Part shown: positions 1-64,000 of the stretch, in pieces | Layout of the letters: each line of letters begins with the position of its first letter | How positions within the stretch are numbered: the stretch's first letter is position 1 | Assembly (NCBI RefSeq): GCF_016765675.1 | Contig: NZ_JAESWB010000168.1 | Location: 62,001-126,000, forward strand | From: Neobacillus paridis | Lineage (GTDB): Bacteria > Bacillota > Bacilli > Bacillales > Cytobacillaceae | Length of the DNA stretch: 64,000 bases | Direction of reading: 5' to 3' | The notes under the pieces: model-generated | Told to the model about the DNA's origin: nothing | What the model saw: only the letters and a program-made list of their open reading frames with translations | The model's database searches: none | Program-made: the position numbers and the translations under genes

Positions 1-1
1 T

Positions 2-601
2 CACAGTTTTTTAACGGCTGAATATTTATCACCGCAAATCGATCATGAAAGTCATGGTGGGGTTCAATTGATTGCCGGAGGACCCGATAATGAATGGAGT
101 GTCATAAAGAACATCTTTTTCTCGATGATTGCTTCCGCGAAGGAATCGGTTTGGATTGCTTCTCCTTATTTTATTCCTGATGAGGATATTTTCTCCGCTT
201 TAAAAGTGGCAGCATTAAGTGGAATTGATGTCAGGCTCCTTGTGCCAAACCGTCCGGATAAACGAATTGTTTTTCATGCCTCACGATCGTATTTCCCGGA
301 GATGCTAGAGGCTGGGGTGAAAATTTATGAATACGAGCGCGGCTTTATGCATAGTAAAATCGTGATTGTTGATAATGAGCTGGCATCAATTGGAACTTCT
401 AATATGGATATGCGGAGCTTCCATTTAAATTTTGAGGTCAATGCCTTTTTATTTCGAACCAAAAGTACGGAAAAGCTTGTTCAAGAATATATAAATGACC
501 TAAAATACTCAAAACAAATAGATTTAAAAACCTTCGAGCAGCGACATATAGGCTTTCGTTTGCTGGAATCAACTGCACGGCTGCTTTCACCGCTTCTCTA
601 A
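2..601 (+). CDS. cls: Cardiolipin synthase, C-terminal part (5' end outside window)
   Basis: The reading frame is open from base 2 to the TAA at 599-601, so this is the last ~199 residues of a longer gene. It contains the second phospholipase D HKD motif (HSKIVIVDN followed by GTSNMD), with the usual acidic/aromatic surroundings of bacterial cardiolipin synthases. The family condenses two phosphatidylglycerols into cardiolipin and glycerol at the membrane. The N-terminal membrane segments and first HKD motif lie upstream of the window. A hairpin terminator follows at once, so it is probably not cotranscribed with coiA. The family is clear; which cls paralogue it is cannot be told. Confidence 0.9.
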   Translation, partial: HSFLTAEYLSPQIDHESHGGVQLIAGGPDNEWSVIKNIFFSMIASAKESVWIASPYFIPDEDIFSALKVAALSGIDVRLLVPNRPDKRIVFHASRSYFPEMLEAGVKIYEYERGFMHSKIVIVDNELASIGTSNMDMRSFHLNFEVNAFLFRTKSTEKLVQEYINDLKYSKQIDLKTFEQRHIGFRLLESTARLLSPLL

Positions 602-631
602 AAACCTGTCAATTATTTTGATGGGTTTTTT
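601..631 (+). terminator. Rho-independent terminator after cls
   Basis: A 12-bp stem (601-612 with 618-629, two G-U pairs) with a 5-nt loop ends in a run of T at 625-631. Confidence 0.8.
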
Positions 632-693
632 TCAATGGCAGGGATTTTGTTGACTTTTGTCGAATTGCTTAAACAGAAAGGAGGAAGTTGTAT

Positions 694-1896
694 TTGTTAA
701 CCGCACGTACCAAAACGGGTAAAATTATTTGCCTTGGAAATGAATACAAGAAGGAAACATTATTGGCATTCCGAAATCAAGAGGAGTTTATCTGTCCGGT
801 TTGTGGTGAGGCTGTTATCCTAAAATTAGGCGAACAGCGAATTTTTCACTTTGCTCATAAACGCGGGGGAAGTTGCCTGGAATTTTCTGAGGGGGAAACC
901 GAAAACCATCTAAAGGGCAAACTGCAGCTATATCGCTGGTTAGTTTCACAGAATATCCCGGCAATTTTAGAGTATTATGATCGTGAAATTGCCCAGCGGC
1001 CTGACATCATGTTCAAGTTTCAAGGACAAAGGTATGCCTTAGAATTTCAATGCTCCCCAATACCCGAACGCATTTTTATCAAACGAACCAGAACATATCG
1101 CGATAATGGCTATGAACCGCTTTGGATCCTCTCACATCAGCATCTTCATTTTAAAAAGAGGAATGTCCTTTCTTTATCGAATTTTCACTATTTATTTTTA
1201 CGGACTGCCAAGACTGGAAAGTTTTATCTTCCTTCCTATTGTCCTGATGAGCGGCTTTTTCACCTCGCGGATTCGATTATTCCCTACTCTGTAAAGCAGG
1301 CCTTTGTCCAACACTCGATTTATCCCATTGAGAAACTAACCTTATCTTCCCTGCTGAATCCCCCGACTGCATTTAAGAAACTGTGGTTACCGGGCTGGGA
1401 AAGAGAGTTGGAAAAATTTAAAATGCAATGGAGCTTACATCCAAGGGCAAATACAAATCATTTTTTACGAGAAATCTATTCCCAAAATATGAATCTGTTT
1501 TTATTACCTGCAGAGATTGGCCTCCCTGTCCCGCATTCACTCTTCATTCAAACCTCAGCAATCGTTTGGCAAACTTATATACTTCTTGATGTTCTAAAAG
1601 AAAAAAAGCCCGGAGATCTCTTGAAGCTTAACGAAATAAGAGGAAAACTAAATAGAAGAATTGCGAGGAAGAATATCATGATTCGTCATTTGCCTCAGCT
1701 TGATTCGGTAGATTATATGGTACCGGTGAAGGAATATCTTTATGTCCTGGAACGATTCGGGATTTTACTGCAACAAGATATTGACAGCTTCCAGCTGCTG
1801 CACACAATAATCATTCCTAGGTCAAATCGCGAGAAGGAAGAGTTGAGGTCAGCCTTTTATCAAAAAGTGATGACATTTTCACAAAACAATAAATGA
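694..1896 (+). CDS. coiA: Competence protein CoiA
   Basis: CoiA-family protein of about 400 aa. An N-terminal zinc-binding region (CPVCGEAVILK, residues ~34-44) is followed by HFAH and a nuclease-like core with RPDIMF and ALEFQCSPIP (residues ~105-130), typical of CoiA. The family is induced in competence and promotes recombination of incoming DNA. The AAAGGAGG at 677-684 favours TTG 694 (9 nt spacing) over TTG 688 (3 nt spacing). Placement between cls and pepF matches other Bacillaceae. Function in this strain is inferred from the family. Confidence 0.88.
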   Translation: MLTARTKTGKIICLGNEYKKETLLAFRNQEEFICPVCGEAVILKLGEQRIFHFAHKRGGSCLEFSEGETENHLKGKLQLYRWLVSQNIPAILEYYDREIAQRPDIMFKFQGQRYALEFQCSPIPERIFIKRTRTYRDNGYEPLWILSHQHLHFKKRNVLSLSNFHYLFLRTAKTGKFYLPSYCPDERLFHLADSIIPYSVKQAFVQHSIYPIEKLTLSSLLNPPTAFKKLWLPGWERELEKFKMQWSLHPRANTNHFLREIYSQNMNLFLLPAEIGLPVPHSLFIQTSAIVWQTYILLDVLKEKKPGDLLKLNEIRGKLNRRIARKNIMIRHLPQLDSVDYMVPVKEYLYVLERFGILLQQDIDSFQLLHTIIIPRSNREKEELRSAFYQKVMTFSQNNK

Positions 1897-2035
1897 AAAT
1901 GAAGCAATGGGCATAATATGAAAGGATGAATCATTTTTTCTTCCAATAAAAAGAGGAAAAAAGACGTAAAAAACAGAATATATGTAATTGGAATACATTT
2001 CGAATTCCGAATTATTTTTGAATGGAGGATGAACG

Positions 2036-3856
2036 ATGGCCAATGAATCTAATGTAAAATCACTGCCGTCAAGAAATGAACTTCCTGTTGAAGAGACATG
2101 GAGATTGGAGGACATTTTTGCAAGCGACGAGGAATGGGAGAAAGAATACCAAGCAGTAAAGGGTCTCATTCCGTCAATTAAAGACTTTGAGGGCAAATTA
2201 GCTGAAAGTGCCGATACACTTTACAAAGCCCTTCAGGTTGAGGATCAATTGCTTGAAAGAATCGGCAAGCTATATACATATTCACATATGCGATATGATC
2301 AGGATACGACTAACTCCTTTTATCAAGGATTGGATGATCGGATGAAAAATCTCTATTCCCAGGTTGGCAGTGCGCTGGCCTTTATTGTTCCGGAGATTCT
2401 TTCGATTGACGAGGACAAATTAAAAGGCTTTTTGAATGAAAAACAGGAGTTAAAACTATATGAGCATGCCATTGAGGAAATTAATCTGCAGCGGCCTCAT
2501 GTGCTAAGTGCCGAGCAGGAAGCGCTATTAGCTGAAGCAGGAGAAGTGATGGATGCCTCAAGCAATACATTTGGGACATTGAATAATGCCGATCTACAAT
2601 TCCCTTCCATTAAAGATGAGAACGGTGAAGAAGTAGAAGTCACCCACGGCCGCTATATACGCTTTCTGGAAAGCAGCGACCGCCGGGTAAGGCATGATGC
2701 GTTTAAAGCGGTTTACAAGACGTATGGTGATTTCAAAAACACATTTGCCAGTACATTAAGCGGCAATGTGAAAAAGAATAATTTCAATGCCCGCGTAAGA
2801 AAATATCAGTCAGCAAGACATGCAGCGCTTTCGGCCAATAATATTCCCGAAAGTGTCTATGATAACCTAGTCAATACGGTGAATAAAAATCTCTCTTTAT
2901 TGCATCGCTATGTAAAGCTGCGTAAAAAAGTATTAGGAATAAACGAGCTTCATATGTACGATTTATATACACCGTTAGTAAAAGATGTAAAAATGGAGAT
3001 TACGTATGACGAGGCAAAGGATATTGTTCTTAAAGGTTTGGCGCCGTTAGGCGAGGATTATGCCAAGGTGCTGAAAGAGGGGTTTGAAAACCGCTGGGTC
3101 GATGTCCATGAAAATAAAGGGAAGCGAAGCGGTGCCTATTCTTCAGGTGCATATGGAACCAATCCATATATTTTGTTGAACTGGCAGGATAACGTCAATA
3201 ATTTGTTCACCTTAGCTCATGAATTCGGCCACTCAGTTCATAGCTACTATACAAGGAAATCGCAGCCATATCCGTATGGAAATTATTCGATCTTCGTTGC
3301 TGAAGTCGCTTCTACATGTAACGAGGCATTGCTTAATGATTTTTTATTAAAAACGATGGAGGATGACGGAAAGCGGATTTATCTGTTAAACCATTATTTA
3401 GAAGGTTTCCGTGGCACTGTCTTCCGCCAAACAATGTTTGCTGAATTTGAGCATTTAATTCATCAAAAAGCACAGAATAACGAAGCGTTAACAGCCGATG
3501 CTTTAACAGAAATCTACTATGATTTAAATAAAAAGTATTTTGGGGACGAGATTGTGATTGATGAGGAAATCGGACTTGAATGGGCGAGAATTCCGCATTT
3601 TTATTACAATTATTATGTCTACCAATATGCTACTGGATTTAGCGCGGCGACAGCCTTAAGCAAGCAAATTTTAGAAGAAGGCGAATCGGCGGTGAAACGG
3701 TATATCAATTTCTTAAGTGCCGGAAGCTCCGATTATCCGATTGAAGTCTTGAAGAAAGCCGGAGTCGATATGACCAGTGCAGCTCCAATCCAAGATGCCC
3801 TTCAGGTGTTTGAAGAAAAACTTGCTGAGCTGGAACAGTTATTAACAGAGAAATAA
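2036..3856 (+). CDS. pepF: Oligoendopeptidase F (M3 metallopeptidase)
   Basis: Full-length 606-aa PepF. The zinc site HEFGH is at residues 395-399, in the context FTLAHEFGHSVHSYY, and the third-ligand helix contains EVASTCNEALL about 25 residues later. PepF enzymes cleave peptides of roughly 7-17 residues in the cytoplasm. TGGAGG at 2021-2026 precedes ATG 2036. The gene sits between coiA and spxH as in B. subtilis and is followed by a GC-rich hairpin. Everything expected of an active enzyme is present. Confidence 0.95.
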   Translation: MANESNVKSLPSRNELPVEETWRLEDIFASDEEWEKEYQAVKGLIPSIKDFEGKLAESADTLYKALQVEDQLLERIGKLYTYSHMRYDQDTTNSFYQGLDDRMKNLYSQVGSALAFIVPEILSIDEDKLKGFLNEKQELKLYEHAIEEINLQRPHVLSAEQEALLAEAGEVMDASSNTFGTLNNADLQFPSIKDENGEEVEVTHGRYIRFLESSDRRVRHDAFKAVYKTYGDFKNTFASTLSGNVKKNNFNARVRKYQSARHAALSANNIPESVYDNLVNTVNKNLSLLHRYVKLRKKVLGINELHMYDLYTPLVKDVKMEITYDEAKDIVLKGLAPLGEDYAKVLKEGFENRWVDVHENKGKRSGAYSSGAYGTNPYILLNWQDNVNNLFTLAHEFGHSVHSYYTRKSQPYPYGNYSIFVAEVASTCNEALLNDFLLKTMEDDGKRIYLLNHYLEGFRGTVFRQTMFAEFEHLIHQKAQNNEALTADALTEIYYDLNKKYFGDEIVIDEEIGLEWARIPHFYYNYYVYQYATGFSAATALSKQILEEGESAVKRYINFLSAGSSDYPIEVLKKAGVDMTSAAPIQDALQVFEEKLAELEQLLTEK

Positions 3857-3860
3857 ACCA

Positions 3861-3896
3861 AAGGGCCGGGTGTGAGCTATTATCCCGGCCCCTTCG
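3861..3896 (+). terminator. GC-rich hairpin after pepF
   Basis: GGGCCGGG (3863-3870) pairs with CCCGGCCC (3884-3891). The T tract behind it is poor, so it is a hairpin with probable but not certain terminator function. Confidence 0.5.
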
Positions 3897-4070
3897 TTAA
3901 AACCCCCTAAATCGTTTACTGTTGTTCAGGGACATGATTAATATGAATATCGATAGAAATAACAGGGGGACACTGATAACCAAAGAGAAAACTTTCAACA
4001 GAGCCAGCAGGTGAAGAAAAAAGGCAATAACAAAAAATAGAATCATGATAACATAAGGTACCTTCTTCAA
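3897..4070 (-). CDS. Small two-helix membrane protein (57 aa), overlooked short gene
   Basis: A short gene on the minus strand between pepF and spxH starts with TTG at 4070. A purine-rich AAAGGTGG site (complement of 4081-4088) lies 10 nt upstream. The peptide begins MKKVPYVIMILFFVIAFF, has a second hydrophobic stretch after a short polar break, and ends in a basic tail (NNSKRFRGF), so two membrane helices with a cytosolic positive end are likely. B. subtilis also has a tiny gene at this place (yizD), so this may be its positional counterpart; identity by sequence was not checked. No function can be assigned. Confidence 0.6.
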   Translation of the reverse strand: MKKVPYVIMILFFVIAFFLHLLALLKVFSLVISVPLLFLSIFILIMSLNNSKRFRGF

Positions 4071-4295
4071 GGCTGAAATGCCACCTTTTAAATGATTTTA
4101 TAACTGTTTATTATCATGTCTATTGTCCATCTCGTGAAATTATGACTTTTTGACAATTATGTGAAACATGGCACATACTTATTGTTCTAAGCTTGTCATC
4201 GTGTTATAGTAAACATGTGAAGTTGATCACCAACAAACATATACCCCTTTGTTTGACCGTGAAAAATTTCTCCCATCCCCTTTGTTCGTATTTAT
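4071..4295. other. Non-coding stretch between small membrane gene and spxH terminator
   Basis: I see no credible gene in about 225 AT-rich bases. A TTGACA at 4150-4155 has no good -10 at the right distance. The short inverted repeat around 4230-4254 (CAAA...TTTG) is weak. Confidence 0.4.
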
Positions 4296-4338
4296 AAAAA
4301 AATGCCTTGCAGGATAACAACTGCAAGGTATTTTTTTT
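4296..4338 (-). terminator. Bidirectional terminator downstream of spxH
   Basis: Near-perfect stem TGCCTTGCAG/CTGCAAGGTA (4303-4312 with 4321-4330), flanked by A7 on the left and T8 on the right. It can stop transcription from either side and ends the globin-spxH operon on the minus strand. Confidence 0.85.
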
Positions 4339-4375
4339 ACCTAAAAAAAATGTCAGTTTTGTAACCGACATTTGA

Positions 4376-5260
4376 TTAATCTTCAATATAGCGCCAAAAC
4401 GTACCATATTTTGCAGGGATTTGTTCCACTACTTGTTTAAGCAGCAGTTTTTTCATTTCTCTTTCAATTTGGGTAATCGGTAGATTATAAACAATAGCAA
4501 TCTCCTTTGAAGCAACAAATTTAAAAATCTTTAAAAATGTTTCCAAAGGCGGTGGTAAATCTTTTTCTGGTTTTTCTAAAAGCATTTCCTCTAGGATCTG
4601 AACGTATACTTCATAAGGGTAGGAACCGGTAATCTTAATTCCTTCGTCCTCAACATTCTCATTAAAAAACACGAGTGTGGGTATTTCAGTAACATCCATT
4701 TCGGTTGTTATTTGTAAGTCACATTGGAAAGCCTTCGCGGCACTTTCCGAATGCATATCATGTATGAATTCTTTTACATCCAATCCGACACTTTTGGCAC
4801 ATTCCTCAAGTACTTTTATATCCGAAATGTTTTGTTTCTCTAAAAATAAAACTTCCTGCAGCTTACGCAGAAATTTTATACCAACGCGTCTGCCCTGAAG
4901 TTCAGCCGCCTTAATAGCAAGGGAAACATTATATGGGGCATCAATTGGGTTTTCATGCCATAGACTGCCATCACAAGACATTCCCGACCTGCTTGCCGTT
5001 TTTTCCCATACCCTGGCCATATGTTCATAATTCTTTTTGCTGCTTAGGTTTAAAGTTGCCAATCGTCCACTAAGAACATGCTTAATGGAAAAGTAACGTC
5101 CATATTCAATTCGCAGCTTTTTAATAATCGGCTCTAACCCCCAGCACTCCGGACAGAGCGGGTCAATAAACATGTATACTTCGATCGGCTTTTTATCGTG
5201 GCTGTAACAATTCTTCTTCGAGTCAGGATACCATGTGTTATTCACGAGTGTCACCATCAT
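4376..5260 (-). CDS. spxH: ClpXP adaptor SpxH (YjbH), DsbA/thioredoxin-like
   Basis: SpxH family: a thioredoxin-fold, DsbA-like protein of ~294 aa with a CPEC motif (C36, C39) in the context [12 protein letters not shown]. In B. subtilis the family delivers the transcription factor Spx to ClpXP for degradation, setting the level of the disulfide/thiol stress response. Start chosen at ATG 5260 (ATG 5257 directly follows); GGTGAGG lies 3-6 nt upstream, which argues against ATG 5275. The start overlaps the end of the globin gene, so the two are probably translationally coupled. Synteny with pepF and relQ supports the call. Confidence 0.92.
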
Positions 5261-5651
5261 TTTCCTCACCCGCATCTGGGGTGTTAATCATATGTTGGGC
5301 AGTAAAATAAAGGCGGGAATAAAGATCATCCCGAAGAGTTCCTGTTATTCCAACTTTGTCCATCGCTTGATTCATGCAAGACAGCCAGGCCTTTGCCCTT
5401 GTTGGTGTTACAGGGTGCGGCATATGTCTTGCGCGCAGCATTGGATGACCGTGTTCTTCTGTATATAAAGGGGGCCCGCCTAAATACTGTGTTAAAAACT
5501 GCTTCTGCTTCCTTGCGGTTTCGGATAAATCCTTTGGAAATATCGGAGCGAGATCAGGATGTTGTGCAACAAGACCATAAAAAGTATCTACTAGTCGATG
5601 AAGATTTTTTTCGCCTAGACTCTCGAATGGTGTTGGATTATCTTTGAACAC
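5238..5651 (-). CDS. yjbI: Truncated haemoglobin, group II (YjbI)
   Basis: 137-aa truncated globin of the trHbO type. The family segment [19 protein letters not shown] carries the proximal-histidine region, with a following PHPVTP and W-containing helix. Family members bind O2 with high affinity, and the B. subtilis protein has been linked to protecting SpxH from oxidative aggregation. The 3' end overlaps the spxH start by about 20 nt, giving a two-gene operon. Length is normal and no break is visible. The haem-binding role is from the family; the SpxH link is from the conserved gene pair. Confidence 0.92.
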
Positions 5652-5791
5652 GTTGACAACTCCTTTTTGATTCGTTCTAAGTTTTATTGTAGCAATGCCT
5701 TTTTCATATCACAAATTAATTGCCTAGAAAGGCCTATAATCAAGATATTAATGAGTAAAAAGCGATCGTTTAGAAAAGAAAAAAGTATGAT

Positions 5792-6376
5792 TTATTTGTT
5801 TTGAGCCAGCTTTTCCTGATAAAAGCGGTGGATTTTGTTTTCCGATTTGCGTTTCGGAATTTTAAATTCCTGGAGGATTTTTTGAAACATCTCTTCCCCT
5901 TTTGAATGGTCTTCCACCTCATATTCCAGTTCGTAATCTTCTTTACCCAGATAAAAGCTGTGGTCAAGAACGAGCAGCCCAATTTCATACTTCAGTTCGA
6001 CGCGTTTCGTTATAGTTGAGCCAAAGTAATGTAATTGTGAAAAAGCTATTCCCATCTCTTCAATCATTTTCTTAATATCTCCCAAGGGCAGCAGCCCAAA
6101 TTGGATTGCTTTTGAAGCTTCCTCTTTTGTTAACGTTTGATTGGTTTCAAGAAGACCAATTGGCGCTGGCTGTTTTAATGTCATTTCAAACTGATTATTT
6201 TTTTGGCGGATTCGCAATGCTGAGCCCATGTTTTTTAAGGCAAACTCCGGGGTATCAAAGTAATGATTTTCCTGGGAGAAAATCTGCCCTTTATCAACTT
6301 GGAATGTTTGTAGCAATTTTTCATATTCTTGTTTTGTTAACATATTTTTAAATTCAATTTCAAGATTTTGCGTCAC
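5792..6376 (-). CDS. yjbK: CYTH domain protein YjbK
   Basis: CYTH/triphosphate tunnel metalloenzyme family, about 194 aa from GTG 6376. The signature EIEFK opens the protein, and further acidic/basic strands (RIRQKN, TLKQP, DYELEYEVED) line the tunnel. Family members hydrolyse triphosphates or bind polyphosphate/organic phosphates; the substrate of YjbK is unknown. AAAGGA lies 11 nt before GTG 6376, and the start gives an N-terminus like that of the B. subtilis protein, whereas the longer frame to 6424 lacks homologous sequence. It lies divergent from relQ, as in B. subtilis. Confidence 0.85.
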   Translation of the reverse strand: MTQNLEIEFKNMLTKQEYEKLLQTFQVDKGQIFSQENHYFDTPEFALKNMGSALRIRQKNNQFEMTLKQPAPIGLLETNQTLTKEEASKAIQFGLLPLGDIKKMIEEMGIAFSQLHYFGSTITKRVELKYEIGLLVLDHSFYLGKEDYELEYEVEDHSKGEEMFQKILQEFKIPKRKSENKIHRFYQEKLAQNK

Positions 6377-6485
6377 GATTGATCCATTCCTTTCACAAAA
6401 GTTTTCCCCCTTGCCTGGCTGCAAATCTTGGGGGAATTGGTGGAATTATGCTAAAATAAACATGTTCAATGTTGGAGGGAAGAGG

Positions 6486-6615
6486 ATGACAAAGAGTACC
6501 TGTCCTACATGCCAGTATAACCGAAACAATGCTTCAATTAGAAGTTTCTAATATGAAAGGTATTAGTCATGCTGGGAAAGAAATGGTGAAAAAAGTAGAA
6601 GAAATCTTTAAATGA
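6486..6615 (+). pseudogene. Short broken ORF with CPTC motif upstream of relQ
   Basis: After a good GGAGG site (6474-6478), ATG 6486 reads MTKSTCPTCQYN and stops at 6551. The next frame (+1) is open across 6520-6615 and reads ETMLQLEVSNMKG...VKKVEEIFK with natural codon use. The two halves look like one small protein of ~43 aa split by a single-base frameshift, with an N-terminal zinc-knuckle-like CxxC. Alternatively they are two unrelated tiny ORFs. I do not recognise the family. It would be cotranscribed with relQ. Confidence 0.35.
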
Positions 6616-6635
6616 TAGACATCGAGGTGGATTCA

Positions 6636-7274
6636 ATGGAGCATTGGGAACAATTTTTAGCCCCTTATAAACAAGCAGTGGATGAACTGAAAGTAAAATT
6701 TAGGGGAATGAGAGGGCAATTTGAGCTCGACTCGGATCATTCACCAATTGAATTTGTAACGGGAAGAGTTAAACCAATTGCCAGCATTCTTGATAAGGCA
6801 AATCAAAAAGGAATCTCACTGGATAAATTAGAAGAGGAAATGCAGGATATTGCCGGGCTTCGAATTATGTGTCAGTTTGTTGAAGATATCTATCTTGTTG
6901 TGAATTTATTAAGAAATCGCAATGATTTTGAAATTATCGAAGAAAGGGATTATATTTCTCATAAAAAAACAAGCGGTTATCGCTCTTATCATGTGGTTAT
7001 ACAGTATCCTGTCCAAACTATTCGTGGAGAAAAGAAAATTCTTTGTGAAATTCAAATTAGAACGCTGGCGATGAATTTCTGGGCAACGATTGAACATTCA
7101 CTTAACTATAAGTATAAAGGTGATTTTCCTACCGATATTCAAATGCGGCTTCAGCGTGCGGCCGAGGCAGCTTTCCGTCTTGATGAGGAAATGTCGTTAA
7201 TCCGCGGAGAAATTAAAGAAGCTCAGGCCTTTTTTACCAGAAAGAAAGAAATGCAACAACAAGAGAAAAGCTAG
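6636..7274 (+). CDS. relQ: Small alarmone synthetase RelQ (YjbM)
   Basis: 212-aa RelA/SpoT synthetase domain without a hydrolase or regulatory domain. Family motifs are all present: GRVKP and the DIAGLRIMCQF strand, the G-loop SGYRSYH, EIQIRT and WATIEHSLNYKY. It makes (p)ppGpp (or pGpp) from ATP and GDP/GTP (GMP), and in B. subtilis forms a tetramer stimulated by pppGpp. ATG 6636 is preferred over ATG 6612 because GAGGTGG lies just ahead of it and the N-terminus (MEHWEQFLAPYKQAV) then fits the family. It is followed by nadF within a compact operon. Confidence 0.95.
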   Translation: MEHWEQFLAPYKQAVDELKVKFRGMRGQFELDSDHSPIEFVTGRVKPIASILDKANQKGISLDKLEEEMQDIAGLRIMCQFVEDIYLVVNLLRNRNDFEIIEERDYISHKKTSGYRSYHVVIQYPVQTIRGEKKILCEIQIRTLAMNFWATIEHSLNYKYKGDFPTDIQMRLQRAAEAAFRLDEEMSLIRGEIKEAQAFFTRKKEMQQQEKS

Positions 7275-7307
7275 TTGAAAGTTTTTTCATATGAGGAGAA
7301 TCTGACA

Positions 7308-8102
7308 ATGAAATTTGCAATTACGTCAAAAGGGGATCAAAAATCTAATACATTGATGCACAAAATAAGGACATATTTACTTGACTTTGATCTTACATAC
7401 GATGAGGACCAACCGGATATCGTTATTTCGATTGGCGGTGATGGTACGCTGTTGTATGCCTTTCACCGCTACAGCAGCCGGTTAAGTAAAACAGCTTTCG
7501 TTGGGATTCATACGGGTCATCTTGGTTTCTATGCCGATTGGACCCCTGACGAAATCGAAAAACTCGTTATTGCGATTGCAAAAACGCCTTTTCAAGTGGT
7601 TGAATATCCTCTGCTTGAGGTCATTATCCGCTACTCTCATGCCGGCAAAGAAGCGAGGTATTTGGCCTTAAATGAATCCACTGTAAAAAGTATCGATAGT
7701 ACGCTTGTTATGGATGTTGAAATCCGCGGTCAGCATTTTGAAAGGTTCCGGGGTGACGGACTTTGTGTGTCTACACCTTCCGGCAGTACAGCCTATAATA
7801 AAGCACTTGGAGGAGCCATTATTCATCCGTCGATTGCCGCAATTCAAGTCGCTGAAATGGCCTCGATTAATAATAGGGTATTTAGAACAGTGGGCTCGCC
7901 GCTGATTTTACCGGCGCATCATACATGCATGCTCAAACCCGTCAACCGCTCCGATTTCCAAGTAACGATTGACCATTTGACGCTGTTGCATAAAGACGTG
8001 AAATCAATTCAATTTAGAGTCCCGGAAGAAAAAATTCGCTTTGCCCGCTTCCGCCCGTTCCCGTTCTGGAAAAGGGTGCATGATTCCTTTATTTCTGATT
8101 AA
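7308..8102 (+). CDS. nadF: NAD kinase
   Basis: 264-aa ATP-NAD kinase. GGDGT (residues 43-47, Asp45 catalytic), the NE(S) motif and the conserved block [13 protein letters not shown] are all visible. It phosphorylates NAD to NADP in the cytoplasm and is essential in most bacteria. ATG 7308 follows GAGGAG at 7293-7298; the upstream TTG 7275 would add 11 non-conserved residues and begins straight after relQ. Linkage relQ-nadF-pseudouridine synthase matches B. subtilis yjbM-yjbN-yjbO. Confidence 0.94.
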
Positions 8103-8123
8103 GGCTGCTTAGGAGGCAATAGA

Positions 8124-9029
8124 ATGACATCACAGTTTCAACTAAAGTGGGTAATGGAAGAAAACGGCGCGGGCCTCTTGATCAAAGAATTCTTAAAAAA
8201 TGAAGAAATTTCCCGGACGGCTCTGACTGATATTAAATTTAAAGGCGGCAGTATCCTTGTTAATGGGGAAACGGTAAATGTCAGATACAAGCTCCAAAAA
8301 GGTGACGAATTAACCGTCATTTTTCCCCCTGAAGCTCCAAGTGAAGGGGCGAAAGGAGAGGATCTGCCGCTTGACATTTTATACGAGGATGAATTTCTCC
8401 TGATCGTGAATAAACGGCCAGAAATGAATACGATCCCTTCAAGGGAGCATCCCACAGGAAGCCTGGCAAATGCCATCGTTGGTTATTATGAACAACAAGG
8501 CCTTCGCGCTGCTCCACATATCGTTACACGGCTAGACCGCAATACATCAGGAATAGTCTTAGTGGCAAAGCATCGTCATGTTCATCATTTATTTAGTTTA
8601 ATGCAGCGAAAAGGACAGCTGAAAAGGGCGTATGAGGCCATTGCTAACGGTTTGTTTGTTAGTGACAGCGGAACGATTATCGCACCGATTGGCCGAAAAG
8701 AAGAGAGCATTATTGAACGGGAAGTTCGTGAAGATGGGCAATATGCCTGTACCCATTACCAGGTAATCAGGAGATATCGTTCTTTTACCCGTGTTGAACT
8801 AAAGCTTGAGACCGGCCGCACCCATCAGATTCGAGTGCACTTGGCTTATCTCGGGCATCCGCTCATTGGCGATGATTTATATGGCGGCCCGGTTTCCGCT
8901 GGAATCAAAAGACAGGCACTTCATTGTAAAAAAATCACATTTACACATCCCTTCAGACGGGAGAGAATGACCTTCTCGGCTCCGCTTCCTTCTGATATGA
9001 CGGGGTGTTTAGAGGCTGAAGAAATCTAG
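8124..9029 (+). CDS. RluD-type pseudouridine synthase (YjbO)
   Basis: 301-aa pseudouridine synthase of the RsuA/RluA superfamily. Residues ~1-80 form an S4-like RNA-binding region (GGSILVNGE). The catalytic aspartate is D138 in RLDRNTSGIVL, and the later GRTHQIRVHL motif is intact. It should isomerise specific uridines in rRNA; the exact site is not inferable. AGGAGG at 8110-8115 precedes ATG 8124. Its last codons form the left arm of the terminator shared with prpE. Third gene of the relQ-nadF group. Confidence 0.9.
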   Translation: MTSQFQLKWVMEENGAGLLIKEFLKNEEISRTALTDIKFKGGSILVNGETVNVRYKLQKGDELTVIFPPEAPSEGAKGEDLPLDILYEDEFLLIVNKRPEMNTIPSREHPTGSLANAIVGYYEQQGLRAAPHIVTRLDRNTSGIVLVAKHRHVHHLFSLMQRKGQLKRAYEAIANGLFVSDSGTIIAPIGRKEESIIEREVREDGQYACTHYQVIRRYRSFTRVELKLETGRTHQIRVHLAYLGHPLIGDDLYGGPVSAGIKRQALHCKKITFTHPFRRERMTFSAPLPSDMTGCLEAEEI

Positions 9030-9045
9030 TCAGCCTCTATTTTTT
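9011..9045 (+). terminator. Terminator overlapping the 3' end of the pseudouridine synthase gene
   Basis: AGAGGCTGA (9011-9019) pairs perfectly with TCAGCCTCT (9030-9038), followed by T6. The stop codon TAG 9027-9029 lies in the loop. Confidence 0.85.
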
Positions 9046-9785
9046 CAATCAAATTGTTTAAATTTTTCTGCAATGTATGGCATAGTAGAAGAAACAGAAA
9101 TTAGTTCCATTTCCGGATATCTTAAAGCCGTCAATTTACCGCCAAAAACGGCACCAGTATCAATATTATACGTGTTGTTGATTACCCTTGGTTCATTCAC
9201 CGGGGTATGCCCATAGACAATAACAGCTTTTCCCTGATAGTTTTTCGCCCAATCCCTTCTGACTGGTGAGCCGTCAGGATGTTTTTCTCCGGTAATGTCT
9301 CCATACAGGACAAACTGCTTAACCCTGGCATGATGTTTTCCGATATACTCCTGTTTAATTCCGGCGTGTGCAATAACCAGCTTTTGCTGATCAAGGATTG
9401 CATAAAGCGGGGCGTTTTCATACAATTGGATAAATTGTTTACGAATGGACTGCTGCTCCTGTTTAGTTAATGAGTCATATTCTGCGACTGTTGTTTCCAA
9501 TCCATGGGTAATCTGCACCTTGTTGCCAAGGAAAAAACGATAGAGCTTATTGCAGTGATTTCCCGGTGTATATATGCCCCTTTTCTGTTCCATAACAAGC
9601 TGCCAAACCACGTCGATTACTTGTAGGGATTCCGGTCCGCGGTCCGTTAAATCACCTACAAAGCCTAACATTCTATTGTTCGGATGAAGAGGGATGCCTT
9701 GTTCCCATTCGTAACCAAGGCGATGGGTAAGTTCTTTGAATTCCTGAAAACAGCCGTGAATATCGCCGATAATATCAATTTTCAT
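9045..9785 (-). CDS. prpE: Bis(5'-nucleosyl)-tetraphosphatase PrpE
   Basis: 246-aa calcineurin-type metallophosphatase. Metal ligands are visible in GDIHGC (D8, H10), GDLTDRGP (D45) and GNH (N76, H77), with later GHTP and the histidine in AHAG. PrpE of B. subtilis hydrolyses Ap4A asymmetrically and has been linked to spore germination. Convergent with the pseudouridine synthase gene; the shared region is only a few bases. Full length, no missing residues. Confidence 0.93.
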
Positions 9786-9843
9786 GTCATAACCACCTTT
9801 TTTCTCATCATACTCTTTTTATCATTCTGAAGGAGGAGGATCT

Positions 9844-11715
9844 ATGGAACAGCAAGTTTCCATCATTTCATTGCTTATTGTCGTCACAATGGCTTTTTTA
9901 ACACCAATTATTTTACATCGCTTGAAATTAAATTTCATTCCCGTTGTTGTAGCGGAAATTATCATGGGTTTAATTATTGGTAAAAGCGGCATCAATATTG
10001 TCCATGAGGATATCTGGCTTTCTACTTTATCAACACTCGGCTTAATATTTCTGATGTTTTTAAGCGGTCTCGAAATTGATTTTTCGGCCTTCGCAGGCAG
10101 AAAAAAACGAGATGTTCTGCCAAATGGTAAAACAGAACCGAATTCATTTGCTGTTTCTTCGATTATCTTTTCCGGGATATTTGTATTATCCCTTGGCTTA
10201 TCCTATTTGTTTGTCTTGGCAGGCTTTATTGATAATGCCTTCTTAATGACATTAATTATTTCGACGATCTCATTGGGTGTGGTGGTGCCGACCTTAAAAG
10301 AAGCACACTTAATGAAGACAGTTATCGGGCAGATTATTCTCCTGGTTGCGGTGATTGCCGATCTGGTGACAATGATTTTATTAACTGTTTTCGTTTCGTT
10401 AAATGAACCAAAGCATGAAAACACATGGCTTTTGTTAATTTTGTTTGCAGCGGGGATTGTGCTGTATTTTGTCGGTAAACGCTTTAAAAACCGAACCTTC
10501 ATCGAGACGCTGTCAACCGGTACTGTGCAAATTGGTACACGGGCGGTGTTTACCTTAATCATTGTTTTAGTGGGATTGTCCGAATCGGTTGGGGCAGAAA
10601 ATATTTTAGGTGCCTTCTTGGCCGGTGTTCTTGTTTCCCTGTTATCACCCAATCAAGAGCTTGTCCATAAACTCGATTCATTTGGCTATGGCTTTTTAAT
10701 ACCAATTTTTTTCGTAATGGTAGGAGTGGAACTTGATATTTGGTCCTTATTTAGTGAAAAAAAATTGTTGCAGTTAATTCCGCTTTTACTTATCAGTTTA
10801 TTACTTTCTAAGCTAATTCCAGTATATTTCTTAAAAATTTGGTATGATACAAAAACAGTCATTTCCTCTGCCTTTTTATTAACATCGACATTGTCGTTAG
10901 TAATAGCGGCGGCGACTATTGGCGAACGGATAGGAGCTATCACGGAACAAATGAAAGGAACATTGATTCTGGTGGCAGTGATTTCCTCCATCTTCACGCC
11001 GATCGTTTTTAAAAAGCTATTTCCAAAAGAGGTGCTGGCAAAGAAAAAAATACCAGTTGCCTTTTTAGGTGCAAATCAGGTTACACTACCTGTATCGAGA
11101 GAATTAAAATCGGGCTTGTATGAACCGATTCTCTATCACCAAAAAATGGAGAAGGTAGAAATGCCAACTTCAAGTTCTCTGTTTGAAATCGAGGAAATCC
11201 CGGATTATTCTTTGGATTCGCTTGAAAACACGGAGGTCTTTCAGGCAGAGATCGTTGTCATTTCAACTGGTGATGAAGAACTCAACGCGAAGCTTGCTAT
11301 TTCAGCAAAGGAAAAAGGAGTCCCGCGAGTGATTGTTCGAATTGAAAGCCCTGAATTGGATCAGTCATTACGTGAACATCATGTTGAGGTGTTTTCCTCG
11401 TTTATGTCTACAAAAGTATTGCTCAGGGCTCTAATTGAGTCGCCCAATGTGATGAATATACTAACAAACCAAGAAACCGGACTTTATGAAATTGTGATGA
11501 AGAATAAACAATTTGACGGAATGTCATTACGAAGATTTCCATTTACCGGAGATGTGATCATTGTCCGAATCTTTCGCGGCAAGGATTCGCTTGTACCGCA
11601 TGGCGATACCGAGTTGCAGCTGTATGACCGCTTAATTGTTACCGGTTCAAAAGAATATGTTGATGAACTGAAGCGAGAATTGGAATTTAGCGAATCTTCC
11701 AGAAGCTTTTATTAA
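9844..11715 (+). CDS. yjbQ: CPA2-type cation:proton antiporter with RCK domain (YjbQ-like)
   Basis: 623 aa. About 12 hydrophobic helices span residues 5-390, with a CPA2-like core including FLSGLEIDF and NILGAFLAGVLVSLL. A cytosolic TrkA_N/RCK-like domain (~395-520) follows, then a TrkA_C domain (~535-615) ending LYDRLIVTGS. Such proteins exchange K+ or Na+ for protons under control of nucleotide or other ligands bound to the RCK part. Its position between prpE and fabI matches B. subtilis yjbQ. GGAGGAGG precedes ATG 9844. Ion specificity is inferred only. Confidence 0.88.
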   Translation: MEQQVSIISLLIVVTMAFLTPIILHRLKLNFIPVVVAEIIMGLIIGKSGINIVHEDIWLSTLSTLGLIFLMFLSGLEIDFSAFAGRKKRDVLPNGKTEPNSFAVSSIIFSGIFVLSLGLSYLFVLAGFIDNAFLMTLIISTISLGVVVPTLKEAHLMKTVIGQIILLVAVIADLVTMILLTVFVSLNEPKHENTWLLLILFAAGIVLYFVGKRFKNRTFIETLSTGTVQIGTRAVFTLIIVLVGLSESVGAENILGAFLAGVLVSLLSPNQELVHKLDSFGYGFLIPIFFVMVGVELDIWSLFSEKKLLQLIPLLLISLLLSKLIPVYFLKIWYDTKTVISSAFLLTSTLSLVIAAATIGERIGAITEQMKGTLILVAVISSIFTPIVFKKLFPKEVLAKKKIPVAFLGANQVTLPVSRELKSGLYEPILYHQKMEKVEMPTSSSLFEIEEIPDYSLDSLENTEVFQAEIVVISTGDEELNAKLAISAKEKGVPRVIVRIESPELDQSLREHHVEVFSSFMSTKVLLRALIESPNVMNILTNQETGLYEIVMKNKQFDGMSLRRFPFTGDVIIVRIFRGKDSLVPHGDTELQLYDRLIVTGSKEYVDELKRELEFSESSRSFY

Positions 11716-11770
11716 AGCCATTGTTCCTGCTCGATCTTTTGCAAAACAAGACAGCTTCTAAACCCTGCAC

Positions 11771-11815
11771 TTTTCATTTTTTAATAATTGGTGTAGAATT
11801 AGTACCAAGTACTAA
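11771..11815 (+). promoter_or_regulatory. fabI promoter with FapR operator
   Basis: A sigma-A-like promoter reads TTTTCA (11771-11776), 17 bp, TAGAAT (11794-11799). Overlapping its start site is the perfect palindrome TTAGTACCAAGTACTAA (11799-11815), two 7-bp arms around a 3-bp centre, matching the FapR operator. FapR represses fatty-acid synthesis genes until malonyl-CoA releases it, so fabI here is predicted to be in the Fap regulon. Confidence 0.85.
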
Positions 11816-11847
11816 TATCAGTTGATAACCTAGGAGGATTTTTCACT

Positions 11848-12618
11848 ATGAACTTTTCTTTAGCTGGAAAAACATTCGTTGTCATGGGAGTAGCCAATAA
11901 ACGCAGCATTGCTTGGGGGATTGCCCGCTCTTTGCACAATGCTGGAGCCCGTCTTGTTTTTACATATGCTGGCGAGCGGCTGGAGTCGAGCGTCCGTGAG
12001 TTAGCTGATTCTTTGGGGGCTGAAGGAACCCTTGTTCTCCCATGTGATGTAACGAGTGATGAAGACATCACAACTTGTTTCGCTCAAATTAAAGAAGCAG
12101 TTGGAACGATCCACGGTGTCGCCCATTGCATTGCCTTTGCCAAAACAGAAGAACTGAAAGGCGAGTATCTGAATACGACCAGAGATGGTTTCCTGCTTGC
12201 TCATAATATCAGTTCCTATTCATTGACAGCAGTTGCTAAAGAAGCAAGGGGGTTAATGACAGAGGGGGGCAGCATCGTAACCTTGACTTATCTTGGCGGT
12301 GAACGTGCTATTAAGAATTATAATGTAATGGGTGTGGCGAAAGCGTCACTTGATGCCAGTGTCCGCTATTTGGCAGCTGATCTTGGCAAAGATGGGATTC
12401 GTGTGAACTCTATCTCTGCCGGACCGATTAGAACTTTATCTGCCAAGGTAATTGGTGAATTCAATACTATTTTAAAAGAAATTGAAGAAAATGCCCCGCT
12501 TAGAAGAACAACAACCCCTGAAGAGGTCGGTGATACCGCCGTATTTCTGTTTAGTGACATGTCCCGCGGAATTACCGGGGAAAATATTCATGTCGATTCC
12601 GGATACCATATTTTATAA
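11848..12618 (+). CDS. fabI: Enoyl-[acyl-carrier-protein] reductase FabI
   Basis: 256-aa short-chain dehydrogenase of the FabI type. It has the FabI-specific cofactor loop (GVANKRSIAWGIA) and the catalytic arrangement Y148, Y158, K165 (LTYLGG and NYNVMGVAK). It reduces the trans-2-enoyl-ACP double bond in the last step of each fatty-acid elongation cycle. AGGAGG at 11831-11836 precedes ATG 11848. A FapR operator overlaps the promoter. The Y-x6-K spacing is that of FabI rather than FabL. Confidence 0.96.
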   Translation: MNFSLAGKTFVVMGVANKRSIAWGIARSLHNAGARLVFTYAGERLESSVRELADSLGAEGTLVLPCDVTSDEDITTCFAQIKEAVGTIHGVAHCIAFAKTEELKGEYLNTTRDGFLLAHNISSYSLTAVAKEARGLMTEGGSIVTLTYLGGERAIKNYNVMGVAKASLDASVRYLAADLGKDGIRVNSISAGPIRTLSAKVIGEFNTILKEIEENAPLRRTTTPEEVGDTAVFLFSDMSRGITGENIHVDSGYHIL

Positions 12619-12725
12619 TGGTAAAGAGCTGTCCCCTTTTGCTTTTTGTGGCATATATCCATTAACGTGATTAGGCAATTTGCATACATATAGAGTGTAG
12701 GCAGACGCAATTGGAGGTGATGCAG

Positions 12726-13235
12726 ATGGCAAAAAAGAGAACAAAAGGCCCATTACTTTATATCAATCAGACTTTTACCAGAACACCGTTTAGTCCAAAC
12801 AATCAGGAGATATATACAAGTAAGCGGGAAATAGAAGAGTTTGTCGAGGGGGAAGCGGCAGTTCAGGGGAAAGAAAGCAAAGAGTTAAAAACAGGGATCT
12901 TCCGCGAGCCAATACCAATAGAGATTGAACAAACGGATCAGAAACAGAATCAGGTTCCGGACGGTTCTCTGCCAAACGAAAAAGTTGTTTCCCATTTAAA
13001 AAGGGTAAAGCCATTTAATGAAATGGATGTAAAAGAAAGGATTGATTACTTACTCAATATCCCGAAAGTGCTCCCACCAATTCCATGTGTATTTTACACC
13101 ACAACTGAAAATTACCAAGGATATCTTGCTGGTTTTGTCGACAACGAGATAACGATACAATTTCACAATAAATCGACAAAAACGATCCCCCTTGATCAAC
13201 TCAAAAATATCATCATGATTGGGTTAAAAAAATAA
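12726..13235 (+). CDS. cotO: Spore coat protein CotO
   Basis: 169-aa charged protein. It opens MAKKRTKGPLLYINQTF and has a conserved C-terminal part (KERIDYLLNIPKVLPPIPCVF ... GYLAGF) seen in CotO (YjbX) proteins, which take part in assembly of the outer coat. The middle is variable and rich in E, K and Q. GGAGGTGATG at 12714-12723 favours ATG 12726 over ATG 12711. The fabI-cotO-cotZ order follows B. subtilis, though the cotV, cotW and cotX genes found there are absent here. Confidence 0.8.
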   Translation: MAKKRTKGPLLYINQTFTRTPFSPNNQEIYTSKREIEEFVEGEAAVQGKESKELKTGIFREPIPIEIEQTDQKQNQVPDGSLPNEKVVSHLKRVKPFNEMDVKERIDYLLNIPKVLPPIPCVFYTTTENYQGYLAGFVDNEITIQFHNKSTKTIPLDQLKNIIMIGLKK

Positions 13236-13275
13236 AATGAAATGGCCAGCGGATTTCCCGGCTGGCCATTTCATT
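13236..13275 (+). terminator. Bidirectional terminator between cotO and cotZ
   Basis: A perfect 15-bp stem (13236-13250 with 13261-13275) has a 10-nt loop. It lies between two convergent coat genes and touches the cotZ stop codon. Confidence 0.85.
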
Positions 13276-13798
13276 AGTGACAAATTCCCAAGTCGACATC
13301 AGCGATGCATTGGATGGCGCAGAAGCAGTTTAAGTCTACGGTCACACAGTCGTTTGTAGCTTGGAAGGCTGTTACATCACATACTGCTCCAAGATTAATG
13401 CAGCAGCCGCTTTCCCCTTTACCGGAAGTAGAAACGAGATTTACTGGGTGAAAGTTCCCGTGAGCGTCAGTTTTTCCAGGTGCTAACACCCGAAGTGTGG
13501 CACAGCAGTTATCAAAAACATCTTCTACGCGGAAGTAGATTGATACGCATGTAGGATTGTTGTTTTCAAAAAAGAATGCATTAAACGGCGTTCCGTCTGC
13601 TGTTTTTAATACAAACACCCGTGTATCTACAGTGGTTGAAGTAGGCGATACAAGCGAACCCAGCGGCTCGTTAAAACAGCTGGTACATGGCTGACATTCT
13701 TCAGCAGCAACGGCTTGTTGGAGATCATTAATTGCCCGGACTACTTGGCAAACACAGTTTCCACTGCTAAATTCGTGGTGAGATTTTCCACAACCCAT
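13274..13798 (-). CDS. cotZ: Spore coat/exosporium protein CotZ (CotY/CotZ/ExsY family)
   Basis: 174 aa, very rich in cysteine (about 15). It has the family layout: N-terminal NCVCQVVRAI, then CQPCTSC, a beta-rich middle (VFVLKTADGTPFNAFFFE, RVEDVFDNCCATLRVL) and the C-terminal VDLNCFCAIQC. CotY/CotZ proteins self-assemble into disulfide-linked hexagonal sheets in the outermost spore layer. GGAGG (complement of 13806-13810) precedes ATG 13798. A more divergent relative lies at 48105-48524. Late mother-cell expression is expected, but I could not confidently place a sigma-K promoter. Confidence 0.9.
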   Translation of the reverse strand: MGCGKSHHEFSSGNCVCQVVRAINDLQQAVAAEECQPCTSCFNEPLGSLVSPTSTTVDTRVFVLKTADGTPFNAFFFENNNPTCVSIYFRVEDVFDNCCATLRVLAPGKTDAHGNFHPVNLVSTSGKGESGCCINLGAVCDVTAFQATNDCVTVDLNCFCAIQCIADVDLGICH

Positions 13799-14003
13799 TT
13801 ATTTTTCCTCCTTAATCCGTAATATATCTTACATTACTAACATATTTCATGACCGCACTTTGGGTTACGGACAATTGCCTTATTTAGCAAAATTAGGCGG
13901 TTTTCCTAACGGTGGTGTGGGCAGAGTTCGAGTTTTCCGCATAGCTTGGCCGATTTTTTTAGTGGAGCAGCATGTCTCTTTGGTGAAAGGAAGGATATCT
14001 TTA

Positions 14004-14363
14004 ATGGAAAACGTATCGTTTTTTCAGTTAATGATTTTATCTTTGGCCAGTTTTAGACTAACAAGGTTGCTGGTATTTGATAAGATTACAGAGTTTATCC
14101 GCCATCCCTTTTTCGATGAAGTGGAGGAGGAAAATGCGGCCGGAGAAAGGGAAATTTATTATATTCCTAAGCTTTCGGGGCCAAAACGTTTTTTTGGGGA
14201 ACTACTTAGCTGCTACTGGTGTACTGGGATCTGGACGGCAGTTATCGTTGTTGGCTCATATTTTCTATTTCCGGGATACTCCTGGCCAATTTTTGTGATT
14301 CTGGCCGTAGCGGCCATGGCTTCTATTTTAGAAACAATTCTTCAATATTTTATGGAGAATTAA
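14004..14363 (+). CDS. yjcA: DUF1360 sporulation membrane protein YjcA
   Basis: 119-aa protein with an N-terminal hydrophobic helix, the DUF1360 motif LASFRLTRLLVFDKI, a CxxC-containing segment (LLSCYWCTGIW) and C-terminal hydrophobic helices. It matches B. subtilis YjcA, a sporulation gene next to cotZ and spoVIF. The reading frame extends upstream to 13860, but AAGGAAGG at 13987-13994 and family length support ATG 14004. Molecular function is unknown. Confidence 0.82.
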   Translation: MENVSFFQLMILSLASFRLTRLLVFDKITEFIRHPFFDEVEEENAAGEREIYYIPKLSGPKRFFGELLSCYWCTGIWTAVIVVGSYFLFPGYSWPIFVILAVAAMASILETILQYFMEN

Positions 14364-14443
14364 GGAGGATGCCTTATCCATCACCAGCGATTTTTCATAA
14401 TCTAACAAGAGAAAAGGAACTGTCAAAAAAGGAGAGAAGGGTA

Positions 14444-14545
14444 ATGAAAAGGAAACAGACAGGCGTAAAGACTGCCAAGATTCGTCAATCAGCAAACTCA
14501 CTGAGGAAACAAGGCTGTGGCTGTGGAAAAAAAACATCTAAATAA
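14444..14545 (+). CDS. Small basic Cys-containing protein (33 aa)
   Basis: A 33-aa lysine/arginine-rich peptide ends GCGCGKKTSK. GGAGAGAAGG lies at 14430-14439 before ATG 14444. An in-frame ATG at 14369 would give 58 aa, but its GGAGG abuts the codon with no spacing. It lies among sporulation genes and is followed by a terminator, so a small spore-associated protein is plausible. I do not recognise a family. Confidence 0.5.
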   Translation: MKRKQTGVKTAKIRQSANSLRKQGCGCGKKTSK

Positions 14546-14549
14546 GCGG

Positions 14550-14581
14550 AAAAACTGTCAGGATCTCTCTGGCAGTTTTTA
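14550..14581 (+). terminator. Rho-independent terminator
   Basis: AAAACTGTCAG pairs with CTGGCAGTTTT (one G-U) around a short loop, followed by T5. Confidence 0.8.
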
Positions 14582-14675
14582 TATTTTCCATAATCGTTAG
14601 TCATAATTTTAAACAATCTCGAAAAAACTATATGGTAGCGATAGCTGAATTTGTCGAAGAGGGGAAGAAATTGTT

Positions 14676-15140
14676 ATGCTCATGATCCGTAATTTGCTAG
14701 TAGTATCTTGTATATTCCTGCTTACCTCCTGTAATCAAAACAACGAGGTAAAGAACAGTCAGCTGGCATTAATAAAAACAACCAATCCCGGCCCCGTCAT
14801 TACCGATAATCAGGAACGAAGCTTAGGAGAAAATATTAAAGATGATGTTAGTTCTTTGCCTGAGCTTTATGATGTAGCAGTGGTTAAAGGTAAAAAAAAT
14901 ATCCTTGTAGTGTACAAGGTTAAACATTTACAGCGTTTCCGGATGAAACAAATCGAAAAGAATGTCACCGAGATGCTGAAAAGGAAATACCCAAATGAAA
15001 CATTTACCGTTTCCAGTGACTATAAAATTTTTCTTGAGGCAGTCAGATTGGAGGAAAAAATAAAAGCAAAGAAATTTTCTGAAAAGAGAGCAGAAAAGCG
15101 CCTTCAGGATATTGTCGATATGACGGATAATACGAAGTAA
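14676..15140 (+). CDS. Sporulation lipoprotein, YhcN/YlaJ family
   Basis: 154-aa lipoprotein. A hydrophobic signal segment ends in LLTSC (Cys ~residue 19), and the mature part has the YhcN/YlaJ architecture (LPELYDVAVVKGKKNILVVYKV, a long K/E helix with RLEEKIKAKK). YhcN-family proteins sit in the inner spore membrane and are commonly encoded with SpoVA clusters. GAGGGGAAG at 14660-14668 precedes ATG 14676; ATG 14682 is an alternative. Only 15 bp separate it from spoVAC, so it belongs to that operon. Confidence 0.82.
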   Translation: MLMIRNLLVVSCIFLLTSCNQNNEVKNSQLALIKTTNPGPVITDNQERSLGENIKDDVSSLPELYDVAVVKGKKNILVVYKVKHLQRFRMKQIEKNVTEMLKRKYPNETFTVSSDYKIFLEAVRLEEKIKAKKFSEKRAEKRLQDIVDMTDNTK

Positions 15141-15155
15141 GAAAGGAAGAAAAAG

Positions 15156-15632
15156 ATGGCAAGCAAGCAAAAGAAAATGACGCCACAACAGCAGAATTAC
15201 CAACAATTACAACAAAAACATGAACTGAAAAGACCAGTGTTAAAAAATTGTCTAAAGGCCTTCATTGTCGGCGGATTGTTTTGCGTTGTCGGACAGGCAG
15301 TAAGTTATTTTTACATATATTTTTTTAATTTTACCGAGCAGAGCGTTGGGAATCCGACCGTTGCGACAATGGTATTCTTCTCGATGCTATTAACCGGCTT
15401 TGGGGTATATGACCGGATTGGCCAGTTTGCTGGTGCAGGCAGTGCTGTACCCGTAACCGGATTTGGCAATGCTGTGATTTCGGCATGCATAGAGCATCGA
15501 ACGGAAGGTTTTGTTCTCGGTGTTGGTGGAAATATGTTTAAGCTTGCCGGCTCCGTCATTCTTTTTGGGGTTTTCTCAGCATTTGTTGTCGCTCTGATAA
15601 AGACGATACTGAAAATCTGGGGGGGATTGTAA
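15156..15632 (+). CDS. spoVAC: Stage V sporulation protein AC
   Basis: 158-aa membrane protein with about four hydrophobic segments. It has the SpoVAC pattern of a basic Gln-rich N-terminus, FIVGGLFCVVGQA, then FAGAGSAVPVTGFGNAV. SpoVAC forms a mechanosensitive channel-like component for Ca-dipicolinate movement in spores. It lies in a tight operon: YhcN-like gene 15 bp upstream, spoVAD starting directly after the stop codon. Full length. Confidence 0.92.
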   Translation: MASKQKKMTPQQQNYQQLQQKHELKRPVLKNCLKAFIVGGLFCVVGQAVSYFYIYFFNFTEQSVGNPTVATMVFFSMLLTGFGVYDRIGQFAGAGSAVPVTGFGNAVISACIEHRTEGFVLGVGGNMFKLAGSVILFGVFSAFVVALIKTILKIWGGL

Positions 15633-16649
15633 TTGTTAAAGGGGCATCAAACATGGGTCTTTGACAAACGTCCAATGATTACGGCAACGGGGGTAACCGG
15701 AGGTCCATTTGAAGCGAACGGAAAACTGGCAAATGATTTTGATCTTTTGTTTGAAGACCTTTGGATTGGGCAGGACTCCTATGAAAAGGCACATCGGGTA
15801 TTAATTGAAGAGGCAGCGAAAATTACCTTAAAAAAGGCCAATTTAGAAAAAGAACAAGTCCAATTTTTATTTGCCGGGGATTTGATTAATCAAATTACCC
15901 CAACAAATTTTGCAGCAAGAACCTTACAGATACCATACTTTGGCTTATTTGGTGCTTGTTCGACTTCAATGGAAGGCTTAGCCTTAGCATCCTTCGTCGT
16001 GAATTACCAAGGGGCAAAATATGTCTTGACGGGTGCCGCCAGTCATAATGCTGCTGCTGAACGACAGTTCCGTTACCCGACGGAATATGGCGGACAGAAG
16101 CCGCCGACCGCCCAATGGACGGTAACTGGATCCGGAATGGCTCTCGTTCAGGCAAATGAGCCGGAGAAGAACGTTCCGGTAACGATCTCAGCAACGATCG
16201 GTAAAGTAGTTGATATGGGATTAACCGACCCATTTAATATGGGTGGGGCAATGGCTCCTGCAGCAGCCGATACAATTATGGCTCATTTCCGTGATTTGCA
16301 ATTGGACCCTTCCCATTATGATTTGATTATCACCGGCGACCTTGGCAGAATTGGTCATGATACAGCCTTTGAATTGATTAACAAAAGCGGTCTCAAGCTG
16401 GAGCGAAGACAATTCCAGGATTGCGGTCTGCTGATTTATAAAGAAGATCAGCCAGTACAAGCTGGAGCAAGCGGTGCCGCCTGTTCAGCAACCGTTCTTT
16501 ATGGGCACTTACTTAAAGAGCTGAAAAAAGGCACATATAAGCGAATTTTGGTTGTGGCAACAGGTGCCTTATTATCGCCGCTTAGCTTTCAACAGAATGA
16601 ATCAATACCATGTATCGCTCACGCTGTAGCGATTGAAATGAATCATTAA
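15633..16649 (+). CDS. spoVAD: Stage V sporulation protein AD
   Basis: 338-aa thiolase-fold protein. It carries the conserved FGACSTSMEGLALAS, SHNAAAERQFRYPTEYGGQKP and GASGAACSA segments of SpoVAD, which binds dipicolinic acid on the inner membrane face. Starts with TTG directly after the spoVAC stop, with a G-run (GGGGGGG, 15619-15625) 7 nt before it. At 338 aa the length is normal. The start of this gene depends on transcription and translation from spoVAC. Confidence 0.94.
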   Translation: MLKGHQTWVFDKRPMITATGVTGGPFEANGKLANDFDLLFEDLWIGQDSYEKAHRVLIEEAAKITLKKANLEKEQVQFLFAGDLINQITPTNFAARTLQIPYFGLFGACSTSMEGLALASFVVNYQGAKYVLTGAASHNAAAERQFRYPTEYGGQKPPTAQWTVTGSGMALVQANEPEKNVPVTISATIGKVVDMGLTDPFNMGGAMAPAAADTIMAHFRDLQLDPSHYDLIITGDLGRIGHDTAFELINKSGLKLERRQFQDCGLLIYKEDQPVQAGASGAACSATVLYGHLLKELKKGTYKRILVVATGALLSPLSFQQNESIPCIAHAVAIEMNH

Positions 16650-16661
16650 GGGGTGAATCGC

Positions 16662-17018
16662 TTGTTTGCAATGTTTTTTTGGGCATTTATTGTTGGAGGT
16701 CTCATTTGTGTCATAGGTCAGCTGTTATTTGATGTCGCTAAATTAACTCCAGGGCATACGTTAAGCTTGCTGGTGGTAGTTGGAGCAGTACTGGACGGAT
16801 TCGGTTTGTATGAGCCGTTAATGGATTTTGCCGGAGCAGGTGCAACCATCCCGATTACAAGCTTTGGCAATTCACTCGTTCACGGAGCGCTCCAGGATGC
16901 CAATAAACACGGAATCATTGGAGTCTTAACGGGAATGTTCCAAGTAACCAGTTCAGGTATTTCAGCTGCCATTGTCTTCGGCTTTCTTGGTGCCCTTCTG
17001 TTTAAGCCTAAAGGATAA
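16662..17018 (+). CDS. spoVAE: Stage V sporulation protein AE (SpoVAEb type)
   Basis: 118-aa hydrophobic protein with four predicted helices and the signatures FIVGGLICVIGQLL and FAGAGATIPITSFGNSLVHG, homologous to SpoVAC but shorter. It is part of the dipicolinate channel complex. AAGGGGTG at 16648-16655 best fits TTG 16662; GTG 16653 overlaps that site and ATG 16671 is also possible. The cluster ends here: no spoVAA, spoVAB or spoVAF is present, unlike the canonical heptacistronic operon. Confidence 0.9.
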   Translation: MFAMFFWAFIVGGLICVIGQLLFDVAKLTPGHTLSLLVVVGAVLDGFGLYEPLMDFAGAGATIPITSFGNSLVHGALQDANKHGIIGVLTGMFQVTSSGISAAIVFGFLGALLFKPKG

Positions 17019-17125
17019 ATGCTCATTTTTTATTCTATCGTTTGAGAAGCTTGCCCGTGCCTATACACATTATTTAGTGATTTCATATGTTATAAATGAG
17101 ATTACTAAAGTGAGGTGACTATTCT

Positions 17126-17245
17126 ATGTTTGGATACGGCGGCTGCGGTTTCGGTTATGGCGGTGGTTTTGGATACGGCGGCAGTTTCGTGTTAATCGTT
17201 GTATTGTTTATTCTATTAATTATTGTCGGCGCAAGCTGGTATTAA
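17126..17245 (+). CDS. YjcZ-family small Gly-rich sporulation peptide (39 aa)
   Basis: 39 aa: a Gly/Tyr/Phe-rich head ([14 protein letters not shown]) followed by one hydrophobic helix with the family core [14 protein letters not shown]. YjcZ/SscA peptides are expressed late in the mother cell and help spore coat assembly. GAGGTGA at 17112-17118 precedes ATG 17126. Two more members lie at 48651 and 48777 with near-identical helix residues. Confidence 0.85.
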
Positions 17246-17269
17246 TGAATTCTGAACGATTAATCGGGG

Positions 17270-17302
17270 AAGGGTTGTCCAAAAAGGGCTGCCCTTTCTT
17301 TG
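17270..17302 (+). terminator. Terminator after YjcZ-like gene
   Basis: An 11-bp imperfect stem (17270-17280 with 17286-17296) with an AAAAA loop precedes a T-rich stretch. Confidence 0.6.
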
Positions 17303-17371
17303 TTGGTGATTCACCAATTTTCACTTCCTTCATAAAATAAAGTAGTTTATGAAGGAGTGTGATTTTCGAAC

Positions 17372-17626
17372 ATGGATAATGGTTTCTTTAAAAACATAGA
17401 AAAGAAAACCGGCGTAAATATGAAAGATGTTTTTGAATTAGCAAATTCTTTGCAGCATGCAAATTTTAAGGATGAAAAAACAGTCCGAAGTGTAATCAAG
17501 AGGGTTTCTCGGCTTGCTAACAAACCTGTCAGCAGAGAACTGGAAGACCAGATTGTTAAAACGATCATCAACGACGGCAGTAAGCTTAATTTTGATACGA
17601 TTTCCAATATGCTGAATAAAAAATAA
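17372..17626 (+). CDS. spoVIF: Sporulation protein SpoVIF (YjcC)
   Basis: 84-aa helical, charged protein (MDNGFFKNIEKKTGVNMKDV ... NFDTISNMLNKK) matching SpoVIF, which with GerE is needed for late coat assembly and stabilises GerE activity in B. subtilis. Position between yjcA and yjcF matches. GGAG at 17353-17356 is rather far (15 nt) from ATG 17372, so initiation may be weak. A strong terminator follows. Confidence 0.88.
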   Translation: MDNGFFKNIEKKTGVNMKDVFELANSLQHANFKDEKTVRSVIKRVSRLANKPVSRELEDQIVKTIINDGSKLNFDTISNMLNKK

Positions 17627-17628
17627 GC

Positions 17629-17665
17629 AAAAAGGCCATTTCCCTGTTGGAAATAGGCCTTTTGG
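17629..17665 (+). terminator. Terminator after spoVIF
   Basis: AAAAGGCC-TTTCC pairs with GGAAA-GGCCTTTT around a short loop. The same hairpin may serve the convergent yjcF. Confidence 0.8.
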
Positions 17666-17702
17666 ATCTTTGTAAAAAAGCTTGCTGCGTAAACGAAGGG
17701 TG

Positions 17703-18125
17703 TTATAGTTTTTTCATCATGGTTTTATGAGGAATTCCCGCATCCATAAATTCGTCGGATATGACTTCATAGCCCAATCCCTCATAAAATGAGATAGCAT
17801 GAGTCTGCGCATTTAATTTTAACTTCTCAATTCCATTGTCCATGGCATACGCCTCAATACAATTCATAATTGCTTTTCCAGCACCGTGTTTACGGTCTTC
17901 TTTTAACACGCAAATTCTTTCCACCTTACCAACTTGATCGACAAGGCGAAATCTTCCCGCACCGATTGGTGTCTCATCATGATACATCACAAAATGAACC
18001 GCTTCATCATCGTATTGATCAAGTTCCTCTTCAATTGGTACAAGCTGTTCCTCAACAAAGACAATTTTTCTTACTTTAAGGGCATCTTCAAGTTCTTTCT
18101 GAGTTTCGACTACTTTAACTGTCAC
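17703..18125 (-). CDS. yjcF: GNAT family N-acetyltransferase YjcF
   Basis: 140-aa GNAT domain: VRKIVFVEEQLVP at the start, GRFRLVD, the acetyl-CoA binding VCVLKEDRKHGAGKAIM-type loop (RKHGAG) and the C-terminal FYEGLGYEVIS. Substrate is unknown. It is 6 bp downstream of yjcG on the same strand, so the two are cotranscribed as in B. subtilis. Confidence 0.88.
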   Translation of the reverse strand: MTVKVVETQKELEDALKVRKIVFVEEQLVPIEEELDQYDDEAVHFVMYHDETPIGAGRFRLVDQVGKVERICVLKEDRKHGAGKAIMNCIEAYAMDNGIEKLKLNAQTHAISFYEGLGYEVISDEFMDAGIPHKTMMKKL

Positions 18126-18131
18126 TTGAAT

Positions 18132-18644
18132 CTATTCCTTTCCAAGGCGAAATGTTTCATAAACGGTCCACGAACCATTTTCTAATTGATAGAGAAGATG
18201 AAAGCGGTCAACCATTTCTTCATGGTTAAATTTGGTCATACGCAACGCTCCAAATACATCCGAATGCTCATCATTTGAGAGCTTTTGACCGATAGTAATA
18301 TGGGGAACAAAGGCATATTCGTTTTTTTGTTCGGCCCATTGTTTATTTATTTCCGCATGCAAATTCATCAGTTCGTCAACCGGTTCTACTTTTAAATATA
18401 TAACATTATTTACAGGATAAAAAGAGCTAATTTTTGAAGTTTTTAATATAAATGGGTGATTATTGCGGGCGGTTTGCTGCAATTTTTCGGCAAATTGTGC
18501 TGCATCCTCTTCAGTCGCTTCAAAAGCACTCATTAAGGTGAGATGCGGGGGAATCAAGGCATAATGCGGGTCATACCGTTTACGATAAGAATTAGCAAAG
18601 TCTTGAAGAGATTTGGATGGGAAAATAACAACACCAAATTTCAT
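18132..18644 (-). CDS. yjcG: 2H phosphoesterase / 2'-5' RNA ligase-like protein YjcG
   Basis: 170 aa with the two H-x-T motifs of the 2H superfamily, HLTLM and HITIG, about 80 residues apart. Such enzymes act on 2',3'-cyclic or 2'-5' phosphodiester substrates, and the YjcG substrate is unknown. GGAGG (complement of 18651-18655) lies 6 nt before ATG 18644, so the longer frame to 18707 is not used. First gene of the yjcG-yjcF pair. Confidence 0.88.
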
Positions 18645-18961
18645 TGAAATACCTCCAATAGAATAGATTTTTATACATTGCTGGAAATCCTGGAAAGAAA
18701 AAGGCAAACAAAATTGTAAAATGTTTCTTGATATTATAACAAATTTTTCAATTATTAGAAATAACTATCTGAGACCTGGCAACAACTGCTGCAGCCAGGT
18801 TATCGAACATCCAAATTTGAAATTGATTTACGAATTTCTGTAAAGAGGATAGGATCTTAAAAACTAAATTTTGTGTCATTTCTTCAACAAATGACTATAT
18901 TGTAAATTTAAAAAAATACAAAATGGTACAATATACCTATAATAGAATGGAGGTTTTAGCG
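18645..18961. other. Divergent intergenic region yjcG / solute-binding gene
   Basis: 317 AT-rich bases hold the promoters of two divergent transcripts. A hairpin ACCTGGC/GCCAGGT (18774-18780 with 18794-18800) has no T run. A TATAAT (18938-18943) lies close to the downstream gene but without a clear -35. Confidence 0.4.
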
Positions 18962-20386
18962 ATGAAACCCGGACGACTTTTGTTACTTCTTTTCATAATG
19001 TTGATCATTACTGGATGTAGTTCCTCTAAATCAACCGGTAATGAAAAAGATGTGCAACCTGCATTGCCTTCCATTTCCATTATTGCTGATTCTGAGCAAG
19101 CTTTAGCCTTATTTAAAATGGAGGAAAAAAATATTGAAAAAAAATTCGGTGTGCGTTTGGAATACCATTACCCAGATAGATTAAATGATAACCTCGAAGA
19201 TTTTTTGTTTGCCAGTGATAAAACGTATGATATTTATATGTTATTTCCGGCCAAATTACCCGAGTATGTTGAACGAAATATGCTTTTGCCATTGGATACA
19301 TACATACAACAGACGGAAGGAATCGAAGACATCTTACCGGTTTATCGCAATCTCTATATGAAATTTGGCGGTCATGACTATGGTATGGTTTATGACGGAG
19401 ATACACATCTGTTGTTTTACCGCAAAGATGTGTTTGAAAAATATAACGATGAATATAAAAAAACCTATGGTAAAGATTTAACTCCGCCTAAAACCTGGAA
19501 GGAATATGATCAAATTGCCAAATTCCTGACCAGGGATATTGATGGGGACGGTAAAATCGATTTGTTTGGCACGGCCATTTTTGGAGGTGACGCAAAACGA
19601 TATATTTGGTTTGCTGAGCGCTATTTATCTATGGGTGGAAAATATTTTGATTCTAAAATGCATCCCCAAATTCAAAGTGAATTGGGAATGAAGGCATTAC
19701 AGGATTTAATTAATTTGAATGACAGTGGAGCGACACCACCAAATTCCATGTATGACTGGATTGATTTAAATACAGCGTTTCTTCATGGAAAGTTGGCGAT
19801 GGTGGTTCAATGGAGTGATACCTCACGCTTCTCTTACGATAAAAAAAATTGGGGCTCGAAAGTCCAAAATAAGGTTGGCTGGACGCTCGTTCCCGCAGCC
19901 GCCCCTAACAATCCTCGAGGCGGGGTCTGGATTGGCCGTGTGTTAGGGATTTCCAAACAATCTGCCAATCCTGATAAGGCATGGAAAATTATTAGTTATA
20001 TTACATCAAAAGAAATAAGCAAGAAAGCATTTTTATCAAAGGATACGATAAATGATCCATTTCGTTACAGCCATTTTTCAATCGCTGGCAAAGGAGCTTT
20101 TCCAACTGAAGAAATGAATCAGAACTTCTTAGAAACCGTCAAATCCAGTTTAAACAATCCTAATGCGGATTTAATGATTCCAGGCGGATGGGACTATATG
20201 CAGGCACTCGATCAAAACATTTACTTGGCCCTGATTCATAAGAAAACAGCTGCTGAAGCACTAAAACAGACGGCTGATGAATGGAATAACATAACGAAAA
20301 AATATGGACAAGCACGGCAGGCCGCTCACTATCAAGAGTGGCAGAACCTCCTTAAGGAGGTAGGAAATCATGAAATTCATCAATAA
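18962..20386 (+). CDS. ABC-type sugar-binding lipoprotein (family 1 solute-binding) coupled to c-di-GMP gene
   Basis: 474-aa extracellular solute-binding lipoprotein. The signal peptide ends in the lipobox ITGC (C19), so the mature protein is tethered outside the membrane. The fold is that of family 1 carbohydrate-binding proteins (Y-x-YDGDTHLLFYRKDVFEKY, KTWKEYDQIAKFLT). A loop DIDGDGKID looks like a calcium-binding EF-hand-type turn. GGAGG at 18949-18953 precedes ATG 18962. No permease or ATPase is nearby. Instead its 3' end overlaps the GGDEF-EAL gene by 17 bp, so it probably acts as an external sensor for that protein (inference) rather than in uptake. The ligand is unknown. Confidence 0.85.
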   Translation: MKPGRLLLLLFIMLIITGCSSSKSTGNEKDVQPALPSISIIADSEQALALFKMEEKNIEKKFGVRLEYHYPDRLNDNLEDFLFASDKTYDIYMLFPAKLPEYVERNMLLPLDTYIQQTEGIEDILPVYRNLYMKFGGHDYGMVYDGDTHLLFYRKDVFEKYNDEYKKTYGKDLTPPKTWKEYDQIAKFLTRDIDGDGKIDLFGTAIFGGDAKRYIWFAERYLSMGGKYFDSKMHPQIQSELGMKALQDLINLNDSGATPPNSMYDWIDLNTAFLHGKLAMVVQWSDTSRFSYDKKNWGSKVQNKVGWTLVPAAAPNNPRGGVWIGRVLGISKQSANPDKAWKIISYITSKEISKKAFLSKDTINDPFRYSHFSIAGKGAFPTEEMNQNFLETVKSSLNNPNADLMIPGGWDYMQALDQNIYLALIHKKTAAEALKQTADEWNNITKKYGQARQAAHYQEWQNLLKEVGNHEIHQ

Positions 20387-22883
20387 ATTAAGTTTTCGTA
20401 TTTGGTTTGCGATCAATACCATTGTTCTTACCGGGGTGCTTACCCTTAGCGGTCTCTATCTTCATCGTGAGTCCTCACAACTGGAAAATAGTTTGAAAAA
20501 CGAAGGGATTACCTCCGCAAATACGTTAAATGCGGCTATTGGCTTGTATATGCTCAGAGGCGAATATTCGAAAATTAGTCCGCTGACCTATTCACTACAA
20601 TCACGGCCAAATATTGCTTATGTCATTGTTCGCGATAAGGAAGGTACCACGATTAATCAAAAGGGTGAAACAAGCATTGATAAACAGCATCTTATGATTA
20701 CGAAAGTACCACTTGAATATTTTCAAGAGCATGTTGGGGAAGTGGAGATTGGTTTAAAAACGAAAGCTCTTGAAGAACAACAAGACAGGTTGTTGCGCGA
20801 TACATTTTTTACTGCGGTTGTTTATTCCCTTTTGTCGCTGATTATTTCTTTTTTGATATCGAGTAAATTGACTGCGCCAATTCAAAAATTAATAGTAGCA
20901 ACAAAAAAATTAACAGCTGGTGAGCGTAATGTTGAGGTATGGGCTAAACACGAAATTGTTGAAATACAAGAATTATCCACAGAATTTAATAAAATGGCCC
21001 AGACGATTAATGATCACGAAAAAATTTTAGTGAATGAGATTGAAAAAGCAACCAGGAACCTGTCGGAAAAGGTGGAAATCCTTGAGGTTCTGGCAAGTAT
21101 ATCAAACTCCGTATTGGAGGATGATATCCAAAGTATTGAGGTTATGAAACGAACATTAATCAGTATTAAAAATTATATAAAAGCCGACCAAATTTCTTTT
21201 ACGCTGATTAATAATAATGAAAGGTTGGAAGTATTTGGACTTGAGCAAAATGAGAATTTATCTTCTTTGGAATTGAAAATGGGCGATAAGACGATCAATG
21301 CTGCAATTCATAAAAGGGAAGTTATTGTTCGAAATCGTCTTCATGCAAACAACATGTCCTATTATGAACAGTTACTTTATTATGATGGACTGCGTTCGTT
21401 ATTAATTCTTCCGATTATTGCAAAAAATAAAGTCCTGGGAACATTAAATATTGCCAGTCAACAACAGGATTATTTTTCCCCGAATGTGATCGAGAAATTA
21501 TCAGTCTTCACAAATCAGATTGCACTTGCCTTTGACCGGGTTGCTGCCTATGAATCTTTACAAAAATCGGCCTATTATGATTATTTAACGGGACTGCCAA
21601 ATTTCCGATTATATAAAAATAGTATCCAGGAGGCATTGGAACAGGCAAATAAACAAAACAAAATGGTTGGGGTTATGTTTCTCGACCTCGACCGTTTCAA
21701 AATGGTTAATGACACATTTGGTCATGCGGCAGGAGACTTTTTATTGCAGCATATTGGCAAACTGTTAATATCATGCTTGTCTGAGAAAGATGTAGTTTCC
21801 CGAATCGGCGGGGATGAGTTTTCTGTTTTATTGGCAAATATCAGTGGGCAGGAAGAAGCGATTGACATTGCTAAAAAGATCATGAAAGCATTAGCGGCAC
21901 CCGTTATTATTCAGGGCTGCAAACTTCACATCTCGGCAAGTATTGGAATTTCTTTCTTCCCTCAAGATGGTACAGATGTTGAAAGTTTAATCAGACATGC
22001 TGACCGGGCGATGTACCGAATTAAAAAGCAAGGTAAGAATAATTATGGCATTTACTCAACTTATGAAGATGACAACATGGCCAACCCAATTGTGCTTGAG
22101 AATGATTTGCGGAAGGCTTTAGAAAGAAATGAGTTTGTCGTCTATTATCAGCCCAAAATTGACGTAGAGCGAGAAATGATATCAGGGGTTGAGGCATTAG
22201 TAAGATGGGAGCATCCGAAAAAAGGCCTGATTACACCGATTCATTTTATTCCGTTAGCTGAAGAAACGGGTCTAATTCTGCAGATTGGGGAATATGTTCT
22301 CCGCCAAGCTTGTCAACAATGTGTTCAGTGGCAGCGTCTGGGCTTACCGCCAATACCTGTTTCTGTTAATTTATCAATCGGGCAGTTTATGCAGTCAAAC
22401 CTGATTAGCAATATTCAAAGAATTATGAATGAGACGGGGATTCAACCGGAATTGTTAGAGTTTGAAATTACCGAAAGTATGTCGATGAATTTAGAACGCT
22501 CAATTGAAATTTTATCGGAGTTGCAAAAGCTGGGTGTTCATATTAGCGTTGATGATTTTGGCACTGGTTATAGTTCATTGAATTATTTGCGGCAACTGCC
22601 GATTGATACGGTAAAAATTGATAAGTCGTTTATGAAGGGAATACCAAATGACCGAAACAACGAGGCTATTGTCGCTACGATTATCAATATGGCTCATAAT
22701 TTAAATTTAACGGTTACCGCTGAAGGTGTCGAAACGTTTGACCAAGTTCAATACTTGCGTAAGCATAATTGCGACAATATTCAAGGCTTTTACTTTAGAA
22801 GACCGCTGCCGGCAGAAGTTTTCGAACAAGAATTTCAACATATTTTAAATGATATTCAAAAGGTAACCAAGATCCCGATTTAG
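20370..22883 (+). CDS. Membrane GAF-GGDEF-EAL cyclic-di-GMP protein
   Basis: 837 aa. One TM helix (residues ~12-30), an extracytoplasmic segment to ~145, a second TM (~147-167), HAMP (~168-220), GAF (~235-395), GGDEF and EAL. The cyclase motif RIGGDEF (GGDEF 480-484) and metal site FLDLDRFK are intact. The inhibitory RxxD site before it is lost (SEKD). The phosphodiesterase motifs EALVRWEHP (608-610), SVNLS, FEITES, DDFGTGYSS (728) and EGVET are intact, so it could both make and degrade c-di-GMP, with degradation likely dominant (inference). AAGGAGG at 20353-20359 lies inside the upstream lipoprotein gene, and the genes overlap by 17 bp, implying translational coupling and joint sensing. Confidence 0.93.
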   Translation: MKFINKLSFRIWFAINTIVLTGVLTLSGLYLHRESSQLENSLKNEGITSANTLNAAIGLYMLRGEYSKISPLTYSLQSRPNIAYVIVRDKEGTTINQKGETSIDKQHLMITKVPLEYFQEHVGEVEIGLKTKALEEQQDRLLRDTFFTAVVYSLLSLIISFLISSKLTAPIQKLIVATKKLTAGERNVEVWAKHEIVEIQELSTEFNKMAQTINDHEKILVNEIEKATRNLSEKVEILEVLASISNSVLEDDIQSIEVMKRTLISIKNYIKADQISFTLINNNERLEVFGLEQNENLSSLELKMGDKTINAAIHKREVIVRNRLHANNMSYYEQLLYYDGLRSLLILPIIAKNKVLGTLNIASQQQDYFSPNVIEKLSVFTNQIALAFDRVAAYESLQKSAYYDYLTGLPNFRLYKNSIQEALEQANKQNKMVGVMFLDLDRFKMVNDTFGHAAGDFLLQHIGKLLISCLSEKDVVSRIGGDEFSVLLANISGQEEAIDIAKKIMKALAAPVIIQGCKLHISASIGISFFPQDGTDVESLIRHADRAMYRIKKQGKNNYGIYSTYEDDNMANPIVLENDLRKALERNEFVVYYQPKIDVEREMISGVEALVRWEHPKKGLITPIHFIPLAEETGLILQIGEYVLRQACQQCVQWQRLGLPPIPVSVNLSIGQFMQSNLISNIQRIMNETGIQPELLEFEITESMSMNLERSIEILSELQKLGVHISVDDFGTGYSSLNYLRQLPIDTVKIDKSFMKGIPNDRNNEAIVATIINMAHNLNLTVTAEGVETFDQVQYLRKHNCDNIQGFYFRRPLPAEVFEQEFQHILNDIQKVTKIPI

Positions 22884-22980
22884 CAGTTATAGGTTGATAC
22901 TTAAGGCTTTCAGATCTCTTATTTTCTGTTTAAAAAATGGAACGATTATAATTCTACTTGGCAAAATGGATAAAAACATA

Positions 22981-23008
22981 TTGACATTGTACGGAAATTA
23001 AATATAAT
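22981..23008 (+). promoter_or_regulatory. Strong sigma-A promoter of tRNA-Val
   Basis: Consensus TTGACA (22981-22986), 16 bp, TATAAT (23003-23008). The tRNA begins 21 nt after the -10, leaving only a short leader. Confidence 0.85.
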
Positions 23009-23028
23009 TAGAAATGTACTTAATAAGA

Positions 23029-23101
23029 GATCTGTTAGCTCAGCTGGGAGAGCGCAACCTTGACAGGGTTGAGGTCGGGGGTTCGAACCCCTCACAGGTC
23101 A
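23029..23101 (+). tRNA. tRNA-Val (anticodon GAC)
   Basis: A complete cloverleaf: acceptor 23029-23035 with 23094-23100 (one G-U), D arm 23038-23053, anticodon stem CAACC/GGTTG with loop TTGACAG (anticodon GAC at 23062-23064), T arm 23077-23093 with TTCGAAC, and discriminator A at 23101. CCA is not encoded. It is a single tRNA with its own promoter and terminator. Confidence 0.95.
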
Positions 23102-23105
23102 TCAA

Positions 23106-23150
23106 GACGGTAGAATCGTTGATATAAAGCGGTTTCTACCGTCTTTTATT
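23106..23150 (+). terminator. Terminator of tRNA-Val
   Basis: GACGGTAGAA (23106-23115) pairs perfectly with TTCTACCGTC (23134-23143), followed by TTTTATTT. Confidence 0.9.
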
Positions 23151-23257
23151 TCCATAGATTTTGCTAATATCTCTTACAGAAAAGTAGAGAAACTAATTCG
23201 GGAAAATATAGTAAGGAGAAATTTACTTATCGTGAGCAAGTCCGAGTGAAAAGAGTT

Positions 23258-23351
23258 GACGGGTAAATTTTGAAAATGGACGGGTAAAGGACCAAAATCG
23301 ACGGGTAAAGTTCCAATTTTGACGGGTAAAATTAGAAAAATGACGAGTAAA
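23258..23351 (+). repeat. Five 10-bp repeats at exact 21-bp spacing
   Basis: GACGGGTAAA occurs at 23258, 23279, 23300 and 23321, and GACGAGTAAA at 23342. The start-to-start distance is exactly 21 bp each time, with unrelated AT-rich 11-nt spacers. Two helical turns per unit put all copies on one DNA face, as in iteron or operator arrays. The array ends 13 bp before the rib -35. Alternatively it is a degenerate seven-codon repeat (Thr-Gly-Lys core), but the frame has an early stop. Function unknown. Confidence 0.85.
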
Positions 23352-23364
23352 CAAAGCTTTACTC

Positions 23365-23393
23365 TTGTATAATTAGTTTGGTTTTGTTATTAT
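23365..23393 (+). promoter_or_regulatory. Promoter of the rib operon
   Basis: TTGTAT (23365-23370), 17 bp, TATTAT (23388-23393). The predicted start near 23400 lies just before the FMN riboswitch. Confidence 0.65.
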
Positions 23394-23409
23394 TTATTCA
23401 ATTCAATAG

Positions 23410-23556
23410 GATTTCCTTCGGGGTCGGGTGCAATTCCCAACCGGCGGTGATGAGGCATGCCTCTTAGTCCGTGACCCGGATTCATAGATCATATGAAAAC
23501 GGTGGATTTGGTGAAATTCCAAAGCCGACAGTAAAAGTCTGGATGGGAGAAGGAAA
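23410..23556 (+). ncRNA. FMN riboswitch (RFN element)
   Basis: The conserved RFN blocks appear in order: CTTCGGGG, CAATTCCCAACCGGCGGTGA, AGTCCGTGACCC, GGTGGATTTGGTGAAATTCC, GCCGACAGT and GTCTGGATGGGAGAAGGA. FMN binding stabilises the aptamer and favours the downstream terminator (23610), shutting off the rib operon. Confidence 0.96.
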
Positions 23557-23609
23557 AGCAAATTGTACAAAAATGCTATTTTTTGACGTTTATTTTTTAT
23601 GCGCTTTTT

Positions 23610-23650
23610 TCTCCCTTGCCGAAATAGGTAAGGGAGATTTGTTTGTTTGG
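23610..23650 (+). terminator. Riboswitch expression-platform terminator
   Basis: TCTCCCTTGCC (23610-23620) pairs with GGTAAGGGAGA (23627-23637), followed by a T-rich tract, 37 nt before ribD. It is the regulated terminator of the FMN switch. Confidence 0.85.
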
Positions 23651-23686
23651 AGAGATTTATTATGAAAGGGGAACATTTTTTTTGAA

Positions 23687-24814
23687 ATGAATGATCATGA
23701 ATATATGAACCTTGCTCTTTCACTTGCACGCGCCACTTTAGGTCAAACAAGTCCTAACCCGAGTGTAGGGGCAGTGTTAGTGAAGAATGGTCAATTGGTG
23801 GGAACTGGTGCACATTTGAAATCCGGCACTCCCCATGCAGAAGTTCACGCTATCCATGAAGCTGGAAGTTCTGCTGAGGGGGCCATTATGTATGTTACAC
23901 TTGAACCATGTAGCCACCAAGGGAAAACACCTCCATGTGCTGACCTCATTATCAATACAGGCATTCGTAAGGTCTTTGTAGCAACTCTAGATCCAAATCC
24001 TCTTGTCGCAGGCAAAGGCGTTGAGAAGCTAACAAAAGCGGGTATCGAGGTTGAGGTGGGATTATGCCAAGAAGAAGCGATCCAGCTCAATGAAAAGTTT
24101 TTTCATTTTATTCAAACAAACACTCCATTCATAACAATTAAAGCAGGCATTTCATTAGACGGTAAAATAGCAGCGAAATCAGGAGACAGTAAGTGGATTA
24201 CCTCTCCTGAGTCACGACAAGATGTCCATCATCTTCGTCATGAGCATGATGGAATACTAGTAGGAATCAACACCATCTTACAGGATAACCCTCTCTTAAC
24301 CACCAGAAGACCCCAAGGTGGAATTAATCCCATTCGAATTGTATTGGACACGAAATTAAAAATTCCAGTGTCTGCAAATGTCGTCCAAGATCGCTCTGCG
24401 AGAACCATCATTTTTACAGGAAACCAGATTGATTTAGAAAAGAAAAAAGAACTTGAAAGGCTTGATGTAACCATTATTTCTCAAGAAAGCTCCACTCTTT
24501 CTTTGAAGGAAGTACTGAAGACATTAGGGGAGCAGCAGATTATATCCGTACTTGTAGAAGGCGGGTCGGAAATTCATGCTTCATTCATCGAGGAAAATGC
24601 TTTTCAACAAATCATTACCTATGTTGCTCCAAAAATTATTGGCGGCAGAGATGCTTTTTCTTTTGTTGGAGGAATTGGTCCTGAACTTGTGAAGTTAGGA
24701 AAACAACTACGCTTTACAGAGATTAAACAGCTGGGACCAGATATAAAAATAACGGCAAAACCTCTTAAAGGGGAGGAAAGCGAAGAATGTTTACCGGAAT
24801 CATTGAAGAATTAG
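23687..24814 (+). CDS. ribD: Bifunctional riboflavin deaminase/reductase RibD
   Basis: 375 aa. The N-terminal cytidine-deaminase-like domain has zinc ligands H50 (HAEVHA, E52) and the Cys pair C75/C84 in EPCSHQGKTPPC. The C-terminal reductase domain (~145-365) has KAGISLDGKIA, SKWITS and LVEGGSEIH. It converts the GTP-cyclohydrolase product to 5-amino-6-ribitylamino-uracil phosphate in two steps. GAAAGGGGA at 23663-23671 precedes ATG 23687. First gene of ribD-ribE-ribBA-ribH, regulated by the FMN switch. It overlaps ribE by 28 bp. Confidence 0.96.
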   Translation: MNDHEYMNLALSLARATLGQTSPNPSVGAVLVKNGQLVGTGAHLKSGTPHAEVHAIHEAGSSAEGAIMYVTLEPCSHQGKTPPCADLIINTGIRKVFVATLDPNPLVAGKGVEKLTKAGIEVEVGLCQEEAIQLNEKFFHFIQTNTPFITIKAGISLDGKIAAKSGDSKWITSPESRQDVHHLRHEHDGILVGINTILQDNPLLTTRRPQGGINPIRIVLDTKLKIPVSANVVQDRSARTIIFTGNQIDLEKKKELERLDVTIISQESSTLSLKEVLKTLGEQQIISVLVEGGSEIHASFIEENAFQQIITYVAPKIIGGRDAFSFVGGIGPELVKLGKQLRFTEIKQLGPDIKITAKPLKGEESEECLPESLKN

Positions 24815-25437
24815 GAACCATTCAAGGGATAAAGTCCCAAGGGAGCACACTCGTCCTAAATATTAAGGCAAAGAAGGTCTTAGAAGATATAAAGCTTGGA
24901 GATAGTATCTCAGTAAATGGTGTCTGCTTGACCGTAACGGAGTTTACCCATGCTTCATTTTTTTTGGATGTGATGCCCGAAACCTTTCACAGCACTTCTC
25001 TAGCTCACCTGCAGCAAGGCTCACTCGTTAATCTAGAAAGGGCCATGAGTTCCAATGGACGTTTTGGAGGTCACTTTGTTACGGGCCATGTTGACACGGT
25101 TGGACAAATTGTTAAAAGAGAACGAAAAGAAAATGCGATATATATTGACATTCAATATCCTAATGAATTCAATCATCTTGCTCTGTATAAAGGTTCTATT
25201 GCACTTGATGGCACTTCCTTAACTATATTTGGGACATCCGATAATCAATTGACCGTGTCGATCATCCCTCATACGGCAAAGGAAAGTGTCCTTGGTATGA
25301 AAAAGGTTGGGGACAAGGTTAATATCGAATTTGATATGATCGGCAAGTATCTACATTCCTTTTTTGAAAGGAAAAACCCGCACAATCATAAAGATCGTAT
25401 TTCAGTTGATTTTCTCAAAGAAAATGGATTTATGTAA
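24787..25437 (+). CDS. ribE: Riboflavin synthase alpha chain
   Basis: 216 aa with two lumazine-binding repeats: the N-terminal MFTGIIEELG with INGVCLTV-type loop (SVNGVCLTV) and GHFVTGHVD, and the C-terminal repeat with SIALDGTSLT. It dismutates two 6,7-dimethyl-8-ribityllumazines into riboflavin. GGGGAGG at 24770-24776 within ribD serves its ATG. It sits second in the rib operon. Confidence 0.95.
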   Translation: MFTGIIEELGTIQGIKSQGSTLVLNIKAKKVLEDIKLGDSISVNGVCLTVTEFTHASFFLDVMPETFHSTSLAHLQQGSLVNLERAMSSNGRFGGHFVTGHVDTVGQIVKRERKENAIYIDIQYPNEFNHLALYKGSIALDGTSLTIFGTSDNQLTVSIIPHTAKESVLGMKKVGDKVNIEFDMIGKYLHSFFERKNPHNHKDRISVDFLKENGFM

Positions 25438-25455
25438 ATCGGAAGGAGTAATAGC

Positions 25456-26652
25456 ATGATATTCCATAAAATAGAGGATGCATTAGAAGATTTAAAGGCA
25501 GGAAAGGTGATTATTGTTTGTGATGATGAGGATCGTGAAAACGAGGGAGATTTTGTGGGGCTGGGTGAGTTTGCGACGCCAGACATGATTAACTTTATGG
25601 CTAAAGAGGGCAGAGGACTTATTTGTGTTCCCATTTCTGAGTCATTTGCAGACAGACTTGAACTAAAGCCAATGGTCGAAGTCAACACAGAAAGTCACGA
25701 GACAGCCTTTACTGTTAGTATTGATCATATTGAAACGACCACAGGTATTAGTGCATTTGAGAGAGCATTGACCGTTCAAAAATTACTTGATGAAGACGCT
25801 CTTCCAAGTGATTTCAGACGACCTGGGCATATTTTTCCGCTTGTGTCGAAGGAAGGCGGAGTGTTACGGCGTGCTGGTCATACAGAAGCTGCCATCGATT
25901 TAGCTAGATTAGCAGAATCAAAAGCAGTAGCTGTGATTTGTGAGGTCATGAATGATGATGGAACAATGGCGCGAGTGGACGACTTAATAGAGGTTGCGAG
26001 AAAGTTTGATTTAAAAATGATTACAATCAAAGATTTAATTGAGTATCGACTTGAGCATGACACATTAATAGATAGGGAAGTGGAAATCAGTCTTCCTACT
26101 GAATACGGGGACTTTAGAGCTATCGGGTTTACGAGTAAAAGTGATGGCAAAGAGCATGTTGCCCTTGTAAAAGGGGAGATTCGTGCAGAAGAGCCTATCC
26201 TTTTAAGAGTACATTCAGAATGCTTAACGGGGGATGTGTTTGGCTCTAATCGTTGTGATTGTGGCCCCCAGCTTCATGCAGCTCTTTCTCAAATTAATAA
26301 GGAAGGGAAAGGCATCCTTCTGTATATGAGACAAGAAGGAAGAGGGATTGGTCTCATCAATAAATTAAAAGCGTATAAACTTCAAGAAGAAGGTTACGAC
26401 ACGGTTGAAGCGAACCATAAACTAGGTTTCAAAGCCGATTTACGTGATTATGGAGTTGGTGCTCAAATCTTACGAAATCTTGGAGTGAAAAAGATGCGTT
26501 TATTAACCAATAACCCGCGAAAAATAACAGGTCTTGCCGGGTACGGTTTAGAGGTAGTCGAACGTGTTCCTCTGCAAATGCCACCCAAAAAAGAAAATGA
26601 ACAATATTTAAAAACAAAACAAGAAAAACTTGGACATTTATTAACTTTTTAA
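25456..26652 (+). CDS. ribBA: Bifunctional DHBP synthase / GTP cyclohydrolase II RibBA
   Basis: 398 aa. The N-terminal 3,4-dihydroxy-2-butanone-4-phosphate synthase domain has [10 protein letters not shown] and the later [16 protein letters not shown]. The C-terminal GTP cyclohydrolase II domain (~205-395) has the zinc cysteines in [17 protein letters not shown] and RQEGRGIGL. It supplies both precursors for riboflavin. GGAAGGAG at 25440-25447 precedes ATG 25456. Third gene in the operon. Confidence 0.96.
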
Positions 26653-26666
26653 AGGAGTGGAATATA

Positions 26667-27137
26667 ATGATGAAAAAAGTATTGGAAGGAAACTTAATTG
26701 GTACAGGTCTGAAAATTGGGATTGTGGTTTCGCGATTCAATGAGTTTATTACGAGCAAATTACTGGCTGGAGCAGAAGATGCCCTTAAGAGACATGGGGT
26801 CAATGAGGACGATGTGACAGTCGTGTGGGTACCAGGAGCTTTTGAAATTCCTCTTGCAGCAAAAAAATTAGCAGACCAAGGTGGCTTTGATGCAATTATT
26901 ACACTAGGAACAGTCATAAGAGGAGCTACGCCGCATTTTGAATATGTAAGCAGTGAAGTAGCCAAAGGTGTAGCAAATATAGGGATGCAAACTGGAATCC
27001 CGATTATGTTTGGTGTCCTAACCACTGAGTCAATCGAACAAGCTATCGAACGTGCAGGGACAAAAGCAGGAAATAAAGGCTACGAAGCAGCTGTTGGAGC
27101 AATAGAAATGGGTAATCTTTATAAAAACTTCAACTAA
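26667..27137 (+). CDS. ribH: 6,7-dimethyl-8-ribityllumazine synthase RibH
   Basis: 156 aa with the lumazine synthase pattern: [28 protein letters not shown] and [16 protein letters not shown] (His involved in catalysis). It makes lumazine from the RibD and RibBA products and usually forms a 60-mer shell. AAAGGAGTGG at 26651-26660 precedes ATG 26667. Last intact gene of the rib operon. No terminator is visible, and broken genes follow. Confidence 0.95.
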
Positions 27138-27146
27138 GGTTACTAC

Positions 27147-27689
27147 ATATATTTTAGCTGTCAACTCAGTTTAAATTCCGAACGTGTCAAAAAATTAGTA
27201 TTACTTGCACCGGTTATGAGTTTCGCAACATTAAATTGGAAATTCCCGTTTAAATTATTTCCGGCATTATGGTTTAAAAATTCAATTGCAATACGGAATT
27301 TATATAACTGGATGTTTGCAAAGCAAAATAGTCCCAATGAAATATTATATGAGCAATTTTTGTTAGGCTATAAATATGGAAAAATTCATCTTCGTGTAGT
27401 GCCAAAAGTCTTTACTAAAGAAGAACTTGCAAGTTTAAAGGCGGAAACATTACTATTAATTGGTGAGCAAGAAGTGGTTTATTCGTCCATAAAAAAGGCA
27501 ATCGATCATGCTACTGCTATTCCGCAAATCACAGCAAAATTAATCCCAAATTGTTCACATTGTCTTCCCGCTGAGCAACAGGAAATGGTTAATATTTGGT
27601 CAATGAATTTTTATCATAAAAATGATCCTATCCTAAGCGGCTTTAGCTCTTTACTCCATAGGGCGCTAAGGTCGTTTTATCGTTTTTGA
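27147..27689 (+). pseudogene. 5'-truncated alpha/beta hydrolase
   Basis: The frame ending at 27689 reads like the C-terminal two thirds of an alpha/beta hydrolase. Just before the first ATG (27216) the same frame encodes LSLNSERVKKLVLLAP, the strand that normally follows the GxSxG nucleophile elbow. That elbow and everything before it are absent. The downstream part keeps the lid and a LIPNCSHCLPAEQ segment containing the catalytic histidine. Without the serine it cannot be active. It directly follows ribH. Confidence 0.75.
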
Positions 27690-27751
27690 CGTTTTAGTAT
27701 CTAATTTTAATATCTTTTACCGTAATAAGTGTACTTTTCTTATTGATTCAG

Positions 27752-27823
27752 CCTTTTAAAGGATATGTATATGACCCTTGCTGTGGCTGCGGAGGGATGT
27801 TTGTCCAATCTTATGAAGATTAG
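27752..27823 (+). pseudogene. HsdM (type I restriction-modification methylase) remnant
   Basis: A 23-codon fragment reads VYDPCCGCGGMFVQS, the AdoMet-binding motif of type I N6-adenine methylases (usual form DPACGSGGMF), then stops at TAG 27821-27823. No other part of hsdM, hsdS or hsdR is present nearby. Too short for a product; kept as a marker of gene loss. Confidence 0.65.
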
Positions 27824-28084
27824 CCCCCATGTTATTCAAAAAGCCTTCAACAAAGAATGACAATTTTGTAGTTTTGCAGTAATCGTAGACATTGTTTTCA
27901 CCACCTTTCATTAACTATATATTACCATATTTTTAGTGAAAGCTTAAATGACCAAAAAAATAGAGTAAGGAGGGGCAGGGTGGAAGTTTCAGATACTTGA
28001 TATGGTACAAAATCTTACGATTTTAAATGTACCACCGTATCTGACGGCAATTCCTCCCCCATTTATCGTATGGTTTATTTATCT

Positions 28085-28342
28085 CAAGGAGCAATGCTGG
28101 AAATTGAAGATTTGGACAAGTTAAAACAAGTGTTTATTGATCACGGTTAGACCTGGTTAACGGCGTTAAATATGATGTTGTTTTCGTTATTACACTATCC
28201 GTGCGGAACTACCCTATTAAATATTTATAAAGAAACCAAAAGTAAGAAGTGGACGTTTATGTCATTTGCGATTCCAACAGTGATTGCCATTGGCATCACG
28301 TTCCTGACAGCTACTATTGCCCGGCTATCTGGGTGGGTTTAG
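28085..28342 (+). pseudogene. feoB: Ferrous iron transporter FeoB, 3' remnant with nonsense codon
   Basis: One frame from 28085 to the TAG at 28340-28342 encodes the C-terminal end of FeoB: DLDKLKQVFIDHG, stop, TWLTALNMMLFSLLHYPCGTT, then YKETKSKKW and a final helix. The internal TAG (28148-28150) replaces the conserved Trp of HGWTW, a single-base TGG to TAG change. The GTPase domain and most helices are missing. The frame stays open upstream to about 28010, but that part is not recognisable FeoB. Confidence 0.75.
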
Positions 28343-28364
28343 GAAACTAAAAACATTTTGAACA

Positions 28365-28398
28365 TTTGAAAGCTGCCATAGGATTGGCAGCTTTCAAA
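28365..28398. terminator. Hairpin downstream of the feoB remnant
   Basis: TTTGAAAGCTGCCA (28365-28378) pairs perfectly with TGGCAGCTTTCAAA (28385-28398). The T tract on either strand is weak. It is likely the surviving feoB terminator. Confidence 0.6.
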
Positions 28399-28476
28399 AA
28401 TTCTATTGGCTTGAATCATTTGGGCTGAAATATTCACAATTCAACCTCTTTCATTGCAAAACGAAGTTCGTTATTA

Positions 28477-28725
28477 TTATTTAATAGTTTTAAATTCCTC
28501 CATAGTTTTATCAATTTTTACTTGGGTTTCTTCAACTATTTTTTGTAAGATTTCCGTAATTTGGGTAACCTTAGATACTTCGTTTGTAATATTTTTTATA
28601 TTAGAATTTACTCCTTCTATGGCCTCATTGGAGTTATTAGCTAATTTACGAACTTCATCTGCGACAACTGCAAACCCCCGTCCGTGGACCCCGGCTCTTG
28701 CTGCTTCAATAGCTGCAATATTCAT
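28477..28725 (-). pseudogene. Methyl-accepting chemotaxis protein, C-terminal fragment
   Basis: 82 aa of an MCP signalling domain: the hairpin tip [25 protein letters not shown] and the following helix. The sensor, HAMP and first half of the signalling hairpin are missing, and sequence upstream of 28740 does not continue the frame recognisably. It ends at about the natural C-terminus of small soluble MCPs. Probably non-functional. Confidence 0.75.
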
Positions 28726-29171
28726 TAGCTGACCTTAAAGTGAATATCATTTTAAAACGTTTTTAAAATGACATTCTAGTTCATTCTATTTAAATGTTAG
28801 TCTTAATGCAACTGTTTAGTATGTTGTCCGGCGCCATTTGAAATGGCGCCGGACATAATTTTAGTTTTGGCAAGGCTGAAAGACTATTAATCTCTATATC
28901 TGTGTTTACCCAACTTTTTAAAAGTATATGGGATCGGTAAAAATGTTTTGTTATCTCAAAAGAAGAGTATTTATTTCTCAGCGGTTCCTACCCTCGAACC
29001 TCCAAAAACTCGATTTTTCCAAAGTATTTTTTCTACTTTGAATTTGTGTAGTGACAAATGAAGGCGGTGATACGCAAGGAACACTTAGAGGAATCAATTG
29101 TAAAATGGTTGATTCAACAAGAATAATATGAACAGTATAAGGAAACCTAAAAACATAGGGAGGTGCTTTAA
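28726..29171. other. Gene-poor stretch between MCP fragment and DUF3231 gene
   Basis: 446 bp without a credible gene. The only clear structure is the perfect inverted repeat at 28825-28855. AGGGAGG at 29157-29163 is the ribosome binding site of the next gene. Confidence 0.5.
28825..28855. repeat. 31-bp perfect inverted repeat
   Basis: TGTCCGGCGCCATTT (28825-28839) and AAATGGCGCCGGACA (28841-28855) are exact reverse complements around one base. It is GC-rich in an AT-rich, gene-free setting. No convincing T run follows. Confidence 0.8.
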
Positions 29172-29975
29172 ATGGATTCTGTACATAATGCAAAACTAAC
29201 TTCAGCTGAAATCTCAGCTCTATGGTCGCAATACCTAAATGAAACCGCAAGCCTTTGTATTCACAATCACATGATGGAACATCTGGAGGATAGAGATATT
29301 AGGGGTGCTTTTGAATACGCTATTTCCCTTAGTCTCAAACATTTAGACAAAATTAAGGAGTTCTTAACAGGTGAAGGTTTTCCCATTCCTGTAGGATTTT
29401 CTGAAAAGGACTGGACACCAAACGCTCCACGTCTGTTTTCAGATGTATTATGTTTGAATTATTTGAACATTATGTCTATCCATGGTTGTCATGGATACGC
29501 CGGAGCTATCACAACAAGCACCCGATATGATATACGTGAATATTTTACAGGGTGCAACGCATCTGCAGTCGAGCTATGCAACAAGACAAAAGATATTCTA
29601 TTAGAAAAGGGACTTTACTATCGCCCTCCAGTGCTTACACCACCTAAACAAGCTGAATTTGTGAAAAATGATAACTTTTTGGCAGGTGGATGGTTAGAGG
29701 AAAAAAGACCTTTAAGTTGCATTGAAATTACAGATATTTACTTTAATTTAAAGAAAAGTATACTAGGAAAAGCCATCGGAGTTGCCTTTTCTCAAGTCGC
29801 TCAGTCGAAACAGGTTCAAAAGTTTTTGCACCCGGCAGTGAATATGACTACCAAACACATTGATATGTTTGTTGACCTTTTAAACAAAGAAAGCTTGCCT
29901 GCCCCTTCTATCTTGGATGCCAAGGTCGACGGTTTATTTTACAATCATTTTCTCTGCAAACTGCTAATCAGCTGA
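29172..29975 (+). CDS. DUF3231 protein, C-terminally shortened
   Basis: 267 aa of the DUF3231 family, which consists of two related ferritin-like four-helix segments and is common in spore formers. The first repeat (LTSAEISALWSQYLNETASLC ... HLDKIKEFL) is complete, and the second (GVAFSQVAQSKQVQKFL, KHIDMFVDLL) stops at a TGA after KLLIS. Usual family members run to about 330 aa, so roughly the last helix pair is missing. AGGGAGG at 29157-29163 and ATG 29172 look normal. It may be a decayed or shortened version. Molecular function of the family is unknown. Confidence 0.75.
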   Translation: MDSVHNAKLTSAEISALWSQYLNETASLCIHNHMMEHLEDRDIRGAFEYAISLSLKHLDKIKEFLTGEGFPIPVGFSEKDWTPNAPRLFSDVLCLNYLNIMSIHGCHGYAGAITTSTRYDIREYFTGCNASAVELCNKTKDILLEKGLYYRPPVLTPPKQAEFVKNDNFLAGGWLEEKRPLSCIEITDIYFNLKKSILGKAIGVAFSQVAQSKQVQKFLHPAVNMTTKHIDMFVDLLNKESLPAPSILDAKVDGLFYNHFLCKLLIS

Positions 29976-30097
29976 AAACCTTTTTGAAGACAGGCTTCGA
30001 CTAACTTTTTACTTGTATACCAGCTGTTGACCAGGACATAAACTTGTTCATCATCACTAGCTGGAGCGCTGTTGTGAGCGAAGGGATAACGCTGGTT

Positions 30098-30739
30098 TTA
30101 CCCCAATCTCCGATCACAAATACTCGCTAATGGGCATCCATCACAAATAGGGGCTTTTTTGCAATGCTCTTTCGCATGTTCAACGAGTAAAGCATGAAAT
30201 TCGTTAAACATCGCCAAATCCCTTGGTAATGCCCGTTCAACCTCTAATCTGAACGAGTCATATGATTTTGGCAGATTAATACCAAGACGAAAAAATATCC
30301 GTCTGGCATAGGCATCTGCCACAAATACAGGTTGGTCAAATGCATAGAGCAGGATTACATCGGCTGTTTCCGAACCAATCCCTTTAACAGCTAAAAGTTC
30401 ATCACGCAGTTCATTACAATCTTTCATTTTTATCTGACTGAGATCATATTCATAGGCCTTCAACCATTCCATAAATGCTTTTATCCGCTGTGCTTTCATT
30501 TTGAAAAAACCGCTCGGTCTAATTAGTTCAGCAAGTTCATCAAATGATAGTTTTTCAATTTTAGCAGGAGATAAGAACGGCTTTAAATTACTCAGTGCTT
30601 TCTCCACATTACGCCAACTTGTGTTTTGGACCAAAATCGCCCCAATCATCATTTCAAAGGCAGTCTTTGCCGGCCACCAGCCTTGTGGGCCGTAGTATCG
30701 ATATAATTTCTCGTAAATTATTTGATAATCGTGAACCAT
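30098..30739 (-). CDS. Endonuclease III-like HhH-GPD protein with 4Fe-4S motif
   Basis: 213 aa. Helix-hairpin-helix LLAVKGIGSETADVILLY, then the conserved aspartate in VFVADAYARRI, then a C-terminal cluster motif C-x6-C-x2-C-x5-C (CKKAPICDGCPLASIC). At the position where endonuclease III has its catalytic lysine there is Glu (GSETAD), so it is probably a monofunctional glycosylase or related enzyme, not a classical AP lyase. ATG 30739 is chosen because GGTGATG lies close upstream; ATG 30784 has no ribosome site. Divergent from ogt, another DNA repair gene. Confidence 0.85.
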   Translation of the reverse strand: MVHDYQIIYEKLYRYYGPQGWWPAKTAFEMMIGAILVQNTSWRNVEKALSNLKPFLSPAKIEKLSFDELAELIRPSGFFKMKAQRIKAFMEWLKAYEYDLSQIKMKDCNELRDELLAVKGIGSETADVILLYAFDQPVFVADAYARRIFFRLGINLPKSYDSFRLEVERALPRDLAMFNEFHALLVEHAKEHCKKAPICDGCPLASICDRRLG

Positions 30740-30830
30740 TTCATCACCATTCCAGCATGTGTAGAAATATCTTAAACTGCTCATATAAAATAGTATAATG
30801 GAAATAAGAAAAAATTAAATGGAGGATGTT

Positions 30831-31352
30831 ATGAAATCACAAGAGAAAACTCTCATTTATTGGTCAATTATGAACTATAAAGATTGGAATCTATATCTGG
30901 CGGCAACGCCAAAAGGCCTCTGCTATGTCGGTTCTCCGAACAAACCATTTGAAGAATTAGCAGAGTGGATAAAAAAGCATATCCCCAATAGTACACTTAT
31001 AGAGGATAGCGATAGATTGCAACCATATGCGCGTGAACTTAGTGAATATCTTGAGGGAAAGCGAAAGGACTTTACGATTAAAAGTGATTACCATGGAACC
31101 AAGTTTCAACAGGCTGTCTGGAATGCACTATGTGAAATTCCCTATGGAGAAACGAAATCATATTCCGATATCGCCAACCTGATCAATAAGCCCTCTGCAG
31201 TTCGGGCAGTTGGTGCAGCCATTGGCGCGAATCCAGTATTAATGACCGTTCCATGTCATCGTGTTATTGGAAAGGATGGAAAACTGACAGGTTTTCGCGG
31301 CGGCCTGAATATGAAGGAACGACTATTAAATTTAGAGCGGCAGAGCAAATAA
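30831..31352 (+). CDS. ogt: Methylated-DNA--protein-cysteine methyltransferase
   Basis: 173 aa with the acceptor motif PCHRVIG and the upstream DNA-binding HTH (IPYGETKSYSDIAN). It removes O6-alkyl groups from guanine by transfer to its own cysteine in a suicide reaction. GGAGG at 30821-30825 precedes ATG 30831; the ATG at 30819 overlaps that site. A terminator begins at the stop codon. Divergent from the endonuclease III-like gene. Confidence 0.94.
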   Translation: MKSQEKTLIYWSIMNYKDWNLYLAATPKGLCYVGSPNKPFEELAEWIKKHIPNSTLIEDSDRLQPYARELSEYLEGKRKDFTIKSDYHGTKFQQAVWNALCEIPYGETKSYSDIANLINKPSAVRAVGAAIGANPVLMTVPCHRVIGKDGKLTGFRGGLNMKERLLNLERQSK

Positions 31353-31380
31353 ACTTGATTTCGGTCAAGTTTATTTTTCT
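31351..31380 (+). terminator. Terminator after ogt
   Basis: AAACTTGA (31351-31358) pairs with TCAAGTTT (31365-31372), followed by ATTTTTCT. Confidence 0.75.
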
Positions 31381-31491
31381 ATATTCAAGGTCAGACATCA
31401 AACATTTATTAAAAAAATGAAACTATTAGGTATTTTTATCGTATAATCATGTTGTAACGATTTACATAAATGGAATTAGGGGTGTTGTTAA

Positions 31492-32163
31492 ATGGAAATA
31501 CAAAAAGAGATACAAAAAAAGAAAGAAAGCCCTTCGTTATTTGGTATGTTTACCAGCCCTGGGATTCAGTTTGAAAGAATTAGAGAGAATCCTAAAAAAT
31601 GGCTGCCACTTACCATTGTTAGCATTCTTTATGCAGTGGGAATGTTTTTTATGGCGGCAACCATGGATGTGCAAATGTTAATCGACCAAGGACTTACGAA
31701 AGAACAGGCGGAAATAGCATTGGGAGTTACGAAAATAACCGTTGTGGTAACAGGAGTATTAACGCCGGTCATCACGATTTTAGTCAGCAGTGTCATTCAG
31801 TTGCTTATTTCCAAATTTGGCAGTTCTTCGGTCTCATTTAAACAGCTATTTTCGATGAACACCTATATCATGATAATCGGTGCTGTTGGGGTTATCTTAA
31901 ATACGGCCATCAGGTATGCCGTTGGCGGAAATCCGGAAATATATATTACCAGTTTGGCAGGTTTATTGAATTCTGAAAAAGCCGGTGTACTTGGGTCTAT
32001 AGAAGTGTTTTCGATTTGGTCGACCATTTTAACGGCAATCGGGCTTCATAAAACAGCAGGGCTTTCCAAAGGGCTGGCTTGGACTATTGCGATCATTTTC
32101 TTCTTGGTTGGCATTGGGTTCGCCTTAGTCGGAACTGCTCTCCAAGGAGCGCCGAAACTATAA
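31492..32163 (+). CDS. yknW: Yip1-family membrane protein YknW
   Basis: 223 aa with a cytosolic N-terminus (FTSPGIQFERIRENPKKWLPL) and five hydrophobic segments typical of Yip1 domains. In B. subtilis YknW assists assembly of the YknXYZ exporter that protects against the SdpC toxin. Its TAA overlaps the ATG of the next gene by one base. Full operon order W-X-Y-Z is kept. Confidence 0.85.
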   Translation: MEIQKEIQKKKESPSLFGMFTSPGIQFERIRENPKKWLPLTIVSILYAVGMFFMAATMDVQMLIDQGLTKEQAEIALGVTKITVVVTGVLTPVITILVSSVIQLLISKFGSSSVSFKQLFSMNTYIMIIGAVGVILNTAIRYAVGGNPEIYITSLAGLLNSEKAGVLGSIEVFSIWSTILTAIGLHKTAGLSKGLAWTIAIIFFLVGIGFALVGTALQGAPKL

Positions 32164-33290
32164 TGAAAAAGAAACTTTGGATTGGCATCAGTGTTGTCAG
32201 TGTCATTATTATTATGATTGCAATTAGTGTCTATCGGCAGGTTTTTGCCGATGGGCCCGCCGTTAAAACAGTCAAGCTTAAGCAGGAGGAAATTTCTTCG
32301 CTGCTAATGATTCCCGGAACCGTAAAGCTGGAGGAAGAGCAAGTGATTTATCCTTCACCTGATAAAGGAGAAATAAAGAAACTGCTAATTAAAGAGGGAC
32401 AGAAAGTAAAGAAGGGAACAGTTTTGGCAGAGCTGGAGAACCCACAGCTTGAACTCGAAAGGGAACAAAATAAAATATCGATAGAATCAGCTTATTTAAA
32501 AATAGACCGGATTGAAAAACAAATTGACCAATTAAACGATAAAGAAGAAACATTGAGTAAACAAGTTGGTAAAAAGGAAGCTAAAAAACAGTTAAAGCCA
32601 GAATATGATCAATTAGATATGGATAAGAAGCTGGCTGAACTAGATTTGAAGCAAGCAGAGATTCAGCAGGATTTACTTAATAAAAAGCAAAATGATTTGG
32701 AACTGAAAAGTACGATGGATGGTATCGTGTTAACAGCAGAAAAAACGGAGCCAAATTCCAGCCAAGGTAGTGCCGCTCAACCAATCATACATATTGGAAA
32801 ACTGGAGGGAATGACTGTCACTGGGCTCTTGTCAGAGTACGATACATTAAAAGTTCAAAAAGGTCAAAACGTTTCCTTGCGTTCAGATGCCGTCCCTGAT
32901 AAAAAGTGGCAAGGAAAAATTACTGAAATCTCTATTTTGCCAGAGAAGGATCAAGCAAGTACGCAAGGAGGCAGTCAAGCCGTCCAATACCCGGTTAAAG
33001 TGAAAATTGATGGTGACGTTAGCGGGTTAAAGCCAGGATTCCAACTTATTATGGAAATTGAAACAGAGAAAAAATCCGCGTTTGTTCTTCCTAGTGATGC
33101 CGTTCAGGATGATGGCGATCAGCCGTTTGTTTTTCTGATTAAGGATGGCAAAGCCCAAAAGCAAACGGTCAAGACAGGGATTATCTCGGGAAATAAAATC
33201 GAAATTCTTAGCGGGGTATCCAAGGATGACCTTGTGATTTTGAGCGGTTCGAAAAAATTAAAGGATGGGATGGAAGTGACGGTAAAATGA
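32163..33290 (+). CDS. yknX: Efflux adaptor subunit YknX (HlyD/MacA type)
   Basis: 375 aa. An N-terminal TM helix (WIGISVVSVIIIMIAISVY) is followed by a lipoyl-like half (VIYPSPDKGEIKKLLIKEGQKVKKGTVLAELEN), a coiled-coil hairpin (~95-175), the second lipoyl half and beta-barrel domains, and LPSDAVQ near the C-terminus. It is a membrane-fusion protein that works with MacB-like ABC permeases. ATG 32163 overlaps the yknW stop; the next gene overlaps by 4 bp (ATGA). Confidence 0.9.
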   Translation: MKKKLWIGISVVSVIIIMIAISVYRQVFADGPAVKTVKLKQEEISSLLMIPGTVKLEEEQVIYPSPDKGEIKKLLIKEGQKVKKGTVLAELENPQLELEREQNKISIESAYLKIDRIEKQIDQLNDKEETLSKQVGKKEAKKQLKPEYDQLDMDKKLAELDLKQAEIQQDLLNKKQNDLELKSTMDGIVLTAEKTEPNSSQGSAAQPIIHIGKLEGMTVTGLLSEYDTLKVQKGQNVSLRSDAVPDKKWQGKITEISILPEKDQASTQGGSQAVQYPVKVKIDGDVSGLKPGFQLIMEIETEKKSAFVLPSDAVQDDGDQPFVFLIKDGKAQKQTVKTGIISGNKIEILSGVSKDDLVILSGSKKLKDGMEVTVK

Positions 33291-33970
33291 TTCAGCTTGA
33301 ATCCATCACCAGATCCTTTGCCCTTGGAAAAGAACAAATCCGCGTATTAAATGATATTAGTCTCACGATTGCCGAGGGCGAATTTGTCGCCATTATGGGC
33401 CCCTCTGGTTCAGGTAAGTCAACATTAATGAATATTATCGGCTGCTTGGACAAACCCAGCTCGGGCGAATATTATTTAGGCGGTGAAAATGTATCCGGCT
33501 ATAGCGAAAATGAGCTGGCAAGGGTTCGAAATCAATCGATTGGTTTTGTTTTTCAACAATTTCATCTGCTGCCGCGGCTGACCGCATTAAAAAATGTCGA
33601 ACTTCCGATGATCTACGCCGGAGTGAGCAAAGCTGAAAGGCAAGAAAGGGCCGAAGAGGCGTTAACCAAAATGGGCTTGCGAGATCGAATGGATCACCTG
33701 CCAAATGCTTTATCCGGCGGGCAAAAACAGCGTGTCGCGATTGCCAGAGCAATCGTCAATAAACCAAAGCTTATTTTGGCGGATGAGCCTACAGGAGCAC
33801 TAGATACAAAAACAAGCATATCGATTATGGAGCAATTTCAGGAATTGAACAGTGAGGGTGTTACGATCGTTGTTGTTACCCATGAACCTGAAGTAGCAGA
33901 ATATGCAAATCGGACGATTATGGTAAGAGACGGAAGGCTTCAGTCCGCTTCAGCGGCAGATGGGAGGTAG
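33287..33970 (+). CDS. yknY: ABC transporter ATPase YknY (MacB-type)
   Basis: 227 aa with Walker [11 protein letters not shown]-loop ([13 protein letters not shown]), signature LSGGQKQR and Walker [13 protein letters not shown]. The LolD/MacB subfamily powers peptide or toxin extrusion with an FtsX-like permease. Overlaps yknX by ATGA and lies 5 bp before yknZ, giving tight coupling. Confidence 0.94.
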
Positions 33971-33975
33971 ACCAT

Positions 33976-35169
33976 ATGAGTTTTTTTGAAAATCTTATGA
34001 TGGCATTGAGTTCCCTAAAAGCTCATAAAATGCGCAGTATTTTAACAATGTTAGGGATTATCATTGGTGTCGGTGCCGTCATTATCGTTGTCGCGATTGG
34101 ACAGGGCGGGGAAGCGATGCTAAAGACTCAAATTACCGGATCAGGTAATACAATGGAAATGTTCTACCAGCCATCTGATGAAGAAATGCGTGCCAATCCG
34201 AATATATTTTTGGAGGCCCCATTTAAACAGGAAGATATTCGTGCTTTGGAACAAATTCCAGAAGTGAAAAGGGTCGTGGCCTCCAGTACCAAAATGTCTG
34301 CAGCAAAGTTCAAGGAAAAATCAGTAGATATTTCTTCGACAGGGATTAACAAGGCCTATTTGCAAATAAATGAATTGAATGTAGCAAAAGGAAGAAGTTT
34401 TTCGGCAGCTGATTTTCTTGGAGGCAGCCGAGTTGGTCTGATTAGCAATAAATTACAAGAAGAACTGTTTAAAGGGAAAAATGCTGTTGGAAAAATCATT
34501 TTGGTCGCTAATCAGCCGATTGAGATCATTGGTGTTTTAGAAAAGCCGACTGGTCTCCTTGCTTTTGGCTCGATGGAGATTTATCTGCCGTTTCAAACAT
34601 GGAAAATTATCTATGGCAGCAGTGATTATACTCAAGTCACTCTTCAGGCGGCATCTGCGGAACAGCTGCAAACTGCTGGAAAGAAGGCCGCTAATCTTTT
34701 GAATAAAATGCATAATACGGAAAAATCGTATCAGGTTATTAATATGGAGGAAATTGCTCAAGGAATTGGTCAGGTGACTAGAATTATGACCTTGATCATC
34801 GGCAGTATTGCCGGTATTTCTCTATTTGTAGGCGGAATTGGTGTCATGAACATCATGCTCGTGTCGGTAACAGAACGCACGCGGGAGATTGGTATCCGCA
34901 TGGCACTTGGTGCGACGAGAGGTCAGGTGCTAACTCAATTCCTTATCGAATCAATGACACTTACTCTTATTGGCGGGATGATTGGGATATTGCTTGGCTG
35001 GGGAGTATCAGAAGTGGTAAGTCTCTTCGCCGGCTGGCCGTCCTTAATATCCTGGGAAGTCGTTGTCGGCGGCGTCCTGTTTTCGATGGTGATCGGAGTC
35101 GTCTTTGGCATTTTACCGGCAAACAAAGCGGCTAAACTTGATCCGATTGAATCACTAAGATATGAATAA
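33976..35169 (+). CDS. yknZ: MacB/FtsX-like permease YknZ
   Basis: 397 aa. TM1 (~20-43), a large extracytoplasmic MacB_PCD domain (~45-265), then three TM helices with the FtsX region (VGGIGVMNIMLVSVTERTREIGIRMALGAT). It ends PIESLRYE, the typical C-terminus. Partner of YknY and YknX. The substrate in B. subtilis relates to SdpC toxin resistance; here it is inferred. Confidence 0.93.
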   Translation: MSFFENLMMALSSLKAHKMRSILTMLGIIIGVGAVIIVVAIGQGGEAMLKTQITGSGNTMEMFYQPSDEEMRANPNIFLEAPFKQEDIRALEQIPEVKRVVASSTKMSAAKFKEKSVDISSTGINKAYLQINELNVAKGRSFSAADFLGGSRVGLISNKLQEELFKGKNAVGKIILVANQPIEIIGVLEKPTGLLAFGSMEIYLPFQTWKIIYGSSDYTQVTLQAASAEQLQTAGKKAANLLNKMHNTEKSYQVINMEEIAQGIGQVTRIMTLIIGSIAGISLFVGGIGVMNIMLVSVTERTREIGIRMALGATRGQVLTQFLIESMTLTLIGGMIGILLGWGVSEVVSLFAGWPSLISWEVVVGGVLFSMVIGVVFGILPANKAAKLDPIESLRYE

Positions 35170-35240
35170 GCAAGAAAAGCGCAGGCGCTAGGTGCACCTC
35201 GAAAAAGCTGCCGCTTTTCCTTCGTGCGATGTCTATGCTG
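35165..35240 (+). repeat. GC-rich candidate dispersed repeat
   Basis: A GC-rich patch right after yknZ has arms GAAAAGCG (35174-35181) and CGCTTTTC (35212-35219). Its composition (AAGCGCAGGCGC) resembles dispersed intergenic repeats common in Bacillus. There is only one copy in the window, so identity is uncertain. Confidence 0.35.
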
Positions 35241-35278
35241 CCGAAGCGTTCCTTGGGGAGCTAGATACAAAACTCTTG

Positions 35279-35316
35279 ACCAAAGATAACGAGTTTACGT
35301 TATGTTTGGTTTTTTT
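35279..35316 (+). terminator. Terminator of yknWXYZ operon
   Basis: ACCAAAgATAACG (35279-35291) pairs with CGTTATgTTTGGT (35298-35310) with one mismatch, followed by T-rich sequence. Confidence 0.85.
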
Positions 35317-35392
35317 CATTTCTTAATCTACCTTCGAAATGTATATTGCAGGAATAAGTTACAAAATCTAAATTTTAACGGAGGTGAAATGG

Positions 35393-35755
35393 ATGAAAAA
35401 ACTGTTATATGGTGCAATTTGTATGATATTATTTGTTTCTCTGACCGCTTGTGGAGGGGGGACAGATAAAGACACGACTAAAAATAATGACACCACCACC
35501 AATAAAACGGAACAGAATGATTCGGCAACAAATACGGCTGCAGATGGAGAGAAAGTATTTCAAGGGACCTGTGCTGCTTGTCATGGGAATGATCTAAAAA
35601 GCGGATATGCCCCTGACTTGGACAAAATTGGCTCAAAATTATCAAAAAATGATATTGTTAAAATCATTCACAATGGAAAAGGACAAATGCCTAAGCAAAA
35701 TCTTTCAGATGCCGACGCTAATGCCGTGGCAGCCTGGCTTGCAGCCAAAAAATAA
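35393..35755 (+). CDS. Lipoprotein cytochrome c (c551/CccB type)
   Basis: 120 aa. Signal peptide with lipobox LTAC, a low-complexity Thr/Asn/Asp linker, then one haem domain with CAACH and the distal methionine in GQMPKQ. Such small membrane-tethered cytochromes c carry electrons to cytochrome c oxidase in the Bacillus envelope. GGAGGTG at 35380-35386 fits ATG 35393; an upstream GTG would lie inside that site. Single gene with its own terminator. Confidence 0.9.
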   Translation: MKKLLYGAICMILFVSLTACGGGTDKDTTKNNDTTTNKTEQNDSATNTAADGEKVFQGTCAACHGNDLKSGYAPDLDKIGSKLSKNDIVKIIHNGKGQMPKQNLSDADANAVAAWLAAKK

Positions 35756-35762
35756 GTGAATG

Positions 35763-35796
35763 AAAAACCAGATTAGCTAAAATATCTGGTTTTTTC
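35763..35796 (+). terminator. Terminator after cytochrome c gene
   Basis: AAAAACCAGAT pairs with ATCTGGTTTTT around a 10-nt loop, with a T run. Confidence 0.85.
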
Positions 35797-35972
35797 ATTT
35801 TCTTGGTTGTTAAGAAAATTATAAAAACTATTAGGTGTAGATAACTTGGACAAGGGTTTCTGAATCATTAAGCGAAAATATTGAACATTTTGGGAAAAAT
35901 GTAGAACCGGCTTGAAAACCGTTGAAAAGAATGAGATGGTTTGTATAAATAACATGATAAAGTGTGGTCAAT

Positions 35973-37655
35973 ATGATAAAGAAACGAATTCGCCATTTAG
36001 GCCGGTTACGTGAAATTGTAAATGCCTTTACCCGTCATGGCTTCGGTTATTTAATGAAGGAATTGGGGCTTCTGGACCTTTTATCCGTACCGAAAAGGCT
36101 GTTTCTCCAAGGAAGCGAGACAATCGAGGTACTCTCGACAGGTGAACGGATTAGAATGTTTTTAGAAGAACTTGGGCCAACCTTTATTAAAATTGGCCAA
36201 ATTGCCAGTACAAGACCAGATATTATTCCCTTAGACATTATTCAAGAACTGGTAAAGCTGCAGGATAAGGTCTCCGCATTTCCTTTTTCTGAAGTAAAAA
36301 AAATTATTGAAGAAGAGTTAGCTGATTCCTTGGAGAATTCATTCAGGGAATTTCAGGAAACCCCCATTGCCGCAGCATCGATTGGGCAGGTTCATTATGC
36401 CGTGCTACCCGCAGGGGAACAAGTCGCAGTTAAGGTTCAACGCCCGAAGCTGAAACACTTGATTGAAACGGATTTGGAAATTTTAAAGGAATTGGCCAGG
36501 CTGGCTGATTCTCGTTTAGAATGGGCAAGAAGATATCAAGTTCGTGACATTGTTGACGAGTTGGCCATGTCGATTAGGCGGGAATTGGACTTTGAAATGG
36601 AAGCACGCAATACTGAAAAAATAGCTGCCAAGTTCAAAGACAATCCAAAAGTGGTCATTCCCAAGGTTTTCTGGGATTATACCTCAGCGAAAGTTTTAAC
36701 TATGGAATTTATCGACGGAATTACCCTAAATGAGGAGGAAAAGCTTCAAAAACTAGGTTACGACAGCAAGGTCTTAGGAGAAACAGTGGTCAATACCATC
36801 CTTCAACAAATATTAATTGATGGCTTTTTCCACGGTGACCCGCATCCCGGAAATTTATTAGTATTACCAAATGGAGCCATTGCCTTTTTGGATTTTGGCA
36901 TTGTCGGCCGATTAAGTCCGGAAATGCGGGACCATGTCGCCTCATTTGTTATTGCGTTGATGAGACAAAATACCGATGAAGTCCTTCAGGCAATATCATC
37001 CATGGGGGTGGTGCCTGATGATGTCAATTACGAGCAATTAAGAATGGATGTTGACCTTTTACGAGAAAAATATAGCGATCTATCTTTTAAGAATATGAAA
37101 ATTGGTCAGACGATAACAGATTTATTTTCAGTTGCTTTTCAATATAAAATTAAATTGCCGACAGACTTAACGATATTAGGTAAAACCCTGTTAACGATGG
37201 AGGGTGTGGTCGAAAAGCTAGATCCTGATTTAAGTATTATCAAAATTGCCGAACCGTTTGGGAAGCGGTTAATAATGGAACGATATCGGCCTAAAACGAT
37301 TATCGACAAAGTCTGGAGACGAATCAATGAGTATGGAGAAATGATCCTCGAATGGCCGAAAACCATTAATGAAATATCCGCTATAATGAAAAAAGGTAGA
37401 GTAAAAATTGAACTGACAACTCCAGAACTGAATCAATTTATTCAAAGACTGAACATCATTAGTAACCGGATTTCTTTTAGTATCACGTTACTGTCTTTTA
37501 GTATTATTATGGCCGGGGTCATTATCGGGACCTCATTGTCAGGACAAACCCCAATATTACTAAACAAAATACCGGTGGTAGAAATCGGTTTTGTGATTGC
37601 CACAGGAATGTTTCTCTGGCTTTTATTTTCTATTTTCAAGTCGGGGAAATTCTGA
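35973..37655 (+). CDS. UbiB/ABC1 (AarF) family kinase-like protein
   Basis: 560 aa. It shows the UbiB-specific KIGQ (FIKIGQIASTRPDIIP) and the A-rich loop AAASIGQVH, nucleotide-binding VAVKVQRP, HGDPHPGNLL and LDFGIVGRL, and two C-terminal TM helices (~495-555). UbiB proteins are atypical kinases/ATPases linked to quinone or lipid homeostasis; the role in Bacilli, which use menaquinone, is not settled. ATG 35973 is chosen; GTG 35964 is possible, and neither has a strong ribosome site. Confidence 0.9.
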   Translation: MIKKRIRHLGRLREIVNAFTRHGFGYLMKELGLLDLLSVPKRLFLQGSETIEVLSTGERIRMFLEELGPTFIKIGQIASTRPDIIPLDIIQELVKLQDKVSAFPFSEVKKIIEEELADSLENSFREFQETPIAAASIGQVHYAVLPAGEQVAVKVQRPKLKHLIETDLEILKELARLADSRLEWARRYQVRDIVDELAMSIRRELDFEMEARNTEKIAAKFKDNPKVVIPKVFWDYTSAKVLTMEFIDGITLNEEEKLQKLGYDSKVLGETVVNTILQQILIDGFFHGDPHPGNLLVLPNGAIAFLDFGIVGRLSPEMRDHVASFVIALMRQNTDEVLQAISSMGVVPDDVNYEQLRMDVDLLREKYSDLSFKNMKIGQTITDLFSVAFQYKIKLPTDLTILGKTLLTMEGVVEKLDPDLSIIKIAEPFGKRLIMERYRPKTIIDKVWRRINEYGEMILEWPKTINEISAIMKKGRVKIELTTPELNQFIQRLNIISNRISFSITLLSFSIIMAGVIIGTSLSGQTPILLNKIPVVEIGFVIATGMFLWLLFSIFKSGKF

Positions 37656-37702
37656 ATTTGATTCTCCAGCTAATAAAGTAAGCTGCTTGAGATGGTTTCT
37701 TA

Positions 37703-37773
37703 CAACTATGATATTTGTCATAGTTGGGACATGACAAGTATGTCTGCAAATTTTGCTTTCTTTTTTTTATAAT
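37703..37773 (+). promoter_or_regulatory. des promoter with DesR-type double palindrome
   Basis: CAACTATGA (37703-37711) and TCATAGTTG (37718-37726) form a perfect inverted repeat, followed by the palindrome GACATGACAAGTATGTC (37728-37744). A TATAAT (37768-37773) has a poor -35 (TGCAAA, 37745-37750), as expected for an activator-dependent promoter. Phosphorylated DesR is the likely activator. Confidence 0.75.
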
Positions 37774-37800
37774 GTGAGTTATCAAATAGAGGAAGGAAAA

Positions 37801-38811
37801 TTGTTAAAGATGAATGAAAAACAAAAATTATTAAGGAAGCAAATGGCTCCTTATGAGAAGTCAAATATACTGGCGAGCGTCTGGCAGATCCTTAATACAA
37901 TTGTGCCCTTTTTTGTTTTATGGTTTTTGAGTTACAAAAGTCTCTCCATTTCGTATCTACTCACTTTTTCATTGGCTGTTGTCGCAGCAGGGTTTCTCGT
38001 GCGGACCTTTATCATTTTTCATGATTGCTGTCACTATTCATTTTTTAAAAATCGTACTGCCAATAAAATACTTGGAACATTAACAGGGATCCTCACATTC
38101 TTTCCTTTTAGTCAATGGCAGCATGACCACTCTGTCCATCATGCTACAAGCAGCAATTTAGATAAACGGGGAACCGGTGACATTTGGATGCTTACGGTGG
38201 AGGAATATTTGCAAGCTTCCCCTTTGAAAAAATGGCAATATCGCTTGTACCGTAATCCATTGGTGATGTTTGTACTTGGTCCGATTTATGTGTTTTTGCT
38301 TAAAAACCGCTTTAATCGGAAGGGAGCACGGTCGAAGGAGCGCTGGAATACGTATCTTATTAATATGGCCATTGTCATCATTATCAGCAGTATGTGTTGG
38401 GCGATTGGCTGGAAACCGTTTCTTTTAGTAGAAGGTCCGATTTTTTTAATCTCAGGTTCTGCCGGCATTTGGCTGTTTTACATTCAGCATACGTTTGAAG
38501 ATTCTTATTTTGAAGGAGATCAAGAATGGGAATATGTAAGAGCTGCTGTGGAAGGCAGTTCCTTTTATAAATTGCCTAAGCTGCTGCAATGGTTAACTGG
38601 CAATATCGGTTACCATCACGTCCATCATTTGAGTCCCAGGGTGCCCAATTATAAACTAGAAGAAGCGCATAATCAGACACCACCATTGCAAACTGTACCG
38701 ACGATCACCTTGAAAACCAGCATAAATTCATTGAAATTCCACCTTTGGGATGAACAGCAAAAAAGGTTTATCGGCTTTAAAGATGCAGTGTTTTTCAGTA
38801 AAATAAAATAA
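37801..38811 (+). CDS. des: Acyl-lipid delta-5 type fatty acid desaturase Des
   Basis: 336 aa integral membrane desaturase. The three histidine boxes HDCCH, HDHSVHH and HHVHH are intact, with membrane helices between. In B. subtilis Des inserts a double bond into membrane phospholipid acyl chains after cold shock. TTG 37801 lies 8 nt after GAGG; ATG 37810 is the alternative. Followed by desK and desR, exactly the B. subtilis cold-sensing circuit. Very similar to B. subtilis Des along the full length. Confidence 0.95.
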   Translation: MLKMNEKQKLLRKQMAPYEKSNILASVWQILNTIVPFFVLWFLSYKSLSISYLLTFSLAVVAAGFLVRTFIIFHDCCHYSFFKNRTANKILGTLTGILTFFPFSQWQHDHSVHHATSSNLDKRGTGDIWMLTVEEYLQASPLKKWQYRLYRNPLVMFVLGPIYVFLLKNRFNRKGARSKERWNTYLINMAIVIIISSMCWAIGWKPFLLVEGPIFLISGSAGIWLFYIQHTFEDSYFEGDQEWEYVRAAVEGSSFYKLPKLLQWLTGNIGYHHVHHLSPRVPNYKLEEAHNQTPPLQTVPTITLKTSINSLKFHLWDEQQKRFIGFKDAVFFSKIK

Positions 38812-38861
38812 CATGGAAGCTTGTGCTAGGATTGTACCGACAAAAGATGAAGGGGATTAGT

Positions 38862-40022
38862 GTGATCAAAGAAGCGGTGCCAAAGTTTAAAAAGTATATT
38901 ACCTTTCAGAAAAGCAATGGAATTGCTCCGTATTTATGGACGGTGCTTTGCATTTTACCGTTTTACTTTATTTTTCAGGCACCATCAACCGTCCATATCA
39001 TCCTGGGAATTTTGCTGACTTTAACCTTTTTCATCATCTATCGGATTGCTTTTATCTCCAGAGGCTGGCCCGTATATTTATGGACCTTGATCTTAATTGC
39101 CATTTCCATCACAGCGACAAACCTTTTCAGTTATGTTTACTTTGCTTTTTTTCTAGCTTATTTTCTTGGAAATATTAAAGAGCGGGTTGCTTTTTTTACC
39201 CTTTATTTTATTCATCTCCTGTCTACCTCGGTATCCATAAACTATGGGATTGTCATGCATGAAAAATTATTTTTGCAGCAATTGCCCTTTATTATTATTA
39301 TTTGGATAAGTGTCATTCTGCTTCCTTTCAGCATTTATAACCGCAAGGAGCGCGGGCAGCTGGAAGAGAAGCTCGAAGATGCCAATAAGCGGATCGCGGA
39401 ACTGGTGAAACTGGAGGAACGGCAGCGAATTGCCCGCGACCTTCATGATACTTTAGGCCAAAAGCTTTCACTAATTGGGTTAAAGGCGGATTTAGCTAGA
39501 AAATTAATCACGAAAGATCCGGATCAGGCGAAATATGAATTGAAGGATGTCCAGCAAACGGCACGAACTGCCTTAAGTGAGGTAAGAAAAATGGTATCTT
39601 CGATGCGGGGAATTCGCTTGAAGGATGAACTGCAGCGAGTTAAACAAATGATGAAAGCTGCGCAAATAAGCTTGGCGGTTGAAGATGAATCTGCTCCTAA
39701 AAATATATCGCTTTTAACCGAGAATATTTTAAGTATGTGTTTAAAAGAAGCCGTCAATAACGTCGTTAAACATAGCGGGGCGGATCATTGTGTGATTACT
39801 TTTGAGCAGTCCTGGAAGGAAGTTGTGATGAGGGTCAGCGATAATGGGAGTTTTTCCAAAAAAGACGGAAAAGTGGAAGAAGGCAATGGACTTATCGGAA
39901 TGCGTGAACGGTTAGAGTTCATTAATGGCAGTCTTGAACTGCAAACCACCAAAGGAACGACTTTAATTATTAAAGTTCCTAATGATGTAAAACCGGGTGA
40001 GGAGGAGGGAGAAAATGATTAG
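38862..40022 (+). CDS. desK: Membrane thermosensor histidine kinase DesK
   Basis: 386 aa. Five or so TM helices (~20-165) precede a coiled coil (LEEKLEDANKRIAELVKLEERQRIA) and the DHp motif RDLHDTLGQKLS, then an HATPase region (KEAVNNVVKHSGA, GLIGMRERLEF). DesK senses membrane thickness and order on cooling and phosphorylates DesR. GAAGGGG lies 6 nt before GTG 38862. It overlaps desR by 8 bp. Confidence 0.93.
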   Translation: MIKEAVPKFKKYITFQKSNGIAPYLWTVLCILPFYFIFQAPSTVHIILGILLTLTFFIIYRIAFISRGWPVYLWTLILIAISITATNLFSYVYFAFFLAYFLGNIKERVAFFTLYFIHLLSTSVSINYGIVMHEKLFLQQLPFIIIIWISVILLPFSIYNRKERGQLEEKLEDANKRIAELVKLEERQRIARDLHDTLGQKLSLIGLKADLARKLITKDPDQAKYELKDVQQTARTALSEVRKMVSSMRGIRLKDELQRVKQMMKAAQISLAVEDESAPKNISLLTENILSMCLKEAVNNVVKHSGADHCVITFEQSWKEVVMRVSDNGSFSKKDGKVEEGNGLIGMRERLEFINGSLELQTTKGTTLIIKVPNDVKPGEEEGEND

Positions 40023-40614
40023 AATTGTTATTGCTGAGGATCAGCAAATGCTGCTGGGAGCTTTTGGCTCACTGCTTAATTTGGAAGACGATATGGAGGT
40101 TGTCGGCCAGGCTACAAATGGAGAAGAGGCAGTAGCCCTGGTTAAAGCGCTAAATCCGGATGTTTGTATCATGGATATTGAAATGCCTGGAAAAAGTGGA
40201 CTTGAAGCAGCCGAAGAGCTGAAAGGACTCAGCTGTAAGCTGATTATTTTGACGACCTTCGCCCGCTCGGGCTACTTCCAACGGGCTTTAAAGGCTGGGG
40301 TCAGCGGTTATTTGTTAAAGGACAGCCCAAGTGATGAATTGGCTAAAGCAATCCGAAGTGTCATGGCTGGCCGGCGTATTTATGCACCGGAGTTGATGGA
40401 TGATGTATACGGTGAAGAAAATCCATTGACGGACCGTGAAAAGGAAGTACTTGAACTGATTGCCGATGGAAAAAATACGAAGGAAATAGCCGAAGAACTG
40501 AAAATTAAGACCGGCACGGTTCGCAACTATATTTCTATCATTCTTGATAAGCTTGAAGTTAAAAATCGCATTGAAGCCATTACCCATTTTAAAGAAAAGG
40601 GCTGGTTTAAATAA
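40015..40614 (+). CDS. desR: Response regulator DesR (NarL family)
   Basis: 199 aa: receiver domain with the acidic pair AEDQ and phosphoacceptor in CIMDIEMPG, then a LuxR-type HTH (LTDREKEVLELIADGKNTKEIAEEL). Activates des when phosphorylated by DesK. GAGGAGGGAG at 40001-40010 precedes ATG 40015, making upstream in-frame starts unlikely. A terminator follows. Confidence 0.94.
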   Translation: MIRIVIAEDQQMLLGAFGSLLNLEDDMEVVGQATNGEEAVALVKALNPDVCIMDIEMPGKSGLEAAEELKGLSCKLIILTTFARSGYFQRALKAGVSGYLLKDSPSDELAKAIRSVMAGRRIYAPELMDDVYGEENPLTDREKEVLELIADGKNTKEIAEELKIKTGTVRNYISIILDKLEVKNRIEAITHFKEKGWFK

Positions 40615-40618
40615 AGGA

Positions 40619-40651
40619 GGCTGTCCCGATCATTTTTGGGACAGCCATTTT
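40619..40651 (+). terminator. Terminator of des-desKR
   Basis: GGCTGTCCC (40619-40627) pairs with GGGACAGCC (40638-40646), followed by ATTTT. Confidence 0.8.
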
Positions 40652-40656
40652 AATAC

Positions 40657-41496
40657 TTAGCCAGTCTGATTGTTTGCTAAAAATCCTTTTATATAATGAT
40701 ATACCTCGATTGGCCGTTCTTCTGGGAGGGCGTGCCCGGTTTTTTCTAATACAATTAATTTTGAATTGGTTAAATCCTTGCTCAGTTTTTCGCCAATTTT
40801 CAACGGGACTGACTTGTCATGGTCGCCCCAAATTAATAAACAAGGTGTTTTGATTTGTTTCAATATTTTTGCCGGGAGATCCCCTTCGCGGTCGCGGATC
40901 ATTCGCGTTAGCGCCACGAATATTTCATCTTGTAAAAATGGCTCCAAGTAGCCGTTGATCATTTCCTCATTAATAATGGAGTGATTATATAATGATGCTT
41001 GAAGATTTTTTTCTACTCCGGTTCTGGCAAACCAATATTTCACGAAGCGATGGAAATACGGGAGATAGCTTGAAAGGATAAGCGGCATTTTTGAGCGCTT
41101 TAAATAAGCGGAACTGCAGAGCAGGATCGCTTTTTCGGCAATTTCTTGTTTCAAGTGTAAGATATTGAGGACGATTTGACCGCCCATGGAATGCCCGATT
41201 AAGATCATTTTTTGCAATCCGAATGACTCAGTCAGCTTAATAACGGTTTGGGCAATATTTTGGTAGGAATATTTATATCGGCTGCATTTTGCGCTTTTTC
41301 CAAATGGGGGAAGGTCAACCGACAAAACTTGGAATTCCTTTTTTAGTAAAGGGATCATATGTCGGAATGTAAATGTCGATGAAAGAAAACCATGCAGCAG
41401 AACAATCGTCTGTTCGGATGCTTGATTAGGATAAAATTCATAATAAACATCTATGTTATTTACCGGTTTATAACCGGATACAACATTTTGTTCCAT
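40657..41496 (-). CDS. Alpha/beta hydrolase
   Basis: 279 aa alpha/beta hydrolase: oxyanion region LLHGFLSSTFTFRH, nucleophile elbow GHSMGG, acid in LLIWGDHDKSVPL and catalytic His in KTGHALPEE. The substrate cannot be inferred; such proteins include esterases, lipases and epoxide hydrolases. AGGAGTG lies 9 nt before ATG 41496. Convergent with desR. Confidence 0.85.
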   Translation of the reverse strand: MEQNVVSGYKPVNNIDVYYEFYPNQASEQTIVLLHGFLSSTFTFRHMIPLLKKEFQVLSVDLPPFGKSAKCSRYKYSYQNIAQTVIKLTESFGLQKMILIGHSMGGQIVLNILHLKQEIAEKAILLCSSAYLKRSKMPLILSSYLPYFHRFVKYWFARTGVEKNLQASLYNHSIINEEMINGYLEPFLQDEIFVALTRMIRDREGDLPAKILKQIKTPCLLIWGDHDKSVPLKIGEKLSKDLTNSKLIVLEKTGHALPEERPIEVYHYIKGFLANNQTG

Positions 41497-41647
41497 TCAT
41501 CGCTTCACTCCTAGTTCAATCTCTAAAATGATGAAATTAATATTCCCAAAAATTTAATTCTTACACATAAACATGACCAAAATGAACAATTTTTAAAAAT
41601 CAAGATGTTTTTCTAAAAAAATTATTAATTTTTTTTGAACAAAATGT

Positions 41648-41676
41648 TTGAATTTTTAAAAAACCATTAGTATAAT
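41648..41676 (+). promoter_or_regulatory. Promoter of IDEAL-domain gene
   Basis: TTGAAT (41648-41653), 17 bp, TATAAT (41671-41676), immediately upstream of the gene's AAGGAG. Confidence 0.65.
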
Positions 41677-41703
41677 AAAAAAAAGCTTAAGGAGTTGATT
41701 TCC

Positions 41704-41898
41704 ATGGAAAAGAAATTACTTAATTCACCCCAACAGCCAAATGATTATACCGATTCTGAATTTGCCGAAATGTTTTTGAACCATGTTCTTGTCCAGTTCC
41801 AAAAGGAGAAGATCCTAAAGGAAATCGACCGAACACTTCAAGAAGGAAATAAAGAATTATTCCTTCAGTTAACGGATGAATTAAAGAAAATTTCTTAG
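41704..41898 (+). CDS. IDEAL-domain small protein (64 aa)
   Basis: 64-aa acidic/helical protein with the C-terminal IDEAL motif region (KILKEIDRTLQEGNKELFLQLTDEL). The domain occurs in small Firmicutes proteins and at the end of some larger ones; its function is not known. AAGGAG at 41690-41695 supports ATG 41704. Monocistronic, with a strong terminator. Confidence 0.75.
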   Translation: MEKKLLNSPQQPNDYTDSEFAEMFLNHVLVQFQKEKILKEIDRTLQEGNKELFLQLTDELKKIS

Positions 41899-41929
41899 TT
41901 GCAGGTAAACATTTGCCATTGGTTAATAA

Positions 41930-41962
41930 GAGACCCTATCCAGCTGGATAGGGTCTCTTGGA
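41930..41962 (+). terminator. Terminator after IDEAL gene
   Basis: Perfect 13-bp stem GAGACCCTATCCA / TGGATAGGGTCTC with a GC loop, T-rich afterwards. Confidence 0.9.
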
Positions 41963-41985
41963 CTTTTTATTTGGATTTCAACCAA

Positions 41986-42023
41986 TTAAAAAGCCCGAAC
42001 TTTTCATTAGCAGTCCGGGCTTT
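41986..42023 (-). terminator. Terminator of YczE-like gene
   Basis: AAAGCCCG (41990-41997) pairs with CGGGCTTT (42016-42023). On the minus strand the stem is followed by TTTTAAT. Confidence 0.75.
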
Positions 42024-42029
42024 GCAATA

Positions 42030-42668
42030 TTATAATACAATACTTTCTTGTGCTTTGTTTTTCTTCTTTTTCACTAATTCGACAATTTTCTTAAAAAACT
42101 TTAATGCTTGTTGAAAGACAGGACTTTGAATAAAAGTATAAACGAAAGTCACAATAAAGACCGGACCCCCTAATAAAAATCCGAGAACAAGCACGAGGCT
42201 TTCAACGATGACTCGTGCTTGGCTGACTGATAATCGGGTTCTATCCGAGAGGGATAGCATAAAACCATCCCGCGGCCCCGCTCCTATACCAGCGGCAACG
42301 TACATACCTCCGCCAATTCCGGTAATAATAATTCCGGCTAATAGGATGAGGTAATCAATCCAGGTATTTGTCGACTTTGGTAAGATATCCAACCAAAGAA
42401 AAAAATCCATGATCGGGCCGATGGATACAGCATTTAAAAATGTCCCAATATTAATGTAACGGCGGTCTACAAACAATGAAATGATAATCAGGACGAGGCC
42501 GCAAATTACTCCCCAGGTGCCAATTGATAGCCCAAAATGTTGATACAGCGCAACATTTAGAACCTCCCAAGGATGGAGTCCGAGATATTTTACGTTCACA
42601 GCAATGGCGTTGCCTAAACCAAAAAAAGTAAGACCAAGGAAAAATAAAACGTATTGGAACAGTCTCAA
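42030..42668 (-). CDS. YczE/YyaS/YitT-family membrane protein
   Basis: 212 aa with five hydrophobic helices and the family motif GAGPRDGFMLSL. It opens FFLGLTFFGLGNAIAV and has a lysine-rich C-terminus. Related B. subtilis YczE is needed for surfactin production by an unknown mechanism, while most members are uncharacterised. Function here is unknown. Confidence 0.8.
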   Translation of the reverse strand: MRLFQYVLFFLGLTFFGLGNAIAVNVKYLGLHPWEVLNVALYQHFGLSIGTWGVICGLVLIIISLFVDRRYINIGTFLNAVSIGPIMDFFLWLDILPKSTNTWIDYLILLAGIIITGIGGGMYVAAGIGAGPRDGFMLSLSDRTRLSVSQARVIVESLVLVLGFLLGGPVFIVTFVYTFIQSPVFQQALKFFKKIVELVKKKKNKAQESIVL

Positions 42669-42871
42669 CCTAAGCTACCCCCATAAACACAGCTGACTTA
42701 TCTGAATTTTCAAACCTATTTACCTATCTTAATTTATCACTTTAAAATAATCAATGGTAAATTTGGTGCAATACTTATAGTTTAGTGAGTGATATAATCA
42801 GAAATATGGTAAAATATAAAATATTATTATTAGGAACCATTTGGTAAATATTTTTCGAATGCGGGGAAAAG

Positions 42872-44056
42872 ATGATGAAAATCGATGTAGCAAAAAAGAT
42901 TCAAAAATTGTCTTCAAGTATTTTTCAAGAAATTGTCGACCGTAAACTGGCAGCTATTCATAATGGTCTGGATGTTATTGATTTAAGTGTCGGCAGTCCT
43001 GATTTTCAACCACCGGAATTTGTGGTTGAAACGTTATCCGAATATGCAAAGGATCCAAGCAAATATGGTTATACATTAAGAGGTATACCCGAATTTTATG
43101 AGGCAGTAAGCTATTTTTATAAGCAACGGTATAACGTTGATCTAGATCCGTCAAAAGAAATCCTTCAGTTAATGGGCTCCCAAGACGGTCTGGCCCATTT
43201 AGCAATGGCCATTATTAATCCAGGGGATTATGTGTTAGTTCCAGACCCTGGCTACCCGATTTATGAAGCAAGTGTTACGATTGCCGGGGGCCAGGTTTAT
43301 CCAATGCGATTATTGGAGGAAAATAACTTTTTGCCAAAACTTGATGAAATCCCCTTGGAAGTATTACAGAAAACCAAGATGATGATCATCAGCTATCCCG
43401 GAAATCCGGTAACTGCCCTTGCCAATCGTGAGTTTTTTGAAGAGGTAGTGGAATTTGCAAAGCTACATAATATTTTAGTCGTTCATGATTTTGCCTATTC
43501 TGAATTAATTTTTGACCATAACCCGCAGATTAGTTTTTTGTCGGTACCTGGTGCGAAGGAAGTCGGTATCGAATTTAACTCTTTGTCTAAAACCTTTAAC
43601 ATGGCAGGCTGTCGTATTGCTTATGTTAGCGGCAACGAGCAGGCGGTGGCAGCTTTAGCTTCGTTTAAATCACATATTGATTATGGGATTTTCTACCCAA
43701 TACAAGCAGCTGCAGTAAAGGCGCTGACATCTGATTTCAGCTTCTTTAAATCTCAGGTAAGCGAGTATGAAAGACGGCGGGATGCCTTAATTGCTGGTTT
43801 GGAAAAAAGCGGTTGGCATGTCGCAAAATCTCCCGCAACTATGTTCGTTTGGGCGAAAATACCTGCTGGCTTTAGTTCGCGCAGATTTGCCTTTGAGCTG
43901 ATTGACCGGGCGGGGGTGGCTGTAGTTCCGGGTGATGCCTTTGGCAAGTTGGGGGAAGGCTATGTTCGAATTGCTTTGGTACAGCCGCCAGAACGTCTCT
44001 CTGAAGCTGCTGAACGGATTCAGTCGTATTTAATGGAAGCGGTAATAACGAAGTAA
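42872..44056 (+). CDS. Class I/II PLP aminotransferase (LL-DAP aminotransferase-like)
   Basis: 394 aa fold-type I aminotransferase. Features are LSVGSPDFQPP, the PLP contacts GSQDGLAHLA and ISYPGNPV, VHDFAYSEL, the catalytic lysine in SLSKTFNMAGCR and the final YVRIALVQPPE. The closest subgroup by pattern is LL-diaminopimelate/alanine-type aminotransferases; the real substrate is uncertain. GGGG at 42863-42866 precedes ATG 42872 (ATG 42875 adjacent). Followed by a terminator. Confidence 0.88.
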   Translation: MMKIDVAKKIQKLSSSIFQEIVDRKLAAIHNGLDVIDLSVGSPDFQPPEFVVETLSEYAKDPSKYGYTLRGIPEFYEAVSYFYKQRYNVDLDPSKEILQLMGSQDGLAHLAMAIINPGDYVLVPDPGYPIYEASVTIAGGQVYPMRLLEENNFLPKLDEIPLEVLQKTKMMIISYPGNPVTALANREFFEEVVEFAKLHNILVVHDFAYSELIFDHNPQISFLSVPGAKEVGIEFNSLSKTFNMAGCRIAYVSGNEQAVAALASFKSHIDYGIFYPIQAAAVKALTSDFSFFKSQVSEYERRRDALIAGLEKSGWHVAKSPATMFVWAKIPAGFSSRRFAFELIDRAGVAVVPGDAFGKLGEGYVRIALVQPPERLSEAAERIQSYLMEAVITK

Positions 44057-44098
44057 AGATTTTCCTTCTAAAACTACGGGAACAATCATATATATGTT

Positions 44099-44132
44099 AA
44101 AAAGACCTTCACTTATTGGAAGGTCTTTTATC
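44099..44132 (+). terminator. Terminator after aminotransferase
   Basis: AAAGACCTTC pairs with GAAGGTCTTT around an 8-nt loop, followed by TATCTTT. Confidence 0.8.
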
Positions 44133-44155
44133 TTTGAAAAGGAAAGAGGTAAATT

Positions 44156-44605
44156 ATGCCGAGCGGGAAACATCAAGTTGAAGTCGACTTACCAATCGAA
44201 GTGATTTGGGATTTCGTCAAGGATATGGACAATTGGGCGCCCCTTGTTCCCAACTACATCCATCATGAAAAACTAAACGAGCAACAGTCCACCTGGGAAT
44301 TTAAAAGTGATCTTGGTTTGATCAGAAAGAAAATCAGTTTATTGATTGATATTAAAGAGTGGATTGAACCAACAAGGGTGAGTTTTGCATTAAAGGGCAA
44401 GAGTGAAAAATACTTCGGTCAAGGCTATTTTGAAGCTAAGGCAATTCATCTGAATCGAACGAGATTGACCGGCTATCTTGAAGTAAATGCAATTGGTAAA
44501 ATGGGAAATGCCATCAATACCAAGCTGGAAACCGTTCTTCCAGAAGCAGTTACAGACATGGCCTTAGCGATTTGTGAAAAACTCGGGCAATTAAAAAGCG
44601 TATAG
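44156..44605 (+). CDS. SRPBCC (CoxG-like) family protein
   Basis: 149 aa START/Bet v 1-like fold: VDLPIEVIWDFVKDMDNWAPLVPNY at the N-terminus, beta strands with FALKGKSEKYFGQGYFEAK, and a long C-terminal helix. These proteins bind hydrophobic ligands; CoxG members help CO dehydrogenase maturation, but no such enzyme is nearby. Ligand unknown. AGGAAAGAGG lies just ahead of ATG 44156. Followed by a bidirectional terminator. Confidence 0.8.
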   Translation: MPSGKHQVEVDLPIEVIWDFVKDMDNWAPLVPNYIHHEKLNEQQSTWEFKSDLGLIRKKISLLIDIKEWIEPTRVSFALKGKSEKYFGQGYFEAKAIHLNRTRLTGYLEVNAIGKMGNAINTKLETVLPEAVTDMALAICEKLGQLKSV

Positions 44606-44635
44606 CTCATCCAATTTTAATAGCATGTGGGCATA

Positions 44636-44667
44636 AAAAAAGCGATGTTAATGCACATCGCTTTTTC
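44636..44667. terminator. Bidirectional terminator
   Basis: AAAAAGCGATGT pairs with ACATCGCTTTTT with a short loop, flanked by A and T runs. It separates the convergent SRPBCC and secreted-protein genes. Confidence 0.85.
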
Positions 44668-44668
44668 C

Positions 44669-45322
44669 TTATGGCTGTTCACTCTGAGAAGCATTATCCT
44701 GAACCACTGGCTTGTTGGCACCATTTCCAGTTTGAGAATCAGGATCTTTACCGTTTTCATTTGGTTTAAGCAAATTTTTTAACAATGCCTCCATCTCTTT
44801 AAGCTCTTGTTCGCTTTTTGGTTCCAGTTCAACATTCCCGCCTTGATTAAATGTTAACTGAAATTGCGGCAGTGCTGCCTCACCGGTTGTAATCGAATGT
44901 GCCAGCAGTTTCACATTTTTAAGACCAATATTGCCATTTTCGGGCTTGTATGTGTCATTGTCGAAAGTAGCGTTGGTCACTTTTACTTTTAAACTTTTAA
45001 ATTGAACATTACCTTCCGAACCTATATTGGTTGTGAGCGTACTTCCTCCGATTTGAACCAGTTTTTTTATTTTTAACCCTTCAGCTTTCAGATTGACGAA
45101 ATTCATTTCCAACATTGGACGGTCTGTTTCGTTTATTGTTTCTCCAGTAACTAATTCAAGCCCCTGGATGGTACCTTCCATTCGACTTGCTTCAATAATG
45201 AACCCAATCACAACCGAATTAACAGCTAAACTATTTTTGGGCGGAATGACTAGCCAACTAAAGGCAAAAATGATAATAATAACGAATTTAATAGGATTTT
45301 TTTTCTGTTTCAAAGCTACCAC
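44669..45322 (-). CDS. Secreted/membrane-anchored protein, third gene of DUF6230/DUF6114-like locus
   Basis: 217 aa. An N-terminal TM or signal segment (FVIIIIFAFSWLVIPP) is followed by an extracytoplasmic beta-rich domain (~35-175) and a low-complexity C-tail rich in Asn, Gln and Gly. Inside the domain, FIIEASRMEGTIQGLELVTG echoes the DUF6230-like protein encoded two genes upstream (FTVSFDKMEGKGFKMYG), so the two may be distant paralogues (inference from short motifs). Start GTG 45322 is uncertain; TTG 45313 is possible. No known function. Confidence 0.65.
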   Translation of the reverse strand: MVALKQKKNPIKFVIIIIFAFSWLVIPPKNSLAVNSVVIGFIIEASRMEGTIQGLELVTGETINETDRPMLEMNFVNLKAEGLKIKKLVQIGGSTLTTNIGSEGNVQFKSLKVKVTNATFDNDTYKPENGNIGLKNVKLLAHSITTGEAALPQFQLTFNQGGNVELEPKSEQELKEMEALLKNLLKPNENGKDPDSQTGNGANKPVVQDNASQSEQP

Positions 45323-45382
45323 CGTTTCTGCGTACTATGCTCTTTCAAGTATTATTGTTACAATTACAACTAGTGCCAATGA

Positions 45383-45823
45383 TTATTCTAAAGATAATTC
45401 TTTTCCTGAGGCAACTTCCTTCTCGGCTTCCGGTTTTTGCTCCGGATGTTCTCCAGAATCAGCGCTCGCGATGACCGGTTTCCAGGCAATCTGCATTGCT
45501 CCCCCGACAATTCCTAGTAGGGTCCCAACAAGGAAACCGCCTAATGCTCCTAAAATCGATAAAACAGCGGAAAATATTGTAATAATCCCAAGCAAAGTCG
45601 ATAACTTTGGGAAAATAAGGGCTAGAATGCCCATTAGTAACGGCAGTCCTCCTAATAGCAGGCCAACCACGACCATACTTCCGGGTACCGCAGCAATTTC
45701 ATAAAGCTGTACCGGTACCGATAAAATGACAATCCCAGCTAAAATGGACAAGGTCGCCCCCCAGAAAGGGCGCCTTGCTCGCCAATTTTTAAACTTTTCG
45801 CGTTTTGAAGGGGTTGAGTTCAT
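45383..45823 (-). CDS. DUF6114-like four-helix membrane protein
   Basis: 146 aa. The N-terminus FKNWRARRPFWGATLSILAG and four hydrophobic helices, ending GGFLVGTLLGIVGGAMQIAW, match the DUF6114 family that I know mainly from actinomycetes. There it sits next to DUF6230 proteins, as it does here. AAGGATG lies 7 nt before ATG 45823. It follows the DUF6230-like gene by 36 bp, so one operon is likely. Function unknown. Confidence 0.75.
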   Translation of the reverse strand: MNSTPSKREKFKNWRARRPFWGATLSILAGIVILSVPVQLYEIAAVPGSMVVVGLLLGGLPLLMGILALIFPKLSTLLGIITIFSAVLSILGALGGFLVGTLLGIVGGAMQIAWKPVIASADSGEHPEQKPEAEKEVASGKELSLE

Positions 45824-45859
45824 ACAAATCATCCTTATATGATATACTTGATGCCGAAA

Positions 45860-46453
45860 TTATTTGGCCGGTTCAAAGGAAACCTTCATTCCGTTAAGAC
45901 TAACGGTTTTTTGGAAAAGATAGACTGTTTCCAGCACGCCATTAGTGAGTGTAATAGTATCGGCGGTTTGAGAAAAATGTTCAGCGGCGGCTCCAGCAAG
46001 GGTGGCAGGATTACTTAGATCACGGTCCCCAACGTATTTTTCTTTCATAGTCATCTCTGAAAATGAAGCATTACCATTTATTAGCGTTGCCTTTTGTTGA
46101 AGTCCGGTGATCTCAACCGGTTGACTAGCGGAAATAACCGCATTAATGCCAAGAAACGGGATTTTTTTGGTGATTTTTAAATTGGTAATCGTTGCTTTGT
46201 CAATTTCATTAACAGCAACAGGATTTTTTTCAGCCGTGGCACTTTCGGCAACACTGCCATACATTTTAAAACCTTTGCCTTCCATCTTATCAAAGCTGAC
46301 GGTGAAGCCGCCTACTAATGGTAGACCTGCGGCCATTCCGGTAAGCCCGAAAGTTCCCAAGAGCGCCCCTAAAAATAAAAACCCTCCAAGCAAAGCAATG
46401 ATGAGTTTTTTCTTGACTGTCTGTCCTCCGATGATCACTGATTCTGCTGTCAT
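45860..46453 (-). CDS. DUF6230-like secreted beta-rich protein
   Basis: 197 aa. An N-terminal hydrophobic segment (LIIALLGGFLFLGALLGTFG) resembles an uncleaved signal or anchor. The rest is beta-rich with FTVSFDKMEGKGFKMYGSV, VAVNEIDKATITNLKI and a final VSLNGMKVSFEPAK, the pattern of DUF6230 proteins described in Streptomyces and relatives. GGAGG lies 7 nt before ATG 46453, which is preferred over ATG 46510. First gene of the three-gene set, divergent from a GAF-LuxR regulator. No known biochemical role. Confidence 0.75.
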   Translation of the reverse strand: MTAESVIIGGQTVKKKLIIALLGGFLFLGALLGTFGLTGMAAGLPLVGGFTVSFDKMEGKGFKMYGSVAESATAEKNPVAVNEIDKATITNLKITKKIPFLGINAVISASQPVEITGLQQKATLINGNASFSEMTMKEKYVGDRDLSNPATLAGAAAEHFSQTADTITLTNGVLETVYLFQKTVSLNGMKVSFEPAK

Positions 46454-46713
46454 CCTTTGTCCTCCATTTCTTGATAATTTTGAATAGCGGTAGCCATTTT
46501 GGCAAATCACGAACTATTCGTCATAATTTTATGATAAATCAGAAAATAGGTTAACCCCTACATTTGTAGTGAAATTATCTTTAAAATAGGGAAATTTTAG
46601 GAGAACTCGTGCAAGATGAACGATAATTTGTGAAGAGAGCAGGAATTTTGCGGGATATTGGCGAATTAAGATTTCCATGAAATGACTACCAGTGAAAAGG
46701 AGGGAATCATCAT

Positions 46714-47892
46714 ATGTCTAAGTCACTGAATGCCCATTTAAACCATTTGCTAAATGATGCCGTTTCCCTGCTTAGTGACTATCAAGGGGATCTTTTACAC
46801 GAATGGGAGTTAACCCTTCAATCGCTCAATAATACGAAAAAGAAAACCATTGCTGTATTTGAATTTGCCAGTGACTTTCTCGTGAACTTTTTAGATACTT
46901 TTCACAAAGGTAAAGCTGATATTCATGAATTGTTGAAGGAAATTCAGTCAAGATGGTTTGCTGTTTTTAAGCGGTCGCCAGAGCCGGAATCACTCATTTT
47001 TCATCTGAACTTATTAGAAAATTCAGTGCATAGGGTGTTGAAAAGAAGGATTAAATATTCCTCAAAATTACATCCTTCGGTCCATTATTTATTTTCGAAA
47101 ATTAGTGAGGTCATGTTGTTTCAAACAGGGCTGGAGATGAAAAGCGCCTGGAAAGATGCCGTTATCCTTTTCAATGAATGGATTATTCGCTCGCAAAACT
47201 TTCAGGAATCTGTTGAAAATATTTGTTTCGGATTCGGTTATTTTTTGCCATTTGATCGGTGTGCTCTGTTTAAATTTGCAAATGAGGAAAGTGTCGGGGT
47301 TGGTTTATTTGGCCATCATTTAAATAATGACGAAATTCAAGCGATTGCTGAAAAAATTACCAATATTCCCGTCCTTAATGAAAGTATTGTGAAATTAAAA
47401 TCCCAAGGGCATGAAATGAAAAATTTCCAGCCGATTTATATTCCGGATGCCAAACACGAGTTTCCTGAACAATATGTTAAAAAGTTTGAACTAACTTCTT
47501 TAATCATTGTCCCAGTCTATGTTCCAGAAGAAGGGAAAATTATTGGCGGAATTGTGTTAGACCAAGGACCGGGCAAATATTTTACGGTAGATACAAGCCT
47601 TTTCCCGGCATTGATGAAATTTGGCCAAAGCTCAGGGGAGTTATTACTAAGATTTATTGATGCGCGGATAAAAAAACAGGATAAATTCGAGGAAGCTATT
47701 AATCTAACACCGAGGGAAATTGAAATCATTAAACTGTTAGCGGAAGGCGCCTCCACTCAAGAAGCCGCCTCGAGGCTTTATTTAAGTGAATACACCGTTA
47801 GAGACTATATCTCAAATATCATGAAAAGATTAAAAGCGCAAAATCGCACAGAAGTGGCTGTCAAAGCGATCCGCATGGGAATTATCGAATAA
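46714..47892 (+). CDS. GAF-LuxR transcriptional regulator
   Basis: 392 aa. An N-terminal helical region (~1-150) is followed by a GAF-like sensor domain (~160-320, with FLPFDRCALFKFANEESVGVG and LIIVPVYVPEEGKIIGGIVLDQG) and a C-terminal LuxR HTH (LTPREIEIIKLLAEGASTQEAASRLYLSEYTVRDYI). No receiver domain, so it responds to a small ligand or partner rather than phosphorylation. AAGGAGGGA precedes ATG 46714. Divergent from the DUF6230-like gene (260 bp apart), so it is a likely regulator of that locus (inference). Confidence 0.82.
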   Translation: MSKSLNAHLNHLLNDAVSLLSDYQGDLLHEWELTLQSLNNTKKKTIAVFEFASDFLVNFLDTFHKGKADIHELLKEIQSRWFAVFKRSPEPESLIFHLNLLENSVHRVLKRRIKYSSKLHPSVHYLFSKISEVMLFQTGLEMKSAWKDAVILFNEWIIRSQNFQESVENICFGFGYFLPFDRCALFKFANEESVGVGLFGHHLNNDEIQAIAEKITNIPVLNESIVKLKSQGHEMKNFQPIYIPDAKHEFPEQYVKKFELTSLIIVPVYVPEEGKIIGGIVLDQGPGKYFTVDTSLFPALMKFGQSSGELLLRFIDARIKKQDKFEEAINLTPREIEIIKLLAEGASTQEAASRLYLSEYTVRDYISNIMKRLKAQNRTEVAVKAIRMGIIE

Positions 47893-47932
47893 GAAAACGA
47901 ACTTAATAGGCGAAAAATTAATCCTGTAAAGC

Positions 47933-47956
47933 CCCAACAAGAAAGTTGGGTTTTTT
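47933..47956 (+). terminator. Terminator after GAF-LuxR gene
   Basis: CCCAAC (47933-47938) pairs with GTTGGG (47945-47950), followed by T6. Confidence 0.85.
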
Positions 47957-48104
47957 ATTTGTGATCGTCGCATGTTCATATTGAAAAGAAGGATGTTTAT
48001 TGATGAAAGAAATGAAATATATGTAAGGTGCCTATACCATCTAATGTGAATCGAATACTCTAAAATAAGGTAATGTGCGGAGCAATGGGGAAGGGGGAAA
48101 AGAC

Positions 48105-48524
48105 ATGAATAAGCATACCGAGAGTTGCTTTTGTCACGATTTGCAGCAATTGTTGGAGGAGCAGGAAAAACTGTCATTGAAAGGTTTTCGCTTTGTTTGT
48201 GAATCAATCGGATATGATACGATACCGTTTATCATTTCCAATCAGGAATGTCGCTTTGAAGCTTTCGGGAGATCAGTAACCGGGAACTGTTTCATTACAC
48301 CAGTATTTAGATTGGAGAAACTTGACATAAATCATTGCTGCGCAGTCCTTTCATTGCTTGAACCTGTAGATATCGATGGCTGTCCAATGGAATTTTGTGA
48401 TGAAGTGTATTCACTAATCAAAACGCAAGAATGTATCATTGTCGATTTAAGCTGTTTTTGTGCTCTTGAACCATTGTCCCCCAAATTAGTCGATCGGCCC
48501 CTGCCAATTATCGAACCAAAATGA
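48105..48524 (+). CDS. Divergent CotY/CotZ-family spore coat protein
   Basis: 139 aa with 11 Cys. The C-terminal IVDLSCFCALEPL matches the CotZ ending VDLNCFCAI at 13274-13798, and the N-terminus has ESCFCHDL. It lacks the internal CxxCxxC and the longer variable middle of CotZ, so it is a shortened, diverged paralogue. GGAAGGGGG at 48089-48097 supports ATG 48105 over an upstream ATG 48075. Two YjcZ-type genes follow in the same orientation, consistent with mother-cell expression. Confidence 0.75.
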   Translation: MNKHTESCFCHDLQQLLEEQEKLSLKGFRFVCESIGYDTIPFIISNQECRFEAFGRSVTGNCFITPVFRLEKLDINHCCAVLSLLEPVDIDGCPMEFCDEVYSLIKTQECIIVDLSCFCALEPLSPKLVDRPLPIIEPK

Positions 48525-48650
48525 ACAAATAATTTTGTGCAACGATCGGCTGATTTAATTTGAGAATCGGGATAATTGGGATAAGTGTCTATTGCACTTT
48601 TTTTCTTTCCTGAATAGGATATATAGACTTTAATAAAGGAGGTAATGGAA

Positions 48651-48755
48651 ATGACTGCAGCAGGTGGATACGGAGCCGGTTTTGCCTTAATTGTTGTATT
48701 GTTCATTTTACTAATCATTGTAGGTACAGCTTTTGTTGGTGGCTTTTTCTATTAA
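48651..48755 (+). CDS. YjcZ-family peptide (34 aa)
   Basis: 34 aa: [20 protein letters not shown] with the remaining helix and a FFY end. The helix core [13 protein letters not shown] is the same as in the copies at 17126 and 48777. AAAGGAGGTAATG at 48636-48648 gives a near-ideal ribosome site for ATG 48651. Late sporulation role inferred. Confidence 0.82.
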   Translation: MTAAGGYGAGFALIVVLFILLIIVGTAFVGGFFY

Positions 48756-48776
48756 AATATAAAAGGAGGAAATGAC

Positions 48777-48917
48777 ATGTTTGGTTATGGTGGATTTGGC
48801 GGTTGTGGTGGATTTGGTTATGGTGGTGGCTTTGGCTGGGGAGGCTACGGCGGTTTTACATTAATCGTCGTATTATTTATCCTCTTAATTATTGTAGGCG
48901 CAGCTTGCTACTATTAA
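48777..48917 (+). CDS. YjcZ-family Gly-rich peptide (46 aa)
   Basis: 46 aa, very Gly/Tyr/Phe-rich head (MFGYGGFGGCGGFGYGGG) and the same hydrophobic helix [14 protein letters not shown], ending CYY. AAAGGAGG at 48762-48769 precedes ATG 48777, 21 bp after the preceding YjcZ gene, so the two form a pair. A strong bidirectional terminator follows. Confidence 0.85.
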   Translation: MFGYGGFGGCGGFGYGGGFGWGGYGGFTLIVVLFILLIIVGAACYY

Positions 48918-48919
48918 GC

Positions 48920-48966
48920 GAACAAAACGGGGCCCGCTTGGCTAATCAAGCGGGCCTTGTTTTGTT
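48920..48966. terminator. Bidirectional terminator between yjcZ-like pair and ftsH paralogue
   Basis: A 20-bp near-perfect stem (AACAAAACGGGGCCCGCTTG with its complement ending TTGTTTTGTT). The right arm overlaps the last codons of the FtsH paralogue. Confidence 0.9.
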
Positions 48967-50667
48967 CATATTTAAAACAATGCTTTCTACTTCGGAACCC
49001 TCTAATGTTTCTTTTTTAAATAATGCATCGACTAATTGTTGATACTGGACATGATAGGTTTTGATCAGATTTTCTGCTTTTTTCAAGCCTTCGGCAAACA
49101 ATTCTTGCATTTTTGTCTCTTTGTCCTTGCTATTAAACGTTAAGGTAAAACCGTCTTGCAGCATGCCCGTATCAACCATTTGCTCAATGATCTGTTTAGC
49201 CTGCTGCACATCGCCGCTGACACCAATGCTATGTTCACCCAAGTGGATTCTCTCGGCAACACCGCCGGCTAAAATCATCGCGACACGATCAAGCAGGTCA
49301 CTTGTCGTGGACAAATGAAGTTCGTTTGGAATTGGTGCCACATAGCCAAGTGCCTCACCCCGAGGAATGATCGTTGCTTTCCGAACAGAGCCTGGTTTTG
49401 TGATCGAGGCTACAAGTGCATGACCTGCTTCATGAATGGCAACACGATGTTTTGTTTCATAATCCTGCAAGGTTCGTGAGGCACTGCCGAGGATGGTCCT
49501 GTCTAAGGCATAATCGAGATCTTCCTTTTCAATGGTATCATGCCCATTTCGCAAAGCTCTTCGGCTCGCTGTTTCAAACAATGAATGCAGTTCAGCTCCG
49601 GAGAAACCTGAGGTGCTTTCGGCTAATTCATTTAAAGAGGCATAAACCGCGGGAGCCAAAGATTTTCCTTTTGTATGGATTTCAATAATTTCCCGTCTTC
49701 CCTTTGTATCAGGCAGCGGTACTTGAAAGCTAAAATCAATTCTTCCGGGGCGCAGAAATGCCTCATCGAGCATATCTTTTCGGTTTGTAGCCGCAATAAA
49801 CAGAATCCCGTCATTGGAATGACCGCCATCAAGCTGAACTAATAGCTCGGTTAACGTCTTTTCTGCTTCTTCACCGCCATGAGCTTTTCTCTTTCCAGCA
49901 AGAGCATCGACCTCATCGATAAAAATAACTGCTGGTGTTTGCTTCCTTGCGGCTTGGAACAAAGACCGAACACGGCTCGCACCCACTCCGACAAAAAGTT
50001 CATTAAACGCGGAACCGCTGGCCGAAAAGAAGGCTGCATTTAGTTCATGAGCAATGGCTTGAGCCAGCAATGTTTTTCCAGTTCCCGGAGGGCCATATAA
50101 AAGAATTCCTTTCGGGGGCTTGATCCCTAATTTCATTGCCTGTTCCGGCTCTTTTAAAGTTGAAAGTGTCTGTAATATTTCTTCCTTCATTTCTTCACCG
50201 AGGCCGCCAACATCCTTTAAGCTGATGGCTGGCAGCGGGCTTGCTTTTGCAACACTATTTTTCATTGTATTGAGGCCAACGCTGCCCTTTCTTTTTTGTA
50301 AGACAAAGCCGGCACCGGCGAGAAGAACAAGGACACCAGCCAATGCCCATTTTCCATAACGGCTGCTTGTTGTGTAAGAGTAATCAATATTATATTTTTC
50401 TACTAATTTATTTACCATTTGGCTATTTGGGGGAATATGGGAGACATATTGTGACTTCCCAGTATCTATTTCAAGACTGCCATCTTCATGTTCTGTAAGA
50501 ATTACTTTTTTCCCTTGCTGCTCTTGAATTACTTTTTCAACAGAGGAGAATGGAATGGAAATCTCATGATTTGTTGATTGAATCGCCCAAATGGTTCCTG
50601 AAACTACTATGATAAACGCGACAAAAAGCGGAATAAACTTGGAGATTACTATTTTGCTTCGATTCAA
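48946..50667 (-). CDS. FtsH-like ATP-dependent zinc metalloprotease (second copy type)
   Basis: 573 aa. TM1 (~10-30), an extracytoplasmic region to ~95, TM2 (~97-115), AAA ATPase with Walker A GPPGTGKT and Walker B VIFIDEVDA, pore loop (FVGVGASRVR), an arginine-finger region, and M41 protease domain with HEAGH and a third ligand in SGDVQQAK. Shorter and more divergent than housekeeping FtsH (~640 aa), so it is a paralogue. GGAGG lies 9 nt before TTG 50667, while the ATG at 50676 abuts it, so TTG is the likely start. Substrates unknown. Confidence 0.88.
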   Translation of the reverse strand: MNRSKIVISKFIPLFVAFIIVVSGTIWAIQSTNHEISIPFSSVEKVIQEQQGKKVILTEHEDGSLEIDTGKSQYVSHIPPNSQMVNKLVEKYNIDYSYTTSSRYGKWALAGVLVLLAGAGFVLQKRKGSVGLNTMKNSVAKASPLPAISLKDVGGLGEEMKEEILQTLSTLKEPEQAMKLGIKPPKGILLYGPPGTGKTLLAQAIAHELNAAFFSASGSAFNELFVGVGASRVRSLFQAARKQTPAVIFIDEVDALAGKRKAHGGEEAEKTLTELLVQLDGGHSNDGILFIAATNRKDMLDEAFLRPGRIDFSFQVPLPDTKGRREIIEIHTKGKSLAPAVYASLNELAESTSGFSGAELHSLFETASRRALRNGHDTIEKEDLDYALDRTILGSASRTLQDYETKHRVAIHEAGHALVASITKPGSVRKATIIPRGEALGYVAPIPNELHLSTTSDLLDRVAMILAGGVAERIHLGEHSIGVSGDVQQAKQIIEQMVDTGMLQDGFTLTFNSKDKETKMQELFAEGLKKAENLIKTYHVQYQQLVDALFKKETLEGSEVESIVLNMNKTRPA

Positions 50668-50759
50668 TAGGATCATCCTCCATCTCAAAGTCTTCTCCTA
50701 TTATAAAACAATTTCCAGAAAAATAGGCATGGTAATCACTGGAAGATGAGAACAAAAAC

Positions 50760-50783
50760 ACCTATCTTTTTCAAGATAGGTGA
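50760..50783 (-). terminator. Terminator of the 86-aa gene
   Basis: CACCTATCTT pairs with AAGATAGGTG around a 4-nt loop. On the minus strand a T5 run follows. Confidence 0.8.
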
Positions 50784-50790
50784 CGAATTT

Positions 50791-51051
50791 TTAGGAGAGC
50801 ATCCGTAAATGCGGGATGATCGGCGCTAGCACACTTTGTGCCAAAACACCAATGCTTACATCAACACATGCGGCCTTCTTCCATTTAAAAACATGAACCT
50901 TGCCATTTTTTGCCTCATACAAAAAAGCGAATTGATCGGCCTCTTCGACAATCCCAATTTTTTTATAAGGCACCTTATTTTGTTCAAGGACAATTTCAAA
51001 TGCCTTTTGTAATAAATTTAGCGTTGCTTGGTCAAGTTTATCAATATCCAT
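50791..51051 (-). CDS. Uncharacterised 86-aa protein
   Basis: 86 aa starting MDIDKLDQATLNLLQKAFEIV, with a mixed beta middle (KNGKVHVFKWKKAACVDVSIG) and a hydrophobic end. GGAGG lies 6 nt before ATG 51051. It has its own terminator and normal codon use, so it is probably a real gene. I do not recognise a family; no motif suggests a role. Confidence 0.6.
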   Translation of the reverse strand: MDIDKLDQATLNLLQKAFEIVLEQNKVPYKKIGIVEEADQFAFLYEAKNGKVHVFKWKKAACVDVSIGVLAQSVLAPIIPHLRMLS

Positions 51052-51227
51052 CAAATTCCTCCGAGAAATTTCAGTTTAGTTCCATATACTACTATTATAT
51101 TCTTTTCTGTATAAGGATAAAAGAAAGAATCCTGAACATTCAATGAGATATTGCAAAGTTACCATTTGCGAGATAAGATAAAAATTATGGAAAAAATTTA
51201 TTGCTGTTTAAAGAGAGGAAACCATAA

Positions 51228-52808
51228 ATGGAAAACGATTTTATAAAAGAAGTATTATCGCGCCGGACGTTTGCAATTATTTCTCACCCGGATGCCGGTA
51301 AAACGACACTGACAGAAAAGCTGCTGCTTTTTGGTGGTGCTATTCGCGATGCCGGAACAGTAAAGGCTAAAAAGACGGGCAAATTTGCTACGAGTGACTG
51401 GATGGAAATTGAAAAGCAAAGAGGAATTTCCGTCACATCCAGCGTGATGCAGTTTAAATATAATGGATTTCAAGTGAATATCCTTGATACTCCCGGACAC
51501 CAAGACTTCAGTGAAGACACGTACCGAACGCTAATGGCTGTTGATAGTGCCGTGATGATTATCGATTCGGCCAAAGGGATTGAGGAACAGACAATAAAAT
51601 TATTTAAAGTTTGCCGGATGCGCGGAATTCCCATTTTTACTTTTATCAACAAGCTGGATCGTCAAGGAAAACCGCCGCTCGAACTCTTGGCTGAATTAGA
51701 AGAAGTCCTGGGAATTGAATCATATCCAATGAATTGGCCGATCGGTATGGGCAAAGAGTTTCTGGGAATTTATGACCGCTATTATCATCGGGTTGAACAG
51801 TTCCGGGGCAGCGAGGAAGAACGCTTTATTCCGTTAAATGAAGCGGGTGAAATAGAGGGAGAGCATAAGCTGAAATCAACTGGTCTTTATGATCAAACCC
51901 TTGAAGAAATTATGCTTTTAAATGAAGCAGGAAATGAATTTTCCGAAGAACGGGTGGCAAATGGGACGTTGACTCCTGTTTTCTTTGGCAGCGCCTTAAC
52001 GGCTTTTGGAGTCCAAACATTTCTAGAGACTTATTTGCGCTTCGCCCCTTCACCGAAAGCTAGAAATTCCTCTATTGGAGAAATTGACCCGCTTTCAGAC
52101 GAGTTTTCCGGCTTTGTGTTTAAAATTCAGGCCAACATGAATCCAGCACACCGTGACCGAATCGCTTTTGTCCGCATTTGTTCCGGCAAATTTGAACGGG
52201 GGATGACCGTTAATATTCCCCGCCTAGGGAAGCAGCTAAAGTTGTCGCAATCAACGGCTTTTATGGCGGAAGAACGCAGCACTATAGAAGAAGCAGTCAG
52301 TGGAGATATCATTGGCTTATATGATACCGGAACCTATCAGATTGGTGATACCCTGACAACTGGAAAAAACGATTTTCAGTTTGAAAAATTACCACAGTTT
52401 ACGCCGGAACTATTTGTAAGAGTCTCAGCCAAAAATGTTATGAAACAAAAATCGTTTTACAAAGGGATTGAGCAGCTCGTTCAGGAAGGAGCAATCCAGC
52501 TGTATAAAACAGTCAAGACAGACGAATATTTATTAGGTGCTGTTGGCCAGTTGCAATTTGAAGTATTTGAGCACCGGATGAAAAATGAATACAATGCCGA
52601 GGTTCTAATGGAACGCTTGGGGTCGAAAATTGCCCGTTGGATTGAAAACGACGTGGTTGATGAAAATCTGTCAAGCTCCAGAAGCTTATTAGTAAAAGAT
52701 CGTTATGATCATTATGTATTTTTATTTGAAAATGATTTCGCACTTAGATGGTTTCAAGATAAGAATCCTAATATTAAACTGTATAATCCAATGGATCAAC
52801 ATGATTAA
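51228..52808 (+). CDS. prfC: Peptide chain release factor 3
   Basis: 526 aa translational GTPase: G1 [15 protein letters not shown], switch [15 protein letters not shown]3 DTPGHQDF, G4 NKLD, followed by the RF3-specific domains ([18 protein letters not shown] and [17 protein letters not shown]). It recycles RF1/RF2 from the ribosome after termination. AGAGAGGAAACC precedes ATG 51228. RF3 is absent in B. subtilis but present in many other Bacillaceae, so it marks a lineage difference. Confidence 0.94.
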
Positions 52809-52809
52809 G

Positions 52810-52835
52810 GCGGGGAATGTCCCTGCCTTTTTATA
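52810..52835 (+). terminator. Terminator after prfC
   Basis: GGCGGGG pairs with CCCTGCC (one G-U) around a short loop, followed by T5. Confidence 0.75.
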
Positions 52836-52857
52836 TGAAAAAAATTTTTTGCTTGCA

Positions 52858-52886
52858 ACCCCCCAGAAATGAAACAAGCAAACGTA
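52858..52886 (+). promoter_or_regulatory. Candidate sigma-I autoregulatory promoter
   Basis: ACCCCCC (52858-52864) and CGTA (52883-52886), spaced 18-19 bp, resemble the sigma-I -35 (ACCCCC) and -10 (CGAA) elements, 81 bp before sigI. A separate TATAAT at 52940-52945 may be a vegetative -10. Confidence 0.55.
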
Positions 52887-52966
52887 CCGTTTAGTGACAA
52901 GCAGCTAGCTTACCTCCGCAAAATGACCGAAACGTATGATATAATTGGTCGAATAGAGGTGAGCAT

Positions 52967-53713
52967 ATGCTAGGTTTATTGTTTATGGCCAAGAAAAAAA
53001 AGCTGACTTTAGAAGAAACTGTAGCCTTAATTCAACAAGGAAACTCTTCTCTTCTTAACGAGCTGATCGATGCATATAAACCATTTATCGCTAAGACTGT
53101 TTCTTCTGTGTGTAAACGATATATATATGAGACCGATGATGAATTTAGCATAGGGCTTATTGCATTTCATGAGGCGATTGAAAAATACTCGCCGGAACGG
53201 GGAAGTTCCCTGTTAAGTTTTGCCGAAGTTATCATTAAAAGAAGAATAATCGACTATATTCGTAAACAAACAAAGAACCAACATTTAAGTATGGACTTAA
53301 TGAACCACCCCAACGAGGAGGATTCTCCCGGAGATGTAATTGTAAATGAGCTATCTCTGGAGGATTATCATAAAAAGAATGATGAGCAATTAAGAAAAGA
53401 AGAGATTATCCGGTTTCAAGGCTTATTGGTGGATTTTGACCTTAATCTCAGTGATTTATTGGAGAATTCCCCGAAGCATGCCGATGCTAGAAAAAATGCC
53501 ATTTTAGTAGCAAAAACATTAGTGGAAGACCAAGAATTAAAATGGTTATTGCTCGAAAAAAAGCGTCTGCCGATTAAGCAATTAGAAAAAAAGGTTAGTG
53601 TAAGCCGTAAAACAATTGAACGGAATCGTAAATACATCATTGCGATTGCACTAATTTTATCCGGTGATTTTATCTATATGAAGGATTATTTAAAGGGGGT
53701 GTTGGAAACTTGA
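52967..53713 (+). CDS. sigI: RNA polymerase sigma factor SigI
   Basis: 248 aa ECF-like/SigI type: region 2 (FIAKTVSSVCKRYIYETDDEFSIGLIAFHEAIEKYSP with KRRIIDYIRKQTK) and a C-terminal HTH-containing region (KQLEKKVSVSRKTIERNRKYI). SigI is a heat- and envelope-stress sigma factor, kept inactive by RsgI. GAGGTGAG at 52956-52963 precedes ATG 52967. The stop overlaps the TTG start of rsgI by 4 bp (TTGA). Confidence 0.93.
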   Translation: MLGLLFMAKKKKLTLEETVALIQQGNSSLLNELIDAYKPFIAKTVSSVCKRYIYETDDEFSIGLIAFHEAIEKYSPERGSSLLSFAEVIIKRRIIDYIRKQTKNQHLSMDLMNHPNEEDSPGDVIVNELSLEDYHKKNDEQLRKEEIIRFQGLLVDFDLNLSDLLENSPKHADARKNAILVAKTLVEDQELKWLLLEKKRLPIKQLEKKVSVSRKTIERNRKYIIAIALILSGDFIYMKDYLKGVLET

Positions 53714-55014
53714 AAAAAGGAATTGTCATGCACATAGACGATGCTTTTCTAATCCTTTTGACCCCCGAAGGAGAGTTTTTGCGGGCCAGGAAGCTGGAGC
53801 AAACCTATACCCTTGGCGAGGAAATTTATTTTTATCCAATCGCAAATACTGATAAAAATCCGTTTTTAAAGCGTTTGAATCAATTTGTCAAACTGAAGCC
53901 AATGTGGCTTGCAGCCATTGCCCTTATTATCATTTTAGGATCTTTATTACCCATGTTTCAAGCTGACAAAGCATATGCTTATTTGTCCATTGACGTAAAT
54001 CCCAGCATTGAGCTTGGCGTAAACGTAAAAATGCAAGTTATTGAACTAAAGGGCTTTAATCCGGAAGGGAAAAAGGTGGTTGCCCAGCTAAAAAATTGGA
54101 AGAAGCATAGTGCTGCTGAAGTAACAAAAGTTCTGTTAATAAACATGCAAAAAAAGGGTTTATTGGAGAACCATAAACATGTCATTTTCTCAACTGTTCG
54201 GATTGAAAAAATGGAGGAAGAGGCGGAAAAAAAGCTTCAAAAAAATATTTCTGAGATTAAAGATGCCATTTATTCTCAGCACCTGGAACTGACTGTTCTC
54301 TCTTGTACAAAAAAAGAACTAAAAAAAGCTCACGAGCTAGGGGTAACAGCTGGGAAATACCAGGCTAATTATCGTAATGAAAAGGATAAGGCAAAATCAA
54401 ATGAGCAACGAAATAATCGAAAAAATGGAGGGAAGATTCAGCGCGATTTCCAGGAAACCCAGCGGCCAGGACCAATCAAGAAACAAGCTATGGATGCAAA
54501 CGGTGATCATAAAGGCAAAATTGTGTTAAACAATAAGGCTGAAAAGAAGCTGCCGCCAGGACAATTAAAAAAGGCCGACAAAACGCGATTCAACAGTCCT
54601 ATACAAAAACAGCAAAAGGTGGCACAGAGCGGACAATCAAAAAAATATTCCAATCAAAAAAGTAAGAAGAACAAAAATTCCCCTGCAAAAAAAGATAAAC
54701 AAAGAAAAAATCACCCAAAAAGTAAAGTAAAACAGTGGGAGCCAGCGAAAAGTAACGGAAAAAAACAACAGCATTCAAAAAATAACTCGAAACAGCCAGT
54801 TCAGCATAAAAACAAGAAGAAGCAAAAGGAGCATCGCCAAAGCAATCCAAAGCACCCCAGTGTAAAGCAGCCCAATCATCCAAAAAATAAAACGAAGCCA
54901 AATGATCGTTCAAAACATCATGGCAAACAAGTTCATTCAAAAAACAAAAGCCATCGGCAACAGAAAAATAAGTCCGGCAGTAACCGGACTTTTTCCATGT
55001 TTATTTGTGTTTAG
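53710..55014 (+). CDS. rsgI: Anti-sigma-I factor RsgI
   Basis: 434 aa. Cytosolic RsgI_N domain (~1-55) that binds SigI, one TM helix ([20 protein letters not shown], ~62-82), the conserved extracytoplasmic block ([17 protein letters not shown] ... [11 protein letters not shown]), and then ~200 residues very rich in Lys, Asn, Gln and His without recognised carbohydrate-binding modules. TTG start with AGGGGG at 53694-53699. An intrinsic terminator lies inside the final codons (54971-54995), before the stop. The low-complexity, A-rich tail may have shifted frame near the end. Confidence 0.88.
54971..54995 (+). terminator. Intrinsic terminator inside the rsgI 3' end
   Basis: AGTCCGG (54971-54977) pairs with CCGGACT (54984-54990), followed by TTTTT, upstream of the rsgI stop codon at 55012-55014. 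Confidence 0.8.
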
Positions 55015-55211
55015 CGGTTGTGTTGTCCTGACAGCTGGGATTGGGCTTGCTGTACTAATCGTTTCGTAATTTCTCCGCCTACCGAACCATTGGCTCTGGA
55101 AACCGTATCGGAACCTAATTGAACCCCAAATTCTTGGGCTATTTCATATTTAATCTGGTCCAAGTATTGTTCAATGCCTGGTACCAATAATTTATTGCTG
55201 CTATTAGCCAT
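55011..55211 (-). CDS. Alpha/beta-type small acid-soluble spore protein
   Basis: 66 aa. The alpha/beta SASP pattern is clear: [17 protein letters not shown] with the germination-protease site E-I-A, then [20 protein letters not shown]. These proteins coat spore DNA and protect it from UV and heat, then supply amino acids after cleavage by GPR. Its stop codon overlaps the rsgI stop by 4 bp in a convergent arrangement. Expected sigma-G control; no promoter could be assigned firmly. Confidence 0.95.
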
Positions 55212-55315
55212 CTTCGTTCAACTCCTTTTCATTCAGAGAATGGTTATCTCTGTATACATATTATTGATTGGTTGTGCCCTTTTCATTAATGGAAATGTTT
55301 TTCGAAGTTGGATAT

Positions 55316-55669
55316 TTAGTCCGTCCCCTTACTGACATCTATTGTCGGGTGCATAAACGGAACAGCCTGAGGCTTTCGTTTGCTTTCTAATAATTCATGA
55401 TTTTCGGTTGTATTCCAGCCGATATCATTTGTGGGATGAACCCATTCGTCCCCTGACATAATCGCCGGATCCGTCTCAACTGTCCAATTTTCAAGTGGCG
55501 AATTGGCCGACGAATAGTGGCTGTCACCAATGATTACTCCATGTTGATTGACAAAGGGAGCCTCCATTTTGATGCCTGTTCCTTTGAAACTCGGGGCGTT
55601 AATTTGATGTGGCAATGTTTCGTCGATACTTAATGGTATCTCAAGCTGAGTCTCTTTCTTCTTTTTCAC
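55316..55669 (-). CDS. DUF3905 protein
   Basis: 117 aa polar protein starting at GTG 55669 (GAGGTGA 5 nt upstream). It fits DUF3905 by its HQINAPSFKGTGIKMEAPFVNQHGVIIG block, the WVHPTNDIGWNT segment and the final MHPT. The family is restricted to spore-forming Bacilli, and its function is unknown. It lies between a SASP gene and two small genes. Confidence 0.7.
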   Translation of the reverse strand: MKKKKETQLEIPLSIDETLPHQINAPSFKGTGIKMEAPFVNQHGVIIGDSHYSSANSPLENWTVETDPAIMSGDEWVHPTNDIGWNTTENHELLESKRKPQAVPFMHPTIDVSKGTD

Positions 55670-55801
55670 CTACGTCACCTCTTTTTCGGTTATTTTTCTC
55701 CAGTACTTCTTTTTTATGAATGAAAAATTAGCCAACGCATATAAACTGGATTTTATCCTACAATATAAATGTAATTTCATTAAGAAAGGGGAGCAGCTTC
55801 A

Positions 55802-56005
55802 ATGGCTAAGCGAAAGGCAGAGTTTAATGCAGTAGAAAAATACACAAAAACCCCTCGGAAAAATATTCAAGAAAGTGAATTTTCGGCTGAATTTACCGAC
55901 AATAATAACGCGATTCGGTTTCAAAATCGCAATTCTAAGCAGGGGAAAAAGGGGAGAAGTGACAATGAAGGGACGTCGAAAAGCTCCGCCACGTATACCG
56001 ATTGA
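55802..56005 (+). CDS. Small hydrophilic protein (67 aa)
   Basis: 67 aa, polar and Lys/Asn-rich: MAKRKAEFNAVEKYTKTPRK with SEFSAEFTDNNNAIRF. GAAAGGGGAG at 55784-55793 precedes ATG 55802. Its last 41 bp overlap the next gene in a different frame. Composition resembles small spore or cytosolic proteins of Bacillus, but I do not recognise a family. Confidence 0.55.
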   Translation: MAKRKAEFNAVEKYTKTPRKNIQESEFSAEFTDNNNAIRFQNRNSKQGKKGRSDNEGTSKSSATYTD

Positions 56006-56108
56006 AGAATTTTCGATAGAATACGGTGATGTGAATAATAAACCTCTAGCGGAAAATAAGAGGCGGACTAAAAAGGAAAAAAGGTTCAGAGAAAATAAGC
56101 CGGAGTAA
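55965..56108 (+). CDS. Small basic protein (47 aa), overlapping
   Basis: 47 aa, strongly basic: MKGRRKAPPRIPIEEFSIEYG with a KRRTKKEKRFR tail. GGGGAG at 55951-55956 supports ATG 55965, which lies inside the preceding gene in another frame (41-bp overlap), suggesting translational coupling. Not recognised. A short hairpin terminator begins at its end. Confidence 0.5.
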   Translation: MKGRRKAPPRIPIEEFSIEYGDVNNKPLAENKRRTKKEKRFRENKPE

Positions 56109-56117
56109 TTCTCCGGC
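56096..56117. terminator. Convergent hairpin
   Basis: GCCGGAG and CTCCGGC flank TAATT at the shared end of the small genes and the radical SAM gene. Confidence 0.65.
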
Positions 56118-57866
56118 CTATAGTATGTTTATTGACGAGAAAATGTCTGTCCGTTCCTTTGCGGGGTCAAAGTAAGCTAACAAACATGAAGGCTGTTTAG
56201 CAATTTCACCGGTGGATAAAAATTTCTCTAAATCAAATGATATTTTCTCCAGCATTGTGTGCTTATATAGCTCTTTTTCTTCCAGCCGAAGATTTGTGAA
56301 GTTTTGCCCCAATTTCTCCGGAGATTGAGCAATCTGTTTATATATAGCTGCCCTGTCATCCTTATTAAATGTTGGGGTCCACCATGGTTTTCTTGGTTTG
56401 TATTTGTGATTTCTTAAATAATCGTACTTCATTAATCCCTCAACAATCTCTAATTGCTCAATTCCCTTCATTTCAAGGAAAGAATGAAGCCGCCGGTATA
56501 AGTCCTCCAGCTGATGGCCAATTCTCGACCAGCCTTGTTGATCCCAATAGGAACCAAATTCCTGAAAAAAGTCAAATGGTGTCAAAAAAACATTTGAAAC
56601 TATGTATTCAATGGTCGTATCCATTCTGTGGTCATTCCAATATTTCTCCAGCACATCTTCAACTTGTTTAATCCGCACAATATCATCAAAGGAAAGGACT
56701 TTATTACTTAAAATTTCGTAAGGTGAATGATCCATAAATACATACTGATGTTCAGCAGCATTAATCCTAAGACCAGTCCCCCGCAGCATTTTAAGAAACC
56801 CCAATTGTAACTCTTCCGGGCGCATTTCAAACACATCGTTAAACGTTTTCCGAAAAGATGAATAGTCTTCTTCCGGCAGTCCGGCAATTAAATCAAGGTG
56901 CTGGTCAATTTTTTTCCCTTCTTTCACCATGGTGACGGTTCGTTTTAGTTTTTCGTAATTTTGCTTGCGTTTAACAAGTTCATTTGTGTAATCATTTGTG
57001 GATTGTACCCCAATTTCAAAACGGAACAATCCCTCCGGCGCCTCCTGATTAAGAAATTCAATCACTTCCGGCCGCATAATATCGGCTGTAATTTCAAATT
57101 GAAAAACTGTGCCGGGTAGATGTTCATCAATGAGAAAGCGGAACATTTCCATTGCATAGCTTCTGCTAATATTAAAGGTACGGTCAACAAACTTAATCGT
57201 TCTTGCCCCGTTAGCCATCAGGTAGCGAATATCGTTCTTGATTTTTTCCCTATCAAAATAGCGGACGCCCACTTCGATTGACGAGAGACAAAACTGACAG
57301 GTAAACGGGCAGCCGCGGCTTGTTTCAATATATGTAACCCGTTTTGCTAAATGCGGAAGATCTTCTGGAAAACGGTAAGGAGATGGAAGCTCCTTTAAGT
57401 CAAGTTTCTGTCCAGGTGAAGTAACAGTAATTTGTCCCGCTTTACGATAGGCAATCCCCGGAACCTGATCGAATTCTTGCGTTGTTGCGATTTCCATCAG
57501 CAGGCGTTTAAAGGTCTGTTCCCCTTCACCAATGACAATAAAGTCGACATCGGCATTCGTTTCCATCCACCATACAGTATCATAGGTCACTTCCGGTCCC
57601 CCCAGGACAATAGAAATGGAGGGGTTAATTTTTTTTAGCATATTAACGACTTTTAATGTTTCTTCGATGTTCCAAATATAGCAGCTGAAGCCGATCACAT
57701 CAGGATTTTGCTGATAGAGATCAGAAACAATGTTCAAAACCGGATCTTTAATCGTGTATTCTTTGAGGTGGATGTCAAATTGTGGGGCTGCGTAGGCTTT
57801 TAAGTAGCGAATGGCAAGATTCGTATGGATATACTTGGCATTTAAGGTTGCACAGATCACATTCAT
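56118..57866 (-). CDS. B12-binding radical SAM protein with DUF4080
   Basis: 582 aa. N-terminal cobalamin-binding-like domain (~1-140, with DVIGFSCYIWN and VLGGPEV), radical SAM core with the cluster motif C-x3-C-x2-C in TSRGCPFTCQFCLSS (~190-200), and the C-terminal DUF4080 region (~380-560). Members are probable methyl- or other B12-dependent transferases of unknown substrate. AAAGGAG lies 8 nt before ATG 57866. Convergent with the small genes. Confidence 0.88.
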   Translation of the reverse strand: MNVICATLNAKYIHTNLAIRYLKAYAAPQFDIHLKEYTIKDPVLNIVSDLYQQNPDVIGFSCYIWNIEETLKVVNMLKKINPSISIVLGGPEVTYDTVWWMETNADVDFIVIGEGEQTFKRLLMEIATTQEFDQVPGIAYRKAGQITVTSPGQKLDLKELPSPYRFPEDLPHLAKRVTYIETSRGCPFTCQFCLSSIEVGVRYFDREKIKNDIRYLMANGARTIKFVDRTFNISRSYAMEMFRFLIDEHLPGTVFQFEITADIMRPEVIEFLNQEAPEGLFRFEIGVQSTNDYTNELVKRKQNYEKLKRTVTMVKEGKKIDQHLDLIAGLPEEDYSSFRKTFNDVFEMRPEELQLGFLKMLRGTGLRINAAEHQYVFMDHSPYEILSNKVLSFDDIVRIKQVEDVLEKYWNDHRMDTTIEYIVSNVFLTPFDFFQEFGSYWDQQGWSRIGHQLEDLYRRLHSFLEMKGIEQLEIVEGLMKYDYLRNHKYKPRKPWWTPTFNKDDRAAIYKQIAQSPEKLGQNFTNLRLEEKELYKHTMLEKISFDLEKFLSTGEIAKQPSCLLAYFDPAKERTDIFSSINIL

Positions 57867-58180
57867 AGAAAAGCTCCTTTGTCATGATTCAAACCATTTA
57901 GATTATAGCTCATTTTGATGAGAAAAGACAAAAACACATCTGTTATAGTGTAAATCAATCTGTTATAATACAATGATTTTTCTGTTCCATAATAATTGTA
58001 AGCGTATAAAATCAATAAAACAAAGCTTTTTCAAAGGATTAAACAAAGTGTTTTAAAAAAATCTCATAAGTGTTTGATTTTTGTCACAGATTTATAAAAT
58101 AAAATGTCTTAGAATAATATTTGAACAAATTTCAAACTTTTTTTAGAAGTTTTTTGAACGAAAGTGGGGGAGATGTGATT
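57867..58180. other. Divergent promoter region of radical SAM and 2-oxoacid oxidoreductase genes
   Basis: 314 AT-rich bases. Several TATAAT-like strings (e.g. 57950s and 57970s) are present, but no clear -35/-10 pair stands out. No gene seen. Confidence 0.4.
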
Positions 58181-59194
58181 ATGTCAATTTTGCCGAAAAA
58201 AAATGAGCTTGGATTTTTTGAAATTCGCCTAGAGTCTATCGGTGGGCTTGGGGCAAATTTGGCCGGAAAGATGCTTGCAGAGGCAGGGGTATTAAGTCTA
58301 GGTTTAAAGGGATCCAATTTCTCATCATATGGCTCGGAGAAAAAAGGCTCTCCGGTAAAAAGTTTTATCCGTTTTTGTGATCCGGATGTTGAAATTCGTG
58401 ATCACAGCCCAATTGAACAGCCTCATATTGTTGGTGTTTTTCATGAAGCTTTATACCGCACCGTTGATGTGGTCAGCGGCTTGAATGCCGATGGGATTGT
58501 TCTCGTTAATACGACAAGAGATTTTGACGAAGTAAGAAAAGATTTGCGTCTCGAATATGGCACTTTAGCAATCGTTGATGCTTTAGGGATTGCCGTTGAG
58601 GAAAAAACGAAAGTTAATACGGCAATGCTTGGAGCGCTTTATCGGATTTGTGATTTTCTCGATCCTGAGTCAATGAGAGATGTAATTCGAAAAACCTTCA
58701 CAAAAAAATACCCACATTTAGTGGAACCAAATATTCGCACATTTGACCGTGGTTATCATGAAGTTCAATTTAAAACTTACTCTGTTCCTGAAGGAGCCGT
58801 GGGAAAAGCCTTTTCTCGTCCTAAGCCGTTGCTTGGTTATGAGACCCAGGAGCTTGGCGGTGTGATTACGGCGCAGGCTAACAGTATTTTAAAAGATTTA
58901 AGCGGATCACGGCAAGGCTTTATGCCGGAATTTAAACAAGAAAAATGTATTAACTGTGCTGCCTGTGACAATGTCTGCCCGGATTTTTGCTTTGTTTGGG
59001 AAGAGGGCGAGGACAAGAAAGGCCGAAAACAAATGTTTCTTAAAGGAATTGATTATCAATACTGTAAAGGCTGCTTAAAATGTGTCGAAGCATGCCCAAC
59101 CGATGCGCTTAGTGATCTGCGTGAAATACTCGGTTATGCGGATGAACATCGAGTTAAGCAAAACTTTCCATATGTAGCAGGGGGGAGTTACTAA
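58181..59194 (+). CDS. 2-oxoacid:ferredoxin oxidoreductase, gamma-delta fusion subunit
   Basis: 337 aa. The gamma-type domain (~1-190, FEIRLESIGGLGANLAGKML) binds in the CoA/pyrophosphate region. A C-terminal delta-type ferredoxin domain follows, with two 4Fe-4S sites: CINCAACDNVCPDFC and YCKGCLKCVEACPTDAL. GGGGGAG at 58166-58172 precedes ATG 58181, preferred over ATG 58121. The stop overlaps the next ATG by one base. Together with the following gene it forms an oxidoreductase that decarboxylates a 2-oxoacid to acyl-CoA; which acid is not clear. Confidence 0.9.
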   Translation: MSILPKKNELGFFEIRLESIGGLGANLAGKMLAEAGVLSLGLKGSNFSSYGSEKKGSPVKSFIRFCDPDVEIRDHSPIEQPHIVGVFHEALYRTVDVVSGLNADGIVLVNTTRDFDEVRKDLRLEYGTLAIVDALGIAVEEKTKVNTAMLGALYRICDFLDPESMRDVIRKTFTKKYPHLVEPNIRTFDRGYHEVQFKTYSVPEGAVGKAFSRPKPLLGYETQELGGVITAQANSILKDLSGSRQGFMPEFKQEKCINCAACDNVCPDFCFVWEEGEDKKGRKQMFLKGIDYQYCKGCLKCVEACPTDALSDLREILGYADEHRVKQNFPYVAGGSY

Positions 59195-61491
59195 TGGCAA
59201 TTTTGGAAGATCAATTAACGACAAAAGGGGCAGCTGAACAGATTTCAACCTTTGAATCAGGGAATGAAATGGCAGCGATGGCGGCAGCCCAAATTAATTA
59301 TCATATCATGGGATATTTCCCAATCACTCCTTCAACTGAAGTGGCACAATACTTGGATCAAATGAAAGCGCGAGGCGAACATGATATTAAGCTGATTCCG
59401 GCCGATGGCGAGCATGGATCAGCAGGGATTTGCTACGGTGCTGCCGCAACTGGTGCACGTGTTATTAATGCGACAAGCGCAAATGGTTTCTTATACATGA
59501 TTGAACAGCTGCCTGTTCAGTCTGGTACCCGTTTCCCAATGGTATTAAACCTTGTAACTCGTGCAGTCAGCGGTCCGCTTGATATCAGGGGCGACCACTC
59601 AGACCTTTATTATGGCTTAAATACCGGGTGGGTGATTTTAACTGCAAGAACGCCGCAGGCCGTATATGATATGAATATCATGGCGCTTAAAGTGGCAGAA
59701 CATTCCAAAGTCCGCCTTCCAGTCATCGTGGCTTATGACGGGTTCTGGACATCACACCAAAAACGCCGTGTTGAATACTTCAAGGACCGCCGCGTCGTTC
59801 AAGAGTTTGTTGGCGAACCGCAAATTGAGGGTTACAATTTTATCAGAGATCTGAAAAAACCAGTTACGATCGGTGCTCATATGCTCGGCGATGATATTAT
59901 TAACAATCACTTCCAGCAATCAGAAGCGATTTACAATGCGAAAGAGGTTTTTGAAGAAGTTGCTGCCGAATATGCCAAGCTTTCCGGCAGAGAATATAAC
60001 GTATTAGACTTGTATAAAATGGAAGATGCCGAAGTGGCCTTATTCTTATTAAACTCTGCGGCTGAGTCAGCTAAGGATGTTGTTGATCAGCTCCGTGCCA
60101 AAGGGATTAAGGCTGGCGTTATCAGTCCAAATATGATTCGTCCATTCCCGGCAAAGGAAATCCGTGAAGCCCTAAAGAATGTTAAAGCATTGCTTGTTGG
60201 GGAACGTGCCGACTCTTACGGTGCGCAAGGGGCAAATTTAACCCATGAGGTGAAATCTGCACTTCAGGAAGATTATCATAATAAAACAATCGTGTTAAGC
60301 CGTGTCTTTGGTTTGGGTGGCAAAGACTTTTACGAAACTGATGCCAAGGCTTTCTTTGATATGGCGATTGACGCAATGGAAAAAGGTTATGCCGAAAAAC
60401 CATTCGATTATTTTGGCCATGTTCCCGGTGATCCGGAAAAAGCACTTAAGCCTGTAATTGAACCACAGTATGGTGATGTCTATAAATCAGGGTTAATTGA
60501 AGTTAAAATGGATGAAGCAACCAATAAATTAAAGGTTAAAATTCCGCCGCTTCGTGCTTTAACCGGGAAGCCAAAACGGATTGCTTCCGGGCACGGCGCA
60601 TGCCCAGGCTGTGGTATCTTTGCCGGCCTTGAATTATTCTTTAAAGGAATCGAAGGCGATATCGTCACATTGTTCCAAACAGGCTGTGCCTATGTAACAA
60701 CAACAGGGTATCCCAATACATCCCACAAGCAAACGATGATGCATAATTTGTTCCAAAATGGTGCGGCCACATTATCCGGTACGGTTGAAGCATTTATGGA
60801 ACTAAAACGCCGCGGAGAAATTCAGGTCTCCGATGACGCTACCTTTGTGATGGTAACCGGAGACGGCGGTATGGACATTGGGATGGGATCAGCGATTGGA
60901 ACAGCGCTGCGTGGACATAAATTGATCATGCTGGAATATGATAATGAAGGCTATATGAATACCGGGTCGCAAATGTCTTATTCCACACCGATTGGCCATA
61001 TGACAAGCACTTCAGGCGTTGGCAAAGCCCAGCGCGGTAAAGCTTTCCATCATAAAGACACAGCCCAAATTATGGCAGCAACCAATATACCATATGTATT
61101 TACCGGTTCCGAAGCATTTCCGCAGGATTTAGTTAAAAAAGGTGCTAAAGCACAATGGTATGCGCAAAATGTTGGAACGGTGTATGGAAAAATCTTGATA
61201 ACATGTCCATTAAACTGGAAATCTGATGATCGTTATGGGACAAAAATTGTTGAAGCTGCTGTTAATTCTTGTTTCTTCCCGCTGTATGAAATAGAGCAAG
61301 GTGTAACGACAATTACCTACAATCCGGAAGACAAAAATAAACGAATTCCTCTCACGGAATGGCTAAAATATATGGGTAAAACGAAACACCTTCTAAAAGA
61401 AGAAAACAAGCAATTATTAGAGGAATTCGAGCAAGAAGTTGAGAAAAGATGGCAGCGCCTTAAAGCAAAACACGAAAACCCATTACTGTAA
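59194..61491 (+). CDS. 2-oxoacid:ferredoxin oxidoreductase, alpha-beta fusion subunit
   Basis: 765 aa. The alpha part (~1-420) has FPITPSTEVAQYLDQM and a THDI-like pyrimidine domain; the beta part (~450-740) has the cluster-linked HGACPGCGIFAGL and the thiamine diphosphate motif GDGGMDIGMGSAIGTAL ... YDNEGYMNTG. It catalyses CoA-dependent oxidative decarboxylation with ferredoxin. Fusion of alpha and beta in one polypeptide is uncommon outside IorA and some PFORs. Coupled to the preceding gene. Substrate (pyruvate, 2-oxoglutarate or branched-chain) is not determined by visible motifs. Confidence 0.9.
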   Translation: MAILEDQLTTKGAAEQISTFESGNEMAAMAAAQINYHIMGYFPITPSTEVAQYLDQMKARGEHDIKLIPADGEHGSAGICYGAAATGARVINATSANGFLYMIEQLPVQSGTRFPMVLNLVTRAVSGPLDIRGDHSDLYYGLNTGWVILTARTPQAVYDMNIMALKVAEHSKVRLPVIVAYDGFWTSHQKRRVEYFKDRRVVQEFVGEPQIEGYNFIRDLKKPVTIGAHMLGDDIINNHFQQSEAIYNAKEVFEEVAAEYAKLSGREYNVLDLYKMEDAEVALFLLNSAAESAKDVVDQLRAKGIKAGVISPNMIRPFPAKEIREALKNVKALLVGERADSYGAQGANLTHEVKSALQEDYHNKTIVLSRVFGLGGKDFYETDAKAFFDMAIDAMEKGYAEKPFDYFGHVPGDPEKALKPVIEPQYGDVYKSGLIEVKMDEATNKLKVKIPPLRALTGKPKRIASGHGACPGCGIFAGLELFFKGIEGDIVTLFQTGCAYVTTTGYPNTSHKQTMMHNLFQNGAATLSGTVEAFMELKRRGEIQVSDDATFVMVTGDGGMDIGMGSAIGTALRGHKLIMLEYDNEGYMNTGSQMSYSTPIGHMTSTSGVGKAQRGKAFHHKDTAQIMAATNIPYVFTGSEAFPQDLVKKGAKAQWYAQNVGTVYGKILITCPLNWKSDDRYGTKIVEAAVNSCFFPLYEIEQGVTTITYNPEDKNKRIPLTEWLKYMGKTKHLLKEENKQLLEEFEQEVEKRWQRLKAKHENPLL

Positions 61492-61500
61492 ACCTTATTG

Positions 61501-61533
61501 AAACGCAAAGCTGATTATTGCTTTGCGTTTTTG
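61501..61533 (+). terminator. Terminator of 2-oxoacid oxidoreductase operon
   Basis: AAACGCAAAGC pairs with GCTTTGCGTTT around an 8-nt loop, then TTG. Confidence 0.85.
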
Positions 61534-61659
61534 TTTATACATGAAAAATAAGAAAAATGCGCTTGTGAAAAAATGCCAGCAACGAAAAGGAATTTTCTCG
61601 CTATATGTAGAATATACGTAATATTATTGCTTGACATGGATAAAGTGGGGTGGAAATGG

Positions 61660-62790
61660 GTGAAAAGATGTGATGCTCATGAGCATACAATACTTCAAGG
61701 TGTCGATACGAAGCGGAATAAAAAATGGTATTTGAAAGGGGATCAACAAAGATACAAACGAGTCTTTGAATATTCAATGGATGGCCTTATTCTATGGGAT
61801 CATCAGGGGAGAATTGTCGACATAAATCTTGCTGGGGAGAAACTTTTTTGTCTTTCGAAAAACCAGTTAATTGGGAAATTTGTCTATGAACCCTTTATAA
61901 AACAAGAACATTTAATACAGGAGATTATCTATCATATCGAAAAAACGCTGAAGGATCACTTTTACACCTCAACGTTTGTGATCGAAGGTAAGGATGGAAA
62001 TAATAGATATATTGAGTGCAATTCAACCATTAACATAACAGACGGGTTAAATTTTACTGTTTTTAAGGAAATTACCGACAAAATCGAGATGCAGGAACAA
62101 CTCCTAAAATCAGAAACCTTGAATGTAATCGGTGAACTTGCGGCAGGAATAGCCCATGAAATAAAGAATCCAATGACTGCTTTAAAAGGCTTTATCCAAT
62201 TGCTTGAAGGCAGTATTAAGGCAAATCATGAGATGTATTATCAAGTAATAACCACGGAACTCGAGCGTATTGAATCGATTATTAATGAATTTTTGCTGTT
62301 AGCCAAGCCTCAGTCAATTAAATTTCAAGAAAAAGATATCAATCAAATTATGCAGGAGACAGTTGGTTTACTATACGCCCATGCCGTCCTTCATAACGTA
62401 CAGATTGATATTACATATGAAGAAGGGCCGATACTGGCTTTCTGCGAGCCCAACCAATTGAAAAAAGTGTTTATCAATTTAATTAAAAATGCAATTGAAG
62501 TTATGCCGAATGGCGGAACCATCTCGATTACCGTTAAAAGAATTGAAAATAATCAAATCTATATTTCGATCAAGGATGAGGGGAGCGGAATCGCTAAGGA
62601 AAAACTTAGTAAACTTGGTCAACCGTTCTATACAACGAAAGAAAAGGGAACAGGACTTGGTTTAATGGTGAGCTATAAAATTATTGAAGAACATAATGGA
62701 ACAATAGTAATCGAAAGTGAAGAAGGAAAGGGCAGTATTTTTCATATTAAATTCCCACTAGATCCAACTAACGAAAAAAGCGGACGTTAA
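61660..62790 (+). CDS. PAS-domain sporulation-type histidine kinase
   Basis: 376 aa, soluble. PAS domain (~25-145, RVFEYSMDGLILWDHQGRIVDIN), DHp with GIAHEIKNPMTALKGFIQLL, and HATPase with NLIKNAIEVMPNG, DEGSGI and GTGLGLMVSYKI. The pattern is like KinA/KinE-type phosphorelay kinases. GTG 61660 follows GGGGTGG by 6 nt; longer in-frame starts at 61573 and 61636 lack a good site. A Spo0E-like phosphatase lies downstream, consistent with a phosphorelay role (inference). Confidence 0.82.
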   Translation: MKRCDAHEHTILQGVDTKRNKKWYLKGDQQRYKRVFEYSMDGLILWDHQGRIVDINLAGEKLFCLSKNQLIGKFVYEPFIKQEHLIQEIIYHIEKTLKDHFYTSTFVIEGKDGNNRYIECNSTINITDGLNFTVFKEITDKIEMQEQLLKSETLNVIGELAAGIAHEIKNPMTALKGFIQLLEGSIKANHEMYYQVITTELERIESIINEFLLLAKPQSIKFQEKDINQIMQETVGLLYAHAVLHNVQIDITYEEGPILAFCEPNQLKKVFINLIKNAIEVMPNGGTISITVKRIENNQIYISIKDEGSGIAKEKLSKLGQPFYTTKEKGTGLGLMVSYKIIEEHNGTIVIESEEGKGSIFHIKFPLDPTNEKSGR

Positions 62791-62873
62791 AAATTAACCT
62801 TTAGAAAAACAATAGTGTCTTGTACGGGTTCTAAGGAAGAGGTGCTGAGGGCATCTCTTTTTTTGATAGTTAA

Positions 62874-62913
62874 TGTCGAAAAAAACATAAAATAGCTTAA
62901 AGAATTTGTCGAA
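62874..62913 (+). promoter_or_regulatory. Two candidate Spo0A boxes upstream of the Spo0E-like gene
   Basis: TGTCGAA occurs at 62874-62880 and 62907-62913 (start-to-start 33 bp), matching the Spo0A 7-bp consensus TGNCGAA. They lie 130-170 bp before the Spo0E-type gene. Single 7-mers occur by chance, but the pair and the gene type make regulation plausible. Confidence 0.5.
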
Positions 62914-63041
62914 AAACGAAAGAAATAGAATGTTTTGTCTGCTTTTGCGAAGCTATTTACTTTTAGAAAAAATCTGTCATAATTCTTCAAGTAATCTAAT
63001 TTTTTGCGAATACAAAAGGAAAAAAAGAGGTAGGGATTAAA

Positions 63042-63284
63042 TTGTATAGATATAGTAATAGTCAAGCAGAAATGATCGAAGAGATAAAGGTGAAAAGAGA
63101 ACTAATGATTAAAAGTGCCAATACCTTTGGATTTACCAGTGACGAAACGATCAAATACAGCCAAGAACTGGATGAATTAATCAATAAATATCATAGGATG
63201 ATGGGACAAGCTGCAGAACCAGATGAAGAAGTAAAATTTGCGATTAAAAAATCCATTATGATTTGGCCAAAAGCACTAGTATGA
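63042..63284 (+). CDS. Spo0E-family aspartyl-phosphate phosphatase
   Basis: 80 aa. The family motif SQELDELINKYH is intact in the second helix of the hairpin (IEEIKVKRELM ... SQELDELI). Spo0E proteins dephosphorylate Spo0A-P (or related regulators), delaying sporulation. GAGGTAGGG at 63027-63035 fits TTG 63042 (6 nt). The tail after the motif is about 25 residues. The stop overlaps the next tiny ORF by ATGA. Confidence 0.88.
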   Translation: MYRYSNSQAEMIEEIKVKRELMIKSANTFGFTSDETIKYSQELDELINKYHRMMGQAAEPDEEVKFAIKKSIMIWPKALV

Positions 63285-63376
63285 TTGAATGTACCATTAA
63301 TGTTTTTCAGAAAGATGTATTGAACGAACGCATACAATTTATCCGCGAGATCTATGCAGTAGTCAGGCCTTCGTAA
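63281..63376 (+). CDS. Possible 31-aa translationally coupled peptide
   Basis: ATG 63281 overlaps the Spo0E-like stop (ATGA) and reads 31 codons (begins MIECTINVF, ends VVRPS). No ribosome site of its own. It could be a coupled micro-protein or chance. A hairpin follows. Low support. Confidence 0.25.
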   Translation: MIECTINVFQKDVLNERIQFIREIYAVVRPS

Positions 63377-63410
63377 TAGATTCTTAGTCATTACCCATTA
63401 TGAAGGCCTT
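63364..63410 (+). terminator. Long hairpin after Spo0E-like gene
   Basis: CAGGCCTTC-TAAT pairs with ATTA-GAAGGCCTTG over a long loop; the T run behind it is weak. Probable terminator. Confidence 0.55.
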
Positions 63411-63734
63411 GTCAATTGCATAGCAAATTTCCCCTTTAGTTGACCTCAAAATACATAATATATCGAAATTACTACTCTTCTAAAATTTTATCGATAATTT
63501 TTTATATTATTGTGATTTTTATCATTGTTTATATCTTGATATTTTCTATATTTAAAATAGGAGAATTTTAGCATATTACGAAGCAATTTTTGCTTACAAC
63601 ATTAAAACGGCTGACATTGTTTATAAGGAGGTAATGCCTTTTCCCGGATGAAATAAAAAGAAATCTCTTTCCAGTGGTATATGCTTTTATAGCGACTCAT
63701 ATATCGTTAATAAAAGCTTTTTTAAACCTAATTA
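63411..63734. other. Untranslated region before etfB
   Basis: About 320 very AT-rich bases. AAGGAGGT at 63625-63632 is followed by ATG 63634 with one-base spacing and only five codons (MPFPG), so it is not a credible gene. The rest shows no clear structure. Confidence 0.4.
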
Positions 63735-63748
63735 AGCAAACGCTTACA
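63735..63748 (-). promoter_or_regulatory. Candidate cre (CcpA) site upstream of etfB
   Basis: The minus-strand 14-mer TGTAAGCGTTTGCT matches the catabolite-response consensus at 12 of 14 positions (WCA end imperfect). It lies 31 bp before the etfB start, so it could mediate glucose repression. Inference only. Confidence 0.45.
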
Positions 63749-63778
63749 CCTATTTATCTCTTAGAGGGAGGGAAGTTT

Positions 63779-64000
63779 ATGCACATCGTCGTATGTGTCA
63801 AACAAGTACCGGATACAAAAATCATCAAAATTAATCCTAAAACAAACACACTTGACCGCCGCAGTGCTCCAGCCATCTTGAATCCTTACGATGCTCATGC
63901 CGTTCAAGAGGCAGTAAAAATTAAGAGGAAAACCGGTGGTACGATTACGGTACTGTCAATGGGACCGCCACAGGCAACTGCCGTCATTAAGAAAAGTATT
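63779..64000 (+). CDS. etfB: Electron transfer flavoprotein beta subunit (3' end outside window)
   Basis: The first 74 residues, MHIVVCVKQVPDTKIIKINP with NPYDAHAVQEAVKIK and VLSMGPPQA, match EtfB/FixA. The protein passes electrons from acyl-CoA dehydrogenases to the quinone pool together with EtfA. GAGGGAGGGA at 63764-63773 precedes ATG 63779. The gene runs off the window. Confidence 0.92.
   Translation, partial: MHIVVCVKQVPDTKIIKINPKTNTLDRRSAPAILNPYDAHAVQEAVKIKRKTGGTITVLSMGPPQATAVIKKSI

Follow-up and report, generated by a model that had tools for sequence, protein, structure and literature searches.

Within the 64,000 nucleotides analysed here (the window, meaning this whole stretch of DNA), one locus can be read, with somewhat better than even probability, as a P16-type apparatus at the cell surface, which would handle long-chain aliphatic hydrocarbons or lipids and respond to such substrates. 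Its gene set is probably part of the uptake or handling of oily molecules at the cell surface, because the closest studied relatives are switched on by long-chain oil in heat-loving bacteria. The locus, carried by a Neobacillus-like soil bacterium, comprises an operon on the minus strand (44669-46453), containing a DUF6230 gene, a DUF6114 gene and a third gene in this order, and the divergent gene of a LuxR-type regulator (46714-47892, plus strand). The original prediction had called all four genes at these positions, and all were confirmed, as was the view that the operon has a divergent regulator of its own.

Profile searches, already suggested there as a check, placed two of the proteins over the Pfam cut-offs, in agreement with the earlier DUF6230-like and DUF6114-like assignments. 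The first-gene protein (frame 45860-46510, minus strand) passes PF19741 with 56.1 bits (E 6.7e-15; cut-off 27.5), and the DUF6114 protein (frame 45383-45832, minus strand) passes PF19609 over the full model length with 98.6 bits (E 3.9e-28; cut-off 27.9). For the DUF6230 gene, the ATG at 46453, with a Shine-Dalgarno sequence GGAGGA at 46460-46465 (by eye), is likelier than the GTG at 46510 initially taken as the start; so delimited (45860-46453), the gene would encode a P16-type, secreted, beta-rich protein of 197 aa, as judged from Pfam and from identity to P16 proteins. Similarly, the ATG at 45823, with the Shine-Dalgarno sequence AAGGATG (by eye), is the likelier start of the DUF6114 gene (45383-45823), whose small product, with its 4-5 hydrophobic segments, is predicted to lie in the membrane, on the basis of Pfam, hydropathy and conserved pairing with DUF6230.

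P16 and P21 of Geobacillus thermoleovorans B23 are described, in the available sections of Kato et al. (PMC2676291), as long-chain-alkane-inducible membrane-fraction proteins: their levels rise with long-chain alkanes, more so with greater chain length, together with the superoxide dismutase P24, and no rise is reported there with palmitic acid, tributyrin or trimyristin. The same sections record unsuccessful attempts to disrupt P16 and P21, and offer uptake, tolerance or degradation as their role; induction alone does not demonstrate uptake. The published P21 peptides, as far as available, match by eye the DUF6230 proteins of loci L079, L105 and L116, and the P16 peptides those of L104 and L128-L130; PF19741 is over cut-off in all four peptide-matching proteins tested. 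The earlier statement that no function is known for these families was thus too strong: for DUF6230, the reported induction of P16 and P21 by long-chain alkanes (PMC2676291, available sections) gives a partial clue to function. The words DUF6230 and DUF6114 are absent from both PMC2676291 and PMC10867098, whose available portions also contain no mention of the paralogue, the regulator or the dyad described below.

The window DUF6230 protein shares 57-62% identity with five Geobacillus-type P16 proteins and about 30% with the P21 type. Its DUF6114 partner is 58-59% identical to the DUF6114 of P16 loci, and the regulator, over its full length, is 49-50% identical to the P16-locus regulator. In the DUF6230 tree, the window sequence falls inside a 23-row group together with P16, with a support of 93/84, just below the 95/80 mark. 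By analogy, the window copy would have kept the role proposed here for the apparatus.

Hydropathy indicates a hydrophobic N-terminal segment (17-35) in the DUF6230 protein, with which the P16 cleavage site was compared by eye. In P16 and P21 the N-terminal signal peptide is cleaved, yet the proteins were recovered in the membrane fraction (PMC2676291, available sections). The description of the protein as anchored therefore stands in part: membrane-fraction recovery of the relatives agrees with it, but a lasting anchor does not, since the N-terminal helix of P16 and P21 is a cleaved signal peptide. The cell-surface location is upheld by homology to P16 and P21, and the suggestion that the ligand is a lipid or other hydrophobic compound appears to have been right, this ligand still being a predicted one. 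Structure prediction, also put forward earlier, was less informative: the two AF2 models, made from 7 sequences (mean pLDDT 58 and 68), gave no clear structural match.

The protein encoded by the third gene (44669-45322, minus strand) has no Pfam or NCBIfam match at E<=1; by profile comparison, it is a remote DUF6230 homologue. In hhalign, the profile of 81 first-gene proteins can be aligned with that of 70 third-gene proteins over 159 columns, at a probability of 98.9 and E 2e-17. At E<=10 and Z=100, a search of the 70 third-gene proteins with the first-gene profile gave 56 hits (best 1e-15), a search of the 81 first-gene proteins with the third-gene profile gave 78 (best 1e-17), and neither profile hit any of equal numbers of shuffled sequences. 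PF19741 itself is matched by 4 out of 16 third-gene proteins (best 7.1e-5), those of L105 and L082 having no match at E<=0.01. The motif echo noticed between the first and third proteins thus reflects real homology, and the "third member" of the locus is a remote DUF6230 paralogue. The window protein, beta-rich and with five strands in an AF2 model (mean pLDDT 67.6), has a signal-peptide-like N-terminus and a short hydrophilic tail, and is probably secreted; tails of third-gene proteins show weak matches to lipid-family Pfam entries. Unlike the window, the seven Geobacillus-type P16 loci examined lack the third gene. A 162-165 aa gene lying further down in five of them was considered as a hidden third gene, and rejected because neither the profile of DUF6230 nor that of the third-gene proteins hits it.

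The regulator features an N-terminal and putative GAF-like region and a C-terminal LuxR-type HTH, the latter detected as GerE (E 9.2e-16, 57.7 bits), its sole match over a Pfam cut-off. Of the GAF-LuxR architecture originally proposed, the LuxR part is therefore established, while the GAF part is visible through relatives only: the window protein does not match PF01590 at E<=1, but 6 out of 9 family members do (best 4.7e-6). The P16-locus regulator of L130 reaches 2.3e-4 and 22.1 bits (cut-off 22.4), and that of L105 has no match at 0.01. The regulator follows the DUF6230 protein closely: among 37 relatives with that protein, 34 also have the regulator, against 2 among the 63 without it; in the 100 genomes, the regulator alone thus occurs in 2, the DUF6230 protein alone in 3, and neither in 61.

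A conserved dyad, CCTACAWWTGTAGG, is found in the divergent promoter region at 46557-46570 and, on the basis of motif counts, is a putative operator to which the regulator would bind. The window copy agrees at 13 of the 14 positions, and the 64 kb of the window contain a single CTACANNTGTAG, against 0.01 expected. Searched as a regular expression in 58 divergent intergenic regions, the dyad is present in 31, against a mean of 0.04 after shuffling, and missing from 27. The 14/14 form is common to the Geobacillus-type P16 loci L104 and L126 and to 19 Neobacillus loci; the P16-type loci L128-L130 reach 11/14 only. Genome-wide, the dyad is not enriched over its reversed control: CCTACAWWTGTAG and the reversed pattern each occur once in the whole genome. 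The dyad was also considered as the mark of a wider regulon, and rejected: a large regulon is unsupported, because one further site is found in the genome at one mismatch versus 7 per strand for the reversed control, and because L133-L141 and L143 do not contain the expression. A conserved promoter-like block, TTATCATAAAATTATGACGAAT (46516-46539, minus strand), follows downstream of the operator towards the DUF6230 gene; it lies at the same distance from the dyad across the Neobacillus type-1 loci compared, and may act as a promoter.

The original prediction had described an actinobacterial-type set in a Bacillus-like genome. The set is no isolated import or oddity in the host's order, because DUF6114 is over cut-off in 48 of its 397 genomes. 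Sub-cut-off PF19609 matches in frames of about 550 aa were excluded from the DUF6114 counts (one opened locus, L044, is by eye an MFS-like transporter), and the sub-cut-off match in B. subtilis was not counted. Co-occurrence of the genes in other genomes was confirmed in 84 loci from 25 genera, all picked for holding DUF6230 or DUF6114: the DUF6230 gene lies at most 700 bases upstream of DUF6114 in 81, the third gene at most 700 bases downstream in 70 (22 genera), and the regulator within the fetched stretch in 67 (17 genera). Plasmids, queried with DUF6114 and the L082 DUF6230 protein, yielded one record, from Natronococcus, with a DUF6230-DUF6114 pair near an acyl-CoA ligase gene and, by profile, no third gene or regulator; phages yielded no match to the window DUF6230 protein. 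As side observations, genes for PhaP (PHA-granule) and PadR recur near 14 Neobacillus loci, not in the window, and for an SRPBCC-like gene at 44156 the first set of loci yielded no more than 5 matches.

In two DUF6230 clades other than that of the window, the module adjoins clusters of genes for SCP2, acyl-CoA dehydrogenase, thiolase and acyl-CoA ligase, in most cases together with R2lox. Loci L133-L138 (6 genera) also feature enoyl-CoA hydratase and SDR genes beside SCP2, acyl-CoA dehydrogenase, thiolase and acyl-CoA ligase, with R2lox next to the module in 5 of the 6. L140, from a lineage outside the class, shows partial linkage, and the catabolic genes differ between linked clades. The distance between SCP2 and DUF6114 is at most 16 kb in 8 out of 25 genomes (13 of 33 SCP2 matches) against 0.29 genomes expected, a limit chosen after the distances were seen and an expectation based on rounded genome sizes and ignoring contig breaks; in the other 17 genomes no SCP2 is found at this distance, and linkage is absent in most genera. 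One genus has a fusion of DUF6114 with an AMP-binding acyl-CoA ligase (one case, L083, checked with Pfam, and two more inferred from equal frame lengths), which hints at vectorial activation.

R2lox scores at least 291 bits in 18 of the 397 genomes (9 genera), a line drawn after a gap down to 254 bits was seen, and every one of these genomes also belongs to the 48 that have DUF6114. A match at 1e-40 is found in 65 genomes; below 291 bits the co-occurrence is weaker, because only 13 of 47 genomes (hand count) have DUF6114 over cut-off, and at 1e-40 R2lox is missing from 17 of the 48 genomes with DUF6114. According to the available portion of PMC10867098, the R2lox GK2771, clustered with the P21 orthologue GK2770, is an alkane monooxygenase whose activity is lost only in part in a metal-ligand double mutant; a 2019 paper, in its available portion, called the physiological function of R2lox unidentified (PMC6399176). 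The window copy may have diverged from an alkane role, because its neighbourhood contains no linked lipid-oxidation cluster and its genome no R2lox at E<=1e-40; the single SCP2 match of the genome is on another contig. The ten annotated neighbours of two other Neobacillus loci, L051 and L070 (BacA, a HATPase protein, NlpC/P60, PhaP, PadR, M29 peptidase, MFS, QueF, MscL and Bax1-I), have no common theme and include no fatty-acid or alkane oxidation gene.

In the mechanism we propose, the regulator, with its GAF-like sensor and LuxR HTH, would bind the dyad between the divergent promoters and the operon would be switched on in the presence of a long-chain hydrophobic compound or its product. The DUF6230 protein and its paralogue would be exported, lose their signal peptides, be kept at the outer face of the membrane, and bind or solubilise the substrate outside. 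DUF6114, with about four helices, would be the membrane partner passing the substrate into the bilayer, from which cytoplasmic enzymes (acyl-CoA ligase, oxygenase, beta-oxidation) would take it. We infer ligand binding, DUF6230-DUF6114 contact, the direction of transport and uptake by the apparatus. Only tentatively, this can be generalized to an import route for long-chain alkanes and lipids of bacteria and archaea without an outer membrane, in which DUF6230 would extract and shield the substrate and DUF6114 carry it through the bilayer and hand it to acyl-CoA ligase or R2lox, the regulator at the dyad making the route inducible.

A different, rather improbable reading is that the apparatus protects the envelope by tolerance, extrusion or surface modification, with no import, alkane induction reflecting membrane stress. 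Tolerance is among the options named by Kato et al. and P24 rises with P16 and P21 (PMC2676291, available sections), and no linked degradation cluster was detected in the window genome; against this, the neighbours in relatives are catabolic enzymes (SCP2, acyl-CoA ligase, beta-oxidation, R2lox), DUF6114 is found fused to acyl-CoA ligase, and an export ATPase is no fixed part of the set, an ABC-type cluster being seen by eye in the fetched stretches of 6 out of 25 genera only. We also consider it unlikely that the P16-type copy of the window has drifted to another envelope role, concerning the cell's own membrane lipids, a storage polyester or another hydrophobic signal, hydrocarbon catabolism being left to P21-type and lipid-cluster copies. 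Such drift would fit the separation of the window clade from both lipid-cluster clades, the lack of lipid oxidation genes among the ten neighbours of the two Neobacillus loci, the PhaP gene near 14 Neobacillus loci, though not in the window, and the 63 relatives out of 100 without a DUF6230 protein. It fits less well with the alkane inducibility of P16, the closest studied relative (PMC2676291, available sections), with the conserved compact regulator, and with the dyad shared in full by L104, L126 and 19 Neobacillus loci, although three P16-type loci reach 11/14.

Lastly, the link with lipid genes might merely reflect common ancestry or location in islands rich in metabolic genes, and DUF6230 and DUF6114 would then form a secreted structural complex of general use. 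Related genera do not provide independent genomes, and 17 of the 25 genomes lack SCP2 inside 16 kb; we nevertheless regard this explanation as very improbable, as linkage recurs in two separated DUF6230 clades and partly in L140 outside the class, the linked catabolic genes differ among lineages, the closer R2lox is accompanied by DUF6114 in each of its 18 genomes (9 genera), and alkane induction has been measured in print (PMC2676291, available sections).

Under the favoured reading of a P16-type surface apparatus for hydrocarbons or lipids, two Pfam families of unknown function are now tied to the published alkane-inducible P16 and P21, to which a membrane partner, a paralogue, a regulator and a candidate operator are added, and the DUF6230/DUF6114 set is linked to R2lox. 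To our knowledge, long-chain alkane uptake by bacteria without an outer membrane is largely unsettled; the four genes are a concrete candidate for uptake of oily substrates in such cells, useful for oil biodegradation in Bacillaceae.

P16 and P21 (GK3040 and GK2770 of G. kaustophilus) are, like the window protein, of the DUF6230 type, the cleaved signal peptide being theirs; P16-type genes, like that of the window, lie upstream of DUF6114 and, in most loci, have a divergent regulator. The Geobacillus-like loci L105 and L116/L138, whose R2lox is of the same type as in the alkane-degradation island GK2769-GK2782 of G. kaustophilus, carry the DUF6230-DUF6114-third gene module and regulator; the window, in contrast, belongs to the P16 group and has no adjoining R2lox or beta-oxidation genes. 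Streptomyces proteins annotated as "cholesterol esterase" are, we presume, DUF6230 proteins, but they carry no weight in the present reading. The N-terminus of P16 and P21 resembles that of the S. lavendulae cholesterol esterase, full-length similarity being negligible (PMC2676291, available sections), and this resemblance may be the source of the name. Actinomycete annotations of this kind could possibly be re-read, if this link is correct. In FadL/AlkL outer-membrane transporters acting with FadD, a surface protein passes a long-chain hydrophobic substrate to an acyl-CoA ligase. The DUF6114-ligase fusion fits this hand-over logic, a comparison of logic only, with no sequence relation claimed; the host, however, has no outer membrane, and DUF6230 is a secreted protein and not, as far as shown, a membrane barrel.

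On the minus strand of the window, a DUF6230 gene (45860-46453), a DUF6114 gene (45383-45823) and a third gene (44669-45322) follow one another in this order, and a LuxR-type regulator gene (46714-47892, plus strand) is transcribed in the opposite direction. The two family assignments, originally proposed from the sequence alone, are confirmed by Pfam searches scoring over cut-off, at 56.1 bits for DUF6230 (PF19741) and 98.6 bits for DUF6114, and the HTH domain of the regulator also scores over cut-off (57.7 bits); the third protein has no Pfam match. Six named loci, found in five Neobacillus species and in Bacillus renqingensis, encode DUF6230 proteins 72-80% identical to that of the window, and on sequence grounds the source genome is Neobacillus-like. 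Both flanking genes are on the plus strand: that at 44156-44605 encodes an SRPBCC-like protein, with a CoxG/polyketide cyclase match that stays below cut-off, and that at 48075-48524 a spore coat protein of the CotZ type (PF10612, 52.5 bits).

The arrangement recurs elsewhere, as the original prediction had anticipated: across 84 loci of 25 genera, each collected because DUF6230 or DUF6114 is present, DUF6230 lies upstream of DUF6114 in 81, and the third gene and the regulator are found in 70 and 67, respectively. The DUF6230 protein occurs in 37 of 100 close relatives; for DUF6114, 48 of the 397 genomes sampled in the order (22 of 135 genera, counted by hand) and 7 of 299 sampled in the phylum have a match above the cut-off. 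Among the 100 relatives, 34 have both the regulator (E<=1e-45) and DUF6230 and 61 have neither; 2 have only the regulator, which in one of them is a fragment, and 3 have only DUF6230 (Fisher p 8e-21, uncorrected for kinship). Two other genomes of the genus contain short stretches (G036:C1:584923-585321 and G028:C1:3990787-3991152) that share 70-80% identity with the window regulator and appear to be what is left of a type-1 locus since lost. Five genomes of the genus (G012, G019, G022, G041, G046) contain two module copies, one window-like and one, termed type-2, with a DUF6230 protein about 40% identical and a longer third protein and regulator.

To compare the first and third genes, classes were set by position around DUF6114 among profile-labelled proteins. 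In an hhalign comparison 159 columns of the two profiles align (probability 98.9, E 2e-17), which establishes homology and shows the motif earlier noticed in both proteins to be real. Each profile recovers most of the other set: the first-gene profile gave 56 hits on the 70 third-gene proteins and the third-gene profile 78 on the 81 first-gene proteins. Neither matched shuffled copies of the two sets. With PF19741 itself, 4 of the 16 third-gene proteins searched give a match at E<=1, the best at 7.1e-5. The third gene thereby proves to be a remote paralogue of DUF6230. Tandem DUF6230 genes are present in several loci (L110, L113, L117, L121, L124). The C-terminal regions of some third-gene proteins feature eleven-residue repeats, such as DPLEDTIGKVT, in L097 and L099, less regular in L106 and L109, which may possibly form amphipathic lipid-surface helices; weak Pfam matches among 16 third-gene proteins are to Apolipoprotein (4), ApoLp-III (3), Phasin (3) and Perilipin (2).

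The divergent promoter regions feature a prominent dyad, CCTACAAATGTAGG, a putative operator located in the window at 46557-46570. Among 58 divergent intergenic regions its pattern occurs in 31 and is missing from 27, where shuffled sequences gave a mean of 0.04; 22 regions match at 14/14 positions and 3, including the window, at 13/14. Variant forms such as CCCGACATTTGWCGGG are seen in the type-2 Neobacillus loci inspected, three of the P16-type loci (L128-L130) match at 11/14 only, and the dyad was not found in the lipid-cluster loci of relatives. CTACANNTGTAG occurs once within the window, against 0.01 expected. CCTACAWWTGTAG occurs once in the whole 4.6-Mb genome, as does a reversed control pattern, so that support for the site comes from place and conservation, not number; because of this single occurrence, the regulator looks to act locally. 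A conserved block lies downstream of the dyad. Many divergent loci, including L046, L100 and L104, also have downstream of the dyad a cre-like box, such as AAAGCGCTTACA, which would fit catabolite repression; none was seen in the window.

A link to alkanes comes from two proteins, P21 and P16, that Kato et al. 2009 sequenced from Geobacillus thermoleovorans B23. According to that paper (PMC2676291), both increase with long-chain alkanes, more strongly at longer chain (C10 to C34 tested), and do not rise with palmitic acid, tributyrin, trimyristin or rich broth; both are found in the insoluble membrane fraction, their sequenced N-termini lack leaders of 38 and 45 residues, and attempted gene disruption failed. 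Compared by eye, P21 peptides match L079, L105 and L116, and P16 peptides L104 and L128-L130: two internal P21 peptides match L105 exactly, the N-terminal and two other internal peptides show one or two differences from DUF6230 proteins of the collected loci, and the internal P16 peptide is best matched in L129. PF19741 scores over cut-off in the four peptide-matching proteins tested. The R2lox of L105 aligns with PDB 4hr0 over 302 residues (670 bits); according to PMC10867098, 4HR0_A is GK2771 of G. kaustophilus, an alkane monooxygenase inside a beta-oxidation cluster, and GK2770 and GK3040 are the orthologues of P21 and P16. The activity was measured in crude lysate, and some of it remained after two metal ligands had been mutated together. 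In the open library searched, DUF6230 is mentioned in one unrelated paper and DUF6114 in no paper, so neither name is used in the two papers on these proteins.

Lipid genes also surround the module in relatives. In six genera (L133-L138) it lies next to clusters that contain genes for SCP2, acyl-CoA dehydrogenase, enoyl-CoA hydratase, SDR, thiolase and acyl-CoA ligase, labelled by Pfam for representatives and otherwise by eye; all but L135 include R2lox. P450 and reductase genes are added in L136, alcohol and aldehyde dehydrogenases in L079 and L138, and a GDSL lipase bearing a cell-wall anchor motif in L110/L137. Of 25 genomes examined, 8 have an SCP2 gene no more than 16 kb from DUF6114, where 0.29 would be expected. 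R2lox, at a cut of at least 291 bits chosen after the scores had been seen, is found in 18 of 397 genomes, all 18 with DUF6114 (hypergeometric 1e-18 by genome, 2e-8 for 9/9 genera, uncorrected for kinship); in 10 of these 18 the two genes are at most 10 kb apart. In genus g57 (L038-L040, L083, L085, L132) DUF6114 forms the N-terminal part of a fusion with an AMP-binding acyl-CoA ligase (about 870 aa), as checked by Pfam in L083. A plasmid of the archaeon Natronococcus sp. AD-5 (L086, 5356-6516) carries a DUF6230-DUF6114 pair, and genes for an SDR and an acyl-CoA ligase lie at a distance of about 2-3 kb, the ligase at about 3 kb. An ABC1/UbiB-type kinase gene adjoins the fusion gene in L083, and a similar one follows the three module genes in L082/L140, also of g57.

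By sequence comparison the window locus belongs to the P16 type: its DUF6230 shares 57-62% identity with five proteins of that type, against about 30% with P21 types, and its DUF6114 and its regulator, the latter over the full length, are 58-59% and 49-50% identical to those of the L104 and L130 loci. The DUF6230 tree, midpoint-rooted and with several long branches, places the window and P16 in one 23-row group with support 93/84, below the 95/80 mark; the two lipid-linked clades lie separately in it. Unlike the window, none of the seven Geobacillus-type P16 loci has the third gene. A conserved gene of 162-165 aa lies downstream of the P16-type pair in L055, L104, L115, L126 and L129, directly in most, and shows no profile relation to DUF6230.

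Several observations weigh against a role of the window copy in handling alkanes or lipids. Ten neighbours from two Neobacillus loci included no lipid-oxidation gene; R2lox was not found in the window's own genome at the threshold used, nor in 16 others of the 48 DUF6114 genomes; the SCP2 match of this genome lies on another contig; and structure models were weak and matched nothing. Genes for PhaP, a polyhydroxyalkanoate inclusion protein, and for a PadR-type protein lie near the window-like module in 14 Neobacillus loci (among them L003, L004, L006, L007 and L046), and neither is present in the window. On balance, we lean modestly towards a role of the window locus in handling long-chain hydrophobic compounds, our confidence being lowered by the incomplete dyad and the missing third gene in P16-type loci. 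Alkane induction does not equal uptake, and import proper by this locus seems doubtful. The original prediction, a surface complex possibly binding a lipid or hydrophobic ligand and switched on by a sensed small molecule, is upheld in its observations and borne out in part in its interpretation.

Systems of this kind are already in print as alkane-inducible membrane proteins. As far as the literature searched shows, what is new is the identity of P16 and P21 with DUF6230, the partner DUF6114, the third-gene paralogue, a regulator together with its candidate site, and how broadly the module is linked to lipid genes.
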